This document shows positions 1 through 64,000 of a DNA stretch of 64,000 nt, piece after piece. The DNA lies in contig LDXR01000009.1 in assembly GCA_001443495.1 (NCBI GenBank), positions 1 through 64,000 of the forward strand, written 5' to 3'. Each line of letters begins with the position of its first letter. The stretch's first letter is position 1. A program made the position numbers and the translations under genes. The notes under the pieces were generated by a model, which searched no databases, was not told the origin of the DNA, and saw nothing but the letters and a program-made list of their open reading frames with translations. The stretch comes from a candidate division NC10 bacterium CSP1-5. GTDB taxonomy: Bacteria > Methylomirabilota > Methylomirabilia > Methylomirabilales > CSP1-5.

Positions 1-170
1 CCCTCCCATGGTCCACCCGCGCCCAATCCCGGATCTGAGGTTCGTCCCATTCTTGACAAGTTGCTGGAAACCGCCGAGAATCGCCGCATCCTTCGGAAAT
101 CTGACGAGCGGTGTATGCTGACCAGCATACGCAATAGCTAGACGGCAGCACCGCTGTCCTTCGGAGCTTT
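1..170 (+). repeat. Repeated tail/promoter module, copy A
   Basis: This stretch holds the last codons of an unknown gene, ending in Arg-Ile-stop (TGA 36-38), then a leader with a TTGACA box and the untranslated region before the lipoprotein start at 172. The same order, with related sequence, recurs at 555-768, and the coding tail alone recurs at 2036-2123. The match covers the stop codon, the promoter boxes, a short TATGCTgACC-like stretch near 114 and a cggag ribosome-site motif just before the start codon. The upstream gene is cut off by the window edge, so its identity is unknown. Confidence 0.6.
53..81 (+). promoter_or_regulatory. Sigma70-type promoter of the first lipoprotein gene
   Basis: TTGACA at 53-58 and GAGAAT at 76-81 are separated by 17 bases. 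The boxes are conserved in spacing in the second copy of the module (624-652), which supports a functional role. The -10 box matches the consensus at only four of six positions. Confidence 0.45.
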
Positions 171-171
171 A

Positions 172-543
172 ATGCGCATTGGTATTGTCGTAGTAGTTGC
201 ATGGTCGATGCTAAGCACCGGCCTCATGGCCATGCTGTCCAGTTGCGCGTCAGCTCCCGTGCAGGAGCGACAAGCGGAGCGATTCAACAAGATCCACATC
301 GGTATGACTGTTGATGAGTTTCGACAAGTACTGCCGGAGGCTTATTTGGGCGGTGAGAGCGGATCTATTAGCGCGTACGTCTTTCGGGAAAGTCGATACT
401 CTCCCTTCGACGAGCGGGCGAGTGGCCGGTCAGGGATGGTTACCGAGTATCTGCACTTCTACTTCCGAGACGGGAAGCTCGCTCAATGGGGTAATCCGGG
501 TGATTGGGAGCGCGGCTTCAACATCAACATTCGCCACAGATAG
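172..543 (+). CDS. Small BamE/SmpA-like lipoprotein
   Basis: This gene encodes a 123-residue lipoprotein. The N-terminus is a hydrophobic signal ending in a lipobox (Leu-Ser-Ser-Cys, Cys25), so the mature protein should be lipid-anchored. Residues about 38-56 carry the pattern 'F-K-I-x-x-G-M-T-x-D-E-x-x-x-x-L', which is typical of the SmpA/OmlA (BamE-like) fold. The rest is not recognised. It stands alone, with its own promoter in the repeated leader and a cggag motif eight bases before ATG 172. Base composition is less GC-rich than the core genes further along. The fold assignment rests on one short motif, so a role in outer-membrane assembly is not established. Confidence 0.6.
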   Translation: MRIGIVVVVAWSMLSTGLMAMLSSCASAPVQERQAERFNKIHIGMTVDEFRQVLPEAYLGGESGSISAYVFRESRYSPFDERASGRSGMVTEYLHFYFRDGKLAQWGNPGDWERGFNINIRHR

Positions 544-554
544 GGACCGTTGCC

Positions 555-768
555 AAGGTCGCCGCGATTCTCCTCCAGTGGGTCCACCCCGACCAACACC
601 GGATCTGACGTTCGTTCCCATCCTTGACAGGCCCTTGGAAACCAGCAAGAATCGCCACATCCGTTGAAAGCCTGAGGACCGGGATATGCTAACCCGCATA
701 CTTAATAGTTAGGCAGGGGTAAAATCACTCGTATACCGGCTTCTCTTGTCCCTACGGAGTTTGTTGAA
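555..768 (+). repeat. Repeated tail/promoter module, copy B
   Basis: This is the second copy of the module seen at 1-170. Codons from about 555 to TGA 606-608 read K-V-A-A-I-L-L-Q-W-V-H-P-D-Q-H-R-I-stop, matching the tail in copy C and ending as in copy A. A leader with TTGACA 624-629 and AAGAAT 647-652 follows, then a region similar to copy A up to the next start codon. The coding tail has no gene in front of it here, because it directly follows the stop of the preceding lipoprotein. It is therefore a decayed or recombined fragment. Confidence 0.6.
624..652 (+). promoter_or_regulatory. Promoter of the protease lipoprotein gene
   Basis: TTGACA (624-629) and AAGAAT (647-652) have a 17-base spacer, the same geometry as in copy A. 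It lies 117 bases upstream of ATG 769, leaving a long leader. Confidence 0.45.
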
Positions 769-1764
769 ATGAAGAGTCGAATTGCACCGCCTTCATTTCT
801 TGTTTTGCTAGCGATACTTACAGTCGGCTGTGCAAGAACTCCTCTCCTACTTTCTCCCGACGCAAGCGACGTGCGCACAGGCAAGGCCGACCCTATTGGG
901 AATGCCAGGGAACTTGGACCTGTAACAGCAACTGACGGTTCAGGATGTGGGTTGTACGGATATCGCGGAACGTATGAACGTGCTTACATTCAGCTCAAGA
1001 ACAACGCAGCAGCCCTAGGCGCCAATTACGTACAGATTTACTCTATTTCGGAGCCACACCTAAGCGGGGGCTGTTTCGTCAATGTGTTCTCAATCTCTGG
1101 GATGGCATATAAGATAGGCCCTGCTGAAGAAACACTTCGTGGCTCTAAGGTGTCCACAGGAACGTGTTTTTCAGTTGCTCCTGACGGGCTTATTCTTACG
1201 GCATACCATCTCATTAAAGATGCAAGCACCATTACGGTGAGGTTCGAAAACGTCAAAGAACTCACAGCCGTTCCCGAGCAGATTTCAGCAAACAACGACT
1301 TGGCGCTTTTGCGAGTGAACAGACGAACTCCCGTCTATTTGACTCTTTCTCCGCTTCAAAACCCGAAGCTTGGAGAGCCGGTCTTTACTCTCGGCTTTCC
1401 TGCTCCGAGTGTCCTTGGGACAGAACCAAAATTTACAGAGGGTACTGTCAGCGCCTTGTCTGGGCCCGGTAACGAATCGACGTTTCTTCAGGTTTCCGTC
1501 CCCGTACAACCTGGCAACTCAGGTGGACCCCTCGTGAATCACCGCGGGGAGGTTGTAGGTGTGATAACGGCGACTGCCGCAATCCTTCCGTTCCTGCAAA
1601 AAACTGGTAGTTTGCCTCAAAACGTCAACTTTGCCGTCAAAGCAGGATACGCTAGCTTGTTGTTCCCCCCCCCAGCCGCTCTTCCCCTAGCGAACGATCG
1701 CGATGACGCGATTCGACGGGTTCGCGGGGCGTTGTGTACGGTCGAATCCACGCCGGGTAAGTAA
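769..1764 (+). CDS. Trypsin-like serine protease lipoprotein with N-terminal DUF4156/RcsF-like domain
   Basis: The gene encodes 331 residues. A signal peptide ends in a lipobox with Cys21, implying a membrane-anchored envelope protein. Residues about 45-95 look like the small RcsF/DUF4156 domain (Gly-Cys around 60, then an Ala-rich stretch ending G-A-N-Y-V-Q-I). Residues about 125-300 form a chymotrypsin-fold protease of the Deg/S1C type: the His is in L-T-A-Y-H-L-I, the Asp in N-N-D-L-A-L-L, and the Ser in Q-P-G-N-S-G-G-P-L. All three catalytic residues are present, although the usual T-A-A-H is T-A-Y-H. No PDZ domain follows, unlike DegP. Expected role: cleavage of envelope proteins under stress; the substrate is unknown. 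The gene is monocistronic with its own promoter. Confidence 0.8.
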   Translation: MKSRIAPPSFLVLLAILTVGCARTPLLLSPDASDVRTGKADPIGNARELGPVTATDGSGCGLYGYRGTYERAYIQLKNNAAALGANYVQIYSISEPHLSGGCFVNVFSISGMAYKIGPAEETLRGSKVSTGTCFSVAPDGLILTAYHLIKDASTITVRFENVKELTAVPEQISANNDLALLRVNRRTPVYLTLSPLQNPKLGEPVFTLGFPAPSVLGTEPKFTEGTVSALSGPGNESTFLQVSVPVQPGNSGGPLVNHRGEVVGVITATAAILPFLQKTGSLPQNVNFAVKAGYASLLFPPPAALPLANDRDDAIRRVRGALCTVESTPGK

Positions 1765-1965
1765 TTAGAGGGGAGGAAGGCTCAAGACCTGCGACGCAAC
1801 ATTAGCGTTGGGGTGTGCGGCTTGGTGAAGCTGGTTGGCGGACGGGGCCGGCCTGATACGTGACCGATACCTCGCGTGCATCCCGTGCCTAACAAACTCT
1901 TGCAGCCGATGCAGGAACCTCCCTCGATAAAGTAGACACTTCCACCTAACGACAGGAGGTGTCCG
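1765..1965. other. Non-coding gap with inverted-repeat fragments
   Basis: I see no gene here. Around 1798-1842 and 1893-1920 there are stretches reminiscent of halves of integron attC sites (a CTAACAA core near 1900), but no complete consensus site can be built. The end of the gap (about 1947-1975) can fold into an imperfect hairpin with arms GACAC/GTGTC just before ATG 1966, as seen near insertion-sequence ends. All of this is weak. Confidence 0.3.
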
Positions 1966-2123
1966 ATGCGAGGAGTCAACAGGCCGGAGGTGTGGGTGAC
2001 GGTGTCCGGGACCCGGGTCGCGAGGTGCTGCAGCAGATCGAGCTGCCGCCGCCCGAGGACTCGCGCCACGAAGTCGCCGCGATTCTCCTCCGCTGGGCCA
2101 CCCCCGACCACTCCCGGATCTGA
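1966..2123 (+). pseudogene. Broken gene: short start plus repeated C-terminal tail (copy C)
   Basis: ATG 1966 has a good ribosome site (AGGAGGT, about 1954-1960), but its frame runs for only a few recognisable codons. A second frame from about 2025 reads into a plausible tail, Pro-Pro-Pro-Glu-Asp then H-E-V-A-A-I-L-L-R-W-A-T-P-D-H-S-R-I and TGA 2121-2123. This is the same tail as in copies A and B. The start and the tail are in different frames, so the unit looks like an internally deleted or frameshifted gene. I do not recognise the parent family; a transposase remnant is possible. Confidence 0.45.
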
Positions 2124-2303
2124 CCAAGATCAGCACCCACCTGATCGCGCCTCCTTCTTTTCCTCAGGCCCGAGGGATTGCTCCCCGCCTCAGGATCAGG
2201 TATTCTGTGAAAAGCGGCACGTGGGAGCCTGGGCCGCGACGCTTCTTTACTGGCAAGTCCAGAATGTAAATTCAAGGTCTGAGCCTGAATCTAGGACGCA
2301 ACG

Positions 2304-3644
2304 ATGGCAAAACGAAAGATTCGGTCCGAGGTCCACGTCGCAGATGGCGCCGGCGGAATGGCACCCATCGCCGATCTCCGCTTCGATCCGGCCGAGTGGC
2401 CGATCCGCTTCGTCGTGCCTGCAGACCTGGCAGACCACTGGATCGCCCACCTTAACGCGGAGTGCTCGGAACGGGGTTGGAAGACCAGCGCCCTCAGCCA
2501 ACTGGAGGCAGAGGAGAACAGCGGAACAATCGTGGTCAGCACAGGCACCACCGGAAAATCACCCGCCTTGGAGATCGTCTGGGAGAGACCACGAGGAGGT
2601 CCAATCGAGGTCCGGTCTCGGCCCGCGGGCTCCCCGGCACTGATGCTCGAAGCCGCTCATAGTTTCCTGGACGCCGTCCACGGGCGCTGCCAGGCCGGGA
2701 TTCAGGTCCGCCGTCACCGGCGGGCTCACCTCGTCTACGAAGGGCTGCCTTGGCGCGGGGAGCTTTGGCTAGGGAAAGACCTCCGTTTGGGGCCTACCGC
2801 TAGGCATGCGTCATGGCTGCTTGCCCCTCAAGTGATCATTGTCGATGCCGAGGTGGAGGGGATCGGCTGGCAAGGGGTGAACTCTACGTTCCATCTGCTG
2901 CTTCGCGAGCTTTCAATCTTCCTGAACGTCGTGGTCGGCATCGACGTCACGGTAGAAAAGAGCGGGTGGGCCTGGACGTACGAAATCGACCCGGCGGGGA
3001 AGGCGACAAAGTGCGACCTGCGTCCCCTTGGATACTGGGAAACCACCTCCCGTAGTAGCATGCCGCAGCCGGGGGAGGTACCACCCATTCCCTTGGGCCC
3101 CGTGCAGCGGCCTGGCTTAGAGCGGTTGGGAATCAGTGCGGAAGACGTTGAACAAGCGGTCCCGCAGGATACCGTAGACTTGTGGGAGAGGTTGAGAGGG
3201 CTCCCGGCCGGACAGCGGGACCGGTTCCTGAGGGCTGGCAACGCGTACCAGATCGCCCGCTCCATGTGGCCGGACCAAAGGACTGCGTACGCAGCCTTCA
3301 TGGTCGTGGCATGCGAATCCCTCAAACCGCCCGGCAAGCGTTACGACGATTGCAACATCTACGACGTGGTGGAGGGGCTGCTCGGCGCGTCCGAGGTGCA
3401 ACATCTCCGCCACTTGCGTCTGGCCCCCCAGCGGATCCGGAGCCAACACCTGCACCGCGGTGAACTGGCCGCTGGCGAACTCGTACCAATCCTCCTGCAG
3501 ACCGATTTCGGTGACCCGTCCTTCCATGACACCGTGTCCGCACTCACCCGAATAACAAGAACCTGCCTTATCGAATGGCTGCGGCGAGGCGGTACGTACA
3601 CACTGAAGCGGCCTCGCGCAGCGGCGCACCGGAGGAAACGGTAA
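2304..3644 (+). CDS. Unknown protein with C-terminal HEPN-like (ApeA-type) domain
   Basis: The gene encodes 446 residues and the N-terminal 300 are not recognised. They are rich in beta-type sequence and contain no signal peptide or membrane span. The C-terminal third (about 315-430) is helical and carries R379-S-Q-H-L-H384 followed by R-G-E-L. This Rx4H arrangement is the RNase motif of HEPN domains, and the 'R-S-x-x-x-H-x-G' context is typical of ApeA-like HEPN proteins. HEPN domains of this kind are known in antiviral and toxin RNases, so an RNA-targeting role is a reasonable inference. The gene is followed 114 bases later by a nuclease-like gene on the same strand. The start ATG 2304 has a weak AGGA site. 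Confidence 0.55.
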   Translation: MAKRKIRSEVHVADGAGGMAPIADLRFDPAEWPIRFVVPADLADHWIAHLNAECSERGWKTSALSQLEAEENSGTIVVSTGTTGKSPALEIVWERPRGGPIEVRSRPAGSPALMLEAAHSFLDAVHGRCQAGIQVRRHRRAHLVYEGLPWRGELWLGKDLRLGPTARHASWLLAPQVIIVDAEVEGIGWQGVNSTFHLLLRELSIFLNVVVGIDVTVEKSGWAWTYEIDPAGKATKCDLRPLGYWETTSRSSMPQPGEVPPIPLGPVQRPGLERLGISAEDVEQAVPQDTVDLWERLRGLPAGQRDRFLRAGNAYQIARSMWPDQRTAYAAFMVVACESLKPPGKRYDDCNIYDVVEGLLGASEVQHLRHLRLAPQRIRSQHLHRGELAAGELVPILLQTDFGDPSFHDTVSALTRITRTCLIEWLRRGGTYTLKRPRAAAHRRKR

Positions 3645-3758
3645 GGGGAGTTGCACCGTCTTGGCAAGGGGCTCGGAAAAGGGGTCGGGAGTGTTTTGTA
3701 CCACCTACGCTGATCAATATTTTCTGTAATTACATCGTGCGGAAGAACGCTCAGCGGG

Positions 3759-4580
3759 ATGACTGACGAAAACGCGAAGATTCCGGAACCGGTGCTCGGT
3801 GCACTTCGGGGCAGTGGATTCCCGTTCCAGACCGCTGTGGCCCACGTGATCCGGGGTTCCCCGGGATGGTCAGTCCATGCGTCCGAGTATCCCTGGCAGG
3901 GGCCCGGAAACGATTCCCAATTCCTTGATCTCATTGCCACCGATAAGAATCTCTTCCTCACGATCGAGTGCAAGAAGACTAGAAAAGATATCTTCACATT
4001 TCTTCGGCCGGTAGGTCACTCGCACACGGGTCAACTCGAGGACTTCCGCTGCCTACGTGCTGAGCAGATTCAAAACTCGACCCGAAGAGTAGAGATATTC
4101 TGCGAGGATTGGGGGGTTTACCCAAGATCAACGCATGCGGAGTTCTGTATCGTTAGCACTAGCGAGTCTGGCAAAGACCAGAGACTGCTGGAGAAAGACG
4201 CTGGCCTACTCATCCACGCTACTGAAGCGTTCGCGGAGGACTTCCGAGACCGCTTCCAGTCTAGGTCTAAACTATCGCCTACTTGCCTGTTTCTTCCGGT
4301 TATAGTTACGAACGCTCCGATCTATACGGCACGTTACGACCCGACGAGTGTTTCGCTTGAAACCGGTGAGTTCTCGGAGTTGCCGCAGGAGATTGAGAGC
4401 GCGCCTTGCGTTCGTTTTCGCAAGGCGTTTATATCGGGGGGCGCACGCGAGCTCGGAGAGCGCAGCGTGTTCGTCGTCAACGCCGCATCGCTCTCGGAAT
4501 TCCTTGGGCTTGTCCGAACGGCTCCTCATCAACCGGCAGAGAGGGCCCAGGTGCACTTTCAGCAGCGATTGCGACGCTGA
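3759..4580 (+). CDS. PD-(D/E)xK nuclease-like protein
   Basis: The gene encodes 273 residues without a signal peptide. Residues 23-77 show the restriction-endonuclease-like core: an early acidic residue (E43), then D57 in 'F-L-D-L-I-A', then E70-C-K72 ('T-I-E-C-K-K'), giving D-x12-E-x-K. This is the metal-binding signature of the PD-(D/E)xK superfamily, whose members cut DNA or RNA. The remainder (80-273) is not recognised and may bind the substrate. It lies 114 bases after the HEPN-like gene, on the same strand, within an accessory island, so the two may form a defence pair; this is inference. Base composition is lower in GC than the core genes. Confidence 0.6.
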   Translation: MTDENAKIPEPVLGALRGSGFPFQTAVAHVIRGSPGWSVHASEYPWQGPGNDSQFLDLIATDKNLFLTIECKKTRKDIFTFLRPVGHSHTGQLEDFRCLRAEQIQNSTRRVEIFCEDWGVYPRSTHAEFCIVSTSESGKDQRLLEKDAGLLIHATEAFAEDFRDRFQSRSKLSPTCLFLPVIVTNAPIYTARYDPTSVSLETGEFSELPQEIESAPCVRFRKAFISGGARELGERSVFVVNAASLSEFLGLVRTAPHQPAERAQVHFQQRLRR

Positions 4581-4844
4581 GTATGTCTAGTCAGTGGAAA
4601 GAGATAGGGGGTCTTTTCGGATTAGGCTCGGCCCGTAAGGGCCCGTAACCCTCTTCGGAACCTGAGTCCGGGGGAGGCTGCAGCGGGTTGACCTGCCCTC
4701 TCCCGAGAATTCCCGCCGTTCGGTCACCGCGATCCTCAAGGTGTGACGATCTCGCAAAAATGAGTGAAGAACCAACTTGACTGCTACCGGGCCTGATGGA
4801 ATCGTCTGAGGCCATGGGCCTGACCCGACGTGAGATTGAAGCGA
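4581..4844. other. Gap without a recognisable gene
   Basis: I see no convincing coding region, RNA or terminator in this gap. A short palindromic stretch (GCCCGTAAGGGCCCGTAA, near 4630-4647) is the only local structure noted. Confidence 0.3.
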
Positions 4845-5369
4845 ATGAATTTCTTTGATGTCGTGTTCTGGCAAAACTTCGTGTCCAATGCGGCTGCAAC
4901 CCTAATAGCTGCTTTAGTAGGCGTACCACTTGCGCTTTGGATTGATCGGCGCATTACACAGAGGAAAGAAAGGGACCGTCGAACGCAATTGCTCCGTCTC
5001 CTCGTGGAAACGTTATCGGAGAACCGGAATATGGTGGAAAGAATCTCTCGGGAATTCAGGGAGGAACCAGCGCGAATATTCTTCGGAAACGTCGACACCT
5101 CAATACTCGATTCAACGGCCTCGATGAAATATGAGCTAATCGTCGACTTGAGGATAAACAAGGTTGTTGATAGTCTTCAGAATTACCTTCGGCTCCTTCA
5201 ACGGAAGGTCGCACTCCAGTTGGAGATTTCTTATAGCTCCTTTAGGGCGATGGCAGATTTCGTACAAATGCGAAGGGAGTTGGTAGACTCAATCGTGAAT
5301 CAATGCCCTGGGCTTATTGACCAGATCGACCGGGGGCTGGAGGTCATTCGTAAGGGGTTGGACCCCTGA
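4845..5369 (+). CDS. Unknown single-pass membrane protein with helical cytoplasmic part
   Basis: From ATG 4845 the protein has 174 residues; an in-frame GTG at 4830 would add five. A hydrophobic helix (about residues 8-32, ending L-W-I-D-R-R) is followed by a basic, charged helical region rich in Arg, Glu and Leu that may form a coiled coil. Positive residues after the helix suggest the bulk is cytoplasmic. No catalytic motif is visible. It lies in the accessory island after the nuclease-like gene but 264 bases away, so co-transcription is uncertain. Confidence 0.5.
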   Translation: MNFFDVVFWQNFVSNAAATLIAALVGVPLALWIDRRITQRKERDRRTQLLRLLVETLSENRNMVERISREFREEPARIFFGNVDTSILDSTASMKYELIVDLRINKVVDSLQNYLRLLQRKVALQLEISYSSFRAMADFVQMRRELVDSIVNQCPGLIDQIDRGLEVIRKGLDP

Positions 5370-5569
5370 AACGAGTACCGGAGATGTCGCAGCGGGTCGA
5401 GCTGGCCCGCGCAAGTCCGCCCTCCGCGAGGTTGCTGAGTTCCCCCTCAACTAGGCCAATACCGACTAGTACCTGTCTGGATCCGGCGGCCTTGGCGCCT
5501 CCAAAGATGACTCAAGAACAGACCGACCCCTTCGGCCCATCGCTGGGATCAAGAATGGAGGGCAATCTA

Positions 5570-5905
5570 ATGACAGAATTTGTCACTTCTTGCAGCTTTT
5601 ACTTTTGGGCCGGAGTCGTGTCCTCCATTTTCTTCGGCGTGTTCTCTCCTCGAATATTCGTCTATGAGAAGCTCTACGAGGAGAAGAAGGCATGGAAGCA
5701 CGCGCCCTGGTGGATTTACCAGTTCTTTTTCAATGGCACGGGCGCGTTCATCGGTTGGATGGTCCTATACTACCTTTCGAAAGTTCCCCTCCAGGATTTT
5801 GAAACCAGGCACTTCGTCGGCATTGTCATCGCATTTATTGGCGTCACAGGTAACCTTCCCTACGTGGTGATGATGGGAAGATTGCCTAAGGACTTTACGA
5901 AGTAG
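5570..5905 (+). CDS. Small integral membrane protein, unknown
   Basis: I chose ATG 5570 because GGAGGG sits at 5557-5562, eight bases upstream; an in-frame ATG at 5555 and an open frame back to 5384 lack such a site. The 111-residue protein has about three hydrophobic spans (residues 5-25, 47-65 and 80-98) separated by short charged loops. I recognise no family. It is the last intact gene of the accessory island, before a transposase fragment. Confidence 0.55.
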   Translation: MTEFVTSCSFYFWAGVVSSIFFGVFSPRIFVYEKLYEEKKAWKHAPWWIYQFFFNGTGAFIGWMVLYYLSKVPLQDFETRHFVGIVIAFIGVTGNLPYVVMMGRLPKDFTK

Positions 5906-5964
5906 GTGAAAGGCCAGGAGTCAGGTTGGATGTTGGCGAAAGTCCCCTGTAATACTCCATGCGT

Positions 5965-6048
5965 ATGTTCCGCCCCCTGCGCATCGAATTCCCCTACGCT
6001 ACCGATGTGCCCTCACTTGCCATAGATGTTCGGGCGCACGCCGAGTAG
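5965..6048 (+). pseudogene. N-terminal fragment of a REP-associated tyrosine (Y1) transposase
   Basis: ATG 5965 opens a 27-codon frame that begins M-F-R-P-L-R-I-E-F-P-Y-A. This matches the characteristic N-terminus of REP-associated IS200/IS605-like transposases (R-P-L-R-I-E-Y-P-x-A). After residue 12 the similarity stops, the HUH motif and catalytic Tyr are absent, and TAG follows at 6046-6048. It is a truncated relic at the boundary between the accessory island and core genes. Confidence 0.55.
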
Positions 6049-6172
6049 CGATGGCCTCACTGAAGCACCCGTCGACGGCGTAAGTCTGAATCCGGGTAAT
6101 ACGGGGCCGGGGTTGCGGGGAGGGGAGGGGTTGGGGTAGAATGAGGCCACCTTATATATATTGGAGGCACGG

Positions 6173-6412
6173 GTGGCGAGGAGGAGGGTACATTTAAGTT
6201 TTCCCGGGAAGCTCAAGGACGAGCCGCTTTTGTGGCAGACGTGCGAGCAGTTCGACCTCGTCTTCAACATCCGCCGGGCCGACTACACCGAAGGGATGGG
6301 CTGGCTCATGGCCGAGCTGGAAGGGGACGCGGAGCAGCTCGAAAAGGGGATTCGTTGGCTCGAAGAGCAGGGGGTCATCGTCGGCCCCATCGAGCAGGAC
6401 GTCGTCCACTGA
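6173..6412 (+). CDS. NIL-domain protein, upstream paralogue
   Basis: A GTG start at 6173 with GGAGG at 6163-6167 gives 79 residues; an in-frame TTG at 6161 overlaps that ribosome site and is less likely. The whole protein is one NIL (ACT-like) domain, as found at the C-terminus of the methionine ABC-transporter ATPase MetN and as stand-alone proteins near sulfur-amino-acid genes. Landmarks are 'H-L-S-F-P-G-K-L' near the start, 'N-I-R-R-A-D' in the middle and a final Gly-Val-Ile-Val. A paralogue lies at 6671 beyond a SAM riboswitch. Likely a ligand-sensing or accessory protein of methionine metabolism. Confidence 0.75.
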   Translation: MARRRVHLSFPGKLKDEPLLWQTCEQFDLVFNIRRADYTEGMGWLMAELEGDAEQLEKGIRWLEEQGVIVGPIEQDVVH

Positions 6413-6421
6413 GTTTTTTGC

Positions 6422-6453
6422 TTGACAGCCCCGGAGGCGTTTGGTCTTATAGA
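6422..6453 (+). promoter_or_regulatory. Promoter driving the SAM riboswitch operon
   Basis: TTGACA is at 6422-6427. TCTTAT follows after 17 bases and TATAGA after 20, so the exact -10 box is uncertain. The downstream spacer resembles the phaR promoter at 29933, where TTGACA is also followed by GCCCCG. Confidence 0.5.
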
Positions 6454-6473
6454 GCGACAATTGAATAGAAGTT

Positions 6474-6606
6474 CACTTCTCATCAAGAGCGGCTGAGGGA
6501 CAGGCCCTAGGAAGCCGCGGCAACGGTCCCGCCGACCTGGTCGGCGGGAAGAAGTGCCAACTCCTACATCCCGATCTCGCGCGTCGGGGTGAGAGATGAG
6601 AGGGTG
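6474..6606 (+). ncRNA. SAM-I (S-box) riboswitch
   Basis: The sequence has the S-box landmarks in order: a P1 arm (TTCTCATC, 6477-6484) followed by AAGAG, then CTGAGGGAC and GGCCC, then GAAGCCGCGGCAAC, a variable P3 hairpin (CCCGCCGACC...GGTCGGCGGG), then AAGTGCCAACTCCTAC, a P4 hairpin, and the closing P1 arm (GATGAGAG, near 6595-6602). Binding of S-adenosylmethionine to this class normally favours a downstream terminator, so the genes after 6657 should be expressed when SAM is scarce. Confidence 0.93.
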
Positions 6607-6625
6607 GATGCGCAAAGGTCATGCA

Positions 6626-6657
6626 CCCCTTCTCATACGGAGAAGGGGCTTTTTTTT
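6626..6657 (+). terminator. Riboswitch expression-platform terminator
   Basis: A nine-base stem CCCCTTCTC (6626-6634) pairs with GAGAAGGGG (6640-6648) around a five-base loop, followed by a run of eight T. It lies 20 bases after the riboswitch aptamer and 14 before the next start codon, as expected for transcription attenuation. Confidence 0.9.
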
Positions 6658-6670
6658 GGAGTGAACGACT

Positions 6671-6898
6671 ATGGCGACGCGACGGTGGTCCCTGACATAC
6701 CCCTCGAAGCTCATTAAAGAACCGGTGCTGTACCGGGTGGCGAAGGACTACAAGCTGGTTCCCAATATTCGAAAGGCCCGGGTGACCGAGACGACCGGCG
6801 AGGTGCTCGTCGATTTTTCCGGCAAGGAGGAGGACCTCAAGAAAGGGCTGAACTATCTCACCGGTCTCGGGATCACGGTGAAGGAAGTGCGGGAGTAG
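6671..6898 (+). CDS. NIL-domain protein under SAM riboswitch control
   Basis: This 75-residue protein consists of one NIL (ACT-like) domain: 'L-T-Y-P-S-K-L-I-K-E-P-V' at the start, 'N-I-R-K-A-R-V' centrally, 'D-F-S-G-K' and a final G-I-T-V-K-E-V. It is a paralogue of the 6173 gene, with the riboswitch between them. A ggag-type site lies before ATG 6671. The next gene, a threonine-synthase homologue, follows after 19 bases in the same operon. Stand-alone NIL proteins are associated with methionine synthesis; a regulatory or sulfur-delivery role is inferred. Confidence 0.8.
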   Translation: MATRRWSLTYPSKLIKEPVLYRVAKDYKLVPNIRKARVTETTGEVLVDFSGKEEDLKKGLNYLTGLGITVKEVRE

Positions 6899-6917
6899 CC
6901 GCGATCAGGAGGGTTCG

Positions 6918-8198
6918 ATGGCCAAGATCAAAGGGCTGAAGTGCCGCGAGTGCGGTCGCCCCTATCCGGCCGAGCCGCTGCATGTCTGCGAATTCTGCTT
7001 TGGGCCGCTCGAAGTCGAGTACGATTACGCGACCCTGCAGAAGATCGTCACTCGGAAGCGGATCGAGGCCGGCCCGCCGAGCATGTGGCGGTATCGCGAC
7101 CTGCTCCCCGTTGACGAGGAGCGGCCGGTGGGGAGCCACTGCGGCATGACCCCCCTGATCCGCGCGAGGAACCTGGCCGACGCCTTGGGAGCCAAGGAGG
7201 TGTACATCAAGAACGATGCGGTCTGCCATCCCACCCTCTCGTTCAAGGATCGGGTGGTGGCGGTCGCGGTGACCAAGGCGATGGAATTCGGCTTCACCGT
7301 GGTCGCCTGCGCCTCGACAGGCAACCTGGCCAACTCCGTCGCCGCCCATGCGGCCGAGGCGAGGCTGAAGAGTTTCATCTTTATCCCGGCCGACCTGGAG
7401 CAGGGAAAGATCGTCGGCACCCTGATCTATGACCCGGTGCTGGTGGCCGTGGATGGCAACTACGACGAGGTCAACCGCCTCTGCAGCGAGGTGGCCGATA
7501 AATATGGCTGGGCCTTTGTGAATATCAACATCCGGCCGTACTATGCGGAGGGGTCCAAGAGCTTCGGCTACGAGATTGTCGAGCAGCTCGGCTGGCGCAC
7601 GCCCCGACATATCGTGGTCCCAGCGGCCGGTGGGTCGCTCGTCACGAAGATCTGGAAGGGGCTCAAGGAGTTTCACGGGTTGGGATTGATCCCGGACTGT
7701 GCAACCCGGATGCATGTGGCCCAGGCAGCGGGAAGCAGTCCCATCGTGACGGCCATTCGCAACCGGTCCGAGACCATTCGGCCGGTCCGCCCCAACACGA
7801 TTTGCAAATCGTTGGCCATCGGCAATCCGGCAGACGGATACTATGCGTACAAGGCGGTCGAGGAGAGTCGGGGATCCGCCGCGGATCCCAGCGATGACGA
7901 GATCATTGCCGGGATGGCCCTCCTCGCCGCAACCGAGGGGGTCTTCACTGAAACCGCCGGTGGGGTCACCGTCGCCGCCGCCAAGCGGCTGCTGGAGGAC
8001 GGCGTCATCCCCCGCGACGAGAGCGTCGTGCTCTCGATCACCGGAAACGGGCTCAAGACACAGGAGGTGGTGGGAGGCGTGCTCAAGCCACCCCTTTCCA
8101 TCAAGCCGACTTTAAAATCGTTTGACGCGGTGATCGCCGAACGGCCGGATCTCGGGGCCGATGTCGTGTCCAGAGCTTCGAACACCCGTCGTGGATAG
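6918..8198 (+). CDS. thrC: Threonine-synthase-like PLP enzyme
   Basis: The 426-residue protein begins with a zinc-ribbon (C9-x2-C12, C24-x2-C27), followed by the fold-type II PLP domain. The Schiff-base lysine is K110 in T-L-S-F-K-D-R, the cofactor phosphate loop is seen in A-A-G-G-S, and the C-terminal I-T-G-N-G-L-K is typical of threonine synthase. Threonine synthase converts O-phosphohomoserine to threonine. Placement behind a SAM-I riboswitch, with a NIL protein before and a sulfur-carrier-like protein after, is unusual for that role. The enzyme could instead accept a sulfur nucleophile and make homocysteine. Family assignment is firm; the alternative reaction is inference. RBS: CAGGAGG before ATG 6918. 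Confidence 0.85.
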   Translation: MAKIKGLKCRECGRPYPAEPLHVCEFCFGPLEVEYDYATLQKIVTRKRIEAGPPSMWRYRDLLPVDEERPVGSHCGMTPLIRARNLADALGAKEVYIKNDAVCHPTLSFKDRVVAVAVTKAMEFGFTVVACASTGNLANSVAAHAAEARLKSFIFIPADLEQGKIVGTLIYDPVLVAVDGNYDEVNRLCSEVADKYGWAFVNINIRPYYAEGSKSFGYEIVEQLGWRTPRHIVVPAAGGSLVTKIWKGLKEFHGLGLIPDCATRMHVAQAAGSSPIVTAIRNRSETIRPVRPNTICKSLAIGNPADGYYAYKAVEESRGSAADPSDDEIIAGMALLAATEGVFTETAGGVTVAAAKRLLEDGVIPRDESVVLSITGNGLKTQEVVGGVLKPPLSIKPTLKSFDAVIAERPDLGADVVSRASNTRRG

Positions 8199-8213
8199 GG
8201 GAGGGAGAACCGC

Positions 8214-8489
8214 ATGAGCGTCCTCGTCCGGATTCCGACACCCCTCCGAACACTGACCAACGGACAGGCCGAAGTTCACGCAGAAGGGAGCTCTATCCGG
8301 GAGCTGATCGAGAACCTGGAGGGGCGTTACAAAGGATTGAAAGAACGGCTCTGTGAGGGGAAGGACATCCGCCGCTTCATTAATGTCTACGTGAACGAAG
8401 AGGATATCCGATTCCTCCAGGGGACTGCAACCCCGCTGAAACCCGGAGACCGGGTTTCCATCGTTCCCGCCATCGCCGGAGGGAAATAG
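8214..8489 (+). CDS. ThiS/MoaD-family ubiquitin-like sulfur carrier ending in GGK
   Basis: The 91-residue protein has the beta-grasp pattern of MoaD/CysO: an internal 'V-N-E-E-D-I-R' and '[10 protein letters not shown]' leading to a C-terminal Ala-Gly-Gly-Lys. Such carriers receive sulfur as a thiocarboxylate on the terminal Gly-Gly after E1-type adenylation. Here one Lys follows the GG, so a peptidase would have to remove it first, as with HcyS-Ala in Wolinella. It lies 15 bases after the thrC-like gene and is followed by a strong terminator, closing the riboswitch operon. No E1 or JAMM peptidase gene is in this window. Confidence 0.85.
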
Positions 8490-8514
8490 GTCGATTCATC
8501 CCAACGGATATACA

Positions 8515-8556
8515 GGCCAAGTGTCAGGCCGAGATCCTGACACTTGGCCTTTTTTT
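8515..8556 (+). terminator. Strong Rho-independent terminator after the riboswitch operon
   Basis: A perfect 14-base stem (8515-8528 with 8536-8549) and a seven-base loop are followed by seven T. It ends the NIL-thrC-ThiS transcript. Confidence 0.93.
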
Positions 8557-8633
8557 CTCAGAAGGTGGTCGCTTGGTCTGGGTTTTGCAGAACGGTTGCG
8601 ACGCGTGAATCACAAAGAAAGGGGGTAAGAGAG

Positions 8634-8798
8634 GTGCATCGAAAGGGACACAACCCGAAGGCGTGGTACGAGCGGGAGGAGCGTCGTGGCCTCAAGCGGC
8701 CTCAGCCCAGACGGACGCGCAAGGAGAGAGACAGGGACGGGTCGAAAGGCGGCGGAGGGAGAACCACCCCGGAGGAATGGTGGGAGAAAAACTCTTGA
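8634..8798 (+). CDS. Small basic protein, unknown
   Basis: GTG 8634 follows AAAGGGGGT by a suitable distance and opens a 54-codon frame; an in-frame ATG at 8544 would overlap the terminator. The product is very basic, with R-K-G-H-N-P-K at the start and W-W-E-K-N-S at the end, and has no recognised domain. It may bind nucleic acid, or it may not be a gene at all. The GGAGGAATGG motif inside the frame near 8771 leads to no long ORF. Confidence 0.35.
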   Translation: MHRKGHNPKAWYEREERRGLKRPQPRRTRKERDRDGSKGGGGRTTPEEWWEKNS

Positions 8799-8837
8799 CA
8801 TACGCGCTTGCCTTCCCGCATCTTTGGTATCAGGGCG

Positions 8838-8855
8838 ATCGAATCAGCGCTCGAT
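8838..8855. promoter_or_regulatory. Palindrome upstream of the acyl-CoA operon
   Basis: ATCGA (8838-8842) and TCGAT (8851-8855) are inverted around eight bases. The site lies about 90 bases before the 24-codon leader ORF and could be an operator. No regulator gene lies nearby to support this. Confidence 0.25.
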
Positions 8856-8878
8856 TAATCTCCCTGCAGCCCATCCTC

Positions 8879-8893
8879 TATTATTATTATTAT
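8879..8893. repeat. (TAT)5 microsatellite
   Basis: Five perfect TAT units lie in the leader of the acyl-CoA operon. Such tracts can change length by slippage. The unit does not lie inside a recognised coding region. Confidence 0.8.
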
Positions 8894-8945
8894 CTGATCT
8901 ACCAGGGCATCTTTTCGCGGTGACGGATCTGGTCCTTGGAGGATC

Positions 8946-9020
8946 ATGAACCACTCAAGCGTCAAAGAGCCCTCCCGTCGAACCGAAGGTTCCCTCATTA
9001 AAGTATTGGATGAACAATGA
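8946..9020 (+). CDS. 24-residue leader ORF coupled to the hydroxyacyl-CoA dehydrogenase
   Basis: ATG 8946 is preceded by GGAGGA at 8938-8943 and encodes 24 residues. Its stop overlaps the start of the next gene in an ATGA junction (9017-9020). This arrangement suggests translational coupling. The peptide is hydrophilic with no run of one amino acid, so classical attenuation is not obvious. The GGAGG spacing is short (three bases), which weakens the call. Confidence 0.4.
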   Translation: MNHSSVKEPSRRTEGSLIKVLDEQ

Positions 9021-9898
9021 CAAGCGAACTAGCGCTGAAGACGGATATTAAGGTCATCGGCGTGGTCGGGGGTGGAACTATGGGCCACGGCATCAGTCAG
9101 GTGGCCCTGCAGTCTGGATTACAGGTCCTCCTGCACGATCTGGAAGAGGCCATCCTGAAGCGGGCCCGAGAGCGTATTGCGGCAGGCCTGGCCAAGGGGG
9201 TGAGGCGAAGAAAGTTCGGCGAGGACGAAAAGGCAGAGATGCTCAAGGGGCTCGTCCTCACGATCACCCCGTTGGATCTATCCGCCGCCGACTTTGTGAT
9301 CGAGGCGGTTACCGAGGACCTGGCCGTCAAGCGGACCCTGTTCCAGCACCTGGACCGGATCGCGAGCCCCGAAGTCATCCTGGCCACCAACACCTCTTCA
9401 CTCCCCATTACAAAAATCGCCTCGGCGACCTCCCGGCCATCCCAGGTTATCGGCATGCACTTCTTCAACCCGGTCCCGCTGATGCCGCTGGTCGAGGTGA
9501 TCCGCGGGCTCGCCACCGCCGACGCGACGGTCACGGCTACGGTCCGGCTGGCAGAGCGACTCGGGAAGACACCGGTTGAGGTCCGCGACAGTCCCGGCTT
9601 CATATCGAGCCGCATCCTCGCATCCATGGTCAACGAAGCGTGCTATCTTCTGATGGAGGGGGTCGGTACCGCCGAGGCCATCGACACCGTGATGAAGCTC
9701 GGGGCCAACCATCCGATGGGCCCGTTGGCGCTCGGCGATCTGATCGGCCTGGACGTCTGCTTGGCCGTCATGCGGACGCTGTACGAGGGGATCGGCGATC
9801 CCAAGTACCGTCCCTGCCCCCTGCTGGTCCAGATGGTGGACGCGGGGTATCTGGGGCGAAAGAGCGGGCGGGGGTTTTACACCTACGAGAAGGGCTAG
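9017..9898 (+). CDS. hbd: 3-hydroxyacyl-CoA (3-hydroxybutyryl-CoA) dehydrogenase
   Basis: The 293-residue protein oxidises 3-hydroxyacyl-CoA to 3-ketoacyl-CoA with NAD, or the reverse. The N-terminal Rossmann motif is G-V-V-G-G-G-T-M-G-H-G-I. 'T-N-T-S-S-L' and 'G-M-H-F-F-N-P-V' with its catalytic His follow, and the C-terminal domain contains 'G-P-L-A-L-G-D-L-I-G-L-D' and ends G-R-K-S-G-R-G-F-Y-T-Y. Length matches stand-alone Hbd proteins rather than the FadB fusion. The ATGA overlap with a 24-codon leader and the four-base gap to the next gene indicate an operon for short-chain acyl-CoA turnover. Confidence 0.93.
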   Translation: MTSELALKTDIKVIGVVGGGTMGHGISQVALQSGLQVLLHDLEEAILKRARERIAAGLAKGVRRRKFGEDEKAEMLKGLVLTITPLDLSAADFVIEAVTEDLAVKRTLFQHLDRIASPEVILATNTSSLPITKIASATSRPSQVIGMHFFNPVPLMPLVEVIRGLATADATVTATVRLAERLGKTPVEVRDSPGFISSRILASMVNEACYLLMEGVGTAEAIDTVMKLGANHPMGPLALGDLIGLDVCLAVMRTLYEGIGDPKYRPCPLLVQMVDAGYLGRKSGRGFYTYEKG

Positions 9899-9902
9899 CG
9901 AC

Positions 9903-10685
9903 GTGGAGTACGCGCATCTCATCTACGAAGCGGCTTCCGGGATCGCCACCATCACGCTGAACCGCCCGAAGGTCATGAACGCCCTGAGCCTGGCGCTGCT
10001 TCGGGAGCTCCTGCAGGCCGCCACCCGGGCCGAAGGCAATCCCGCCATCCGTGTCCTGATTGTTACCGGCGCCGGCGAGAAGGCCTTTGCCGCCGGAGCA
10101 GATATCCCTGCCTTCAGGGACATGGGCGCGGCAGAGGGGTTGAGCTTTCTGAACGAGGTCCAGGCCGTGATGAACGGGATCGAACGACTGAAGAAACCGG
10201 TCCTGGCCGCCGTGAACGGGTATGCGCTGGGCGCCGGCTGTGAGCTGGCCATGGCCTGCGACATGATCTATGCGGCCGAGACGGCGAAGTTCGGCCTGCC
10301 GGAGGTGAATCTGGGGATCATCCCGGGGGCGGGGGGCACCCAGCGCCTCCCCCGTCGTGTCGGAGGTGCACGGGCGAAGGAATTGATTTATACCGGCGAG
10401 ATGATCGACGCGCAGGAGGCGTACCGGATCGGCCTGGTGAATCGGGTGTTCCCTGCCCCAGAGCTCATGGCCGGGACGAGGACGCTGGCCGAAAAGATCG
10501 CCCTCAAGGGGGCGGGTGCGATCGCATCCGCCAAGACGGCTATCACCGAGGGGGCGGACCTCGATCTCAAGCGGGCACTGGCGCTCGAGGCCAAGGCCTG
10601 CGCGCTGTGCTTTGACACCGAGGACAAGGCAGAAGGGGTGAGCGCCTTCCTCGAGAAGCGGGAGCCCCGCTTCAAGGGAAGATAG
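9903..10685 (+). CDS. Enoyl-CoA hydratase (crotonase family)
   Basis: A GTG start four bases after the previous stop gives 260 residues. The crotonase oxyanion-hole regions are present: 'A-F-A-A-G-A-D-I' near residue 62 and '[11 protein letters not shown]' near 106. The two catalytic glutamates of classical hydratases are seen in 'C-E-L-A-M-A-C-D' and '[11 protein letters not shown]'. It should hydrate crotonyl-CoA-type substrates to 3-hydroxyacyl-CoA, directly feeding the upstream dehydrogenase. Confidence 0.92.
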
Positions 10686-10697
10686 GCGGGGAAAGGC

Positions 10698-11837
10698 ATG
10701 GATCTCGGGTTGAGCCCACGGCAGGAGATGTTTCGGGACATGGTCCGGGACTTTGCCGAGAAAGAGGTGGCGCCCCGGGCCGCCGCCGTCGATGCAGAGG
10801 CGCGTTTCCCCGCCCAGACAATCAGGATGATGGGAGAGCTCGGCCTCATGGGGGTCGCCATCCCGGAAGAGTATGGCGGAGCGGGCGGCGATATGATCTG
10901 CTACGTTATCGCCATCGAGGAGATCAGTCGCGCCTGCGCCTCCACGGGGGTTATCATGTCGATCAACAACTCCATGGTCTGCGACCTTATCCACAAGTTC
11001 GGCGATGAGCGGCAGAAGCGACGCTTCCTGATCCCTCTCGCCCGAGGTGAGCAGCTGGGCTGCTTTTGCCTGAGCGAGCCCGACGCCGGCTCCGATTCGG
11101 GCAATCTGCGCGTTACGGCGACGGCCGAAGGCGATCACTTCGTCCTGAACGGAGTCAAGAATTTCATCACGAACGGCCGCGAGGCGGATATCGCCATCGT
11201 GTTCGCCACGGTCGACCGCCAACTCAAGCACAAGGGGATCTCTGCCCTGGTCGTCGAGAAGGGGACGCCGGGATTTCAGGTGCTCAAGGAGGAGAACAAG
11301 CTGGGGATCCGGGGCAGCAGCACGTGCCAGCTTCTCTTCGAGCAGTGCCGCGTCCCCCGGGAGAACCTCCTGGGAGAGATCGGCGAGGGCTTCAGGATCG
11401 CGATGGTCTCCCTCGACGGAGGCCGGATCGGGATCGCCGCGCAGGCGGTCGGAATCGCCCGGGCGGCCCTCGAGGCGTCTCTTCAGTACGCCCGGGGCCG
11501 CGTCCAGTTTGGAAGACCCATCGCTGCCTTTCAGGCTATCCAGTTCCTCCTCGCGGACATGGCGATCCGCATCGATGCGGCCCGTCTGCTCACCTACCGG
11601 GCCGCCTCTCTGAGAGATGGCGGGGTCCCATGCACCAGGGAGAGCTCGATGGCCAAGCTCTCTGCGTCGGAGGCCGCCATGTGGGTGACCACCAAGGCCA
11701 TCCAGATCTACGGGGGATACGGGTATATCACCGACTACCCGGTCGAGCGCCACTTCCGGGACGCGAAGGTCACCGAGATTTACGAAGGGACTTCAGAGAT
11801 TCAACGGCTGGTCATCGCCGGACATCTCCTGGGATAG
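10698..11837 (+). CDS. Acyl-CoA dehydrogenase, short-chain type
   Basis: The 379-residue flavoprotein introduces the alpha-beta double bond into acyl-CoA. Signature features are 'C-F-C-L-S-E-P-D-A-G-S-D' near residue 125, 'N-G-V-K-N-F-I-T-N-G' near 150 and 'Q-I-Y-G-G-Y-G-Y' near 338. The catalytic base region 'Y-E-G-T-S-E-I-Q' (Glu near 367) matches the butyryl/short-chain group. Electrons should pass to the ETF encoded immediately downstream. The gap to the previous gene is 12 bases. Confidence 0.93.
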   Translation: MDLGLSPRQEMFRDMVRDFAEKEVAPRAAAVDAEARFPAQTIRMMGELGLMGVAIPEEYGGAGGDMICYVIAIEEISRACASTGVIMSINNSMVCDLIHKFGDERQKRRFLIPLARGEQLGCFCLSEPDAGSDSGNLRVTATAEGDHFVLNGVKNFITNGREADIAIVFATVDRQLKHKGISALVVEKGTPGFQVLKEENKLGIRGSSTCQLLFEQCRVPRENLLGEIGEGFRIAMVSLDGGRIGIAAQAVGIARAALEASLQYARGRVQFGRPIAAFQAIQFLLADMAIRIDAARLLTYRAASLRDGGVPCTRESSMAKLSASEAAMWVTTKAIQIYGGYGYITDYPVERHFRDAKVTEIYEGTSEIQRLVIAGHLLG

Positions 11838-11860
11838 CCCCTGAAAGAATCGGGGACGTG

Positions 11861-12658
11861 ATGCGCATCGTTGTGTGTGTCAAACAGATCATCGACCCGG
11901 AGCTTCCCGCCAGTCAGTTCCGCATCGATGCGTCCTCCAATCGTCAGCGGCCGAATGGCCACCCCCTGGTCATCAGCCCGTATGATGAGAACGCCCTGGA
12001 GGTCGCCCTCAGGCTCAAGGAGAAGGCGGGCGGCACGGTGGCGGTGGTGAGTGCGGGGGAGCCGTCGGCGATCAGCGCCCTTCGCAAAGGACTGGCCATG
12101 GGGGCGGACGAGGCCGCCTTGATCAGCGACCCCGCCCTCGACGGATCGGATGCCTTCGGCCTCGCCGCCGCCCTGGCCCGCGGGATACAGAAACTCGGCA
12201 TCCCCGATCTGGTCCTGTGCGGCTGTGAGTCCGGGGACTGGGCCGACAGGACCGTGGGTCCCATCCTGGCCGAGGCGCTCAATATCCCATGCGTCTCCTT
12301 TGTGGCCCAGGTGGACGGAGAGGACGGCCGGCTGCGCATGCGGCGCGTCGTGGAGGAGGGCTACGAGGTTTGGGAGGGCGCGCCACCTCTGTTGCTGACC
12401 ATCCTCAGTCACGAGTCGAATATCCCCAGGTATCCGAAGGTCAAGGACATCATGACCGCGTCCCGGCGATCGATCCCGACGTGGTCAGCCGCCGACCTGG
12501 GCGTCGAGGCCGGTGATATTGGTAAGGCGGCCATCCGAACAGAGGTCCAACAGCTCACGCTTCCGAGTCGAGAGTCCCGCTGTGAGCTCATGGACGGCGA
12601 GCCGGCGCAGCAGGTCACGACCCTGATCACGAAACTCCGCGAACGGAAGGCCATCTAG
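11861..12658 (+). CDS. etfB: Electron transfer flavoprotein beta subunit
   Basis: The 265-residue protein starts at ATG 11861 (M-R-I-V-V-C-V-K-Q-I). An open frame extends far upstream on this strand but is only the shadow of the acyl-CoA dehydrogenase gene. EtfB features include 'N-P-Y/S-P-Y-D-E-N-A-L-E' (residues 42-52), 'M-G-A-D-E-A' and the AMP/FAD-site stretch 'G-C-E-S-G-D-W-A-D' with 'G-P-I-L-A-E-A-L'. EtfB pairs with EtfA, encoded two bases later, to carry electrons from acyl-CoA dehydrogenases to the membrane. Confidence 0.95.
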   Translation: MRIVVCVKQIIDPELPASQFRIDASSNRQRPNGHPLVISPYDENALEVALRLKEKAGGTVAVVSAGEPSAISALRKGLAMGADEAALISDPALDGSDAFGLAAALARGIQKLGIPDLVLCGCESGDWADRTVGPILAEALNIPCVSFVAQVDGEDGRLRMRRVVEEGYEVWEGAPPLLLTILSHESNIPRYPKVKDIMTASRRSIPTWSAADLGVEAGDIGKAAIRTEVQQLTLPSRESRCELMDGEPAQQVTTLITKLRERKAI

Positions 12659-12660
12659 CC

Positions 12661-13641
12661 ATGCCCGGTATCTTCGTCTTCGGCACGATCGAGAACGGGA
12701 TCCCGTCCCGCTCGACCCTGGAGCTCTTGACCGGCGCACAAAGACTCGCTGCGGGGCTTCAGGAAGGTGTCTCGGTCGGACTCCTGGGGCCAGGGGATGG
12801 GGCGTCGCTGTACCGTTACGGGGTCGAAGCCGTCTACCGGGCCAATGATCCGCTCCTGAAGGAATATCAGGCGGATCTCTACCTGCTGGCGCTCCAGCGG
12901 ATCGCCCAGGCCGCCGGCGCCAAGGTGCTCCTGTTGCCCGGAGACTCTCTGGGCCGGGACCTCGCCGCTCGCCTCGCCTTTCGCCTCAAGGCAGGCGTCG
13001 TCACGGACGTGATCGAGATCGACATCGAGGGCCCCGAAAAGATGCCGCGCTTCACACGCCCCGTGTACGGGGGCAAGGCGGCGGCGGTCATCGTTCCCAA
13101 ACGCTTTCCCGTCGTGGTCACCCTGAAGCCCCGGACCTTCGATCCCGCTGGACCCATGGGGCAGGGGAAAGGGAAGGAGGTCCCGGTCGAGATCTCATTG
13201 GATCCGGCCCAGGCCCGCACCCGAATGGCGGAGCGGGTCCAGGAGGAGACGACAGGGGTCAAACTCGAGGATGCACCGGCGGTGGTTTCCGGTGGCCGTG
13301 GACTCGGAGGGCCCGAGGGCTTTACCCTCCTGGTAGAGTTAGCCCGCGTCCTCAAGGGGGCGGTGGGGGCGTCCCGGGCTGCGACCGATGCCGGGTGGGT
13401 TCCCTCATCGATGCAGGTGGGCCAGACCGGCAAAACCGTCAGCCCGGATCTGTATATCGCCGTGGGCATCTCGGGTGCAACCCAACATGTCGCGGGGATC
13501 AGCGGCGCCAAGACCATTGTGGCCATCAACGCCGATCCGGAGGCCCCCATCTTCAAGGTGGCGCACCTGGGGATCGTGGGCGATTACAAGGCCATTCTCC
13601 CTCCCTTGATTGCGAAGTGCCGGGAGCTCATGGGGAGTTGA
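12661..13641 (+). CDS. etfA: Electron transfer flavoprotein alpha subunit
   Basis: The protein has 326 residues. The C-terminal FAD domain carries 'G-R-G-L-G' (near 217), '[11 protein letters not shown]' , 'Q-V-G-Q-T-G-K-T-V' and 'G-I-S-G-A-T-Q-H' with 'A-I-N-x-D-P-x-A-P-I-F'. These are the binding motifs of EtfA. With etfB (two-base gap) it forms the soluble heterodimer that accepts electrons from the two acyl-CoA dehydrogenases here. The next gene encodes the membrane acceptor. Confidence 0.95.
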
Positions 13642-13644
13642 AGC

Positions 13645-15618
13645 ATGGAGCGAATCCCTTCGCGGGAGATCTACTGGAACATCCCGGAGCACCTGCTGCT
13701 CTACGTTCTGCTCCTGCCTTTCCTCGCTGTCTTCCTGTATGGGTGCTATCGACGCTTTGGTGCTCTCCTGCTGGGCAGGAAGGGGGTACGGCTTGGTCAG
13801 CCGAAGGAGCGCCTGAAGGCCTTCGTGTCCCAGGCCGTCCTGCAAGGGCGAATCGCCACGGAGCGGTATTCAGGGGTCATGCATCTCAGCCTTTCCTGGG
13901 GATTTCTCGTCCTCTTCATCGCCACCACCCTCGTTGCTTTTCAAGACTACTTCGGCCTTCCCGTCCTCCAGGGTCGCTTCTACCTTTATTTCATGTCACT
14001 CACCGTGGACCTCTTCGGCGTCGCGGCGCTCTTGGGGACGTTGATGGCCGTCCTCCGGCGCTTCCTCCGTCCTCCGGCCCGCCTGGTGGAGCCACGGCAC
14101 GCCGACGGTTTCGGCTGGCTCCTCCTCCTCTTCCTCGCTGTCCTGGTGACCGGATTCCTCGTCGAGGGGCTCCGGATCATGGCGACGGCCGACCCCTGGG
14201 GGCCGTGGTCACCCGGAGGGTGGGTGACCGCGCTCCTCTTCCGGGGCGTGGGTGTCGAGTATGCACGGGCCTTTCACCAGGTCCTCTGGTGGGTGCATGC
14301 CGCCCTGTCGTTCGGCTTCATTGCAGCGATCCCCTATACCGGCGTGCTACATCTCCTCACCGCGCCTGCCAACATCTTCCTGCGGAACCTTGAGCCCTCG
14401 GGCATCGCAAGCCCCTTGGCGGTCGATGCAGAGAAGCTCGGGGCCTCTTCGATTCGGGATTTCTCATGGAAAGCGCTTTTGGATCTATACGCCTGCACCG
14501 AGTGCGGCCGATGCCAGGCTGCCTGCCCCGCCTGGACCACGGGCAAGCCCCTCACCCCCAAAGGCATCATCCTCGATCTCCGGGACCACCTCACCAAGGT
14601 GCACCGGGGGGAGGAGACGCGGCGCATGGTGGGCGAGGTGATCTCCGAGGATGCGCTGTGGGCCTGTACGACGTGCGGGGCGTGTCATGAGGCCTGTCCG
14701 GTCCTGATCGAGCCGATCCCCAAGATCCTGGAGATGCGCCGGCACCTGGTGATGGAAGAGGCGACCTTTCCGGATCAGATGCAGGAGACCCTCCGGAGCC
14801 TGGAGACGCGCGGGCATCCCTACAAGGGGGTGAGCGCGGGACGGACCGACTGGACCAAAGGGTTGCGGATCCCCGAGGCGGCAAAGCTCAAGGAGGTCGA
14901 GCTCCTCTTCTGGGTGGGCTGCGCGGGCGCCTTTGATGAGCGAGGGCAGCAGGTCACCCGGGCGATGGCGCAGGTGCTCGAGGCGGCGGAAGTGGAGTTT
15001 GCGATCTTGGGCAATGAAGAGCGGTGCACCGGAGATCCGGCCCGGCGGATCGGGAACGAGTATCTCTTTCAACTCTTCGCCCAGGAGAATATCGCGACGC
15101 TCAATCGCTACCGGGTGAAGAAGATCGTGACCACCTGCCCGCACTGCTTCAATACGATGAAGAACGAGTATGGCCAGTTCGGCGGGGAGTTCGACGTGGT
15201 CCACCACAGCCAGTTCATCGCCCACCTGCTGCGGGAGGGGCACCTGGTCCTGCAAAAGCGATTCAGCGGGACGGTGGCCTTTCACGATCCGTGCTACCTT
15301 GGCCGCCACAACGGCATCTACGATGACCCGCGGTCGGTGATCGGTCACCTCGGGGGGCTCAAGCAGGTGGAGATGCCCCGATGTCGCGAGAAGGGGTTCT
15401 GCTGCGGCGCCGGCGGCGGACTGATGTGGATCGAGGAGCGGATCGGCAAGCGGGTGAATCTCGAGCGAACGGACGAGCTCCTGCAGACCGGGGCGGCGGT
15501 GGTGGCCACGGCCTGCCCGTTCTGCCTGACGATGATGACCGACGGCATTACCGTGCGCGGGAAGAGCCTCGCGGTCAAGGCGTTAGACCTGGCGGAACTG
15601 GTAGTCCGCGCGCTCTGA
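13645..15618 (+). CDS. Membrane FeS oxidoreductase, ETF:(methyl)menaquinone oxidoreductase type
   Basis: The 657-residue protein begins three bases after etfA. The first 250 residues hold about five to six membrane spans of the NarI-like cytochrome b type. Two 4Fe-4S motifs follow, '[12 protein letters not shown]' near 285 and '[12 protein letters not shown]' near 340. The C-terminal half has two CCG domains; the last shows 'F-C-C-G-A-G-G-G'. This layout is that of the DUF224/HdrD-like partner of ETF, described as EMO in Geobacter and syntrophs. It should move electrons from ETF to a quinone in the inner membrane. Confidence 0.88.
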
Positions 15619-15663
15619 CGAGTGAAGAATTCAGGACTGAGGGATGAGGGGTTGGAGGTAGGC

Positions 15664-16581
15664 ATGCGGATTGTGTCGCTCCTGCCCAGTGCGACAGAGA
15701 TCGTCTATCTGCTGGGGCTGGGGGATCACCTCACCGGAGTGAGTCACGAGTGTGATTACCCCAAGGCGGCGCTCGGCAAGCGCAAGATCATCACCCCCGC
15801 CTTCGAGAGCTCCGGGCTCAGCAGTCGGGAGATCGACAGCAGTGTCCGGGCCTTCCTGGGGCGCGGGGAGGGGATCTATCGGATCGATCTTGAGGCCTTG
15901 AAGGCGGCCGACCCCGACCTGATCGTGACCCAGGAGCTGTGCGATGTCTGTGCCGCCCCCTACCAGGACGTGCTCGAGGCGGTGACACACCTTTCGCGAA
16001 AACCAGAGATCCTTTCCCTGAACCCGCAGCGTCTCGGGGATGTGCTCCAGGATGTCGAGCGGGTCGGGGAGGCGACGGGACGGCTCCGCGAGGCAGCGCA
16101 GGCTGTCGCCTCGCTCACCGAACGGATCGATCGCGTCGAGAAGCGGGCGGCCAACGCCAAGACCCGGCCACCCGTAGCGTGTCTGGAGTGGCTGGAGCCG
16201 ATCATGGCCTCGGGCCACTGGGTCCCCGAGATGGTGGCCCTGGCTGGCGGCAGCGAACCACTCGGAAAGGCAGGAGAGCCGTCGGAACGGGTGGCGTGGG
16301 AGCGGGTCCTCTCTTGTGCACCCGAGATCCTGATCCTCATGCCCTGCGGTTTTTCCGTAGATCGGACTCTGGACGAGATCCACCTTTTGACCGATCGTCC
16401 GGGCTGGGAAGGCCTGCCGGCGGTGAGGCGGGGCAAGGTCTTTGCCGTGAACGGTCACGCCTACTTCAGCCGATCGGGACCACGCCTGGTAGACGGAACC
16501 GAGATTTTGGCCCATCTCGTGCATCCGGAACTCTTCCCAGGACCCGTGCCTGAAGGAGCCGCTAGGAGGCTAGTAGGCTAG
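15664..16581 (+). CDS. Cobalamin-binding (BtuF-like) protein without signal peptide
   Basis: The start is ATG 15664, with GGAGG at 15654-15658, giving 305 residues. The fold is that of periplasmic B12/iron-siderophore binding proteins: 'I-V-S-L-L-P-S-A-T-E' at the start, 'T-Q-E-L-C-D-V-C' near 85 and 'W-L-E-P-I-M-A-S-G-H-W' near 175. No signal peptide or lipobox is visible, so it may act in the cytoplasm. Its place just before a B12-dependent mutase suggests a role in cofactor handling; this is inference. The final six residues are encoded by the start of a repeat cluster. Confidence 0.75.
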   Translation: MRIVSLLPSATEIVYLLGLGDHLTGVSHECDYPKAALGKRKIITPAFESSGLSSREIDSSVRAFLGRGEGIYRIDLEALKAADPDLIVTQELCDVCAAPYQDVLEAVTHLSRKPEILSLNPQRLGDVLQDVERVGEATGRLREAAQAVASLTERIDRVEKRAANAKTRPPVACLEWLEPIMASGHWVPEMVALAGGSEPLGKAGEPSERVAWERVLSCAPEILILMPCGFSVDRTLDEIHLLTDRPGWEGLPAVRRGKVFAVNGHAYFSRSGPRLVDGTEILAHLVHPELFPGPVPEGAARRLVG

Positions 16582-16705
16582 GACGCTGGAACGCTACCAT
16601 GCTGGGAAGTTAGTAGGCCAGGTGCGAGCCTTCTAGCCTTCAAGCATTCTCGCCTCCTAGCTTTCTAGCATACTAGCGTCCCAGCATACTAGCATTCGAG
16701 GAACG
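16562..16705. repeat. Cluster of degenerate CTAG-rich repeats
   Basis: Units such as GGCTAG, GACGCT and CTAGCATACTAGC recur in both orientations; the left half (16562-16620) is an imperfect inverted copy of the right half (16640-16695). It begins inside the last codons of the B12-binding gene and ends just before the mutase gene. A similar string lies at the end of leuS (45901-45935). Confidence 0.75.
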
Positions 16706-16709
16706 ACCG

Positions 16710-18410
16710 ATGACCGATGACCGGAAAGAGATAGGGAAGATCAAAGAAGCGGCAAAGGCATGGGAGGCTGAGGTCCTGGACCCCGCGCTCGAGAGGTCGC
16801 CCGAGCGGGCCCGGGAGTTCAGGACTGTCTCGGGGCATCCCATCCGCAGGCTCTATACGCCCGCCGATCTCGCCGACTTCGACTACACCCGGGACCTCGG
16901 CTTTCCGGGCCTCTCTCCCTTTACGCGGGGAGTCTACCCGAGCATGTACCGGGGCAGGCTCTGGACCATGCGGATGTTCGCCGGCCACGGGACTCCTGAA
17001 GAGACGAATCAGCGGTTCAGGTATCTCCTGGCGCAGGGGCAGACCGGTCTGTCGGTCGCCTTTGACCTGCCCACCTTGATGGGGTACGACTCGGACCATC
17101 CGATGTCCCGAGGGGAGGTGGGGAAGTGCGGGGTGGCCGTTGACTCACTGGCGGATATGGAGATCCTCTTCGACGGGATTCCGCTGCAGGACGTCACCAC
17201 CTCGATGACCATCAACTCCCCGGCCGCGGTCCTCTGGGCCATGTACCTCGCGGTCTGCGAGAAACAGGGGGTGCCCTACGACCGCATCGGCGGCACCCTC
17301 CAGAATGACATCCTCAAGGAGTTCATCGCGCAGAAGGAGTACGTCTTTCCCCTCGAGCCTTCGATGCGCCTCGTGGTGGATACGATCCTCTTTGGGGCCC
17401 GGCATCTGCCCCGGTGGCATCCGGTCAGCATCAGCGGCTATCACATCCGAGAGGCGGGGTCCACCGCAATCCAGGAGCTGGCCTTTACCGTGGCCGACGG
17501 CATGGCCTATGTCGAGGCTACCATGAAGGCCGGGCTCAACGTCGATGCCTTCGCCCCTCGCCTCTCCTTCTTCTTTAATGTCCACAACGATTTCTTTGAA
17601 GAGATCGCCAAGTTTCGCGCCGCCAGGCGCGTGTGGGCAAAACTCATGCGAGAGCGGTACGGGGCAAGAGATCCGCGATCCTGGCTGCTCCGGACCCACG
17701 CCCAGACGGCGGGATGTGCGCTCACCGCCCAGCAACCGTACAACAACGTCGTTCGGGTGAGCATTCAGGCCCTGGCGGCAATCCTGGGCGGGGTGCAGTC
17801 GCTCCACACCAACGCCCTGGATGAAACGCTCGCCCTTCCCACCCAGGACGCGGCGACGATCGCGCTCCGGACCCAGCAGATCATCGCCCACGAGACCGGG
17901 GTGACCCACACCATCGACCCCGTGGGAGGATCGTACTTCGTCGAAAGCCTCACGCGGGAGGTCGAGGAGGAGGTCTGGAACTATCTCCACAAGATCGATG
18001 ACCTGGGGGGCATGGTGCGGGCGGTCGAGCAAGGCTTCCCCCAGAAGGAGATTGTCGATGCCTCCTACCGGTACCAGCAGACGGTCGAGGCGGGGGAAGA
18101 GGTCGTCGTCGGCGTGAACCGGTTCGTCGCCGAGGCAGAGGAGCCGGTCTCCCTGCTTCGCATCGACCCGGAGCAGATTGCGAAGCAGCAGGTGGAGAGG
18201 ATTCATCGCCTGAAGGGGGGCCGGGACAACGGGGGGGTCCAGAAGGCTCTGGACGGCCTCCGAAGGGCGGCGGAGGGGGAAGATCCCTGGGGTCAGGACC
18301 TCCTCATGCCTCGGATCCTCGAGGCGGTGCGGGCGTATGCAACCCTGGGAGAGATCATGGGGGTCTTTCGAGAGGCGTGGGGGGAGTACGTCGAACCCGC
18401 CATCCTCTGA
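16710..18410 (+). CDS. icmA: B12-dependent acyl-CoA mutase large subunit, isobutyryl-CoA mutase type
   Basis: The 566-residue protein is the TIM-barrel subunit of a B12 acyl-CoA mutase; the length equals that recalled for IcmA. The catalytic His is H245 in S-I-S-G-Y-H. The two residues that decide substrate in this family are F90 ('R-M-F-A-G') and Q208 ('I-A-Q-K-E'). In methylmalonyl-CoA mutase the matching residues are Tyr89 and Arg207, the Arg binding the substrate carboxylate; in isobutyryl-CoA mutase they are Phe80 and Gln198. I therefore prefer isobutyryl-CoA/butyryl-CoA mutase, although automatic pipelines would call it methylmalonyl-CoA mutase. The B12-binding domain is a separate subunit encoded after 123 bases. 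Confidence 0.8.
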
Positions 18411-18501
18411 TTGTCCATTGACGATCCGGCGAAAATAGGCTTTAAGGAGAGAAGGTGCCGTCGGCTTCAGGCGGCGGCGGATGACCACACGCCGGGGGGA
18501 G

Positions 18502-18530
18502 GCGACCCGGGGCCCTCTGCCAAGGGTCGC
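18502..18530 (+). promoter_or_regulatory. Hairpin just before the mutase small-subunit start
   Basis: GCGACCC (18502-18508) pairs with GGGTCGC (18524-18530), with a 15-base loop. It lies four bases before GTG 18534 and 16 before ATG 18546, where no good ribosome site is seen, so it could modulate translation of the B12 subunit. No T-run follows. I looked for a cobalamin riboswitch in 18411-18533 and did not find its conserved B12 box. Confidence 0.3.
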
Positions 18531-18545
18531 TAGGTGAATGACGCG

Positions 18546-18953
18546 ATGAGTGAAGAACGGAAGATCCGTGTCTTGGTGGCGAAACCGGGGCTCGACGGCC
18601 ATGACCGGGGGGCCAAGGTGATTGCCCGGGCGTTCCGGGACGCGGGGTTCGAAGTGATTTACACCGGCCTTCGGCAGACGCCGGAGATGATCGTCAGCGC
18701 CGCGATCCAGGAGGACGTGGATGCCATCGGCCTCTCCTGCCTCTCGGGAGCCCACATGTATCTCTTCCCCCGGATCGTGGAGCTGCTCCGTGAGCGCGGC
18801 GCGGACGATGTCGTCGTCTTTGGAGGCGGGACGATTCCCGACGAGGACATTGCCACCCTCAAGGAGGCAGGGATCGCCGAGATCTTTACTCCGGGAACTT
18901 CGACGTCGGTGGCGATCGATTACGTTCGGACGCACATCCGCCAGCGGGCGTGA
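18546..18953 (+). CDS. icmB: B12-binding small subunit of the acyl-CoA mutase
   Basis: From ATG 18546 the protein has 135 residues; an in-frame GTG at 18534 adds four. It is a free-standing B12-binding domain with the base-off His motif D-G-H-D-R-G, 'S-C-L-S-G-A-H' and '[11 protein letters not shown]'. It should bind adenosylcobalamin and pair with the large subunit upstream. Its size fits the small subunit of isobutyryl-CoA mutase. The next gene starts 29 bases later. Confidence 0.85.
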
Positions 18954-18982
18954 CGTTGCGGCGTGAGAGACGGGGAAGTGGG

Positions 18983-20296
18983 ATGAGACCCGTCTATGCG
19001 GTCTCGGGCGGTGTGAGCAAGTTCGCCAGGGCCCGCCCCGAGCTCGACTTCCGCGGGATGGTCAAGGAAGCCTACGATTATGCCCTCACGGATCTCCACC
19101 TGACCCCCCAGCGCGCGCGGGAGATCGTCGACGGGACGATCTGCTCGTACTTCTCCGATCACTTCACCCGACAACTCAAGGCCGGCAGCATGGTGCAGGA
19201 TTATCTCGGCCTGTGCCCCAAGCCTGGCAAGCGCATCGAAGGAGGGGGCGCGACGGGAGGCCTGGCCGTTCAGTCGGGCTGGGAGGCGGTGGCGTCGGGC
19301 CGGTTCGATATCTGCGTGGTGTACGGCTTCGAGACCATGTCGCGCGTCAATACCTGGAAGGGCAACGAATTCATCGCGCTGGCCTCCGACACGAATTTCG
19401 ATTATCCCGTCGGCGGCTTTTACTCCGGATACTACGCCATGATGGTGGTCCGTCATATGAAAGAGTTCGGCACCACCGTGGAGCAGATGGCGCTGGTGTC
19501 GGTGAAGAACCACCGGAACGCCCTCCATAACCCGTATGCCCAGAAGCGGAGGCAGATCACGATCGAGGACGTGCGCCGGGCCGAGATGGTGGCCTGGCCG
19601 CTGACGATGCTTGACATTTGCGTCATGTCGGACGGGGCGGCGGCGCTCATTCTCTGTAGCGAAGACGGGCTCAATACCTTGCACAAGGCTACGGGACACA
19701 CCCCGCTCCCTGCCAAGATTACCGGGGTGGGCGGCGGCCTCGACGCCATGCGGATGGCGGACCGACCTCACGGGGAGGTGATTCTCCTGCCTCATGAAAA
19801 GCCGGAAGACTACCGGGGGCTGAACTACCCCGGGGTCCACTCCTTCCGGGCCGGGCGCACGGCCGCCAAGGCCGCCTATCAGATGGCCGGAATCACGAAC
19901 CCCCTTGAAGAGCTGGACTTCATCGAGCTGCACGACGCGTACACCTCCTCGGAGATCCAGACCTACGAGGACATGGGGCTCTGCAGGTACGGTGAGGGTG
20001 GAAAGTTCGTCGAGAGCGGTACGCCCTTCATGCCGGCGGTCGATTACGGGTACCATTTTCCGGAACAGGGCCGGATCCCGATCAATCCCTCGGGTGGACT
20101 CATCGCCTGCGGCCATCCGGTGGGGGCGACCGGAATCATGCAGGGGGTGTTTGCCCTGTGGCAGCTTCAGGGGAGCATCCACACACACTTCGGGAGCGAT
20201 GTCCTCCAGGTGAAGAATGCGAGGCGTGGAGCGATTCACAGCCACGCGGGCACGGGGACCTACGTGGTGATCTCGATCTTGGAAAAGGGCGAGTGA
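18983..20296 (+). CDS. Thiolase-fold protein lacking the nucleophilic cysteine (Ltp/SCP-x type)
   Basis: ATG 18983 follows GGAAGTGG and gives 437 residues. The fold is that of non-decarboxylating thiolases: 'Y-G-F-E-T-M-S' near 120, 'L-H-D-A-Y-T' near 320, and 'N-P-S-G-G-L-I-A-C-G-H-P-V-G-A-T-G' near 370 with the active-site His. Where true thiolases have the nucleophilic Cys in an N-x-x-C-x-x-G motif, this protein has I-E-G-G-G-A-T-G (Gly89). Such Cys-less homologues with a DUF35 partner can act as aldolases (the steroid enzyme Ltp2) rather than thiolases. The partner gene follows after 34 bases. Confidence 0.8.
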   Translation: MRPVYAVSGGVSKFARARPELDFRGMVKEAYDYALTDLHLTPQRAREIVDGTICSYFSDHFTRQLKAGSMVQDYLGLCPKPGKRIEGGGATGGLAVQSGWEAVASGRFDICVVYGFETMSRVNTWKGNEFIALASDTNFDYPVGGFYSGYYAMMVVRHMKEFGTTVEQMALVSVKNHRNALHNPYAQKRRQITIEDVRRAEMVAWPLTMLDICVMSDGAAALILCSEDGLNTLHKATGHTPLPAKITGVGGGLDAMRMADRPHGEVILLPHEKPEDYRGLNYPGVHSFRAGRTAAKAAYQMAGITNPLEELDFIELHDAYTSSEIQTYEDMGLCRYGEGGKFVESGTPFMPAVDYGYHFPEQGRIPINPSGGLIACGHPVGATGIMQGVFALWQLQGSIHTHFGSDVLQVKNARRGAIHSHAGTGTYVVISILEKGE

Positions 20297-20330
20297 TGCT
20301 CCACAGCGTGAGGGGCGAGGGCTCAAGGCC

Positions 20331-20858
20331 GTGAGCGAGAGCCGTGTGCCAGAAGAAGAAGAGGGGACGGTCCTCTTCAAGGTACCGCTTCCGAAGGACC
20401 TGGGGGCGCTCAGGGAGCTGGCGCCCCTGATCATCAAGCACCACTATGAGATCGATTACATTCACAGCTACGCGCAAGACAGCCCCTTCTTTGCCGGGCT
20501 GGCCAACAAGCGACTGTTGGGCACCCGGTGCGGCAATTGCAACTACACCTACGCGACACCACGAGCGCATTGTATGGAATGCGGGGGGCCGTGCGACTGG
20601 GTGGACCTTCCCCAGGAGGGGCAGATCCACACGTTTACCGTGTGCTACTACGGCAGTGAAGCGTTCCTGAAAGAGACTCCGTTCATTCTCGCCCTCATTG
20701 AGTTCCCCGGTGTGGATACCCTCTTCTTGACTCGGGTGGTCGGGCTCGACCCGCAGGCCTCTTCGCTCGACTGGATCGGCATGGCCGTCAAGGCCAAATT
20801 CCGCCGCCTCTCCACGTTCCGTCCCACCGACGTCTATTTCGTCCCCATCGGAACCTGA
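20331..20858 (+). CDS. DUF35 zinc-ribbon/OB-fold partner of the thiolase-like protein
   Basis: A GTG start gives 175 residues. A zinc ribbon (C-G-N-C near 65-68, C-M-E-C near 80-83) is followed by an OB-fold, the DUF35 architecture. DUF35 proteins bind thiolase-fold enzymes and help shape the acyl-CoA site, as for archaeal HMG-CoA synthase, BbsA and the Ltp aldolases. Direct adjacency to a Cys-less thiolase homologue supports a two-subunit enzyme here. Confidence 0.85.
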   Translation: MSESRVPEEEEGTVLFKVPLPKDLGALRELAPLIIKHHYEIDYIHSYAQDSPFFAGLANKRLLGTRCGNCNYTYATPRAHCMECGGPCDWVDLPQEGQIHTFTVCYYGSEAFLKETPFILALIEFPGVDTLFLTRVVGLDPQASSLDWIGMAVKAKFRRLSTFRPTDVYFVPIGT

Positions 20859-20929
20859 GTCCCCGTTTAAGCCGAGGGTGGAAGGGGAGTGTGGCGGAGC
20901 GAAAGGCGTCCAAGGGCAGGTCAAAATAG

Positions 20930-20990
20930 TTAATGGTATGCATAAACGAATAATATGTAAGTATTTCTATTTAATAGCTGCGATACTATG
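20930..20990 (+). promoter_or_regulatory. AT-rich promoter region before the second acyl-CoA dehydrogenase
   Basis: A short AT-rich island stands out in GC-rich surroundings and probably contains a promoter. No pair of boxes with good spacing could be singled out. Confidence 0.35.
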
Positions 20991-21026
20991 TGAATGAGGA
21001 TTTCGCTGGGCCGCGGAGCTTTCGGT

Positions 21027-22178
21027 ATGGACTTCACGCTGAACGAGACGCAACGGGCAATTCAAGGGGTGGTCAGGGACTTTGCGCGCCGGGAGATCAT
21101 TCCGAAGGCGGCCGGGTACGATCAGCGGGAGGAGTTTCCTTGGGAGATTGTCCAAGGGGCGGCGAGCCTCGGCCTTCTCGGGATCCTGGTCCCGGAGGGA
21201 TACGGTGGGGCCGGGATGGACTACGTGAGCTACGTCGCCATCCTCGAAGAGCTCGGTCGGGCCGACGGCTCTGTCGCCCTCACCGTCGAAGCGCATAATT
21301 CGCTAGCCGTGAACCACATCCTCCTCTTCGGAACCGAGGAGCAGAGGCGGCGGTATCTCCCCGCATTGGCGAGGGGAGAGATGCTTTCGGCCTGGGCCCT
21401 CACAGAGCCGAGTTCGGGAAGCGACGCGGCCGCGATGCGCACCACGGCCGTCCGTCAGGACGACGCCTATGTGCTCAGCGGGACCAAGAACTTTATCACC
21501 TCCGGAAGCATCGCCGGGGTGTATGTGGTTCTGGCCCTGAGCGACCCGACCCGCGGTTCCCATGGCATCTCTGCCTTTATCTTGGAAAAGGGGGCGCCCG
21601 GATTCTCTGTGGGTCGGCGAGAGAAGAAGCTGGGGGTCCGCGCCAGCGACACCGCCCAGCTCATCCTGGACCATGTGCGCCTTCCGGCGGAGAACCTCCT
21701 GGGAGAGATGCACCATGGGTTCCTCGACGCCCTCCAGGTCCTCGACGGTGGGCGGATCGGCATCGCCGCCCTGGCCGTCGGGTTAGCCAGGGCGGCCCTG
21801 GAGGAGAGCATCGCATACAGCAAGCAACGGGTGCAGTTCGGCGAGCCGATCAGCGCGTTTCAAGCCATCCAATTTAAGCTCGCAGACATGGCGACCGCCA
21901 TCGACGCCGCGCGTCTCTTGACCTACCGGGCGGCCGTGCTGGCAGATCAGGGAAAGCCCTTCACCAAAGAGGCGTCGATGGCTAAGGTCTATAGTGCCGA
22001 AGCGGCCGTGGCGGCGGCGATCCAGGCGATCCAGATCCACGGGGGGTACGGGTACACGGTCGAGTATCCGGTCGAGCGCTATCTCCGGGATGCCAAGCTC
22101 TGCGAAATCGGCGAGGGCACCTCGGAGATCCAGCGCCTCATCATCGCGCGAGAGATCGTGGGCCGGGAGTACGTGTGA
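21027..22178 (+). CDS. Acyl-CoA dehydrogenase, second copy
   Basis: I chose ATG 21027 (M-D-F-T-L-N), preceded by CGGAG, over an open frame from 20994. The 383-residue flavoprotein shows '[12 protein letters not shown]', '[10 protein letters not shown]', 'I-H-G-G-Y-G-Y' and 'G-E-G-T-S-E-I-Q' with the catalytic Glu. It parallels the first dehydrogenase at 10698 and should use the same ETF. Two copies in one cluster suggest two different acyl-CoA substrates, for instance a branched and a straight-chain one; this is inference. Confidence 0.92.
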
Positions 22179-22267
22179 GGGGAATTTCTCCTCGACAGCG
22201 TTCGGGATCCTGTGCTACATGTCAGGCATCATGTCCGCAAGCCGTGTAAGTGTGACGGGGATGATCC

Positions 22268-23206
22268 GTGGAGATCATTGAAAGGATCCGGCAGCGGGAT
22301 GTCCGGGCGATCGCCCGCCTGATGTCCCTCGTCGAGAATAATGCCCCCGAGGCTACCGCCGCGCTGAAGGAGCTGTACTCGATCACCGGACAGGCATTCA
22401 TCGTGGGGATCACCGGTCCGCCGGGATCGGGAAAGAGTACCCTGACGGATCAACTCACGAAGGAGTTTCGCCGGGGTGGGAAGACCGTCGGGATCATTGC
22501 CGTGGATCCCACCAGCCCCTTTACCGGGGGGGCGATTCTGGCCGATCGCATCCGGATGCAGCAGCACAGTCTCGACGCAGGGGTCTTCATCAGGAGCATG
22601 GCCACGCGAGGGCACCTCGGGGGGTTGGCCAAGGCCACGGGCGATGTGGTGAACGTGCTGGATGCGGCGGGGAAAGAAGTGATCCTCGTGGAGACCGTCG
22701 GGGTGGGGCAGGACGAGGTCGAGGTGGTCAAGACGGCCGATACGTGCGTCGTCGTCACCGTCCCCGGTCTGGGGGACGATATTCAGGCGATCAAGGCCGG
22801 GATCCTGGAGATCGCCGATATTTTTGTGGTCAACAAGGCGGACCGCGAGGGTGCGGACAAGACGGTGACGGAGATCCAGACCATGATGGGACTCGGCCCG
22901 GGGCGTTCGGACTGGGTCCCGCCCATCCTGAAGACGGTCGCCACCCAGGGGCAGGGCATCGCCGAGTTGGCGGAAGGGATTCTCGCTCATCGGGCCCATC
23001 TGGACCGACGGGGCCTGCGGCAGATGCGCCAGCGCGAGCGAAGTCGTGCCCTCTTTCTCGAGCTGCTGCAGGAGCAGGGGACCCGGCGCCTGCTGGAGCG
23101 GGCGAGCGCCAACGGAACCCTCGAGCAGACGATCGAGCGCATTGCCACGCGAGAGACGGACCCGTATTCCGCGGTCGAAGAGCTGCTGGCCAAGGCGGGC
23201 CTTTGA
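22268..23206 (+). CDS. meaB: MeaB/ArgK-family G-protein chaperone of the B12 mutase
   Basis: The 312-residue GTPase has a P-loop 'G-P-P-G-S-G-K-S-T' near 46, 'D-P-T-S-P-F-T-G-G-A' near 75, 'E-T-V-G-V-G-Q' near 140 and the 'N-K-A-D' base-recognition motif near 194. MeaB proteins gate loading of adenosylcobalamin into acyl-CoA mutases and protect them. Its presence in the same cluster fits the mutase subunits at 16710 and 18546. The start is GTG 22268. Confidence 0.92.
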   Translation: MEIIERIRQRDVRAIARLMSLVENNAPEATAALKELYSITGQAFIVGITGPPGSGKSTLTDQLTKEFRRGGKTVGIIAVDPTSPFTGGAILADRIRMQQHSLDAGVFIRSMATRGHLGGLAKATGDVVNVLDAAGKEVILVETVGVGQDEVEVVKTADTCVVVTVPGLGDDIQAIKAGILEIADIFVVNKADREGADKTVTEIQTMMGLGPGRSDWVPPILKTVATQGQGIAELAEGILAHRAHLDRRGLRQMRQRERSRALFLELLQEQGTRRLLERASANGTLEQTIERIATRETDPYSAVEELLAKAGL

Positions 23207-23280
23207 CTCGTGCCGATCGCGCGCACGCGTCCCCCGTTCCCCCCCGTCATTTCCCGTGCCTGCACCACACGGATGTCCCC

Positions 23281-24249
23281 ATGAAGACCGTCGCCTCAGG
23301 GGAGAGTGCGTACCACTGGGTCCACCCCGACGACTTTCGGGAGTGGGTCCGCTTGCACAAGAGTCGGGAGGCGACCGACAAGCTCATGACGGAACACGAG
23401 GCCGTCTCCCGCTTTGTGGCGGACGGGGACTACATCGCCTACGATTTTTCTTCGCTGACCCGTGGTCCCCAAGCCTTGGTCAGAGAAATCATCCGACAAC
23501 GCAGGCGGCACCTCTGGATCTGCGCCGAGTTTACCCTCCACGAGTCCGCATTACTGGTCGGCGCCGGGTGTGCCGATCGGATCGACGTGGGATTTTTGGG
23601 ATACGGCGATTACATCGGGCGGGCGGTCGTGGAAGGGAGGGTGCGGGTCTTTGAATGGACGAATGGGGCCTTGGCCGCGCGGATGCTCGCCGGGGCCAGA
23701 GGGCTTCCCTTCATGCCGATGCGCAACCTTGTGGGAACGGATACCTTCGTCCGATCCGGAGCCAGGGCGGCGGCGGATCCCTTCAGCGGCGATCCCGTCT
23801 GCCTGGTCCCCGCGCTCCATCCGGATGTCTTCCTCGTGCATGTCCACCAGGCGGACGTCTCCGGGAATGCCCGCATCTTCGGGACGAACCTCTTTGCGCT
23901 CGAGGCGGCCATGGCCTCGAAAAAGGTCATCGTCTCTGCCGAGGAGATCGTCGATCCGCTCGAGTTTCGGAAGGAGCCGGCAAAGACGACGATCCCCCAC
24001 TTCCTGGTCAGCGCCGTCGTGCACCTTCCGTTCGGGGCATATCCAGGCGGAGTGCCCGGCAAATACGAGCTGGACCTCGAGCAGATCCAGCAATTGAACG
24101 CGATCGAGACCGAGGAACAGGTGCTGGCGTATCTCGAGGCCTTCGTGTACAGCGTGCGGTCCCACGCCGAACTGCTGGAGCAGAAGGTGGGGTGGGGACG
24201 GCTGGCGGACATGATCCGACGGGGGTCCATCAGAGAAGGATACGCGTAG
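23281..24249 (+). CDS. CoA-transferase subunit A (glutaconate CoA-transferase-like)
   Basis: ATG 23281 gives 322 residues; the longer open frame upstream is a shadow of meaB. The protein resembles the A subunit of class I CoA-transferases (GctA), including 'F-S-S-L-T-R-G-P-Q-A-L-V' near 55 and 'G-G-V-P-G-K-Y-E-L-D' near 263. These enzymes move CoA between acids. Distant relatives such as IpdA are hydrolases in steroid breakdown, so the reaction cannot be fixed from sequence alone. Subunit B follows. Confidence 0.82.
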   Translation: MKTVASGESAYHWVHPDDFREWVRLHKSREATDKLMTEHEAVSRFVADGDYIAYDFSSLTRGPQALVREIIRQRRRHLWICAEFTLHESALLVGAGCADRIDVGFLGYGDYIGRAVVEGRVRVFEWTNGALAARMLAGARGLPFMPMRNLVGTDTFVRSGARAAADPFSGDPVCLVPALHPDVFLVHVHQADVSGNARIFGTNLFALEAAMASKKVIVSAEEIVDPLEFRKEPAKTTIPHFLVSAVVHLPFGAYPGGVPGKYELDLEQIQQLNAIETEEQVLAYLEAFVYSVRSHAELLEQKVGWGRLADMIRRGSIREGYA

Positions 24250-24268
24250 CGAACCGACAGGGTCGCCC

Positions 24269-25066
24269 GTGCCCGACACCATGGCCCGATTCACCGAGAC
24301 CGAGTGCATGATCTGCCTCGCCGCCCGCCTGCTCGAAGACCGGAAGACGGTCTTCGTCGGGTGGGGCATTCCGCAGGTCGTGGCCATGCTGGCCGAGAGG
24401 CTGTACACCCCGAACCTCACCCAGGTCTTCGAGTTTGGCGCGATCGGTCCGCGTCCCCTGACCCCCTTTGTCCGCGGGACCATGGGGGGGCCGTCCAATG
24501 TCTATCGATCGCTGCAGTGGACCACCATGAACTGGGCCTTTGCCTATGCCGCCACCGGATATCTGGACTACGGAATGATCGGGGCGCTGCAGGTGGACCC
24601 GTACGGCAACGTGAATTCGACGCTGCTGGGGGGCAGTTACGACCGACCGAAACGGCGGTTCCCCGGCAGCGGGGGAGGAAACGAAGTCGCCTCGCTCTGC
24701 TGGGAGACGATCGTCGTGTTGAAGCACGAGCCGCGTCGCTTCGTCGAGCGACTCGACTTCATGACCTCGCCAGGCTACCTGACCGGGCCTGGGGCGCGGG
24801 AAGCCGCCGGCCTCCCCCGGGGGACCGGCCCCTACCGCGTCGTCACATCGCAAGCCCTCTTTGGCTTTGACGACGAGACGAAGCACATGCGGCTCCTCGG
24901 CGTGCTGCGGGGACTGTCGGCGGATCAGGTGACTCGCGGGATGGGCTTTGCACCCGTGGTGGCGGAAAAGGTCGAAGTGCTCGAGCCGCCGACGCGGGAG
25001 GAGTTAGCCGTCCTGCGCGAGGCAATCGATCCGTCGCGCATGATCATCGGGCGAGAGGCCGGATGA
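24269..25066 (+). CDS. CoA-transferase subunit B
   Basis: From GTG 24269 the protein has 265 residues; ATG 24281 is an alternative. It resembles GctB-type subunits. The Glu in 'V-F-E-F-G-A-I-G-P' occupies the place of the catalytic glutamate that forms the acyl-CoA intermediate. The A and B subunits together could activate a free acid such as isobutyrate, or recycle CoA from an end product; the substrate is unknown. Its stop overlaps the next start (ATGA, 25063-25066). Confidence 0.82.
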   Translation: MPDTMARFTETECMICLAARLLEDRKTVFVGWGIPQVVAMLAERLYTPNLTQVFEFGAIGPRPLTPFVRGTMGGPSNVYRSLQWTTMNWAFAYAATGYLDYGMIGALQVDPYGNVNSTLLGGSYDRPKRRFPGSGGGNEVASLCWETIVVLKHEPRRFVERLDFMTSPGYLTGPGAREAAGLPRGTGPYRVVTSQALFGFDDETKHMRLLGVLRGLSADQVTRGMGFAPVVAEKVEVLEPPTREELAVLREAIDPSRMIIGREAG

Positions 25067-26010
25067 CTCGCAAGGCGCCTTCACGCGCAGGTGGGATAAC
25101 CATAGGGCGGCCTGCGGATGCTCGTGACACGCCTGGAAGAGGGGGAGGGTTCGCCGAGCGCCTCGCCCGTCGGCTGCTCTATGCCGACGGAGCCGTCGGG
25201 ACGCTGCTGGTCGACAAGGGGCTCGGGCCAGACGAGCCCCCCGAGCTCTGGAATCTCACCCGGCCACGGGTGATCCAGGGGATCCACAGGGCCTATCTGG
25301 CCATCGGCTGCGATCTGGTGACCACGAACACCTTTGGGGCGAACCGTCTTCGGCTCACGGAGCACCGACTCCATGCCGGGGTCGCGACGATCAACAGGAC
25401 GGCGGTCCATCTCGCGCGCAAGGCCTGCAGCCCCCGACACTTTGTTGCTGGCGCGGTGGGCCCGACAGGGCGCTTTCGCCAAGGAAAGCGGTGCGGACGA
25501 CCGGCCGAGATCAGATCGGCGTTCCAGGAGCAGATTGCACACTTGAGCGAAGCCGGTATCGACCTGATCCTTGTCGAAACCATGACCCACCTCGCCGAGG
25601 CGCGGATAGCCCTTGAGGCCGCCCAGGCGTGTCCCCCCGTTCCGGCCGCAGTCAGTCTGGTCTTTTTCGCCCAGCGGGGTGATGTCCGCACGCTGGACGG
25701 CGCGTCACCGGCGGAGGCGGTCCGTGAGCTTTCCACCGCTCAGGTGGTGGGATGCAATTGCGTGGATGTCGAGGTCGCGGTCGAGGTCCTGCGGCAGATG
25801 CGGGAGGCGACAGGGCTGCCCCTGATCGCCCAGCCGAATGCAGGGCTCCCAGAGAGGCGGGGAAAGAGATGGATCTATCCGTTCGGCCCTGAAGCTCTGG
25901 CTCGCTATATGCCGTCAATGCTTGCGTCACGACCGGCGATCCTCGGAGGCTGCTGCGGAACCACCCCGGCTCACCTCAAGGCCTGCATGCAGGCTGCCCG
26001 CACCCGGTGA
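25063..26010 (+). CDS. Homocysteine S-methyltransferase family protein
   Basis: The 315-residue protein has the Pfam S-methyl_trans barrel: 'D-G-A-V-G-T' near 42, 'T-N-T-F-G-A-N' near 88, the zinc ligands 'G-C-N-C' near 228 and 'G-G-C-C-G-T-T' near 299. Such enzymes move a methyl group to homocysteine, as in BhmT/MmuM or the first domain of MetH. The ATGA overlap with a CoA-transferase subunit is odd, because the reactions have no evident link. The first 30 residues are a low-complexity extension, so the true start may be later. Confidence 0.85.
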   Translation: MTRKAPSRAGGITIGRPADARDTPGRGGGFAERLARRLLYADGAVGTLLVDKGLGPDEPPELWNLTRPRVIQGIHRAYLAIGCDLVTTNTFGANRLRLTEHRLHAGVATINRTAVHLARKACSPRHFVAGAVGPTGRFRQGKRCGRPAEIRSAFQEQIAHLSEAGIDLILVETMTHLAEARIALEAAQACPPVPAAVSLVFFAQRGDVRTLDGASPAEAVRELSTAQVVGCNCVDVEVAVEVLRQMREATGLPLIAQPNAGLPERRGKRWIYPFGPEALARYMPSMLASRPAILGGCCGTTPAHLKACMQAARTR

Positions 26011-26039
26011 CCCTGACCCCTGATTGGAACAAAAATTGC

Positions 26040-26068
26040 TTGACATCCTCCTGGCCCGTCTCTATCTT
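26040..26068 (+). promoter_or_regulatory. Strong sigma70-type promoter
   Basis: TTGACA (26040-26045) and TATCTT (26063-26068) have a 17-base spacer. It lies 44 bases before the zinc-ribbon mini-gene. Confidence 0.75.
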
Positions 26069-26111
26069 GACGCGGTTGCTTTGAGAGACGGGAAGGAGGT
26101 GAAAAAGGTTC

Positions 26112-26318
26112 ATGGCCAAGGTAGAGGGAAAAAAGGCAGAGGGAAAGGTGGCGAAGTTGGCCTCGCGCGAGGTCAACGGTCAGGCTGTCCGCGTGTATCC
26201 CTGTCCCGCCGATGGGAGCAAGATGAGCTGGGTCCAGTACTTTGGGCAGAACGGGCGGGGAAGGACTGTCCTGCGATGTGACAAGTGCGGGGCCATCAAG
26301 GGACGATCCGAACTGTAA
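26112..26318 (+). CDS. Small zinc-ribbon-like protein, unknown
   Basis: A strong ribosome site (GGAGGTGA, about 26095-26102) precedes ATG 26112. The 68-residue product is Lys-rich at the N-terminus and has three Cys: one in 'Y-P-C-P-A-D-G' and a C-D-K-C pair near the end, suggesting a small metal-binding fold. No family is recognised. It has its own strong promoter and a very stable terminator, so it is probably an abundantly expressed single-gene unit. Confidence 0.65.
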   Translation: MAKVEGKKAEGKVAKLASREVNGQAVRVYPCPADGSKMSWVQYFGQNGRGRTVLRCDKCGAIKGRSEL

Positions 26319-26339
26319 CCCGGGGGTCGAAAAGACACA

Positions 26340-26369
26340 GGGGGGGCATAGCCCCCCCCTTCTTTTTTT
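26340..26369 (+). terminator. Rho-independent terminator of the zinc-ribbon gene
   Basis: Seven G (26340-26346) pair with C residues at 26352-26358 around a short CATAG loop, followed by a T-rich tail to 26369. Confidence 0.92.
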
Positions 26370-26396
26370 CCTTACATCCTGGCGATCGCCACAGGT

Positions 26397-26419
26397 ATTT
26401 TCAGGCGGCCGCTGAAAAT
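26397..26419. other. Perfect inverted repeat, ATTTTCAG/CTGAAAAT
   Basis: Eight-base arms (26397-26404 and 26412-26419) enclose GCGGCCG. The repeat lies in a 324-base gap between the zinc-ribbon gene and the glycosyltransferase. It could be an operator or a weak hairpin; no T-run follows. Confidence 0.4.
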
Positions 26420-26540
26420 CTCGTATCGTTTTGATGTGAATTCTGAACGGTTGGCGCGAGAAAGGGCGCTTCGTTTCGAGCCGGTGTGGCCAAGCAATTC
26501 TGTCGGTCCCGGTCCCACCCGCCTCTGAAACCACAAACGG

Positions 26541-26571
26541 TTGGATCTAGGCAGGCTGGATGGGATATAAT
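26541..26571 (+). promoter_or_regulatory. Promoter of the glycosyltransferase operon
   Basis: A perfect TATAAT box sits at 26566-26571. TTGGAT at 26541-26546, 19 bases upstream, is a weak -35 candidate. The GTG start follows about 70 bases later. Confidence 0.5.
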
Positions 26572-26642
26572 ACTTGAATGTGGACAGTGAAGTGCAAGGC
26601 TAACTTTTGAAGCTACCGCACTATGTTGGAGGCGAGGATCCG

Positions 26643-27686
26643 GTGAGAATTGCGCAAATTGCCCCGCTGTATGAGAGTGTACCCCCCAAATATTACGGGG
26701 GGACAGAACGGGTGGTTTCGTATCTCACGGAGGAGCTGGTTCGGCAAGGGCACGACGTCACGTTGTTTGCGAGCGGGGATTCCGTGACCAGGGCTCGCCT
26801 GATCGCACCCTGTCGTCGCTCTCTCCGTTTGGACAAGTCCTGTATCGATCAGCTAGCCCATCACGTGCTTCAACTGGAGAAAGCGTTTCGGGATGCGTCC
26901 CAGTTTGATATCATCCATTCCCACCTCGACTATCTACCCTTCCCGCTGGCGAGGCGTCAGAGGATACCGGTGGTGACCACCCTGCACGGACGCCTCGACA
27001 TCCCAGACCTCGTCCCCCTGTACCGAGAGTTTTCAGAGATGCCCGTCGTCTCCATTTCCGACGCCCAGCGCCAGCCTTTGCCGTGGCTCAATTGGCAGGG
27101 CACCATGTACCACGGGCTGCCGGAGAACCTGTATACCTACCGGGAGAAGCCAGGGACGTATCTGGCCTTTCTTGGCCGCATCAGTCCTGAAAAGCGGGTG
27201 GATGCGGCCATCGAGATTGCCAAGCACACAGGGATGGAACTCAAGATCGCAGCCAAGGTTGATAAGGTGGATCGAGAGTACTTCACCGAAGTCGTCCGCC
27301 CGCTGCTCGATCACCCGCTGGTCGAGTACGTGGGGGAGATCGGGGAGGGAGAGAAAGATGAGTTTTTGGGAAATGCCTATGCGCTCCTCTTTCCCATTGA
27401 CTGGCCGGAACCCTTCGGGTTGGTGATGATTGAAGCCATGGCCTGTGGGACGCCCATCATTGCGTGCCGTCAGGGGTCTGTCTCCGAAGTGATACAGGAG
27501 GGCGTCACGGGCTTTATCTGCGATAGCGTGGAGGAGGCCGTCCGGTCCGTGGAGCGAATCCCAAGCCTGAGCCGGAAGGAGTGTCGCCAGATTTTTGAGA
27601 AACGGTTCACGGTAAGGCAAATGGCGCAAGGGTACCTGGCCATTTACCACCGGCTACTCAGGCGGGCGGTACGGTTTGCCGCCTGA
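26643..27686 (+). CDS. GT4-family glycosyltransferase
   Basis: GTG 26643 is preceded by GGAGG and GAGG; a TTG at 26607 would add 12 residues with no ribosome site. The 347-residue protein is a GT-B fold enzyme: 'P-P-K-Y-Y-G-G-T-E-R' near 14, 'L-G-R-I-S-P-E-K' near 165 and the E-x7-E motif in 'P-E-P-F-G-L-V-M-I-E-A-M' near 255. It should transfer a sugar from a nucleotide donor. It pairs with an amylo-1,6-glucosidase-like gene after 17 bases, which suggests storage-glucan or osmolyte metabolism. Confidence 0.88.
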   Translation: MRIAQIAPLYESVPPKYYGGTERVVSYLTEELVRQGHDVTLFASGDSVTRARLIAPCRRSLRLDKSCIDQLAHHVLQLEKAFRDASQFDIIHSHLDYLPFPLARRQRIPVVTTLHGRLDIPDLVPLYREFSEMPVVSISDAQRQPLPWLNWQGTMYHGLPENLYTYREKPGTYLAFLGRISPEKRVDAAIEIAKHTGMELKIAAKVDKVDREYFTEVVRPLLDHPLVEYVGEIGEGEKDEFLGNAYALLFPIDWPEPFGLVMIEAMACGTPIIACRQGSVSEVIQEGVTGFICDSVEEAVRSVERIPSLSRKECRQIFEKRFTVRQMAQGYLAIYHRLLRRAVRFAA

Positions 27687-27703
27687 GATGGATTCGAGGA
27701 ACC

Positions 27704-29869
27704 ATGGAAGACATCATTCGCATCAGAAATCAGTTCTATATTCTGGCGACCTCTTGCCTCGCGGACGATCGGACACGTGTTCTGAAAGACGGGGAGACCT
27801 TCGCTGTTCTCGACCGCTACGGGGACATCGAGCCGACAGGCCTGGGGGAACAAGGACTGTATCATGAGGGGACCCGATTCCTGAGCCGCCTGGAGGTGCG
27901 GCTTGATGGGCAGCGTCCACTGCTGTTGAGCTCAACGGTCAAAGACGACAATTCCTTCCTCGCGGTGGATCTGACTAACCCGGATATTTCCCTCGATGGT
28001 CAGGTGGTGCTGCCTCGGAACAGTGTGCACGTCTTCCGGTCGAAGCTGGTGTGGCAGGGTTGTTGCTACGAGCGCTTCCGGTTTCATAACTTTGCCCGCT
28101 GTCCTATAGAGATCTCTTTCGCCTTGCGATTAGCAGCCGATTTTGCCGACATATTCGAGGTGCGAGGGGTCAAGCGAGCCCGGCGAGGCACTCTCCTCCC
28201 CCCCGAGGTGGAAGATGGGGGCTTAATCCTTGCTTATCGGGGGCTGGATGGCGTCCTCCGTCGGACCTACCTGCGATTCTTCCCCGATCCGGAAACCCTG
28301 ACCAACTCCGAGGTTACCTGGACAATCCGAATAGCTCCGCGGGGTGAGGCCATGGTTTTCCTCACGGTGTCCTGCGAGAACGCACCCCCTGGTCCCGCCA
28401 TCTGGACCTACGATCAAGCGGCCATGATGGCGACCGAGGCCTTGCGTCAGGCCAGCTCCAAGATCTGTGGTATCTATACCCCCAACGAGCAGCTTAACGA
28501 CCTGGTGAATCGTTCGCTAGCGGATCTCCACATGATGGTCACGAACACCCCTGACGGCCCCTTCCCCTATGCCGGGGTCCCCTGGTTCTCGACGCCCTTC
28601 GGGCGGGATGGACTCATCACTGCCCTGCAATGTCTGTGGGTGAATCCAGTGATTGCCCGCGGGGTCTTGGCCTTCCTGGCCTCTACCCAAGCCAAGGAGG
28701 CCATTCCTGAGCGCGATGCCGAACCTGGCAAGATCGTCCACGAGATCCGTGGAGGGGAGATGGCCGCGCTTGGCGAGATTCCCTTCGGGCGCTACTACGG
28801 CAGTGTCGACGCCACCCCCCTCTTTGTCGTCCTGGCCGGAGCGTACTACGACCTCACCGGAGAGCTGGCCTTTATTCAAGCTCTCTGGCCTGCTATCGAG
28901 AAGGCCCTCGACTGGATTGATCGCTGGGGCGACATTGACGGAGACGGCTTCGTGGAATACTCGCGGCGGTCTCCTCATGGCCTGACCCACCAGGGTTGGA
29001 AGGACTCTGAAGACGCCGTATTCCACGCCGATGGCACAGTGGCGAAAGGTCCCATCGCCCTCTGCGAGGTGCAGGCATACGTCTATGCCGCTAAGACGGC
29101 GGCGGCCGCACTGGCCCATCGTCTCGGCAACACCGCATTGGCCGAGAGGCTCCAGGGCGAAGCCAGGACCCTCCAAGGACAATTCGAGGAGGCCTTCTGG
29201 TGTGAGGACCTTGGGACGTATGCCCTGGCGCTCGACGGCGACAAACGCCCCTGTCGGGTCAAATCCTCGAACGCGGGCCAGTGTCTATTCTCCGGCATCG
29301 TCGCCCCAGAGCGAGCCCGTCGAGTGGCCGAGACATTGCTCCAGAACGACTCCTTTAGCGGCTGGGGGGTGAGGACTCTGGCTGCCTCCGAAGTCCGCTA
29401 CAATCCCATGTCCTATCACAACGGCTCCGTCTGGCCCCACGACAACAGCCTGATTGCCCTTGGGCTTGCGCGTTACGGGTTGACTGAGCCGCTCCTCCGC
29501 ATTTTTACGGGGCTCCTCGATGTCAGCCTGTTCACGGAGCTTCATCGACTGCCGGAGCTTTTCTGCGGCTTTCACCGCCGCCCCGGAGAAGGTCCCACCC
29601 TGTATCCGGTAGCCTGTGCGCCCCAGTCCTGGGCCTCCGGATCGGTGTTCCTCCTCCTCCAAGCCTGTCTCGGGCTCTGTTTCAACGCCGCAGAGCAGGA
29701 AATCCGCTTCTCCCGTCCTGTGCTCCCCGCATTCCTCGAGACGGTTGAGCTGAAGGGGCTCCGAATAAATGGAGGCTCGCTCGACTTGCTGCTGCGCCGC
29801 CATGCGCAGGACGTCGGGATCGAGATCGTTCGGAAAGAGGGAGAGGTCCGGGTCACCATGGTGAAATGA
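27704..29869 (+). CDS. Amylo-alpha-1,6-glucosidase / glycogen-debranching-like enzyme
   Basis: The 721-residue protein has an N-terminal beta domain of the bacterial debranching type ('D-R-Y-G-D-I-x-P-x-G' near 45, 'H-E-G-T-R-F-L-S' near 60). It is followed by a six-hairpin (alpha/alpha)6 barrel with 'P-W-F-S-T-P-F-G-R-D-G' near 295 and 'N-G-S-V-W-P-H-D-N' near 572, where the acids and substrate contacts of this group lie. It should hydrolyse alpha-1,6 branch points or related glucosides. It forms an operon with the GT4 gene. Confidence 0.85.
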   Translation: MEDIIRIRNQFYILATSCLADDRTRVLKDGETFAVLDRYGDIEPTGLGEQGLYHEGTRFLSRLEVRLDGQRPLLLSSTVKDDNSFLAVDLTNPDISLDGQVVLPRNSVHVFRSKLVWQGCCYERFRFHNFARCPIEISFALRLAADFADIFEVRGVKRARRGTLLPPEVEDGGLILAYRGLDGVLRRTYLRFFPDPETLTNSEVTWTIRIAPRGEAMVFLTVSCENAPPGPAIWTYDQAAMMATEALRQASSKICGIYTPNEQLNDLVNRSLADLHMMVTNTPDGPFPYAGVPWFSTPFGRDGLITALQCLWVNPVIARGVLAFLASTQAKEAIPERDAEPGKIVHEIRGGEMAALGEIPFGRYYGSVDATPLFVVLAGAYYDLTGELAFIQALWPAIEKALDWIDRWGDIDGDGFVEYSRRSPHGLTHQGWKDSEDAVFHADGTVAKGPIALCEVQAYVYAAKTAAAALAHRLGNTALAERLQGEARTLQGQFEEAFWCEDLGTYALALDGDKRPCRVKSSNAGQCLFSGIVAPERARRVAETLLQNDSFSGWGVRTLAASEVRYNPMSYHNGSVWPHDNSLIALGLARYGLTEPLLRIFTGLLDVSLFTELHRLPELFCGFHRRPGEGPTLYPVACAPQSWASGSVFLLLQACLGLCFNAAEQEIRFSRPVLPAFLETVELKGLRINGGSLDLLLRRHAQDVGIEIVRKEGEVRVTMVK

Positions 29870-29932
29870 TCGCGCCGACCTTCATGGGGCCGGCGGGGGC
29901 ACGCTGCTCTTAACGCAAAGCGCCATTTCTCT

Positions 29933-29961
29933 TTGACAGCCCCGAACCTGTTTGTTATCCT
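29933..29961 (+). promoter_or_regulatory. Promoter of the PhaR-type regulator
   Basis: TTGACA (29933-29938) and TATCCT (29956-29961) have a 17-base spacer. The start of transcription would fall near 29968, about 20 bases before the small ORF at 29988. Confidence 0.75.
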
Positions 29962-29987
29962 AAACCATCTTGTGAGGAGCGGGGAGG

Positions 29988-30113
29988 ATGTGGAGCGAGT
30001 TCCGCGGGGACTGCGCAGCCTCCAGGGAGAAGTCGGACACTCCCGAAGACGCCGGGGGCCCGGACGGGTCGGAGATCTTGGAAGCATCGAGCAGCCAGGC
30101 GGAAGAGCGGTGA
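29988..30113 (+). CDS. 41-residue upstream ORF overlapping the phaR start
   Basis: ATG 29988 is preceded by GAGGAG (29974-29979) and opens 41 codons whose TGA (30111-30113) overlaps the GTG of the next gene in a GTGA junction. The product is acidic and Ser/Glu-rich with no recognised domain. A longer in-frame extension of phaR from 29933 or 29990 is also open, so this ORF competes with that reading. Confidence 0.4.
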   Translation: MWSEFRGDCAASREKSDTPEDAGGPDGSEILEASSSQAEER

Positions 30114-30586
30114 CAGAGGAGCAGGTCCTCATCAAGAAGTACAGCAACCGCAAGCTCTACGATCTCAACCGGAGTCGGTATGTCACCCTGGAGGAGATCG
30201 CGGAAATGATCCGCCAGGGGCGCCAGGTCAAGATCGTGGATGCGGACAGCCAGGAAGACCTGACCAACATCACGTTGGTCCAGATCCTCCTGGAAGAGGA
30301 GAAGCGGCGGAACCTGTTGCCGGTGGCGTTCCTCCACCGCTTGATCAAGTACGGCGAGATGTACCAGGATGTCTTCCGGCAGTACCTCTCCTCGAGTCTG
30401 GAGGGGATGCTCTCCATGCAGCGGGAAGCCAAAAAGGGGATGGAGCAGTGGACAAAGTTGGGAGGCCTGGATGAGATGGCGCCCAGCGGCGAGCCCGCCA
30501 TCCGCGAAAACCCGGCGAACGTGAAAGCGGAACTCGACTCTCTGAAAGAGAAGCTCACGGAGTTGGAGAAGAAGCTGGGATTGTAG
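30110..30586 (+). CDS. phaR: PhaR-type polyhydroxyalkanoate synthesis regulator
   Basis: I chose GTG 30110, which gives 158 residues, because the conserved PHB_acc_N domain begins directly after it ('I-K-K-Y-S-N-R-K-L-Y-D'). The upstream frame (from 29933) has no conserved features. A second domain with 'F-R-Q-Y-L-S-S-S-L-E' follows, and the C-terminus is a short coiled coil. PhaR proteins sense polyhydroxybutyrate and repress granule genes. No PHA synthase is in this window, although the acyl-CoA cluster could supply precursors. Confidence 0.82.
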   Translation: MTEEQVLIKKYSNRKLYDLNRSRYVTLEEIAEMIRQGRQVKIVDADSQEDLTNITLVQILLEEEKRRNLLPVAFLHRLIKYGEMYQDVFRQYLSSSLEGMLSMQREAKKGMEQWTKLGGLDEMAPSGEPAIRENPANVKAELDSLKEKLTELEKKLGL

Positions 30587-30729
30587 TCGTCGCCCTCCCA
30601 TTCTTCTGACATTCCCGGCGTTTTTCCATTGGCACGGGTGCGTGCAGTCAGCCACCTCCACCCCGTTTCGGCGCGGCAGGCGAGAAGCGGCGCTGTGGAC
30701 ACCAGAGTGAATTTCGCATAGTGTCCATC

Positions 30730-30754
30730 GACGACATAGCGAATGGCGATGTCG
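30730..30754. promoter_or_regulatory. Inverted repeat upstream of recA
   Basis: ACGACAT (30730-30736) and ATGTCGT (30748-30754) flank 11 bases and end 28 bases before recA. The position suits an operator, possibly for an SOS repressor, but the sequence is not a known LexA box and there is no second copy here. Confidence 0.35.
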
Positions 30755-30782
30755 TATGGATGGCTTGAGGGGGAGGCAGCGA

Positions 30783-31802
30783 ATGGACGAGAAGCGGGAA
30801 CGGGAACGGGCAAGGGATCTGGCTATCACACAGATCGAGAAGCTCTACGGCAAAGGGTCGATCATGCGTCTGGGGGGAGCCGGCGTCCTGGAGCCGATCT
30901 CTGCGATTCCCACAGGCGCGCTGGAACTGGATCATGCCCTCGGGATCGGCGGGGTGCCTCGCGGACGGGTGATCGAGATCTTCGGCCCGGAGTCCTCAGG
31001 CAAGACCACGTTGGCCCTCCACATCATTGCCGAGGCACAGCGGCTTGGCGGGGCGGCTGCCTTCGTCGACGCGGAACACGCCCTGGACCCGCGATACGCA
31101 GGGGCGCTGGGGGTCAGCATCGACGATCTGCTCATCTCGCAGCCGGACACGGGCGAGCAGGCCCTGGACATCACCGAGATCCTGGTGCGTAGTGGGGCGG
31201 TGGATGTCGTGGTGATCGACTCGGTGGCCGCCCTGGTCCCGCGCGCGGAGATCGAGGGGGAGATGGGCGAACCGACTATGGGACTCCAGGCCCGTCTCAT
31301 GTCTCAGGCCCTCCGCAAGTTGACGGCGGCGATCTCAAAATCCAAGACGTGCGTGGTCTTTATTAATCAAATTCGAGAAAAGATCGGTGTCATGTTCGGC
31401 AACCCCGAGACGACCTCGGGCGGCCGGGCGCTCAAATTCTACGCCTCCGTCCGACTCGATATCCGGAAGATCGCGTCTATCAAAGACGGAGAGACGGTGA
31501 TCGGGAATCGGGTGCGCGTGAAGGTGGTGAAGAACAAGATCGCGCCCCCCTTCCGCGAATCCGAATTCGACATCATCTTCGGCGAGGGCATCTCCCGCAC
31601 GTCGAGCCTCCTCGATCTGGGGGTGGTCCACAAGGTGATCGAAAAGAGCGGTGCCTGGTACTCCTACGGGGGAGACCGGATCGGTCAGGGGCGCGAAAAC
31701 GCGAAGCGATTCTTGCACGAAAACCCGGCCATTCTCAACGACATCGAGAAAAAGCTCCGGGCCCTCCTGGGCATAGACGGCGCCCAGAAGACCGCAGATT
31801 AA
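30783..31802 (+). CDS. recA: Recombinase RecA
   Basis: The 339-residue protein starts at ATG 30783, after GGGGGAGG; the longer frame from 30756 has no support. Features are the Walker A 'G-P-E-S-S-G-K-T-T' near 66, '[10 protein letters not shown]' near 92, Walker B 'V-V-V-I-D-S-V' near 140 and '[10 protein letters not shown]' near 213. It binds single-stranded DNA, drives strand exchange and stimulates LexA cleavage. The stop codon is part of a short repeat. Confidence 0.98.
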
Positions 31803-31817
31803 GCAAATTAAGCAGAT
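31794..31817. repeat. Short direct repeat at the recA stop codon
   Basis: The unit A-(G/A)-ATTAAGCA occurs twice, followed by a GCAGAT remnant. The first TAA is the recA stop codon, so the repeat is fused to the gene end. Confidence 0.55.
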
Positions 31818-31931
31818 CTTACCTGCACCCACCGTTCCACCCTCCCGGGTGGAAAGGGGCCCTTCCGCAACGCCTCTCCGGCACAGAAAATGCATGGATG
31901 GAGCTTCGCACACGCCAACCCCGGAGGCGCC

Positions 31932-33077
31932 ATGGATCTTGCAGAACTCCTGAAGATCGCTGTTGAGCGGAAGGCCTCGGACCTCCACATCAAGGTGGGA
32001 GGTCCGCCGGTCATTCGGATCGACAACCGCCTGGTCCCGCTGACCGAGAAACCCCGGATCAGCCAGGAGGACGCGGTCCGGATGATCTTCTCCGTGATGA
32101 ACGAGAGCCAGCGAGAGCACTTCAAGCAGAAGCGCGAGATCGACATGGCGCATAGCGTCCCCGGCCTGGGCCGCTTCCGGGTCAACATCTTCCAGCAGCG
32201 CTCCACCATCGGGATGGTCATGCGCGTCATCCCGATAAAGATCCAGACCATCGAGGAACTGAATCTCCCGCCCGTCGTGGAGAAGCTCGCCATGGAGTCG
32301 CGGGGATTGATCCTGGTCACCGGGGCGACCGGGACCGGGAAGACGACCACCCTGGCAAGCATGGTCGAGCATATGAACACGCACCGGAGCTCGCATATCA
32401 TCACCATCGAGGACCCCATCGAATACCTGATCCGGGACAAGAAATCGCTGGTCAACCAACGGGAAGTGGGGACCGACACCGACTCCTTTGCCGAAGCGCT
32501 CCGGAGCGCCATGCGGCAGGATCCCGATATCATCCTGGTGGGGGAGATGCGGGACTACGAAACCATCTCCACCGCCATCCTGGCGGCCGAGACGGGGCAT
32601 CTGGTCCTGAGTACCCTCCATACGGTCGACGCCACGGAGACGATCAACCGGATCATCTCGGTCTACCCGCCGTATCAGCAGCGACAGGTCCGCCTCCAGC
32701 TTTCGTCACTGCTCAGAGGCATCATCTCCATGCGGCTGGTCCCGCGGGCCGATGGGCGAGGACGGGTTCCGGCTGCCGAGATCATGGTGGTGACGCAGAC
32801 CATCCGGGAATGCGTCGTCGATCCGGACAAGACCCGAAAGATCCCCGACTTCATCGCCGCCGGCCAGAGCCAGTACGGTATGCAGACCTTTGATCAATCC
32901 CTGATGGTCCTCTACAAGCGTAGCCTTATCACGTACGAAGAGGCCCTGCTCTGGGCCTCCAACCCCGACGATTTCGCCCTCAGGGTTCGGGGGATCGAAG
33001 CGAGTTCGGAGCGAGCCACGCGCGCCCCAGAGGATGAGCACGCCAAGGTCACCGGACTGGAGCGCCTGGCCGGCTAA
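31932..33077 (+). CDS. pilT: Type IV pilus retraction ATPase PilT
   Basis: ATG 31932 follows GGAGG (31923-31927), giving 381 residues. The N-terminal PAS-like part starts 'L-L-K-I-A-V-E-R-K-A-S-D-L-H'. Walker A 'G-A-T-G-T-G-K-T-T-T' lies near 135, and 'I-E-D-P-I-E-Y' (Asp box), 'G-E-M-R-D' (Walker B) and 'A-E-T-G-H-L-V-L-S-T-L-H' follow. This is the secretion ATPase that pulls pili back for twitching motility or DNA uptake. PilU is a close relative and cannot be fully excluded. No other pilus genes are nearby. Confidence 0.92.
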   Translation: MDLAELLKIAVERKASDLHIKVGGPPVIRIDNRLVPLTEKPRISQEDAVRMIFSVMNESQREHFKQKREIDMAHSVPGLGRFRVNIFQQRSTIGMVMRVIPIKIQTIEELNLPPVVEKLAMESRGLILVTGATGTGKTTTLASMVEHMNTHRSSHIITIEDPIEYLIRDKKSLVNQREVGTDTDSFAEALRSAMRQDPDIILVGEMRDYETISTAILAAETGHLVLSTLHTVDATETINRIISVYPPYQQRQVRLQLSSLLRGIISMRLVPRADGRGRVPAAEIMVVTQTIRECVVDPDKTRKIPDFIAAGQSQYGMQTFDQSLMVLYKRSLITYEEALLWASNPDDFALRVRGIEASSERATRAPEDEHAKVTGLERLAG

Positions 33078-33118
33078 CCCCCACCCCTTCCCTCTCCCTC
33101 ATTCGCGATCCCCGTTCC

Positions 33119-33147
33119 TTGACAACACGATTCCCATGCCCTACCAT
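33119..33147 (+). promoter_or_regulatory. Promoter of alaS
   Basis: TTGACA (33119-33124) and TACCAT (33142-33147) have a 17-base spacer and lie 38 bases before ATG 33186, which has GGCGGAGG in front. Confidence 0.65.
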
Positions 33148-33185
33148 AACATACTGTAATTCCTGTAACCATCAGGGGGCGGAGG

Positions 33186-35846
33186 ATGCCGAAACTGAGC
33201 GGAGCGGAGGTCCGGGAGGCCTTCCTCACCTATTTCGCCTCGCGGGGACACACCGTCGTTCCCAGCTCCTCCCTGGTTCCCAGGGCGGACCCCACCCTCC
33301 TTTTCACCAACGCCGGAATGGTCCAGTTCAAGGATAGTTTCCTCGGACGGGAGCGGCGCGGCTACACCAGGGCAACCTCGTGCCAGAAGTGCGTCCGGGC
33401 CGGTGGAAAGCACAACGATCTGGAGAACGTCGGGAAGACGGCCAGGCACCACACCTTCTTCGAGATGCTCGGCAACTTCTCGTTTGGCGACTACTTCAAA
33501 GAGGGCGCCATCGCCTACGCCTGGGAGTGGTTCACGGTGGACCTCGGTCTGCCGCCCGAGCGGTTGTGGGCGACGATCTACACCGATGACGACGAGGCGT
33601 TCCGGTTGTGGCAGACCATCGCCGGCCTTCCACCCGAGCGCATCGTCCGGTTGGGGGAGAAGGACAACTTCTGGGCCATGGGCGATACCGGCCCCTGCGG
33701 GCCGTGCTCCGAGATCGTGATCGATCAAGGGTCCGCAGTCGGGTGCGGCCGCCCGAACTGCAGTGTCGAGTGCGACTGCGACCGATACCTCGAGCTGTGG
33801 AACCTGGTCTTCATGCAGTTCAACCGGGACGCCAGCGGAACGCTCACCCCGCTGCCGAAGCCGAGTATCGACACCGGGGCAGGCCTCGAGCGGATCACCG
33901 CGGTGGTCCAGGGAGTATCCAGCAACTTCGATACGGATCTCCTGCGCCCCCTCATCAGTGGTGTGGAGGAGCTCAGCGGCCGGTCCTACGGCGCCAAGGA
34001 ACGGGATGATATCTCCATGCGGGTCATCGCCGATCACACACGCGCGGTCGCCTTCCTGCAAGGCGACGGCGTCTACCCGAGCAATGAAGGGCGCGGATAC
34101 GTGCTGCGCCGCATCGTCCGGCGGGCCCTGCGCCACGGGAAACTCCTGGGCCTCGAAGGACCCTTCCTGGCACGGATGACGGGACGTGTGGTCGACCTCA
34201 TGAAGGAACAGTACCCGGAGCTTCAGCAGAGCCGCGACCGGGTGGCGCGCGAGACGCTTGCGGAGGAAGAGCGCTTCGGCCACACCCTGCGGATGGCCAT
34301 CCCACGCCTCGAGGAGGCCATCGCGGAGGCCAAGGCGGTTCGCGGCGAACACCGTCTGGGCGGCGAGATTCTCTTCAAGCTCTACGATACCTACGGTCTG
34401 CCCCGCGACATCGTCGATGAGATTGCCAGCGAACACGGGATCCGGTGCGCCTGGGAGGACTTCGAAAAAGAGCTCGAGCAGCAGCGGGACCGGGCGCGCC
34501 TCCATGCGGCCGCCTGGTTCAAGGGGGCCGAGATTTCCCCCATCGTGCAGGATCTGGCGCTGTCCACCCCGACCTCCTTCGTGGGGTATGACCAGTCGAG
34601 AGTCGAAGCCGAGGTGATCGCCATCGTGAAGGCGGGACAGCTGGGCGAGGCCATCACCCAGGGCGAGGAGGCGGAAATCATCCTGGACCGCACCCCCTTC
34701 TACGCCGAGGCAGGAGGGCAGGTGGCCGATCTCGGTGTCCTGGAGGGAACGCAGGGCGTGGCGGAGATTGTGGACGTCCAACGGCCACTGCCGACCGTCA
34801 CGGTCCACCGGGTCAGGCTTCTCCGGGGAATGATTCGCAAGGGGGAGCGCGTGCTGGCCGCCATCGATGAGGGACGCCGGGGGTTGATTCTCAAGAACCA
34901 CACGGCCACGCACCTGCTTCATGAGGCCCTGCACCGGGTCCTCGGCGATCATGTCCGGCAGGAGGGTTCCCTCGTTGCCCCCGACCGCCTCCGGTTCGAC
35001 TTTCGCCACTTCGGGCCGCTCACCACCCCCGAGATCGCCCGCCTCGAACGGATGGTCAACGAAGAGCTCTGGCGGAACCTCCCGGTGATGATCGAGGACG
35101 GGGTTCTCTACGAAGAGGCCCTCGCCCGGGGTGCCAAGGCGTTCTTCGCCGACAAGTATGCGGATCGGGTCCGGGTCGTTGCGGTGCCCGGCTTCGGGCT
35201 CGAACTGTGTGGAGGCACCCATGTCCGGGCTATCGGGGAGATCGGGGTGTTCAAGATCGGCAGTGAGGGCAGTGTGGCGGCCGGCACACGCCGCATCGAG
35301 GCGTACACCGGCCCCGGGGCCTACGACTACCTGCTGAAGGAGGAGGCGGCCCTTCAGGAATCGGCCGAGGCGCTCAAGACCCGACCGCTCGACCTGCCGG
35401 AGAAGGTGGACAGGCTGAACCGGCGTGGGGAGGAGCTGGAGCATGAGATCCAGCGACTGCGTAGCCGTCTTGCGGCGACGGCAGTCGAAGAGTTGCTGAA
35501 GCGAGTCGAGACGGTTGAGGGACTGCGCGTCATCTCCGGACGGGTCGAGCACTACGACCAGAAGGGGCTTCGTGACCTGGTAGACCGGCTCCGCGCCAAG
35601 CTTGGCACGGGCGTGGTGGTTCTGGGCACCCTCATCGATAATCGGGTTGGATGGGTGGCCGGGGTCACGGGTGACATCGTGCCGCGGGTCCATGCCGGCC
35701 AGCTTGTTCGAGAATTAGCGCGGATGACCGGAGGGGAGGGGGGCGGTCGGGCCGACCTGGCCGAGGCGGGAGGGAAGGACCCCTCCAGACTCGACCACGC
35801 CCTCGCTCAAGTTCCGAGTCTCATCCGGCGGCTGCTCAGCCATTAG
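33186..35846 (+). CDS. alaS: Alanine-tRNA ligase
   Basis: The 886-residue protein charges tRNA-Ala. The class II catalytic core occupies the first 240 residues ('F-T-N-A-G-M-V-Q-F-K-D' near 40). The editing domain has 'H-T-A-T-H-L-L-H' near 576 and 'C-G-G-T-H' near 677, which are the zinc ligands. A C-terminal DHHA1 domain (G-G-x-G-G-G-R-A-D-L-A-x-A-G) completes the protein. Length is normal for bacteria. It is a single-gene unit with its own promoter. Confidence 0.98.
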   Translation: MPKLSGAEVREAFLTYFASRGHTVVPSSSLVPRADPTLLFTNAGMVQFKDSFLGRERRGYTRATSCQKCVRAGGKHNDLENVGKTARHHTFFEMLGNFSFGDYFKEGAIAYAWEWFTVDLGLPPERLWATIYTDDDEAFRLWQTIAGLPPERIVRLGEKDNFWAMGDTGPCGPCSEIVIDQGSAVGCGRPNCSVECDCDRYLELWNLVFMQFNRDASGTLTPLPKPSIDTGAGLERITAVVQGVSSNFDTDLLRPLISGVEELSGRSYGAKERDDISMRVIADHTRAVAFLQGDGVYPSNEGRGYVLRRIVRRALRHGKLLGLEGPFLARMTGRVVDLMKEQYPELQQSRDRVARETLAEEERFGHTLRMAIPRLEEAIAEAKAVRGEHRLGGEILFKLYDTYGLPRDIVDEIASEHGIRCAWEDFEKELEQQRDRARLHAAAWFKGAEISPIVQDLALSTPTSFVGYDQSRVEAEVIAIVKAGQLGEAITQGEEAEIILDRTPFYAEAGGQVADLGVLEGTQGVAEIVDVQRPLPTVTVHRVRLLRGMIRKGERVLAAIDEGRRGLILKNHTATHLLHEALHRVLGDHVRQEGSLVAPDRLRFDFRHFGPLTTPEIARLERMVNEELWRNLPVMIEDGVLYEEALARGAKAFFADKYADRVRVVAVPGFGLELCGGTHVRAIGEIGVFKIGSEGSVAAGTRRIEAYTGPGAYDYLLKEEAALQESAEALKTRPLDLPEKVDRLNRRGEELEHEIQRLRSRLAATAVEELLKRVETVEGLRVISGRVEHYDQKGLRDLVDRLRAKLGTGVVVLGTLIDNRVGWVAGVTGDIVPRVHAGQLVRELARMTGGEGGGRADLAEAGGKDPSRLDHALAQVPSLIRRLLSH

Positions 35847-35905
35847 GGGCGCTTGAAATACGAGCGACGGCGTGGTATACAGGGTGTCCCGGAGGTTGCA
35901 ATCGC

Positions 35906-36547
35906 TTGGGTGTTGGGGGACAAGGAAGGACGTTCGCCATAGCCTCCGAGGGGTGGCCCTTCATCCTTCCCCTGCTGGGAGGCGCACTGGTCCTCTGGAC
36001 ATTAGGCCTTCAAGGGGCCGGCCTCTTCCTGGTCCTCCTCGCCGGAGCGGTGTGCTTCTTCTTTCGGGACCCAGAGCGGCTCCCCCCCGGCGAGACCGGG
36101 GCGATTCTGGCCCCGGCTGATGGACGGGTCGTTCGGATCGGGCCACCCGTGGACGGACGACGGGGGACCGAGATCAGCATTTTTCTCTCCCTCTTCGATG
36201 TCCACATCAACCGCGCTCCGTGCGCCGGCCGGATCGCGGAGGTGGTTGCCAGCCGGGGGAGGTTCAAGGTGGCGTGGAAGGCCGAGGCCTCGCAGGTGAA
36301 CGCCCGGACCCTGATTCACCTCCGGGGAGATATCGGGGACATCTTCGTGCGACAGGTGGCTGGCATCTTGGCTCGGCAGATCGTCACGTGGGTTCGACCC
36401 GGGCAAGAAGTGCGGGCAGGAGAACGGATCGGCATGATCCGTTTCGGCTCCCGGGTGGATCTGCTTCTGCCCGAGGGGGTGCGTCCGCGCGTGCGGATCG
36501 GGGAGCACGTGCGAGGCGGTGAAAGCATCATTGGGGTGGTCGCATGA
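35906..36547 (+). CDS. psd: Phosphatidylserine decarboxylase, short type
   Basis: A TTG start at 35906 gives 213 residues; CGGAGG is 12 bases before it, so the exact start is uncertain. Two hydrophobic helices (about 17-52) precede 'F-F-F-R-D-P-E-R'. 'S-I-F-L-S-L-F-D-V-H-I-N-R-A-P' is a signature of the short Psd group. Self-cleavage should occur between G181 and S182 (R-F-G-S-R) to form the pyruvoyl cofactor. It makes phosphatidylethanolamine from phosphatidylserine. The stop overlaps pssA (ATGA). Confidence 0.92.
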   Translation: MGVGGQGRTFAIASEGWPFILPLLGGALVLWTLGLQGAGLFLVLLAGAVCFFFRDPERLPPGETGAILAPADGRVVRIGPPVDGRRGTEISIFLSLFDVHINRAPCAGRIAEVVASRGRFKVAWKAEASQVNARTLIHLRGDIGDIFVRQVAGILARQIVTWVRPGQEVRAGERIGMIRFGSRVDLLLPEGVRPRVRIGEHVRGGESIIGVVA

Positions 36548-37335
36548 AGCGGGAAGGGCGGCGCCGCGGGGTCTACATCCTGCCGAGCATCCTGACCATC
36601 GGGAATCTCTTCTGCGGATTCTACGCCATTATCGCGGTCTCTAAGCACGACTACTCCAAGGCGGCGTTAGCCATCATGATCGCGCTCGTGGTCGATTTCC
36701 TGGATGGGGCGGTCGCACGGATCGCAAAGGCCACCAGCGATTTCGGGGTGGAGCTGGACTCGTTGGCCGACCTGGTCTCGTTTGGGGTCGCCCCCGGGAT
36801 GCTGGCCTACGTGTTCGCCATGCGGCCCTTCGGGCGCCTCGGATGGCTGGCGGCCTTCCTCTTTGCGGCGTGCGGGGCGCTCCGCCTGGCCCGGTTTAAC
36901 GTGCAGACCAGGAAGCTCGACAAACGCCACTTCGTGGGGCTCCCCATCCCCGCAGCGGCAGGCATCATCGCCTCGACCGTCCTCTTTCTCGGCGATGAGC
37001 CCTCGCTCAAGATCCTCGAGGTGCAGGTCCTTTCGGCGGAGGTCACCTCGGCCCTCATCGTGGTTTTGGTCGCGGCCACTGCCTTTCTCATGGTGAGCAA
37101 GGTCCGGTACCGCTCCCTGAAAGAGATTGACATTGCCCGACGGCGTCCCTTCACGATTCTCGTCAGCCTGCTCCTGGCCATGCTGATCATCGCCGCGGAG
37201 CCGAGCCTCCTCCTCTTCGGCCTTTTCTTCCTCTATGCCCTCTCCGGTTTCCTCCGCTACCTCCCCTTCGGGCGCAGGCGCGTCCTCCTCGGTGAAGAGC
37301 TCGAGCTTACGCCGGGGGAGCCTCGCTCCCCGTGA
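36544..37335 (+). CDS. pssA: CDP-diacylglycerol-serine O-phosphatidyltransferase
   Basis: The 263-residue membrane protein has the CDP-alcohol phosphatidyltransferase motif D-G-x2-A-R-x8-G-x3-D-x3-D (from D59 in 'D-G-A-V-A-R'). Six to eight hydrophobic helices span the rest. It makes phosphatidylserine, the substrate of the preceding decarboxylase, so psd-pssA form a phospholipid operon with an ATGA overlap. The C-terminal tail is charged. Confidence 0.93.
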   Translation: MKREGRRRGVYILPSILTIGNLFCGFYAIIAVSKHDYSKAALAIMIALVVDFLDGAVARIAKATSDFGVELDSLADLVSFGVAPGMLAYVFAMRPFGRLGWLAAFLFAACGALRLARFNVQTRKLDKRHFVGLPIPAAAGIIASTVLFLGDEPSLKILEVQVLSAEVTSALIVVLVAATAFLMVSKVRYRSLKEIDIARRRPFTILVSLLLAMLIIAAEPSLLLFGLFFLYALSGFLRYLPFGRRRVLLGEELELTPGEPRSP

Positions 37336-37453
37336 GGGAGGGTTCCCCCGGCGTGGACAGCACTCATTCTCATTCGTCGATGGATCGGACAGACCCCCAG
37401 GGTCATCGTGTCCGCACGGTGATGTCGTAGTGGCATGACGAGAGGAGAAAGCG

Positions 37454-38998
37454 ATGGCGACGCGGATTTTGATCTTTGACACCACGTTACGCGACGGAGA
37501 GCAGTCTCCCGGGTACAGCATGAATACGCGGGAGAAGCTGGAGCTGGCCCGCCAGCTGGCCCGACTGCGCGTCGATGTCATCGAGGCAGGGTTCCCTATC
37601 GCCTCACCGGATGACTTCGAAGCCGTCAAGGTCGTCTCCCAGAATATTCGGGAGGGGATCACGGTTGCCGGCCTGTGCCGCACCCGGGACCAGGACATCG
37701 ACCGGGCCTGGGAGGCCCTGCAGCACGCGGAGCGGCCCCGGATCCATACCTTCATCGCCACCTCGGACATCCACATGCAGTACAAGCTGAAGATGAGCCG
37801 GGAGGAGGTGATGGAGGCGGCGGTCCGGGCCGTGCGGCGGGCCCGCGGTTACACGGACGATGTGGAGTTCTCGTGTGAAGATGCCTGCCGGACGGATCCG
37901 GACTTTCTCTGTCAGATGGTCGATGCGGCCATCAAGGCCGGGGCGACGACCATCAACATTCCGGATACGGTGGGATACGCCATGCCGTGGGAGTATGGGG
38001 AGCGGATTTGCACCCTCATGAAGCGCGTCCCCAACATCGACACGGTGATCGTGAGTGCCCACTGCCATAATGACCTGGGCCTGGCCGTTTCAAATTCCCT
38101 GGAGGGGATTCGGCAAGGGGTGCGACAGGTGGAGTGCACCATCAACGGCATCGGGGAGCGAGCGGGAAACGCCTCGCTCGAAGAGATCGTGATGACCATC
38201 CGGACCCGGCGCGACCTCTTGAATGTGGAGACGGGGGTGAACACCGAGGAGATCTACAAGACCTCGAAGCTGCTCACCACCATCACGGGCGTTCCGGTCC
38301 AGCCGAATAAGGCCATTGTCGGGGCCAACGCCTTTGCCCATGAGGCCGGCATTCACCAGCACGGGATGCTCTCGCACGCCCTGACGTACGAGATCATGAC
38401 GCCGCAATCGGTGGGGGTGCCGCAGAGTCGCCTGGTGCTGGGCAAGCATTCGGGCCGCCACGCGCTGAAGAAGCGACTCCAGGACCTGGGGGTCGATCTC
38501 AACGAAGAGGATCTCAACCGGGCCTTCGTCCGCTTCAAGGAGCTCTGCGATAAGAAGAAGGAGGTCTTCGACGATGACCTGCTCGCCATCGTGGAAGAGC
38601 AGGTGCTGGCCACTCCCGAAACCTACGTCCTGGAGCACCTCCAGTTCGCCAGCGGGACAAATATGATCCCCACGGCCACGATCCGCCTGAAGAAGCAGGA
38701 TGAGATCTTTCAGGAATCGGGATGGGGGGACGGACCGGTCGATGCGACCTTCAAGGCCATCGATCAGATTACCGGAATCCACCCGAGGCTGAAGGACTAT
38801 AGCATCCGGGCGGTCACCTCGGGCAAGGACGCCTTGGGAGAGGTGATGGTCTCCATCGAGGTCGACGGCCAGACGGTCATCGGCCGCGGGACCTCGACGG
38901 ATGTGATCGAGGCCAGCGCCAAGGCGTATCTGAACGCGATCAACCGGGTCGTCGGACGCCAGGCGCCTCCCGCCAAGGAGGTGCGTCAGGGTGTCTGA
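37454..38998 (+). CDS. leuA: 2-isopropylmalate synthase
   Basis: The 514-residue enzyme joins acetyl-CoA and 2-oxoisovalerate in leucine synthesis. The TIM-barrel has 'L-R-D-G-E-Q-S-P-G' near 13, the metal ligands 'H-C-H-N-D' near 201 and 'N-G-I-G-E-R-A-G-N' near 233. The C-terminal leucine-binding regulatory domain (from about 390) is present, so feedback inhibition is expected. A GAGGAGA site precedes ATG 37454. Confidence 0.96.
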
Positions 38999-39005
38999 TT
39001 CGAGC

Positions 39006-39021
39006 GCCACTCACGAGTGGC
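39006..39021. other. Palindrome between leuA and leuC
   Basis: GCCACTC and GAGTGGC enclose two bases immediately after leuA. There is no T-run, so a terminator is doubtful; it could be an operator. Confidence 0.35.
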
Positions 39022-39028
39022 CCACACC

Positions 39029-39057
39029 TTGTCCATGGCGGTGAAATCTGCGACAAT
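39029..39057 (+). promoter_or_regulatory. Candidate promoter giving a near-leaderless leuC mRNA
   Basis: TTGTCC (39029-39034) and GACAAT (39052-39057) have a 17-base spacer. The -10 box ends eight bases before ATG 39066, and no ribosome site is seen in between. Confidence 0.35.
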
Positions 39058-39065
39058 ACCATCAT

Positions 39066-40469
39066 ATGGATGAGACCCTGCTCGACAAAGTGTGGCGTGC
39101 CCACACCGTAAAGATGCTCCCCTCGGGGCAAACGCAGCTCTTCATCGGGCTGCACCTGATCCACGAGGTGACGAGCCCGCAGGCCTTCCAGATGCTCAGG
39201 GAGGCGGGGCTCAAGGTCCGTCTTCCGGAACGCACGTTCGCCACCATCGATCACATTGTCCCGACCGCCTCGCAGATGCGCCCCTTCGGCGACCTGTTGG
39301 CCGAGGAGATGACCGTCCATCTGGTCAGGAACTGTCAGGAGTTCGACATCCGGCTCTTCGATTTGAACAGCGGCATGCAAGGCATCGTCCATGTCATCGG
39401 GCCGGAGCTGGGTCTCACCCAGCCGGGAATGACCATCGCGTGCGGCGACAGCCATACCTCCACCCACGGGGCGCTCGGGGCGCTGGCCTTCGGGATCGGC
39501 ACGAGTCAGGTGCGGGACGTGCTGGCGACGCAGTGTCTGGCGATGGCCAAACCGAAGCTGCGCCAGATTCGGGTCGAGGGGCGCCTCGCGCGCGGCGTCT
39601 ACGCCAAGGACGTGATCCTCTCCATTATCCAGCGGCTCGGAGTGAAGGGCGGCGTGGGCTACGCCTACGAATACGCCGGATCGGCCGTTGAGGCCATGGC
39701 CATGGAGGAGCGCCTCACCATCTGCAACATGAGCATTGAGGGGGGTGCCCGGGCGGGCTACGTCAATCCCGACGCGACGACGTTCGATTATCTCAGGGGA
39801 CGCCCCTTTGCGCCGCAGGGGGAGGCCTTCGATCGGGCGGTGGCCTGGTGGAGGAGCATGGCGACAGCACCGGGGGCCACCTTCGACGACGTCGTCACGC
39901 TCCACGGGGGGTCGATCCAGCCTGTGGTGACGTGGGGGATCAATCCCGGGCAGTCGGTGGGGGTGGGGGATCGAATCCCGAATCCGGCGCAGGCGCCGGA
40001 GACGGACCGGGCCGCCTGGACAGAGGCACTGGCCTTTATGGATTTCAAGCCGGGTCAGCCGATCGCCGGAACCCGCATCGACGTGGCCTTCATCGGCTCG
40101 TGCACGAATGCGCGCCTCTCAGACCTGCGGTCCGCGGCCCAGGTCGCCCGGGGGCGGAAGGTGGCGAAGGGGGTACGTGCACTGGTGGTCCCGGGTTCGC
40201 AGGCCGTCGCGGCTGCGGCCGAGGCCGAGGGGATTCACGTGATCTTTCAGGAGGCCGGATTCGAGTGGCGCAAGGCGGGCTGCTCGCTCTGTCTCGGCAT
40301 GAACGAAGACAAGCTGAAAGGCCGGGAGATCTGCGCCTCGTCCAGCAATCGGAACTTCAAGGGGCGACAGGGCTCGCCCATGGGGCGGACGCTCCTCATG
40401 AGCCCGGCCATGGTGGCGGCGGCGTCAATCGCAGGGGAGGTCGTTGACGTGCGCGAGTTGCTCCGGTGA
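39066..40469 (+). CDS. leuC: 3-isopropylmalate dehydratase large subunit
   Basis: The 467-residue aconitase-fold subunit carries the 4Fe-4S ligands: Cys near 345 in 'S-C-T-N-A-R', and the pair in 'C-S-L-C-L-G-M-N' near 406-409. '[10 protein letters not shown]' is near 129. It isomerises 2-isopropylmalate to 3-isopropylmalate together with LeuD. The stop overlaps leuD by four bases (GTGA). Confidence 0.96.
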
Positions 40470-41062
40470 GCGGCGACAGCGTTCGGCGGCAGATCGTCGG
40501 CCGCGGGATCCCCCTGCCCGGCAACGACATCGACACCGACCGGATCATCCCCGCCCGGTTCCTCAAGAGCGTCACCTTCGAGGGGCTTGAGCAGCACGTC
40601 TTTGCGGACGATCGCGTGCAGGCGGCCGATCACCCCTTCAACGAGGACCGGTATCAGGGGGCGTCGATCCTTGTGGTTGGGCTCAACTTCGGGTGCGGCT
40701 CCTCCCGGGAGCACGCACCGGAGGCGCTCAGGCGCTGGGGCATCCGGGGGATCGTGGGGGGATCGTTTGCCGAGATCTTTTTCGGCAACGCTACGGCCCT
40801 CGGCGTCCCGTGTCTGGCGGTAGCCCCCAAGGATGTCGAGTGGTTGATGGGGGCCGTCGCGCATCAGCCCGAGCGCGAGATCGTGCTGGACGTGGAGGCC
40901 GAACGGGTGCGCCTGGGCGACCGGACCATCCCAGCCAGGCTTCCCGAGGCGGCCCGGAAGCAGCTCCTGACGGGCACCTGGAACGCCACCGCCGTCCTGC
41001 TGGAGGCGGGTGAGGAGATCGCGCGGGTGGCGCAGGGCCTTCCGTACCTCTCCGGGTACTGA
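40466..41062 (+). CDS. leuD: 3-isopropylmalate dehydratase small subunit
   Basis: From the GTG at 40466 the protein has 198 residues. Features are '[10 protein letters not shown]' near 19 and '[12 protein letters not shown]' near 74, the swivelling-domain substrate loop. It is co-translated with leuC. The leuB gene, often the next in order, is absent here; asd follows instead. Confidence 0.95.
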
Positions 41063-41069
41063 CGACCGC

Positions 41070-41112
41070 GTACAGGGTGCAGAGTACAGCGTGCAGGGTG
41101 CGGTGCAGAGTG
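41070..41112. repeat. Degenerate GTGCAG/GTACAG repeats after leuD
   Basis: Four to five short units of the type G-T-(G/A)-C-A-G-(A/G/C)-G-T follow one another, starting eight bases after the leuD stop and running to the asd leader. Confidence 0.6.
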
Positions 41113-41130
41113 AAGGGATAGAATAGAGAG

Positions 41131-42147
41131 ATGAGCAGAAGCGGGTACCGGGTGGCGATTGCGGGGGCAACGGGGGCGGTGGGGCAGACCATGCTCTCGA
41201 TCCTCGCCGAGCGGAACTTCCCGGTGCGGAGCGTCCGACTCCTGGCCTCGGAGCGGTCGGAAGGGAAGGTTCTCCACTTCAAGGGCGAAGAGGTCAAGGT
41301 CGAGCGACTGACGGAGCGCTCCTTCGAGGGAATCGAGCTGGCCCTATTCTCTGCGGGCGCCAGCCGCAGTAAAGAGTTTGCTCCGGAGGCGGTCAGGGCG
41401 GGCGCGCTGGTGGTGGACAACAGCTCCGCCTTTCGGATGGACCCCACCGTCCCCCTCGTGGTCCCTGAGATCAACCCCGGGGCGGCCCGGCATCACAGTG
41501 GGCTGATCGCCAATCCCAATTGCACCACCGTCGTGACAGTCATGGCTTTGAAGCCGCTCCACGAGGCGGCGACGGTCAAGCGCGTCATCGTGTCGAGCTA
41601 TCAAGCGGTCTCGGGGGCGGGGGCCCAGGCTCTCGAAGAGCTCAAGCAACAGGTCCGCGCATGGGTGAAGGGGGAGCCGGCGGAATCCAAGGTCTTTCCG
41701 CATCCGATCGCCTTTAATCTCATTCCCCAGGTGGATGTATTCGAATCCAGCGGCTACACCCGGGAGGAGATGAAGCTCGTCCATGAGACCCGCAAGATCC
41801 TGGAAGATGAAACGATGCGCATTGCCGCGACCACCGTTCGGGTCCCCGTCTGGTACGCCCACTCGGTCTCGGTGACCGCGGAGACCGAGCGGAAGGTGAC
41901 GGTGGAGGAGGCCCGGAGGCTCTTCGCCAGCTTCCCCGGCCTCACGCTGTGGGACGATCCGGCCAACCGCCAGTACCCCATGCCTATCGTCGCCGCCGGG
42001 AAGGATGAGTGTTACGTCGGCCGAATCCGGGAGGATCTTTCAAGCGATAAGGGACTCGCCTTCTGGGTCGTGGGGGATCAGCTCCGGAAGGGGGCGGCGC
42101 TCAACGCGATCCAGATCGCCGAGTTGGTCTTGGGGGTGAAGAGGTAG
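41131..42147 (+). CDS. asd: Aspartate-semialdehyde dehydrogenase
   Basis: The 338-residue enzyme makes aspartate semialdehyde for lysine, threonine and methionine. 'G-A-T-G-A-V-G' near 10 binds NADP, the catalytic Cys lies in 'N-P-N-C-T-T' near 130, and 'S-S-Y-Q-A-V-S-G-A-G' near 152 follows. It supplies the homoserine branch that includes the threonine-synthase-like enzyme at 6918. Confidence 0.96.
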   Translation: MSRSGYRVAIAGATGAVGQTMLSILAERNFPVRSVRLLASERSEGKVLHFKGEEVKVERLTERSFEGIELALFSAGASRSKEFAPEAVRAGALVVDNSSAFRMDPTVPLVVPEINPGAARHHSGLIANPNCTTVVTVMALKPLHEAATVKRVIVSSYQAVSGAGAQALEELKQQVRAWVKGEPAESKVFPHPIAFNLIPQVDVFESSGYTREEMKLVHETRKILEDETMRIAATTVRVPVWYAHSVSVTAETERKVTVEEARRLFASFPGLTLWDDPANRQYPMPIVAAGKDECYVGRIREDLSSDKGLAFWVVGDQLRKGAALNAIQIAELVLGVKR

Positions 42148-42158
42148 GTCCTCGGCTC

Positions 42159-42893
42159 GTGCAGAACCTCAAGTTGACCCTGGAATATGACGGCACCGCG
42201 TATCACGGCTGGCAGGTCCAGCCGGGGCTGCCGACCATCCAGGGGGCCCTCGAGGAGACCGTAAAGCGCATTTCAGGCGAGGAGGTCCGGGTCATCGCCG
42301 CAGGGCGGACCGACGCAGGGGTCCACGCCCTGGGCCAGGTGGCCAACTTCCGGACGAACAAGGGTCTCGCCCTCGACACATGGCGGCGGGCCCTCAATGG
42401 TCTGCTCCCGTCCGACATCGTGGTGCGCTGCGTCGACCATGCGGCTGACGCGTTTGATGCGCGCCGATCCGCCACGCGAAAGACCTACCGGTACGCCATC
42501 TGGAACGCCCCATTCCCGTCTGCCCTCGAGCGACACTGTGTTCTCCACATCCCCGATCCTTTAGACGTCGCCTCCATGGCTGAGGGGGCGACGTCCTTTA
42601 TCGGCGAGCACGATTTTTCCGCCTTTCGGGCGGCTGACGACAGCCCGCCCCATCCCGTGCGCCGCGTGGTCGAGGCGCGCTTCGCACAGGAGGCGAATCG
42701 CCTCCACTTTATCATCACGGGAAACGGCTTCCTGAAACACATGATTCGTATCATCGTGGGGACGCTGCTCGACGTCGGTAGAGGCACGCTTGGCCCTGAA
42801 GACTTGGAGCGAATCTTGCACACCAAGGATCGCCAGAGGGCCGGGCGGACGGCGCCCCCTCACGGTCTATGCCTGATAGAGGTGATGTATTAA
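42159..42893 (+). CDS. truA: tRNA pseudouridine(38-40) synthase
   Basis: From GTG 42159 the protein has 244 residues. The catalytic Asp is in 'A-G-R-T-D-A-G-V-H-A' near 50, and 'F-L-K-H-M-I-R' near 190 is the RNA-binding stretch. It modifies the anticodon arm of many tRNAs. It follows asd by 11 bases and is followed without gap by a small ORF. Confidence 0.95.
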   Translation: MQNLKLTLEYDGTAYHGWQVQPGLPTIQGALEETVKRISGEEVRVIAAGRTDAGVHALGQVANFRTNKGLALDTWRRALNGLLPSDIVVRCVDHAADAFDARRSATRKTYRYAIWNAPFPSALERHCVLHIPDPLDVASMAEGATSFIGEHDFSAFRAADDSPPHPVRRVVEARFAQEANRLHFIITGNGFLKHMIRIIVGTLLDVGRGTLGPEDLERILHTKDRQRAGRTAPPHGLCLIEVMY

Positions 42894-43163
42894 ATGGCTA
42901 TCACTGGAAATCCTCTCGCCATAGCACGGGAAATTGGAGACGGGTTTCACTCCCTGACCACAGCATCCCTGAAGAGGTACACGCCCGCCGACCTGAAGAC
43001 CATCAACACCAGCCTCCAGCAAGTCCTCCGAGACGCCCGGGGAGAGACGCCTCCGCCAGGCGACGCCGAGGCGATCCGAAAGAAAAACCTCCGACTCCAG
43101 CGCCTGAATACCGCCGTTCTGACGCTCGCCAACTACTGCCGCCAACAGCGCATTCCGGTGTAA
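42894..43163 (+). CDS. Small helical protein, unknown
   Basis: ATG 42894 starts directly after the truA stop, and the 89-residue product is mostly helical and basic. It includes a T-P-A-D-L-K stretch and a Lys/Arg-rich centre. No family is recognised. The tight junction suggests co-expression with truA. There is no ribosome site apart from whatever lies inside the truA end. Confidence 0.5.
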   Translation: MAITGNPLAIAREIGDGFHSLTTASLKRYTPADLKTINTSLQQVLRDARGETPPPGDAEAIRKKNLRLQRLNTAVLTLANYCRQQRIPV

Positions 43164-43318
43164 GGGCTCGCGCGCGCCGTGCCGCCTCAGCGAGGCGGAG
43201 TGCCGATCTGTGCTCTCGAAACCGCGCAGGGGAGTAGGCAAGGTCGAGGGCCGGGAGTTGCGCCGACCCAAGGCCTGTGCTATCTATAGGCGGATACAGC
43301 ACGGGAGAAAGGATCGGC

Positions 43319-45900
<2,582 letters not shown>

Positions 45901-45904
<4 letters not shown>

Positions 45905-45935
45905 GACGCTAGAATGCTAGAAGGCGAAGCACCCC
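45901..45935. repeat. CTAG-type repeat at the leuS stop codon
   Basis: The units GCTAGGACGCTAG and AATGCTAGAAGG match the left arm of the cluster at 16562. The first CTAG contains the leuS stop codon. Confidence 0.65.
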
Positions 45936-45960
45936 AGCGGGCGATGCGCAGATCGAAGGG

Positions 45961-46473
45961 GTGCGCGTGAGGACGATTCAGACAACGGTGGCCGTTATCG
46001 CCATCGCCCTGGTCGGAGCGGCGTGCGGCTACCGAGGCCAGACGAACCTTCCGAGTGACCTGCAGCGGATCCATGTGGCCGTCAGCAACAGCGGAGCCTT
46101 CCGGCCCGGGCTCGAGACCGCCCTCACCCAGGCCCTGACCCAGCGCATCCTGAGCGCCGGAGGGCGGGTCGTCGCAGAGGAGGCCCAGGCGGACGCAACG
46201 ATCAAGGCCGTCATTACCGGCCTCGAGAGGAATCCGGTGGCCTTCGATGCGACGGATCTTGCCCGACGCTTCCGGATGGTGGTCATCCTTGATCTGCAGG
46301 TGATCCAGCGGAGGGACCGGGCAGAGCTGGCAAAGGAGCAGGTCCGGGGAGAGGCGTACTATTCGGCTCCGACCGGCGTAACGGGAACCCAGGTGGCGGA
46401 AGATGAAGCGATCCGCCGAGCCATGAGCGACCTCGCCGACCGGGTTCTCACGCGGGTCGGGGAGCCGTTCTGA
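45961..46473 (+). CDS. lptE: LPS-assembly lipoprotein LptE
   Basis: A GTG start (45961, or 45967) gives 170 residues. A signal peptide ends in a lipobox with Cys22 (V-G-A-A-C-G-Y). 'I-H-V-A-V-S-N' and the later 'L-T-Q-A-L-T-Q-R-I' fit the LptE fold, which plugs the LptD barrel and delivers lipopolysaccharide to the outer leaflet. The order leuS-lptE-holA is common in Gram-negative bacteria and supports the call. Confidence 0.85.
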   Translation: MRVRTIQTTVAVIAIALVGAACGYRGQTNLPSDLQRIHVAVSNSGAFRPGLETALTQALTQRILSAGGRVVAEEAQADATIKAVITGLERNPVAFDATDLARRFRMVVILDLQVIQRRDRAELAKEQVRGEAYYSAPTGVTGTQVAEDEAIRRAMSDLADRVLTRVGEPF

Positions 46474-46521
46474 GGGACGACGCTGTTTGATCCCATCCTC
46501 CAAGCCGCGATCCGAGGCCAA

Positions 46522-47484
46522 GTGGCTCCGGTATATCTCCTGCTCGGCGAGGAAGTTCTCCTCCGCGAAGAGTTCGTCTCCCGCCTGCTGAGCACCCTCT
46601 TGCCGCCCGGGATGGAGACCCTCAATCTGGACATCCTTTCAGGGGGCGAGGCAACTTCCGCCGATATCGCCAGCCGCTGCCGGACGATTCCCGCCTGTGC
46701 ACCGCGGCGGCTCGTATTGCTGAAAGAGGCAGACCGGCTCCGCAGTGAGGTCTGGGACGCGACGGTGGCCTACCTGGACGCCCCATCCCCGACCACATGT
46801 CTCATCTGTGTGGCTGACAAGTTGGAGCACGGGCACCGCGGACTCAAGCGCATCGAGGAGGTGGGGAAGGTTCTCCGCTTCGCCTTGCCGAGGGACGCGG
46901 AAGGACGCGAGCGGCAGTGTCAGCAGTGGATGCGGCAGCGGGCACGGCAACAGGGGAAATCCCTGACTCCCGAGGCGGAACGACTCCTCTTGACGCTCCA
47001 GGGTCCGGATCTCTTGCGTTTGAGCCAGGAGGTGGACAAACTCTGCCTCTTCGTCGGGGAGCGACAGGAGATCGACCCTGAGGCGGTAGAGGCCCTGGTC
47101 GGTCAGGGGAGGGTGCGGGGGATTTTCGAGCTCACGTCCGCGGTGAGCCGCCGGGACCTCAATGGAGCCTTGTCCTGTCTCCGGCACCTCCTGGAGAGGG
47201 GAGAGGAGCCCCTGGGGATGCTGGGGATGCTGGCACGTCAACTGCGGCTCCTCGTGCGGGCCAAGGAACTCCTCGCGCAGTCTTCGCCTCCCGCCGAGAT
47301 CAGCCGGCTGCTCGGCGTGCCACGTCCTTTTGTTTCAGAGATCCTGGAGGCGGCAGACATCTCGTCCCTGCCCCGGCTGGAGCAAGGGCTCGCCCGCCTG
47401 CTCGACGTGGACCGAAGGTTGAAATCGTCGGGAGGGGGCCAACGCCTTTTTCTGGAGCTGGCCGTTATCGATCTGTGCTCATGA
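46522..47484 (+). CDS. holA: DNA polymerase III delta subunit
   Basis: From GTG 46522 the protein has 320 residues, but it starts in the middle of the normal N-terminal pattern. The in-frame codons upstream read F-D-P-I-L-Q-A-A-I-R-G-Q before V-A-P-V-Y-L-L, exactly as in other HolA proteins, and no ATG, GTG or TTG precedes them. A CTG at 46483, seven bases after GAGG, may be the true start. HolA opens the sliding clamp for loading. 'L-L-G-E-E' and 'G-R-V-R-G-I-F-E-L' are conserved. Confidence 0.9.
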   Translation: MAPVYLLLGEEVLLREEFVSRLLSTLLPPGMETLNLDILSGGEATSADIASRCRTIPACAPRRLVLLKEADRLRSEVWDATVAYLDAPSPTTCLICVADKLEHGHRGLKRIEEVGKVLRFALPRDAEGRERQCQQWMRQRARQQGKSLTPEAERLLLTLQGPDLLRLSQEVDKLCLFVGERQEIDPEAVEALVGQGRVRGIFELTSAVSRRDLNGALSCLRHLLERGEEPLGMLGMLARQLRLLVRAKELLAQSSPPAEISRLLGVPRPFVSEILEAADISSLPRLEQGLARLLDVDRRLKSSGGGQRLFLELAVIDLCS

Positions 47485-47492
47485 AGGTCGGA

Positions 47493-47765
47493 CTACTGGG
47501 CGCTCCCGCGGCCCTGCACCTGATGGGCGAGCCGGGACTTGTAGCGGGCCGCCGTTCGCGAATGGATGATCCCCTTGGAGGCAGTCTTGTCGATAATCGC
47601 CACCGCCGCCTGAAAGGCAGCCACGGCCGCCTCCCGGTTTCCCGTCTCTACCGCGTGACGGACCCTCTTGATGGTCGTTCGGAGTCGGCTTATGGCCTTC
47701 CGGTTGCGCAGGGTTCGCACCCGGGCTTGGCGCAGCTGCTTCGCTGCGGATCTGGTGTTGGGCAT
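47493..47765 (-). CDS. rpsT: 30S ribosomal protein S20
   Basis: The 90-residue protein starts M-P-N-T-R-S-A-A-K and is rich in Arg/Lys, with S20 landmarks 'R-N-R-K-A' and 'K-G-I-I-H' followed by 'A-A-R-Y-K-S-R-L'. GGAGGA precedes the start on the reverse strand. It binds 16S rRNA early in 30S assembly. It is the only clear reverse-strand gene in the window, convergent with holA (eight-base gap). A longer reverse frame upstream is not coding. Confidence 0.95.
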   Translation of the reverse strand: MPNTRSAAKQLRQARVRTLRNRKAISRLRTTIKRVRHAVETGNREAAVAAFQAAVAIIDKTASKGIIHSRTAARYKSRLAHQVQGRGSAQ

Positions 47766-47798
47766 CGATCCATCCTCCACGAGACTGCGGCAACGGAT

Positions 47799-47827
47799 TG
47801 TATAGAGGAATTCCATCTCGATGTCAA
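47799..47827 (-). promoter_or_regulatory. Promoter of rpsT, overlapping the murJ start codon
   Basis: On the reverse strand, TTGACA (47827-47822) and TATACA (47804-47799) have a 17-base spacer, five of six -10 bases matching. The -35 box lies over the second codon of murJ, and the spacer contains the murJ ribosome site. Confidence 0.8.
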
Positions 47828-49398
47828 GCCCTTTTGACCCCAAGGTACCGACGCAGCACCTGACAGCCGCCGCATCTGTGGTGAGCGGCGGAACCTTGGT
47901 CAGCCGGGTCCTGGGATATGTCCGGGATATGCTCATCGCCCATCGATTCGGGGGGGGATTGCATGCCGACGCCTTCTTTGTGGCCTTTCGCATCCCGAAT
48001 ATGGCCCGAGAACTCCTCGGGGAGGGGGCACTCTCCGCCGGCTTCATCCCGGTCTTCACCGAGACCCTGACCAAGGAGGGGCGGCCGTCGGCCTTTCGGA
48101 TGGCAGGCCGCGCCTTTTGGACGATGGCCCTGATTCTGTTCGTGGTGGTCATCATCGGCGCCTGGAGCGCGCCGGGCCTGGTCCACCTGATCGCCCCCGG
48201 GTTCGGGGCAGAGCCGGAGAAGCTCGGCCTCACCGTGGCGCTCACCCGCGTGATGTTTCCTTACCTGTTCTTCATCGGGCTGACCGCGCTCATGATGGGG
48301 ATTCTGAACTCCCTCGGCCACTTTGCCGCTCCAGCCCTCTCTCCCGCCCTGCTCAACATGGCGATGATCCTGTGTCTGATCTTCCTGGCCCCGCGCCTTG
48401 AAGAGCCCGTCTATGCCTTGGCGTACGGGGTCCTGGGAGGAGGGGTGCTGCAGCTCCTGTCCCAGTTTCCTCCCGCCGGGCGCCGCGGGGTGACCCTGAC
48501 CCCAACGGGACCGTGGCGGGATCCCGCCCTGGCGCGGATCGGACGGTTGATGGTCCCTGGCGTCGCCGGGCTCGCCGTCACCCAGCTCAACGTGTTCATC
48601 ACCACCCTCCTGGCCTCCTTCTTGGTCGAGGGGTCGATTTCGTATCTCTACTACGCGTTCCGGCTCGTCCATCTCCCCATTGGTCTCATCGGGGTGGCGG
48701 GTGCGACAGCCGTCTTTCCGGCGATGGCCGCCGCCGCCCAGCGCTCCTCCGCAGATTTGAAGAAAACCCTGGTCTTCGCCCTCCGCCTCACCCTCTTCCT
48801 GACGATTCCTGCGCTGCTGGGCCTGGTGATCTTTCGGCAACCCATCATTCAGCTCCTCTTTGAGCGGGGGGCGTTTACCCGCGGCATGACCCTCGCTACC
48901 GCCCAGGTCGTGCTGGGATACAGCCTCGGGCTGTGCTTTTTCGTCGCCAATCGGGTGCTGGTTCCCGCCTTTTACGCCTTCCAGGACACGACGACCCCTG
49001 TCAAGGCGGGCGCCGTCGCCGTCGCGAGCAACATCCTCTTCAGCCTCGTGCTGATGGGCCCCCTGGAGGCGGCGGGGCTTGCCGTCGCGACTTCTCTCGC
49101 CTCTGTGGTGAACTTCACCCTCTTGATCGTGCTGCTCAGAAGGCATGTGGGACCGCTCCCCGGGCAAGATCTAGCCAGATCCCTCACAAAAACCGGTCTC
49201 GCCGGCCTGGGGATGGCCGCGACGTGCCTGATCCTCCAAGTTCTCTGGCCATGGGGTGGGCATGGGCTCCTCCCGCAGCTTGGCCATCTGGTCGGGGGGC
49301 TTGGCCTTGGAACAGCAGTCTTTTTGGGAGTGGCTGCCTTCCTCGGCTGCGAGGAGGTTCAGGTCCTTCGCAGGCTCTTTCAAAGGCGATCAACCTAA
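47821..49398 (+). CDS. murJ: Lipid II flippase MurJ (MviN)
   Basis: The 525-residue integral membrane protein has about 14 hydrophobic spans. Signature stretches are 'V-S-R-V-L-G-Y-V-R-D' near 30, 'R-I-P-N-M-A-R-E-L-L-G-E-G-A-L-S-A' and 'E-R-G-A-F-T' near 350. It flips the peptidoglycan precursor lipid II to the periplasm. ATG 47821 follows GAGGAA by ten bases; a slightly later start is possible because of the overlapping rpsT promoter. Confidence 0.93.
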   Translation: MSSPFDPKVPTQHLTAAASVVSGGTLVSRVLGYVRDMLIAHRFGGGLHADAFFVAFRIPNMARELLGEGALSAGFIPVFTETLTKEGRPSAFRMAGRAFWTMALILFVVVIIGAWSAPGLVHLIAPGFGAEPEKLGLTVALTRVMFPYLFFIGLTALMMGILNSLGHFAAPALSPALLNMAMILCLIFLAPRLEEPVYALAYGVLGGGVLQLLSQFPPAGRRGVTLTPTGPWRDPALARIGRLMVPGVAGLAVTQLNVFITTLLASFLVEGSISYLYYAFRLVHLPIGLIGVAGATAVFPAMAAAAQRSSADLKKTLVFALRLTLFLTIPALLGLVIFRQPIIQLLFERGAFTRGMTLATAQVVLGYSLGLCFFVANRVLVPAFYAFQDTTTPVKAGAVAVASNILFSLVLMGPLEAAGLAVATSLASVVNFTLLIVLLRRHVGPLPGQDLARSLTKTGLAGLGMAATCLILQVLWPWGGHGLLPQLGHLVGGLGLGTAVFLGVAAFLGCEEVQVLRRLFQRRST

Positions 49399-49416
49399 AG
49401 CTAAAGCAAATTTTTA

Positions 49417-49445
49417 TTGACAGGCAAACAGGGGAAAAGTATGTT
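49417..49445 (+). promoter_or_regulatory. Promoter of the ThDP enzyme gene
   Basis: TTGACA (49417-49422) and TATGTT (49440-49445) have a 17-base spacer. The leader to ATG 49548 is about 95 bases; GAGGGGAG precedes the start. Confidence 0.7.
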
Positions 49446-49547
49446 AATCTTTACGTTTCGGGGCATTCTTTCACCTTGAGCTTCAGCATTGTTTAACAGC
49501 GAGCAGGGTATCGAAATTTTCAAGAAACTGTCACCGAGGGGAGAGCG

Positions 49548-51314
49548 ATGAGCATTGCAGCAGGAAGTCCTGGCCTTGAGACCCATGTTGGAAACTTCGC
49601 CCTGATCGACACTCTGCGTCAATGGGGGATCACGCATTTCAGTGGGGTGAATGGGGGAGGGGTCATCCACGTGACGAAGTACTTAGAGCCGCTCACCCAT
49701 CCCTCCCAGATCACGGATGGCGTCCCCAGGTTTCTGACCATGGGCGAGTATGCGTCGGGGTTTATGCCCCTAGGCTATTACCTCGCCTCTGGCCGCGTTG
49801 CCTGCTCGATCACCACCACGGGGGCGGCGACGAAACTCGGCTCGAGCGGGATCACCGATGCCAAACTGCACAACATCCCTTCCGTATTCATCATCGCCCT
49901 GAACTCCGTGATGTCTATTGGAAACGCCCCCTTGCAGGACGTCTCGCATTACGGCATGAATATCGTCCCACAACTGCAGGCCGAGTTGGGGGATGGGTGC
50001 ATCGTCATCGACAATATCAATCGCCTGGAACAGGACCTGGACAAGGCCCAACGGCTCCTGCACGATTGGCGACCCGTGGCCATTGCGTTTCATCCGGACA
50101 TCCTGTCGAAGGAGATCTCCGTGCACGTGCCCAAGCGGGAACGGGCGCGGACCCTCAACTCACAGGACGTGGAAGCCTTCCTCAGGGGTTTCCCGTCCAT
50201 GGCGAAGGGACGGCGGGTGATCATCTACGTCGGTGAGGAGGCAGCGTTCTGTCCCAACATCGAGCAACTCTCGACAGAGCTGTCCGAACTCCTCCACGCC
50301 CCCACCATCTGGTCGATCAATGGGGCCAACGCGGTCTCGCCCAAGAACCCGTTCAGCTACGGGTACATTCTGTTCGGGGGCAATGACAAAGCAATGGAGC
50401 TCTGGCGGAGCATCAACCAGGACGATATCGTGATCACCCTCGGGTTCTGTCCGGGGGAGTATTCGATCAATCTGGAGAACATTCGCGCAAAGTGTACGTG
50501 GCACTTCGGCGCGTACCCCTATGGCTACGGGCAGGTCAATGGTGATTTCCGGCACCGGTGTCTGGGAGATTACAGGCAAGTCCGTGGCGACATCGGGCTG
50601 GCCCTCGAAGCAATCCTCCCTCGGCTGAAGGCCATGGGCATCGAGAAGGATAGGCCAAAGGTCGAGCGGCCGGAGAATCTCAACTCTCGGGAGGTCTGGC
50701 GTGACGTCCGCAAGGACTGTGTGGACTTCATGGCGTTTTACGAGGAGATGCCCAACTACTGGCAACCGCACAGCATTGGGTTCGACGATGTCTGCATCTC
50801 GTATAAGGATCGGCAGTATGTCACGCAGCGGCCCCACCCGTATATCAAATTCTGGACCGCACACCACGGCTCGGCCATGGGTGGGGCGTTTGGAATGGGC
50901 GTGGGTGCCAAGCTGGCCGATCCAAGCCTGCACACCTTCATGTTCTGTGGGGATGGGTGCTGGCGCCTCTTTGGCGGGTGCCTGGCCGATGCGGCAAACC
51001 TCGACCTGCGCCTGTTCATCATCAACAACGGGACCTACGGTATTGTCGATAAGGGGCTGGAGGTCATCATCCCGACCGTGGAGAAGCGGCGCTACCACTC
51101 GAAGCTGCCGAGCATCGACTTTGTGGCGGCGGCCAAGGCCCACGGCTGGGATGGCTTCTACCTCAAGCCCGACCTCAGCAATCTGAAAGAGATCATGGAT
51201 GCCTGCCACACGCCGGCGGGTAGGTCGATCCTGGTGGATGTCCCTGTGGACAACGAGCAGGTCGTCGGCTTGAACGCCCGGCTGCTGAACCTCACGACAC
51301 AGGCGTATCTGTAG
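49548..51314 (+). CDS. ThDP-dependent enzyme of unknown substrate
   Basis: The 588-residue protein has the three-domain layout of acetolactate-synthase/decarboxylase enzymes. The N-terminal domain has the activating Glu in 'M-G-E-Y-A-S-G' near 68. The C-terminal domain binds thiamin diphosphate through 'G-D-G-C-W-R-L' near 465 to 'I-I-N-N-G-T-Y-G'. It differs clearly from the acetolactate synthase encoded 140 bases later. The substrate cannot be read from sequence. Neighbours suggest 2-oxoacid chemistry near branched-chain amino acids. Confidence 0.75.
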   Translation: MSIAAGSPGLETHVGNFALIDTLRQWGITHFSGVNGGGVIHVTKYLEPLTHPSQITDGVPRFLTMGEYASGFMPLGYYLASGRVACSITTTGAATKLGSSGITDAKLHNIPSVFIIALNSVMSIGNAPLQDVSHYGMNIVPQLQAELGDGCIVIDNINRLEQDLDKAQRLLHDWRPVAIAFHPDILSKEISVHVPKRERARTLNSQDVEAFLRGFPSMAKGRRVIIYVGEEAAFCPNIEQLSTELSELLHAPTIWSINGANAVSPKNPFSYGYILFGGNDKAMELWRSINQDDIVITLGFCPGEYSINLENIRAKCTWHFGAYPYGYGQVNGDFRHRCLGDYRQVRGDIGLALEAILPRLKAMGIEKDRPKVERPENLNSREVWRDVRKDCVDFMAFYEEMPNYWQPHSIGFDDVCISYKDRQYVTQRPHPYIKFWTAHHGSAMGGAFGMGVGAKLADPSLHTFMFCGDGCWRLFGGCLADAANLDLRLFIINNGTYGIVDKGLEVIIPTVEKRRYHSKLPSIDFVAAAKAHGWDGFYLKPDLSNLKEIMDACHTPAGRSILVDVPVDNEQVVGLNARLLNLTTQAYL

Positions 51315-51454
51315 CCTCCGGGGGCGGGCGGCACATGACGCGGACAGGCGAGGAGCCTCCTGGGTCTCGGAGGCGTGCTCTGCCCAGAGGGGTCCGGGAC
51401 GGGGCACGCCCTTCACGTATCACCTGAAGACGGACTGGCGCGGGGACAGGAGCC

Positions 51455-53182
51455 TTGAAGATCACCGGAGCTGAGATTCTGCTGAAATCTCTCGTCGAGG
51501 AGGGGGTCACTACGATCTTTGGGCATCCGGGGGGGGTGATCCTCCACGGGACTGACCCCCCCGGCGACCACCCTATCAAGTATATCCTCTGCCGCCACGA
51601 GCAGGTGGCGACTCATGCCGCCGAGGGGTATTACAAGGCCACGGGGAGGACGGGGACGGTCATGGTCAGCTCGGGTTCCGGGGTCACGAATTGCGTGACC
51701 GCGCTGACCGATGCGCTTGTGGACTCCATGGCCATCGTGGTCCTGACGGGGCAGCTTCCGGCCGTCATGGGATGGGATGCGTCGCAAGAGGCGGATGTGG
51801 TGGGAACCGCCCGGGGCTGTACCAAGCATAGCTTCGTGGTCTTCAAGACCGAGGAGATCCCGCGGATCATCAAGGAGGCGTATTTCATCGCACGCTCTGG
51901 TCGGCCGGGCCCGGTGCTCGTCGATCTGCCCGAGGCCGTCATGGCAGATTGTGTCGCGTATACAGGGCACCCGAAATCGGTTGCCATCCGAGGGTACAAC
52001 CCGCAGATGGCTGGCCACCCCGGGCAGATCAAGAGGGCGGCCGAGCTCATTGCCCAGGCCAGGCGTCCGGTCATCTACGGAGGGGGAGGCATCATCCACG
52101 CGGACGCGTCCGAGGAGCTGCACGAACTCGTCGAGATCACCCAGATCCCTACCACCCTGACGCTCATGGGACTGGGGGCCCTCCCCACCAGCCACCCGCT
52201 CTGGCTCGGTATGCTCGGGATGCACGGACTCTACTGGGCCAACCGGTGCTTGATTGACGCCGACCTGATCGTTGCTATCGGATCCCGTTTCGATGACCGG
52301 GTCACGGGTAAGGCGTGCGATTTCGGCACGCAGTGCAAGATCATCCATGTGGACATCGACCCGACGTCGATTCAGAAGCACGTCAAGGTTGACGTCCCTA
52401 TCGTCGGTGATGTGCGGTGTGTCCTTCGCGAGCTCAACAAAGAGCTCCGCAAGGTGGAGCGGAACTGGGCGAGGGATTTCGAGGAATGGCACGGACAGAT
52501 CGAGGCGTGGAAAAAACAACACCCCCTCCGGTACGAACAGCGGCAGGGGGTGATCAAACCGCAGTACGCCATCGATATGATCCTTCGCCTGACCGAGGAG
52601 TACGATCCCATCATTGCCACCGGCGTGGGCCAGCACCAGGTATGGGCGGCCCAGTTTTACCGGGGTCGCAAGCCGCGCCGCTGGCTCTCCTCGGGAGGCC
52701 TGGGGACGATGGGATACGGCTTCCCCGCCGCCCTGGGGGCCCAGGCGGCCTTCCCGAAGGGTCTGGTCCTGAATATCGATGGAGACGGGGGCAGCCAGGT
52801 CACCCTGTCGGAACTCTCGACCCTCGTCGACTACAAACTCCCGGTCAAGACCTTTATCATCAACAACAGATGTCTGGGGATGGTGCGGCAGTGGCATCAG
52901 CGCGTCTCCACACACCAGCCCCTGCCCGCGGGCCCGATGCATCAGCCCGACTTTGTGAAACTCGCGGAGGCCTACGGCGCCGTGGGGATCCGGATTGAGC
53001 GGCCGGAGGACGTGAAGGCGGGGATCGAGAAGGCCATCAACACCCCGGGACCTGTCGTGGTCGATGTGGTGGTGGAGCGGGAGGAAAACTGCCTCCCGGC
53101 GATCCCGGCCGGGGCTGCCATCACCGACATCGTCAGGGCTCCAGCTCCGACCCCTGACAAGTCGTCTCAGGCATGGCACTGA
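51455..53182 (+). CDS. ilvB: Acetolactate synthase large subunit
   Basis: A TTG start with AGGAG upstream gives 575 residues. The activating Glu is in 'C-R-H-E-Q-V-A-T-H' near 48, 'F-D-D-R-V-T-G' near 283 binds FAD, and 'G-D-G-G-S' near 444 with 'N-N-R-C-L-G-M' binds ThDP. The enzyme condenses pyruvate to acetolactate for valine and leucine, or makes acetohydroxybutyrate for isoleucine. ilvN follows after seven bases. Confidence 0.94.
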   Translation: MKITGAEILLKSLVEEGVTTIFGHPGGVILHGTDPPGDHPIKYILCRHEQVATHAAEGYYKATGRTGTVMVSSGSGVTNCVTALTDALVDSMAIVVLTGQLPAVMGWDASQEADVVGTARGCTKHSFVVFKTEEIPRIIKEAYFIARSGRPGPVLVDLPEAVMADCVAYTGHPKSVAIRGYNPQMAGHPGQIKRAAELIAQARRPVIYGGGGIIHADASEELHELVEITQIPTTLTLMGLGALPTSHPLWLGMLGMHGLYWANRCLIDADLIVAIGSRFDDRVTGKACDFGTQCKIIHVDIDPTSIQKHVKVDVPIVGDVRCVLRELNKELRKVERNWARDFEEWHGQIEAWKKQHPLRYEQRQGVIKPQYAIDMILRLTEEYDPIIATGVGQHQVWAAQFYRGRKPRRWLSSGGLGTMGYGFPAALGAQAAFPKGLVLNIDGDGGSQVTLSELSTLVDYKLPVKTFIINNRCLGMVRQWHQRVSTHQPLPAGPMHQPDFVKLAEAYGAVGIRIERPEDVKAGIEKAINTPGPVVVDVVVEREENCLPAIPAGAAITDIVRAPAPTPDKSSQAWH

Positions 53183-53189
53183 GGAGGGC

Positions 53190-53768
53190 ATGAAAGGGCA
53201 GATCCCCCCGCGGCGGCACATCCTGACCCTCCTGGTGGAGAACCAGGTGGGCGTCTTGGCGAGGATCGCCGGCTTGATCGCCGCCAAGGGGTATAACATC
53301 GATAGTGTCTCCGTCGGGGAGACGATGGATGCCTCGGTGTCCCGGGTCACCCTCGTGGTCCACGGGGATGACTGGGTGATGGAGCAGGTGCTCAAACAGC
53401 TCAATCGCTTGATCGAAGTCATCAAGGTCGTCGATCTGACGGAAGAAGAGTTTATCGAGCGGGAAATGATCCTCGTCCGGGTGAACGCCGATCCGCCCAA
53501 CCGGGCCGAGATTTTTCGGATTGCCGACATCTTCAGGGCCAAGGTCGTCGACCTCACCCACCGAACCTACACCCTGGAGGCGACTGGAGACGAGGATAAG
53601 ATCCAGGCCTTGCTCGAACTCCTGCGCCCCTTCGGGATCAAGGAGCTGGTTCGGACCGGTCTCATCGCCATCGGCAGGGTGAGTAAGACTCCGTCCAGCA
53701 AGCTGGAGCGGGTCGCGGGCGGGGACGGCGAGGAGGGTGCAAAGAAGTCCCCAGCGGTTGCCACGTAG
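53190..53768 (+). CDS. ilvN: Acetolactate synthase regulatory subunit
   Basis: ATG 53190, with GAGGAGGG in front, gives 192 residues. The N-terminal ACT domain shows '[17 protein letters not shown]' and 'R-G-Y/K-G-Y-N-I-D-S'. The C-terminal ALS_ss_C domain and a short tail follow. It stabilises IlvB and confers feedback inhibition by valine. Confidence 0.95.
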
Positions 53769-53788
53769 CGAAATGCGAGGAGACACAG

Positions 53789-54790
53789 ATGGGCAAGCTC
53801 TATTACGATAAGGATGCGGATCTCTCCCTCTTGAAGGGGAAGACCATTGCCATCATTGGTTATGGGAGCCAGGGGCACGCCCATGCCCTGAATTTGAAGG
53901 ATGCCGGCTTCGATGTGGTGGTGGGGCTCTACCGGGGCTCGAAATCGTGGGAGAAGGCGAAGGCGGATGGGCTCAAGGTCATGCCGGTGGACGAGGCGGC
54001 TTCGGCAGGCCACATGGTGATGATCCTCATCCCCGACCAGCATCAACGGCAGGTCTATGCGGAGTCGATCCAGCAGGGACTCACCCCCGGAAAGACCTTG
54101 ATGTTCGCCCACGGCTTCAACATCCATTTCCACCAGGTCCTGCCCCCCAAGGACGTGGATGTCTCCATGGTGGCCCCAAAGGCCCCGGGTCACGTCATGC
54201 GCCAGATCTATACGGAGGGGTCCGGGGTCCCAGCCCTTGTGGCCATCCATCAGGACCGATCGGGGAAGGCGAAGGAGACGGCCCTGGCCTATGCGAAGGG
54301 TATCGGATGCACCCGGGCTGGGGTACTCGAGACGACCTTTCGAGAAGAGACCGAGACCGACCTGTTCGGGGAACAGACGGTTCTGTGCGGCGGCCTGTCG
54401 GCCTTGATCAAAGCCGGGTATGAGACGCTGATCGAGGCGGGGTATCAACCGGAAGTCGCCTACTTTGAGTGTCTCCACGAGGTGAAGCTCATTGTAGATC
54501 TCTTTTACCAGGGCGGCCTGGCCTATATGCGGTACTCGATCAGCGACACGGCCGAGTATGGGGATTACACCCGAGGGCCTCGCATCATCAGCGACGCGGT
54601 GCGAGCCGAGATGAAGAAGATCTTGAAGGAAGTCCAAGATGGCACCTTCGCCCGGGAATGGATCCTGGAGAATCAAGCGGGCCGGCCCAGCTTTCTGGCG
54701 CTCCGGAAGAGAGATGCCGAGCATCCGATTGAGGTCATAGGGAAGGAGCTACGCGCCATGATGAGCTGGATCAAAGGAGGGCCACGGTAA
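53789..54790 (+). CDS. ilvC: Ketol-acid reductoisomerase
   Basis: The 333-residue class I enzyme has the NADP motif 'I-G-Y-G-S-Q-G-H-A' near 23 and 'G-S-K-S-W' near 49. The metal-binding C-terminal domain has '[10 protein letters not shown]' near 191 and '[11 protein letters not shown]' near 227. It converts acetolactate to dihydroxyisovalerate and completes the ilvBNC operon, which is closed by a terminator. Confidence 0.97.
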
Positions 54791-54824
54791 TCCCTCGCAC
54801 CTGGTGTGTCCTCTTGGTCACCCC

Positions 54825-54855
54825 ATGCCTCCGGGCGTCCGGAGGCATTTTCGTT
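54825..54855 (+). terminator. Rho-independent terminator of ilvBNC
   Basis: A perfect ten-base stem, ATGCCTCCGG (54825-54834) with CCGGAGGCAT (54839-54848), encloses GCGT. It is followed by a T-rich tail (TTTTCGTTT). Confidence 0.88.
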
Positions 54856-54890
54856 TGCCGTGTCCTTGACCGATCGCGCAAGAGGTTGGC

Positions 54891-54920
54891 TTGACATCCA
54901 TTTTTTCGCCATGGTAGAAG
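54891..54920 (+). promoter_or_regulatory. Promoter of the miaA-aroA-cmk cluster
   Basis: TTGACA (54891-54896) is followed after 18 bases by TAGAAG (54915-54920), a weak -10. It directly follows the ilvC terminator. Confidence 0.5.
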
Positions 54921-54997
54921 TCGTTCGGTTCCTCAGGATCGACGGGAAAGAACCGGGTTGGCCCCCGGCTGACTTCACGCACCCCTCCAGTCATCCG

Positions 54998-55345
54998 ATG
55001 AAAGGGAGAGTCAGGATCGGTGGCCTGCTCCTCCTACTTTTCCTGGCTCTCGCGGTCACCCTAGGCGTCCAGGCGCTCACCGCGTACGCCGATTATCTGG
55101 CGCTTGCCGAGACGGTCCGCCTGGTGGTTCAGGACATCAGCCTCGGCCCCCAGCGCGTGGAGGAAGGAGCACAACGGATCCTGGCAAAAGCCCGGGAGTT
55201 GCAACTGCCACTCTCGGAGCGTGAGGTCGTCGTGCAGGCGGAGTCCGGCAAGGTCTCGGCCAGAGTCAGGTGGCAACAGTCGATCGGCCTCTGGGGGTAC
55301 ACGATCCCCCTGACATTCGAGATCAACGAGTCAAGATCGCTGTAA
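54998..55345 (+). CDS. Small membrane protein, DUF4845-like
   Basis: ATG 54998 gives 115 residues; an open frame upstream from 54806 crosses the terminator and is unlikely. One membrane helix (about 7-28, Leu-rich) is followed by a periplasmic segment with 'I-L-A-K-A-R-E' and a beta-rich end. The layout resembles DUF4845 proteins. Its stop overlaps the miaA start (TAATG). Confidence 0.6.
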   Translation: MKGRVRIGGLLLLLFLALAVTLGVQALTAYADYLALAETVRLVVQDISLGPQRVEEGAQRILAKARELQLPLSEREVVVQAESGKVSARVRWQQSIGLWGYTIPLTFEINESRSL

Positions 55346-56376
55346 TGGGTGACCGGATGATGCTTTCCGTAGATGCTATCCCGGTTCTCCAGGCGGCCAC
55401 GCCTGCATCGGCCTCCCCGGAGCCGTCTCCCCTCTTTATCGGCCTGGTCGGTCCAACGGCGGTCGGGAAGACAGCTATCGCTGTGGAACTGGCGAAGGCG
55501 ATGGGAGGGGAGATTGTGGCCCTCGATTCCATGCAGGTCTACCGTTATCTGGACATCGGGACCGCCAAGCCGACACCGGAAGCCCAAAAGGGAATCCCTC
55601 ACTACCTCATCGATGTGGTGGATCCGTGGGACCCCTTTACGGCCATCGACTACGCTCTCTTGGCCCGCCAGGTGCTGAAAGAGATTCATGCCCGAGGCCG
55701 GTTGCCTCTTGTGGTGGGCGGCTCGGGCCTCTATCTCCGGGCGCTGTGCGGAGAGATCTTCAATGGCCCAGGGGAGGTCACAGGCATCCGGACGCGTCTC
55801 GCACAGGAGATGAAAAGGGGCGGGCCGGCCCTGTTGCACGCCCGCCTCACGCATCTCGATCCGGCCATCGCGGGGAAAATCCATCCGAAGGACGCCTTCC
55901 GCCTCATTCGAGCCCTGGAGATCATCGAGATCACCGGCAGGCGCGTATCGGAACTCTGGGAAACCCACCGCCAGAGGCTGGTGCGACCTTCCATCCTCCT
56001 CCTCGGGCTTCGAAGGGAGCGGACGGCGCTGTACCACCGGATCAACGACCGCGTGGATCGGATGGGTGCCTCGGGTCTGGTGGAGGAGGTCGATCGGCTG
56101 TTGAAGGCGGGCTATCCTCCACACCTCAAGCCGCTTCGCAGTCACAACTACCGCCACATGGTTGCCTATCTTCTCGGTCAACAGGGCTGGGAGGAGGCAG
56201 TCCGGCGGACAAAACAGGAGACACGTCATTACGCCAAGCGGCAGATGACGTGGTTCCGGAGCGAAGACGAGATCACATGGTTCGACGTAACGGACAACGA
56301 CCCGGATAGGATCACAGAACTTCTGATCGAGCACATCCAACGGCGGCGAGCGCGGCATGGAACAGCTAACGATTAG
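55345..56376 (+). CDS. miaA: tRNA dimethylallyltransferase
   Basis: From ATG 55345 the protein has 343 residues, with a 28-residue extension before the P-loop 'G-P-T-A-V-G-K-T-A'. 'D-S-M-Q-V-Y' near 60 and 'V-G-G-S-G-L-Y' near 121 are MiaA signatures, and 'H-N-Y-R-H' lies near 268. It adds dimethylallyl to A37 of tRNAs reading U-initial codons. An ATG at 55357 or 55360 is also possible. It overlaps aroA by 20 bases. Confidence 0.93.
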   Translation: MGDRMMLSVDAIPVLQAATPASASPEPSPLFIGLVGPTAVGKTAIAVELAKAMGGEIVALDSMQVYRYLDIGTAKPTPEAQKGIPHYLIDVVDPWDPFTAIDYALLARQVLKEIHARGRLPLVVGGSGLYLRALCGEIFNGPGEVTGIRTRLAQEMKRGGPALLHARLTHLDPAIAGKIHPKDAFRLIRALEIIEITGRRVSELWETHRQRLVRPSILLLGLRRERTALYHRINDRVDRMGASGLVEEVDRLLKAGYPPHLKPLRSHNYRHMVAYLLGQQGWEEAVRRTKQETRHYAKRQMTWFRSEDEITWFDVTDNDPDRITELLIEHIQRRRARHGTAND

Positions 56377-57670
56377 GGGAGGGGCCCGCGGGCCTCAAGG
56401 ATCGATGACGGTCCCGGGTGATAAGTCGATCTCCCACCGTGCCATCATCCTGGGTGCCTTGGCAGAAGGGGTCACCGAGGTCTCAGGATGTCTCAGGTCG
56501 GAGGACTGCCAGCGCACCCTGGGCGCGTTCCGGGCCCTGGGAGTGGAAGCCGAGGGATGGGAAGGAGATATTCTCCGGATTTACGGAAAGGGACTTCGCG
56601 GACTCCGAGAGGCGGCGGATACCCTGAACTGTGGCAACTCCGGTACCACGATCCGCCTCCTGGCGGGCGTGCTGGCGGGGCAGCCTTTCCTCTCCCTCCT
56701 GACTGGGGACGCGTCGCTGAGGCGCCGGCCCATGGATCGGATCATCCACCCCCTCACCCAGATGGGTGCGGAGATCTGGGGTCGGGCTCGCGATACGCTC
56801 CCCCCCTTGGCGGTCCGGGGGGGGAGCCTTCACGGGGTGACGTACCGCTGTCCGGTGCCGTCGGCCCAGGTGAAATCCGCAATCCTCCTGGCGGGCCTCT
56901 TTGCCGAGGGACCGACGACCGTCATCGAGCCGGCAGCCTCGCGGGATCATACCGAGCGCATGCTCACGGCCTACGGGCAGCGGGTGGAGCGGAGCGAGCA
57001 GGAGGTGACGCTCATCCCCGCAGGGACCCTTCAGGCCACCCCTATTTCGGTTCCGGGAGATTTCTCGTCGGCCGCCTTTTTGCTCGTGGCCGGCCTCATC
57101 CTTCCCGATTCCGACCTCACCATCGAAGGGGTTGGAGTGAATCCCACCCGCACGGGTCTCTTGGACGTTCTCCAGGCGATGGGGGCGAAGGTGCAGGTCT
57201 TTCCGGTAGACGCAGAGACCGGAGAGCCGCGCGCCCATCTCAGGGTCCGCGCGAGCCGCCTCCAGGGGGTCAGCATCGGGGGGGACCTGATTCCCCGCCT
57301 GATTGATGAGATCCCGGTCCTGGCGGTGGCCGCCGCGTGCGCCGAGGGAAAGACGGTCATCCGGGACGCCGCGGAGCTCCGGGTGAAGGAATCGGATCGG
57401 ATCCGGACTATTGCCGCCGAGCTGAGTCGCATGGGGGTTCGTACGGAAGAGCTCCCGGATGGGCTCATCATCCATGGGGGGCGCCGCCTTCAGGGGGCTC
57501 GGTGCGAAGGCCACGGGGACCACCGGGTGGCCATGGCACTGACCGTAGCAGGGCTTCAAGCCGAGGGGCAGACGATAGTGCGGGACACGGCATGTATCCG
57601 TACCTCATTTCCCGGTTTTGTGGAGACGCTGGAGCATCTATTTCCCAACGTCCTGGAGCGGCGGGGATGA
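56357..57670 (+). CDS. aroA: 3-phosphoshikimate 1-carboxyvinyltransferase
   Basis: The 437-residue EPSP synthase catalyses the sixth step of the shikimate pathway. Signatures are 'G-D-K-S-I-S-H-R' near 22, 'N-C-G-N-S-G-T-T-I-R-L' near 95 and 'R-V-K-E-S-D-R' near 345. The PEP-site Gly region is 'L-N-C-G-N-S-G-T', as in ordinary enzymes. The stop overlaps cmk (ATGA). Confidence 0.96.
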   Translation: MEQLTIRGGARGPQGSMTVPGDKSISHRAIILGALAEGVTEVSGCLRSEDCQRTLGAFRALGVEAEGWEGDILRIYGKGLRGLREAADTLNCGNSGTTIRLLAGVLAGQPFLSLLTGDASLRRRPMDRIIHPLTQMGAEIWGRARDTLPPLAVRGGSLHGVTYRCPVPSAQVKSAILLAGLFAEGPTTVIEPAASRDHTERMLTAYGQRVERSEQEVTLIPAGTLQATPISVPGDFSSAAFLLVAGLILPDSDLTIEGVGVNPTRTGLLDVLQAMGAKVQVFPVDAETGEPRAHLRVRASRLQGVSIGGDLIPRLIDEIPVLAVAAACAEGKTVIRDAAELRVKESDRIRTIAAELSRMGVRTEELPDGLIIHGGRRLQGARCEGHGDHRVAMALTVAGLQAEGQTIVRDTACIRTSFPGFVETLEHLFPNVLERRG

Positions 57671-58368
57671 GCCGGCTGCCGCGCGACCTCATCATTGCCG
57701 TCGATGGACCGGTGGCCGCCGGGAAGACCACGGCGGCGCGGCTTCTGGCTCGGCGACTCGGCTATTGCCACATCGAGAGCGGGGCGATGTACCGGGCGCT
57801 GGCCTGGAAGGGGCTCAAGCAGGGAATCGATCTATCGGACCCGGTGGCCCTCGTGAATCTCCTGTCCCAGACCACGCTGGAACTTCGACCGAGCGCTGAG
57901 GGGTTTGTGGTTCTGGTCGATGGGAAGGACATGACCGATGCGCTCCGCTCACCCAAGATGCAGGCCGCTGCCTCTGTCCTGTCTGTCCATGCCAGTGTGC
58001 GAGAGAAGCTGGTGGAGAGGCAGCGGGAGCTGGGGGCTCGGGGAGGGGTAGTGATGGATGGCCGCGACATCGGAACGGTGGTCTTCCCCGATGCCGCCAT
58101 GAAATTCTACCTCACCGCCGCCCTGGACGAGCGAGGTCGCCGCCGCTTTCGGGAATCCCCCCAGGAGCTTGGGACCATCGAGACGACCCTGGAGGAGGTG
58201 GCCAAACGAGATCGGCGGGACACGGAGCGGGTGGCCTCACCGCTCAAGCCGGCACCCAACGCCATCCTCATCGATACCACGCTGCTCGACCCGGAAGAGG
58301 TGGTGAGGCGGATGGAGGCCGAGATCCATCGGAAATTCAAGAACTCACACGATATTTCGCTTGCGTGA
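57667..58368 (+). CDS. cmk: Cytidylate kinase
   Basis: ATG 57667 gives 233 residues; the longer frame upstream is a shadow of aroA. The P-loop is 'D-G-P-V-A-A-G-K-T-T', followed by 'I-E-S-G-A-M-Y-R' near 38 and 'D-G-R-D-I-G-T-V-V-F-P' near 135. It phosphorylates CMP and dCMP. The order aroA-cmk-plsC-rpsA is widely conserved. Confidence 0.96.
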   Translation: MSRLPRDLIIAVDGPVAAGKTTAARLLARRLGYCHIESGAMYRALAWKGLKQGIDLSDPVALVNLLSQTTLELRPSAEGFVVLVDGKDMTDALRSPKMQAAASVLSVHASVREKLVERQRELGARGGVVMDGRDIGTVVFPDAAMKFYLTAALDERGRRRFRESPQELGTIETTLEEVAKRDRRDTERVASPLKPAPNAILIDTTLLDPEEVVRRMEAEIHRKFKNSHDISLA

Positions 58369-58389
58369 TCGGTACAAGATGGTTAAAAT
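58361..58389 (+). promoter_or_regulatory. Internal promoter before plsC and rpsA
   Basis: TTGCGT (58361-58366) and TAAAAT (58384-58389) have a 17-base spacer, in an AT-rich patch between cmk and plsC. Confidence 0.45.
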
Positions 58390-58418
58390 AAAGGGCTTTA
58401 AACCGTGTAAGGAGGTCT

Positions 58419-59051
58419 GTGCGCGTGTGGTACCGGGCACTGCAAATTTTCCTCCCCCGGATCATGCCGCTCTTCCATTTCCGCGTGGTAGGGAAGGAGG
58501 AGGTCCCCATTACGGAAGGCGTGATTCTGGCTGCCAATCACGTGAGCTACGTCGACCCTCTGTTCATTGGCGTGGCCTTCGTGGAGAGACAGCTCCACTT
58601 CCTCGCCAAGGAAGAACTCTTCCGGTCCCCTTTGTTTGGGTCGCTCATCCGAGGCCTTCACGCCTTTCCCGTGCGCAGAGGCCAAGGGGACCGCGGGGCG
58701 ATCAGGCAGTGTTTACGCCTCCTCGCGGAGGGAGAGATGCTCCTCATGTTTCCCGAAGGGACCCGTGGGGATGGGATGGCTCTGCTGGAGGCGGAGGGGG
58801 GGATTGGATTTCTGGCGGCACGCTCCGGCTGTCCGGTGGTCCCCGTATACGTGCAGGGCACCGACCACGTCCTGCCGCGCGGGAAACGGATCCCCAGGTT
58901 GCGTCCCGTAACGGTCTACTTCGGTCGGCCGCTCAGGCTGGCGGCGGAGACCAACCGCAAGGAGTCCCGGTGGAGCTACCGTCAGCTGAGTGAACAGGTG
59001 ATGAAAGAGATTGGCGCATTGAGGGTGCGGGCCCATTCTTCGGCATCGTAA
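58419..59051 (+). CDS. plsC: 1-acyl-sn-glycerol-3-phosphate acyltransferase
   Basis: The 210-residue protein has a GTG start at 58419, with GGAGGT ending three bases before; GTG 58425 has better spacing and may be the real start. The acyltransferase motif 'N-H-V-S-Y-V-D' (Hx4D) is near 41 and 'F-P-E-G-T-R' near 111. It acylates lysophosphatidate to phosphatidate, the precursor used by PssA. Confidence 0.92.
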   Translation: MRVWYRALQIFLPRIMPLFHFRVVGKEEVPITEGVILAANHVSYVDPLFIGVAFVERQLHFLAKEELFRSPLFGSLIRGLHAFPVRRGQGDRGAIRQCLRLLAEGEMLLMFPEGTRGDGMALLEAEGGIGFLAARSGCPVVPVYVQGTDHVLPRGKRIPRLRPVTVYFGRPLRLAAETNRKESRWSYRQLSEQVMKEIGALRVRAHSSAS

Positions 59052-59094
59052 GACTTTATCTCCATAAGATCTTCGCCAGGAGGAACAACCGGGG

Positions 59095-60771
59095 ATGAAT
59101 ATGAGGGAGAGACAACCCGACGCTCGAGAGGGACGAGGAGATCGGACCGCGGCCAAAGACACGGAGGGGCGAAAACCGACCGTCACCATGCAGGAGATCT
59201 ACGACCAGACCTTCAAAGACATCCTCGAAGGAGAGATCGTGAGGGGGAAGGTCATCGAGATCGGGGCCGATTCGGTCATGATTGACATCGGCTACAAGTC
59301 CGAGGGCAGCGTCCCCGCCAAGGAGTTCCTGAACCCCCAGGGCCAACTGACGGTCCACGTCGGGGATGTTGTGGACGTGTACCTCGAATCCAAGGAGGAC
59401 AGCGAGGGGCTCGTCGTCCTGAGCCGAGAAAAGGCAGAGAAGATCAAGGTGTGGGATGAGATCAGCAAGGTCCATGAAAAAGGTGGGGTCGTACAGGGGA
59501 CCATTGTCGGGAAGACGAAAGGGGGACTCATCGTGGACATCGGGGTCCGGGCATTCCTCCCCGGCTCCCAGGTCGACCTGCGGCCCGTCCGGGACCTCGA
59601 CCGCGTGATCGGCAAGACGTTCCCGATGAAGATCATCAAGCTGAACCAGCGACGGGGCAACATCGTGCTCTCCCGGAGAGAACTGCTGGAAGAGGAGCGC
59701 AAGGGGCTCAAGGAGAAGACCCTCGCCACGCTGGTAGAAGGGAAGGTCCTCAGGGGGAAGGTCAAGAACATCACCGAATACGGAGCCTTCATCGATCTCG
59801 GCGGGCTCGACGGTCTCTTACACATCACCGACATGTCGTGGGGACGGATCGGACATCCCTCGGAGCTTTTTGCGGTGGGGGGCGAGGTCGAGGTGGTGGT
59901 CCTCAAGTTCGACCGCCAGACGGAACGGGTCTCGCTCGGGTATAAACAGCGTCTCCCGGACCCCTGGGAAAGCGTCACCCAGAAGTTTCCGCCGGCGACG
60001 AAGGTCAAGGGAAAGGTGGTCTCGATCACCGATTACGGGGCATTCGTCGAGCTCGAACCGGGGACAGAAGGCCTCGTCCACATCTCGGAGATGTCCTGGA
60101 CCCAGCGGGTCAAGCACCCGTCGAAAGTGGTGACCGTGGGCGATGTGGTCGAGGTTGTCGTCCTCGATATCGATCAGTCGGCTCGGCGCATCTCGCTCGG
60201 GATGAAGCAGGCGGAACCCAATCCGTGGGACGCCTTGGAACAACGGTATCCCGTAGGAACCCGCGTGGAGGGAAAGGTCCGAAACCTCGTTGACTTCGGC
60301 GCCTTCGTCGAACTGGAAGATGGGATCGACGGGCTCATCCACGTCTCGGACATATCATGGACCAAGCGGGTCAAGCATCCTTCGGATATCCTGAAAAAAG
60401 GGGACCGCGTCGAGGCCATCGTGCTCCATGTAGACAAGGCAGCTCGTCGCATCTCTCTGGGGCTCAAGCAGACCCATCCCGATCCCTGGAAGACCATTGT
60501 CCCGGAGCGATACCGGGTCGGCATGGATGTCACGGGAAAGGTGGTTCGGATTACCGATTTCGGGGCCTTCGTTGAGCTTCCCGACGGTATCGAGGGGCTG
60601 CTCCACGTCTCCGAGCTGTCCGAGGGACGCGTGAACCGACCGGAGGACGTGATCAAGGTCGGCGAGGAATTGACATTGAAGATCATCAAGCTGGACACGG
60701 ATGATCGCAAACTGGGACTGAGTCTCCGGGCTTACCAGGAGGCCGCTCGGGAACAGGGGGGAGGGGAGTAG
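59095..60771 (+). CDS. rpsA: 30S ribosomal protein S1
   Basis: The 558-residue protein has six S1 RNA-binding repeats. The first is degenerate, as is usual, and the last four share 'I-T-D-Y/F-G-A-F-V-E-L' cores with 'G-L-V/I-H-V/I-S-E/D'. It recruits mRNA to the 30S subunit. AGGAGG lies 11 bases before ATG 59095. A charged N-terminal extension of about 30 residues precedes the first domain. Confidence 0.96.
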   Translation: MNMRERQPDAREGRGDRTAAKDTEGRKPTVTMQEIYDQTFKDILEGEIVRGKVIEIGADSVMIDIGYKSEGSVPAKEFLNPQGQLTVHVGDVVDVYLESKEDSEGLVVLSREKAEKIKVWDEISKVHEKGGVVQGTIVGKTKGGLIVDIGVRAFLPGSQVDLRPVRDLDRVIGKTFPMKIIKLNQRRGNIVLSRRELLEEERKGLKEKTLATLVEGKVLRGKVKNITEYGAFIDLGGLDGLLHITDMSWGRIGHPSELFAVGGEVEVVVLKFDRQTERVSLGYKQRLPDPWESVTQKFPPATKVKGKVVSITDYGAFVELEPGTEGLVHISEMSWTQRVKHPSKVVTVGDVVEVVVLDIDQSARRISLGMKQAEPNPWDALEQRYPVGTRVEGKVRNLVDFGAFVELEDGIDGLIHVSDISWTKRVKHPSDILKKGDRVEAIVLHVDKAARRISLGLKQTHPDPWKTIVPERYRVGMDVTGKVVRITDFGAFVELPDGIEGLLHVSELSEGRVNRPEDVIKVGEELTLKIIKLDTDDRKLGLSLRAYQEAAREQGGGE

Positions 60772-60774
60772 CCC

Positions 60775-61677
60775 ATGCGTGCGGAGTGGAAGCGTCCCTT
60801 CATCCGCGCCATGATCGTTACGGGTGGGATCGGACTCGCCTTCTTCCTCTTGATCTTCGGGGCAGCGTTCTTGCTGGGGAACTGGGAACAGTTCGGGGGC
60901 CCCAAGGTCGCTCTGCTGGAAGTCGATGGCATCATCTCCGAACCGGAGGGGATCGTCGAGCAGATTCGGCACCATTTGGAGAATCGGACGGTTCAGGCCT
61001 TCGTCATCCGCATCAATAGCCCGGGAGGAGGTGTCGCGGCTTCACAGGAGATCTATCAGGAGATCAAGAAGATCCGCCAGGTCCACTCCAAGCCGGTGGT
61101 CGCCTCTCTCTCGACTGTCGGGGCATCGGGAGGCTACTATATCGCTGCGGCGGCGGACAAGATCGTGGCCAATCCCGGAAGCATTACGGGGAGCATCGGG
61201 GTCATCATCCAGATCCCCAACATCTCGGACCTGCTGCAGAAGGTGGGGATTCGATCGGTCGTGATCAAGAGCGGGCCGTATAAGGATATGGCATCGGCGA
61301 CGCGAGACCTGTCTCGCGAAGAGCAACAGTTGCTCCAGCGTCTGATCGACGACATCCACGATCAGTTCATCGAGGCGGTGGTCGAAGGGCGCCACCTCTC
61401 GCGGCAGCAGGTCGAGAAGGTCGCCGACGGTCGGATCCTGACCGGCCGCCAGGCCCTGGAGATGGGTCTGGTGGATCAGCTCGGGAACCTCGAGGACGCC
61501 ATCGACACCGCAGCACGAATGGGCGGCATCCCGGGCAAGCCACGGATCGTGCAGGTGAAGCCGCGTGAATTCTCCCTCCTCCGGCTATTGTTTGGAAGCA
61601 CTGCCACGGGGTGGCCGCAGAAGCTTCTGGGGGGTGAGGGAGGACAGTATTCGGTTGATTACCTGTGGCAGTGGTGA
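60775..61677 (+). CDS. sppA: Signal peptide peptidase SppA (short form)
   Basis: The 300-residue protein has one membrane anchor (about 12-32). 'I-N-S-P-G-G-G-V' near 80 forms the oxyanion region, the nucleophile Ser lies in 'V-G-A-S-G-G-Y-Y' near 118, and the general-base Lys in 'K-S-G-P-Y-K-D' near 170. It degrades leftover signal peptides in the membrane. Short SppA proteins act as octamers. It follows rpsA by three bases. Confidence 0.93.
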   Translation: MRAEWKRPFIRAMIVTGGIGLAFFLLIFGAAFLLGNWEQFGGPKVALLEVDGIISEPEGIVEQIRHHLENRTVQAFVIRINSPGGGVAASQEIYQEIKKIRQVHSKPVVASLSTVGASGGYYIAAAADKIVANPGSITGSIGVIIQIPNISDLLQKVGIRSVVIKSGPYKDMASATRDLSREEQQLLQRLIDDIHDQFIEAVVEGRHLSRQQVEKVADGRILTGRQALEMGLVDQLGNLEDAIDTAARMGGIPGKPRIVQVKPREFSLLRLLFGSTATGWPQKLLGGEGGQYSVDYLWQW

Positions 61678-61703
61678 AACCCGGTGGAGAGCGGAGGGGA
61701 GCG

Positions 61704-61985
61704 ATGACCAAAGCAGACCTGGTGGAGAAAATCGCTGCGACGGTCAATTTGACGAAAAAGGAGACCGAGGTTGTCATTGATACCATCTTCGAAGGCATCG
61801 CTAAGGCGCTGGCATCGAACCAGGACGGCAAGGTTGAGCTTCGGGGCTTCGGGAGCTTTCGGGTTCGCCGCCGCGGGGGCCGCCAGGGTCGGAATCCCCA
61901 GAGTGGTGCGACAGTCAATGTCCCCCCCAAGAAGGTTCCCTACTTCAAGCCCGGAAAGGAGCTGAAGGCCCTCATCGACAGGTAA
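61704..61985 (+). CDS. DNA-binding protein of the HU/IHF family
   Basis: ATG 61704, with GGAGGGGA in front, gives 93 residues; the frame from 61665 overlaps sppA and is unlikely. 'M-T-K-A-D-L-V-E-K-I' and 'V-E-L-R-G-F-G-S-F-R-V' lead to the DNA-bending arm and 'V-P-Y-F-K-P-G-K-E-L'. The end and the location after rpsA-sppA resemble IHF beta, but HU cannot be excluded. It bends DNA. Confidence 0.93.
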   Translation: MTKADLVEKIAATVNLTKKETEVVIDTIFEGIAKALASNQDGKVELRGFGSFRVRRRGGRQGRNPQSGATVNVPPKKVPYFKPGKELKALIDR

Positions 61986-62042
61986 TCCCTCTTCACGTAG
62001 GAAGGCCCTTCCGTTCAGACCTGTCTGGCAGGCCGTCAGTTC

Positions 62043-63842
62043 ATGGGCAACGTGAGGCGCCCCGGGAAAAAGGATGCTCAACTGCCTCGCTTTATCGAGG
62101 GAAGGGCTGAAGAGGTCCAGGAACTCTTCGGAGCCCCGGTGCCTATACTGCCGGAAGGCCCCGAGGCTACCGAAGACCAACCCGCTTTTCTCGTCCAGCT
62201 GCACCCCGGTCTTCAACCCGCCTTCCTGAACTTCCTGGGAACGATCTCCCGTTCCCTGGCCGAGAGCGTCGGAGAGCCCCGGGAGTCTCAACAGACCGAG
62301 TGGGCCTATTTCCAACTCCTGCTCCAGATCACCAAAAATATCATCGAGAACGAGCGGCGCTCTGGGCTCCTGAACCTCTTCTGGCTGGCCCATTCCAAGG
62401 AGGTCGCGGGCACTGTCCACGAGTACTTCAACCGTGAAGGGGTTCCGGCGTATCTCAAGTACCAGATGCACCCGCTGGTACGCGGTTTCTACCGTCTCCT
62501 TCATCGATCAACCTTGCACCATTTCTCCAGCAGCGCCGCTCAAACCCTGGAGTATAACCTCGGGAACCCGTTCAACCATCGCCTGATGGAGAGCCTTTTC
62601 GACGATCAACTTCCCCTCACCGAGCTAGACATGCCCCGCGTGAATCTCGAGGGGGTGCTGATCCCCCAAAACCGGCGGTTCCGTCTCAGCGGGGAGGAGT
62701 TCAGAGAGCTGGCGAATGTCCTGCGTGACCGGATTCGCCAGGGGGTCATCAGGCAAGAGTACCCGCTGCTTGATCTGGTGAAGGCCCATCTGCCGACCCT
62801 GGACGCGTCCATATATGATCAGGAGGCAGCCCGAGTCAAGATGATGTTTCACCCGACCATCGTGACGTATCTCCTCACGGACTACGACGAGACCCACGGG
62901 CGGCTCACCAGTTCATCCGTCCTCAAGGCGGCTCGGGACCGCCGCGGCGGATGGCAACATCTCTTCCGGGATTACCTCGACCTTGTCCAGGCGGTGCGAC
63001 GCTCTGAAGTTATCCACTGGCAACGGAGCAACATTGCCCTGATTCCTGCAGGGTTCGTCGAAATCGACCTCAAGAAATACTTCGCCGAGGGGCGGCTCTT
63101 CCAGTTTTCCGAAGCCACCGAGATCGTCCAGAGTGCGCGCAAGGTGACGATTCTCTTTGCGGACCTCCGGGGTTTTACGGCGGCCTCGGAGGGTGGAATC
63201 TCTGAAGTTGAGCTCTCGCGTTCCCTGTACCCTGTGTTCGACCCCGTGGCCGGCATCGTCAGACGGTTCCAGGGGCAAATCGACAAATTCACTGGTGACG
63301 GAGTGATGATCACTTTTGGCACCGCCCAGGCCACCCCTGAAGACGAAATGAACGCCCTCCGCACCGCGATTGCGATCCAAGGGGTGGTCAAGGAGCTCCA
63401 GGCGCAGGGCAGGATGTCTTACCGCATGGGAATCAGTCTTCATACGGGTCGGGCCCAAATCAGCCGCTTCATCCGCGACGAAAAGTCGGTCGATACCACG
63501 GTGATCGGCCGCCATGTCAATATCGCCAGCCGTGTCACAGGCTCTGGGAGCCGCCCCTGGGAGTTGGAAGACGAGACGAGACCCCAGCTGGGAAATGTGG
63601 ATCAAGACGTCTGGATCGATCAGGAAGGGATCCTGTACAACTGGGGAATTGCAGCGACCCAAGAGCATGTGGAGGTGCTTCGACGCAGTGTCCCCTGGCA
63701 GGTGGAGGAAGGGAAGCGGGGCACCCGATATACGTATTTCGACCCGAAACTCCAAAAAAAGATCTTGATCGAGTATGTGGGGGATGCTAAGTTGAAGGGT
63801 GTCGGGCGGGCGCAGCCTATCTACCGGGTGATCACCGCTTGA
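62043..63842 (+). CDS. Class III nucleotidyl cyclase with an unknown N-terminal domain
   Basis: The 599-residue protein has no signal peptide or membrane span. The C-terminal catalytic domain (about 365-560) has both metal aspartates, D374 in 'F-A-D-L-R-G-F-T' and D419 in 'F-T-G-D-G-V-M'. It also has K415 of the purine-specifying pair, T in 'T-T-V-I-G', and the transition-state Asn/Arg in 'V-N-I-A-S-R'. This set predicts adenylate cyclase activity. The first 360 residues are helical and not recognised; they probably sense something. The gene follows the IHF gene by 57 bases. Confidence 0.8.
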   Translation: MGNVRRPGKKDAQLPRFIEGRAEEVQELFGAPVPILPEGPEATEDQPAFLVQLHPGLQPAFLNFLGTISRSLAESVGEPRESQQTEWAYFQLLLQITKNIIENERRSGLLNLFWLAHSKEVAGTVHEYFNREGVPAYLKYQMHPLVRGFYRLLHRSTLHHFSSSAAQTLEYNLGNPFNHRLMESLFDDQLPLTELDMPRVNLEGVLIPQNRRFRLSGEEFRELANVLRDRIRQGVIRQEYPLLDLVKAHLPTLDASIYDQEAARVKMMFHPTIVTYLLTDYDETHGRLTSSSVLKAARDRRGGWQHLFRDYLDLVQAVRRSEVIHWQRSNIALIPAGFVEIDLKKYFAEGRLFQFSEATEIVQSARKVTILFADLRGFTAASEGGISEVELSRSLYPVFDPVAGIVRRFQGQIDKFTGDGVMITFGTAQATPEDEMNALRTAIAIQGVVKELQAQGRMSYRMGISLHTGRAQISRFIRDEKSVDTTVIGRHVNIASRVTGSGSRPWELEDETRPQLGNVDQDVWIDQEGILYNWGIAATQEHVEVLRRSVPWQVEEGKRGTRYTYFDPKLQKKILIEYVGDAKLKGVGRAQPIYRVITA

Positions 63843-63867
63843 CGATCCGGGAAGGCCGATGGTACGA

Positions 63868-64000
63868 TGAGAATTACCTTATGGGCGCCCTGGAGGATGC
63901 AGTACATCGTGGGACCGAGGTCCGACGGATGTATCCTCTGTGAGAAGGCGCACGACACGGAAGACACCAAGAATCTGATTCTGGCCAGGGGCTCCTGTAC
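63868..64000 (+). CDS. HIT-family protein, start only (cut by window end)
   Basis: ATG 63868 opens a frame beginning M-R-I-T-L-W-A-P-W-R-M-Q-Y-I, followed by a C-x2-C pair (C-I-L-C). This is the typical N-terminus of HIT/Ap4A-phosphorylase-like proteins, in which the W-A-P-W-R stretch and a Cys pair precede the fold. Only 44 codons are visible, and the His triad would lie outside the window. The role, probably nucleotide hydrolysis or phosphorolysis, is inferred from the family. Confidence 0.7.

Follow-up and report, generated by a model that had tools for sequence, protein, structure and literature searches.

A two-gene unit in the genome of an NC10 bacterium encodes a thiolase-fold protein that has lost its nucleophilic cysteine and a DUF35 protein that is its predicted partner subunit. 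The unit lies in a 64,000-nucleotide stretch of DNA, which we call the window. Thiolysis by the Cys-less protein is very unlikely, and the glycine found in place of the cysteine is a family trait, not decay. We postulate, with somewhat more doubt than confidence, that the pair acts in the breakdown of branched-chain acyl-CoAs as a retro-aldolase that needs no cysteine.

The thiolase homologue (positions 18983 to 20296; ATG start, 437 amino acids) resembles NCBIfam NF004982/PRK06365. It is followed after 34 bases by the gene for the DUF35 protein (20331 to 20858; GTG start, 175 amino acids), which combines a zinc ribbon and an OB fold of the ChsH2/BbsA type; both genes and all motifs given below are on the forward strand. 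A preliminary description of this DNA had placed a glycine at the position of the catalytic cysteine, and HMMER alignments confirm it: R-I-E-G-G-G89-A-T-G aligns with R-V-E-A-A-C-A-S-G of archaeal acetoacetyl-CoA thiolase (6esq), with K-I-E-A-A-C-A-S-G of the Pyrococcus furiosus thiolase (7yvy) and with N-V-Q-S-A-C-S-A-G of BbsB (7pxp). The CxS loop of thiolases is thus replaced by G-G-G89-A-T-G-G (19241 to 19261), in which codon 89 is GGC (19247 to 19249). Alignments also place residues other than cysteine at the two acid/base positions, on which the preliminary description was silent, the cysteine of HDCF being A319 and that of the CxG loop S420. A319 belongs to the motif H317-D-A319-Y320 (19931 to 19942), at the position of HDCF in SCP2 thiolase, YDHF in Ltp2 and YDCY in Sal, the equivalence with the last two being taken from PMC12329534; S420 belongs to H419-S420-H421-A-G-T-G (20237 to 20257). 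Both His317 and His378 are retained, the latter in the loop C376-G-H378-P-V-G-A-T-G (20108 to 20134), so the C-terminal GHPxGATG motif is kept, as the preliminary description had said. The ping-pong thiolase reaction requires a nucleophilic cysteine; with an acyl-cysteine intermediate impossible, no thiolysis is expected of the pair, and the earlier suggestion that thiolase chemistry has been lost is supported, all three cysteine positions being empty.

A scan of bacterial and archaeal genomes recovered 306 relatives. The best 80 of the 306 are 68 to 97% identical and come from Methylomirabilota (NC10), Nitrospirota, Planctomycetota including Scalindua, Geobacteraceae and other Thermodesulfobacteriota, Chloroflexota, Calditrichota, Melainabacteria, Betaproteobacteria and others. 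Gly89 occurs in all 98 aligned homologues, as do G88, T91, G92 and G93, and is therefore neither a sequencing error nor a one-off. Conservation extends to H317 and H378 (97 of 98 each), H419 (96 to 97 of 98) and H421 (98 of 98), and a family-specific motif, S-Y-F-S-D-H-F-T-R-Q-L, is conserved at residues 55 to 65 (19145 to 19177). C376, which precedes GHP, is a cysteine in 93 of the 98 sequences; Scalindua (L075) has Ser there, and Ala stands at this place in L017, a relative that is only 45% identical and likewise Cys-less. The window genome has a single copy of the gene. Its product matches NF004982/PRK06365, a “thiolase domain-containing protein” model to which NCBIfam assigns no function, over the full length at 649 bits, against a curated cut-off of 695, and some family members match that model with E values of up to 1.2e-223.

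Both ChsH2-type Pfam domains, PF12172 (zf-ChsH2) and PF01796 (OB_ChsH2_C), are recognised in the DUF35 protein, which bears out its earlier assignment as the DUF35 neighbour of the thiolase homologue. Its zinc ribbon is C67xxC70...C81xxC84, and all four cysteines are present in 70 of 84 family partners. Such a partner lies beside 83 of 99 homologues. The window protein is a stand-alone subunit; it is not fused to a MaoC-type hydratase, and its neighbours include no steroid genes.

An AlphaFold2 model of the 437-residue protein, built from 27 sequences and uncertain at residues 123 to 144, predicts a thiolase fold (pLDDT 87, pTM 0.91). In a fold search, the top PDB matches were archaeal acetoacetyl-CoA thiolase (6et9 at TM 0.79/0.88), SCP2 thiolase, P. 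furiosus thiolase and benzoylsuccinyl-CoA thiolase, while the DUF35-dependent aldolases Sal (9myr) and Ltp2 (6ok1) ranked 47 to 49 with about 21% identity. Scores from phmmer were 161 bits for archaeal acetoacetyl-CoA thiolase, 137 for BbsB, 61 for CtSal and 52 for Ltp2. The archaeal thiolase, also DUF35-partnered, is the best match in both sequence and fold, but it has a nucleophilic cysteine where Gly89 stands here, and no HMG-CoA synthase gene lies beside the window pair. BbsAB (7PXP) likewise joins a thiolase to a separate DUF35 subunit, its HDAF motif resembles HDAY, and it belongs to an anaerobic acyl-CoA pathway with an acyl-CoA dehydrogenase. BbsAB is a proven thiolase that keeps its cysteine, however, no benzylsuccinate genes were seen around the pair, and the NCBIfam equivalog cut-offs were missed (BbsB 154 bits of 750, BbsA 20 of 250).

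The preliminary description had likened the pair to Ltp2 and its DUF35 partner. The missing nucleophile and the DUF35 partner stand as points of likeness to Ltp2-ChsH2 (6OK1), but the catalytic tyrosine is gone and the protein is closer to BbsB and to archaeal thiolase than to Ltp2, so that we do not place it in the Ltp2/Sal group. In Ltp2 the catalytic residues are Tyr294 of YDHF and Tyr344, and in CtSal, a proven bile-acid aldolase, they are Tyr302 and Cys304 of YDCY; CtSal has a glycine at the nucleophile position and hence performs no thiolysis, according to a 2025 study (PMC12329534). His317 replaces Tyr294 and Tyr302 in the window protein, and the aldolase mechanism is therefore not transferable residue by residue. 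The Sal-Shy(DUF35) complex of Comamonas testosteroni (9MYR) resembles the pair in its thiolase fold, DUF35 partner, glycine and acyl-CoA context. It differs in its Tyr302-Asp-Cys304-Tyr motif, where His317-Asp-Ala319-Tyr320 stands here (21% identity in the structural alignment), in its steroid pathway and in the fusion of its DUF35 to a hydratase domain. Ltp2-ChsH2 belongs to a cholesterol side-chain cluster, and ChsH2 doubles as a hydratase subunit. By analogy with CtSal, the earlier idea that an acyl-CoA aldol step may hide under a thiolase label gains support.

The pair lies in an operon whose genes point to short, branched-chain acyl-CoA metabolism. Upstream are three electron-acceptor genes for acyl-CoA dehydrogenases, namely ETF beta (11861 to 12658), ETF alpha (12661 to 13641) and an Fe-S/membrane oxidoreductase (13645 to 15618), followed by a BtuF-like protein and the large (16710 to 18410) and small, B12-binding (18534 to 18953) subunits of a B12-dependent acyl-CoA mutase. 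Downstream come an acyl-CoA dehydrogenase (20994 to 22178, start probably at 21027), the MeaB-type GTPase chaperone of the mutase (22268 to 23206), subunits A (23281 to 24249) and B (24269 to 25066) of a glutaconate CoA-transferase-type enzyme and a homocysteine methyltransferase; the genes given with positions are all on the forward strand, and a strong terminator-like hairpin occupies 26339 to 26361. The large mutase subunit carries F90, A117 and Q208, positions that are conserved in 26 (Phe90), 29 (Ala117) and 29 (Gln208) of 29 aligned sequences. Phe and Gln at the Tyr89 and Arg207 positions of MCM, together with Ala117, form what we take to be the isobutyryl-CoA mutase combination, Tyr and Arg presumably marking methylmalonyl-CoA mutase and Ile and Asp 2-hydroxyisobutyryl-CoA mutase. 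Ile90 and Asp117 are absent, and we do not favour the last of these. In CoA-transferase subunit B, the Glu of FEFG aligns with ESG of 1poi_B, whose Glu is presumably the catalytic one of glutaconate CoA-transferase; an IpdAB-like role was set aside, the two subunits being closer to glutaconate CoA-transferase with Glu at the catalytic position. No steroid genes were seen in the window cluster or in the neighbourhoods of homologues.

Neighbourhoods in other genomes tell a similar story. Recurrent neighbours include the mutase subunits, MeaB, branched-chain-type 2-oxoacid dehydrogenase E1/E2, a canonical acetyl-CoA acetyltransferase, 3-hydroxybutyryl-CoA dehydrogenase, enoyl-CoA hydratase, a metallo-beta-lactamase-fold protein, acetoacetyl-CoA synthetase and methylcitrate-cycle genes, and the acetoacetate activators AacS (930 bits) and SCOT A/B recur near the pair. 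Isobutyryl-CoA-mutase-type genes adjoin it in about half of the loci, and it occurs without the mutase in Geobacteraceae, Chloroflexi and LCP-89. In Nitrospirota it accompanies E1/E2, thiolase, 3-hydroxybutyryl-CoA dehydrogenase, mutase and methylcitrate-cycle genes. A 45%-identical Cys-less relative in another NC10 genome lies in the order E1a-E1b-E2-thiolase-3HCDH-pair-IcmF-ACAD, and the branched-chain link therefore holds with a differently built mutase. Two betaproteobacterial operons (L026 and L030) read E1a-E1b-E2-isovaleryl-CoA dehydrogenase (IVD)-thiolase-pair; the L026 dehydrogenase scores 643 bits against solved isovaleryl-CoA dehydrogenases, and that of L030 is its orthologue at 75% identity. 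These are the only 2 of 50 pair-bearing genomes with an IVD orthologue, in both cases within the pair operon; the other 48 lack a true IVD, and the accompanying acyl-CoA dehydrogenase is of the short-chain type.

Three NC10 genomes of the same genus (G008, G010 and G013) hold the ETF-FeS-BtuF-mutase-MeaB-CoA transferase operon intact, with the pair and the acyl-CoA dehydrogenase jointly missing, and these two therefore form a separable module that is not part of the mutase machinery; a role as mutase accessory is weakened accordingly. The link within the module is not a strict one: two further genomes (G022 and G028) have lost the pair or never had it and still keep the dehydrogenase. The pair-adjacent dehydrogenases of NC10, Thermodesulfobacteriota, Melainabacteria and Scalindua, including that of the window, group into one supported clade, found with the pair in four phyla.

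Enzymes of the usual leucine route are scarce in pair-bearing genomes. HMG-CoA lyase exceeded the curated cut-off in none of 18 pair-bearing NC10 genomes versus 52 of 77 others (Fisher p = 5e-8), and within the order in 0 of 18 with the pair versus 6 of 17 without (p = 0.008), with p values that ignore relatedness and a contrast that is partly confounded by phylogeny. In other phyla it was found in 2 of 50 pair-bearing genomes, and a carboxyl transferase resembling that of methylcrotonyl-CoA carboxylase (MCC) in about 5 of the same 50, a count that comes from score classes and not from a tree; pair-bearing genomes are mostly incomplete MAGs, and matched pair-less genomes were compared within NC10 only. 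No carboxyl transferase of the MCC/PCC class reached E <= 1e-60 in 19 of the 50 genomes, including most Nitrospirota and Scalindua, and the sole such carboxylase of the window genome is propionyl-CoA carboxylase (PCC). With both HMG-CoA lyase and MCC missing, the usual leucine route is thus unavailable in most pair-bearing genomes. MCC is missing also from pair-less genomes of the same order, and counts of BCKDH E1 within the order do not discriminate pair-bearing genomes. Two candidate MCCs were discarded: a second carboxylase in G006 and G007 is a paralogue of PCC that shares 58% identity with the PCC of the window genome, and the Geobacteraceae carboxylase class is of PCC/methylmalonyl type and lies beside a mutase.

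We propose that the pair forms a heteromeric thiolase-fold enzyme that is unable to make an acyl-cysteine intermediate and would retain what else the fold can do, which is to bind a CoA thioester and stabilise the enolate formed from it. Given a short, branched 3-hydroxyacyl-CoA, such an enzyme could perform Cys-independent retro-aldol cleavage. H317 and H378 would then transfer protons and deal with the thioester enolate, while the acyl-CoA site would be completed by the DUF35 subunit. Retro-aldol cleavage has been shown for Ltp2 and Sal. The invariant motifs around Gly89, the retention of both histidines and the match of the model to both aldolase-DUF35 complexes argue for this chemistry, and aldol cleavage with these catalytic roles is what we infer as most likely. 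The pair would act in branched-chain acyl-CoA breakdown after the 2-oxoacid dehydrogenase and acyl-CoA dehydrogenase. The foremost candidate for its substrate, possible at roughly one chance in three or slightly less, is 3-hydroxyisovaleryl-CoA from leucine, whose cleavage to acetone and acetyl-CoA would replace MCC plus HMG-CoA lyase. Leucine fits the IVD-containing operons and the missing carboxylase and lyase. The lack of a true IVD in 48 of 50 pair-bearing genomes speaks against it. Acetone as product does not explain the recurrence of AacS and SCOT near the pair. Its fate would be excretion or some other route, acetone carboxylase, considered as the next step, being clear in only 1 of 50 pair-bearing genomes.

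A retro-aldolase might instead act on other branched 3-hydroxyacyl-CoAs derived from valine or isoleucine, which we regard as unlikely. It would cleave 3-hydroxyisobutyryl-CoA to formaldehyde and propionyl-CoA in the valine version, and 2-methyl-3-hydroxybutyryl-CoA to acetaldehyde and propionyl-CoA in the isoleucine version. Ltp2 also releases propionyl-CoA, and this assignment draws on the isobutyryl-CoA-mutase-type genes at about half of the loci and, in Nitrospirota, on the adjoining methylcitrate-cycle genes, which are propionyl-CoA users; yet the mutase offers isobutyryl-CoA an alternative exit, Geobacteraceae, Chloroflexi and LCP-89 have the pair without it, and leucine is what the IVD of the two betaproteobacterial operons suggests. 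Leucine breakdown could also employ the pair as a thiolase-fold HMG-CoA lyase, converting HMG-CoA to acetoacetate and acetyl-CoA in place of the TIM-barrel lyase. The absence of the latter from nearly all pair-bearing genomes and the recurrent acetoacetate activators speak for this version, which was favoured early with MCC upstream. However, HMG-CoA from leucine requires MCC, and its absence from most pair-bearing genomes, with 19 of 50 devoid of any such carboxyl transferase and the window genome limited to PCC, led us largely to reject the lyase, which now appears highly improbable.

Two further explanations dispense with aldol cleavage. DUF35 proteins bridge thiolase and HMG-CoA synthase in archaea, and the pair could similarly be a non-catalytic scaffold or channelling subunit that joins mutase or beta-oxidation partners, as the loss of three cysteine positions and the constant presence of canonical thiolase and mutase genes nearby would allow. 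Active-site loops, both histidines and family motifs that are invariant over many phyla would be unusual for a scaffold, and the mutase can do without the pair, since close NC10 relatives retain its complete operon and lack the pair; we give this model little credence. Other non-covalent action (decarboxylation, hydrolysis or Claisen-type transfer) or another nucleophile such as C376 is improbable too. The Trypanosoma SLP, also Cys-less, shows weak malonyl-CoA decarboxylation (PMC12329534), but no gene of the cluster calls for a decarboxylase. C376 is a cysteine in most of the family, beside GHP, but its replacement by Ser and Ala in the two sequences named above indicates that it is not essential in every member.

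Cys-less thiolase-DUF35 aldolases are an already known kind of enzyme; what would be new is a variant that is His-based and unconnected with steroids, a family that spans several phyla and serves branched-chain acyl-CoA metabolism. The mutase, MeaB, acyl-CoA dehydrogenase, thiolase and 3-hydroxybutyryl-CoA dehydrogenase neighbours of the pair are features in common with isobutyryl-CoA mutase operons of valine or isobutyrate metabolism (IcmAB+MeaB, IcmF), and the cluster of an isobutyrate degrader, as described in PMC5017805, does not have a Cys-less thiolase/DUF35 pair among its named genes. A literature search, with most subscription journals outside its coverage, returned no paper on the pair or on a leucine-to-acetone route.

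It is possible, though we consider it doubtful, that an undescribed carboxylation-free leucine/isovalerate pathway, widespread across phyla, has the pair as its key enzyme, working through a His-based active site. The proposed spread of that pathway takes in NC10, Nitrospirota, anammox bacteria, Geobacteraceae and Chloroflexi. If the retro-aldolase reading is correct, a large family of “thiolases” in many phyla would make or break C-C bonds by an aldol reaction, with nitrite oxidisers, anammox bacteria and anaerobic methane oxidisers among its carriers. It would explain how isovaleryl-CoA could be degraded without MCC and HMG-CoA lyase, and it would predict biological acetone release. The thiolase superfamily would then have given rise to aldolases on more than one occasion, in this case with a histidine replacing the tyrosine of Ltp2 and Sal.

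The window genome (G000) encodes three methylmalonyl-CoA-mutase-type large subunits: the window copy (G000:C9:16710), a copy with propionyl-CoA carboxylase nearby (G000:C27:14390), and a third at G000:C10:28654. Directly 5' of the window mutase gene, an 8-base unit (AGCATTCT-like) is imperfectly repeated in tandem (positions 16627-16697). The mutase operon also includes a gene for a BtuF-like cobalamin-binding protein (15622-16581), which is retained in genomes of the same genus where the thiolase/DUF35 pair is absent and probably functions in B12 supply.

Among loci with homologues of the pair in other genomes, a YtnP-like metallo-beta-lactamase-fold gene (L049:7405-8244, with orthologues in other loci) recurs in Nitrospirota and LCP-89, either between the mutase subunit genes or beside the dehydrogenase gene; its product is possibly a thioesterase. 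At two planctomycete loci (L075:11085-17441, from Scalindua, and L081), the pair and mutase are abutted by lysine-fermentation genes, encoding a keto-cleavage enzyme, diaminohexanoate dehydrogenase, and lysine 2,3- and 5,6-aminomutases. Such genes were unexpected in an anammox genome (Scalindua).

The DUF35 partners at two Chloroflexota loci (L077:3216-3767 and L082:10366-10911) lack the zinc-ribbon cysteines, having Asp, Thr, or Ser at those positions, although the rest of the pair is still conserved. In genome G083, of the same class as the window organism, a thiolase-like protein (L180:6946-8160) has lost the nucleophilic Cys and also both histidines (GHP to GAP and HDxY to ADPY). Its gene is adjoined by one of DUF35 size and by a DUF547 gene, and the protein is a further, more degenerate relative.
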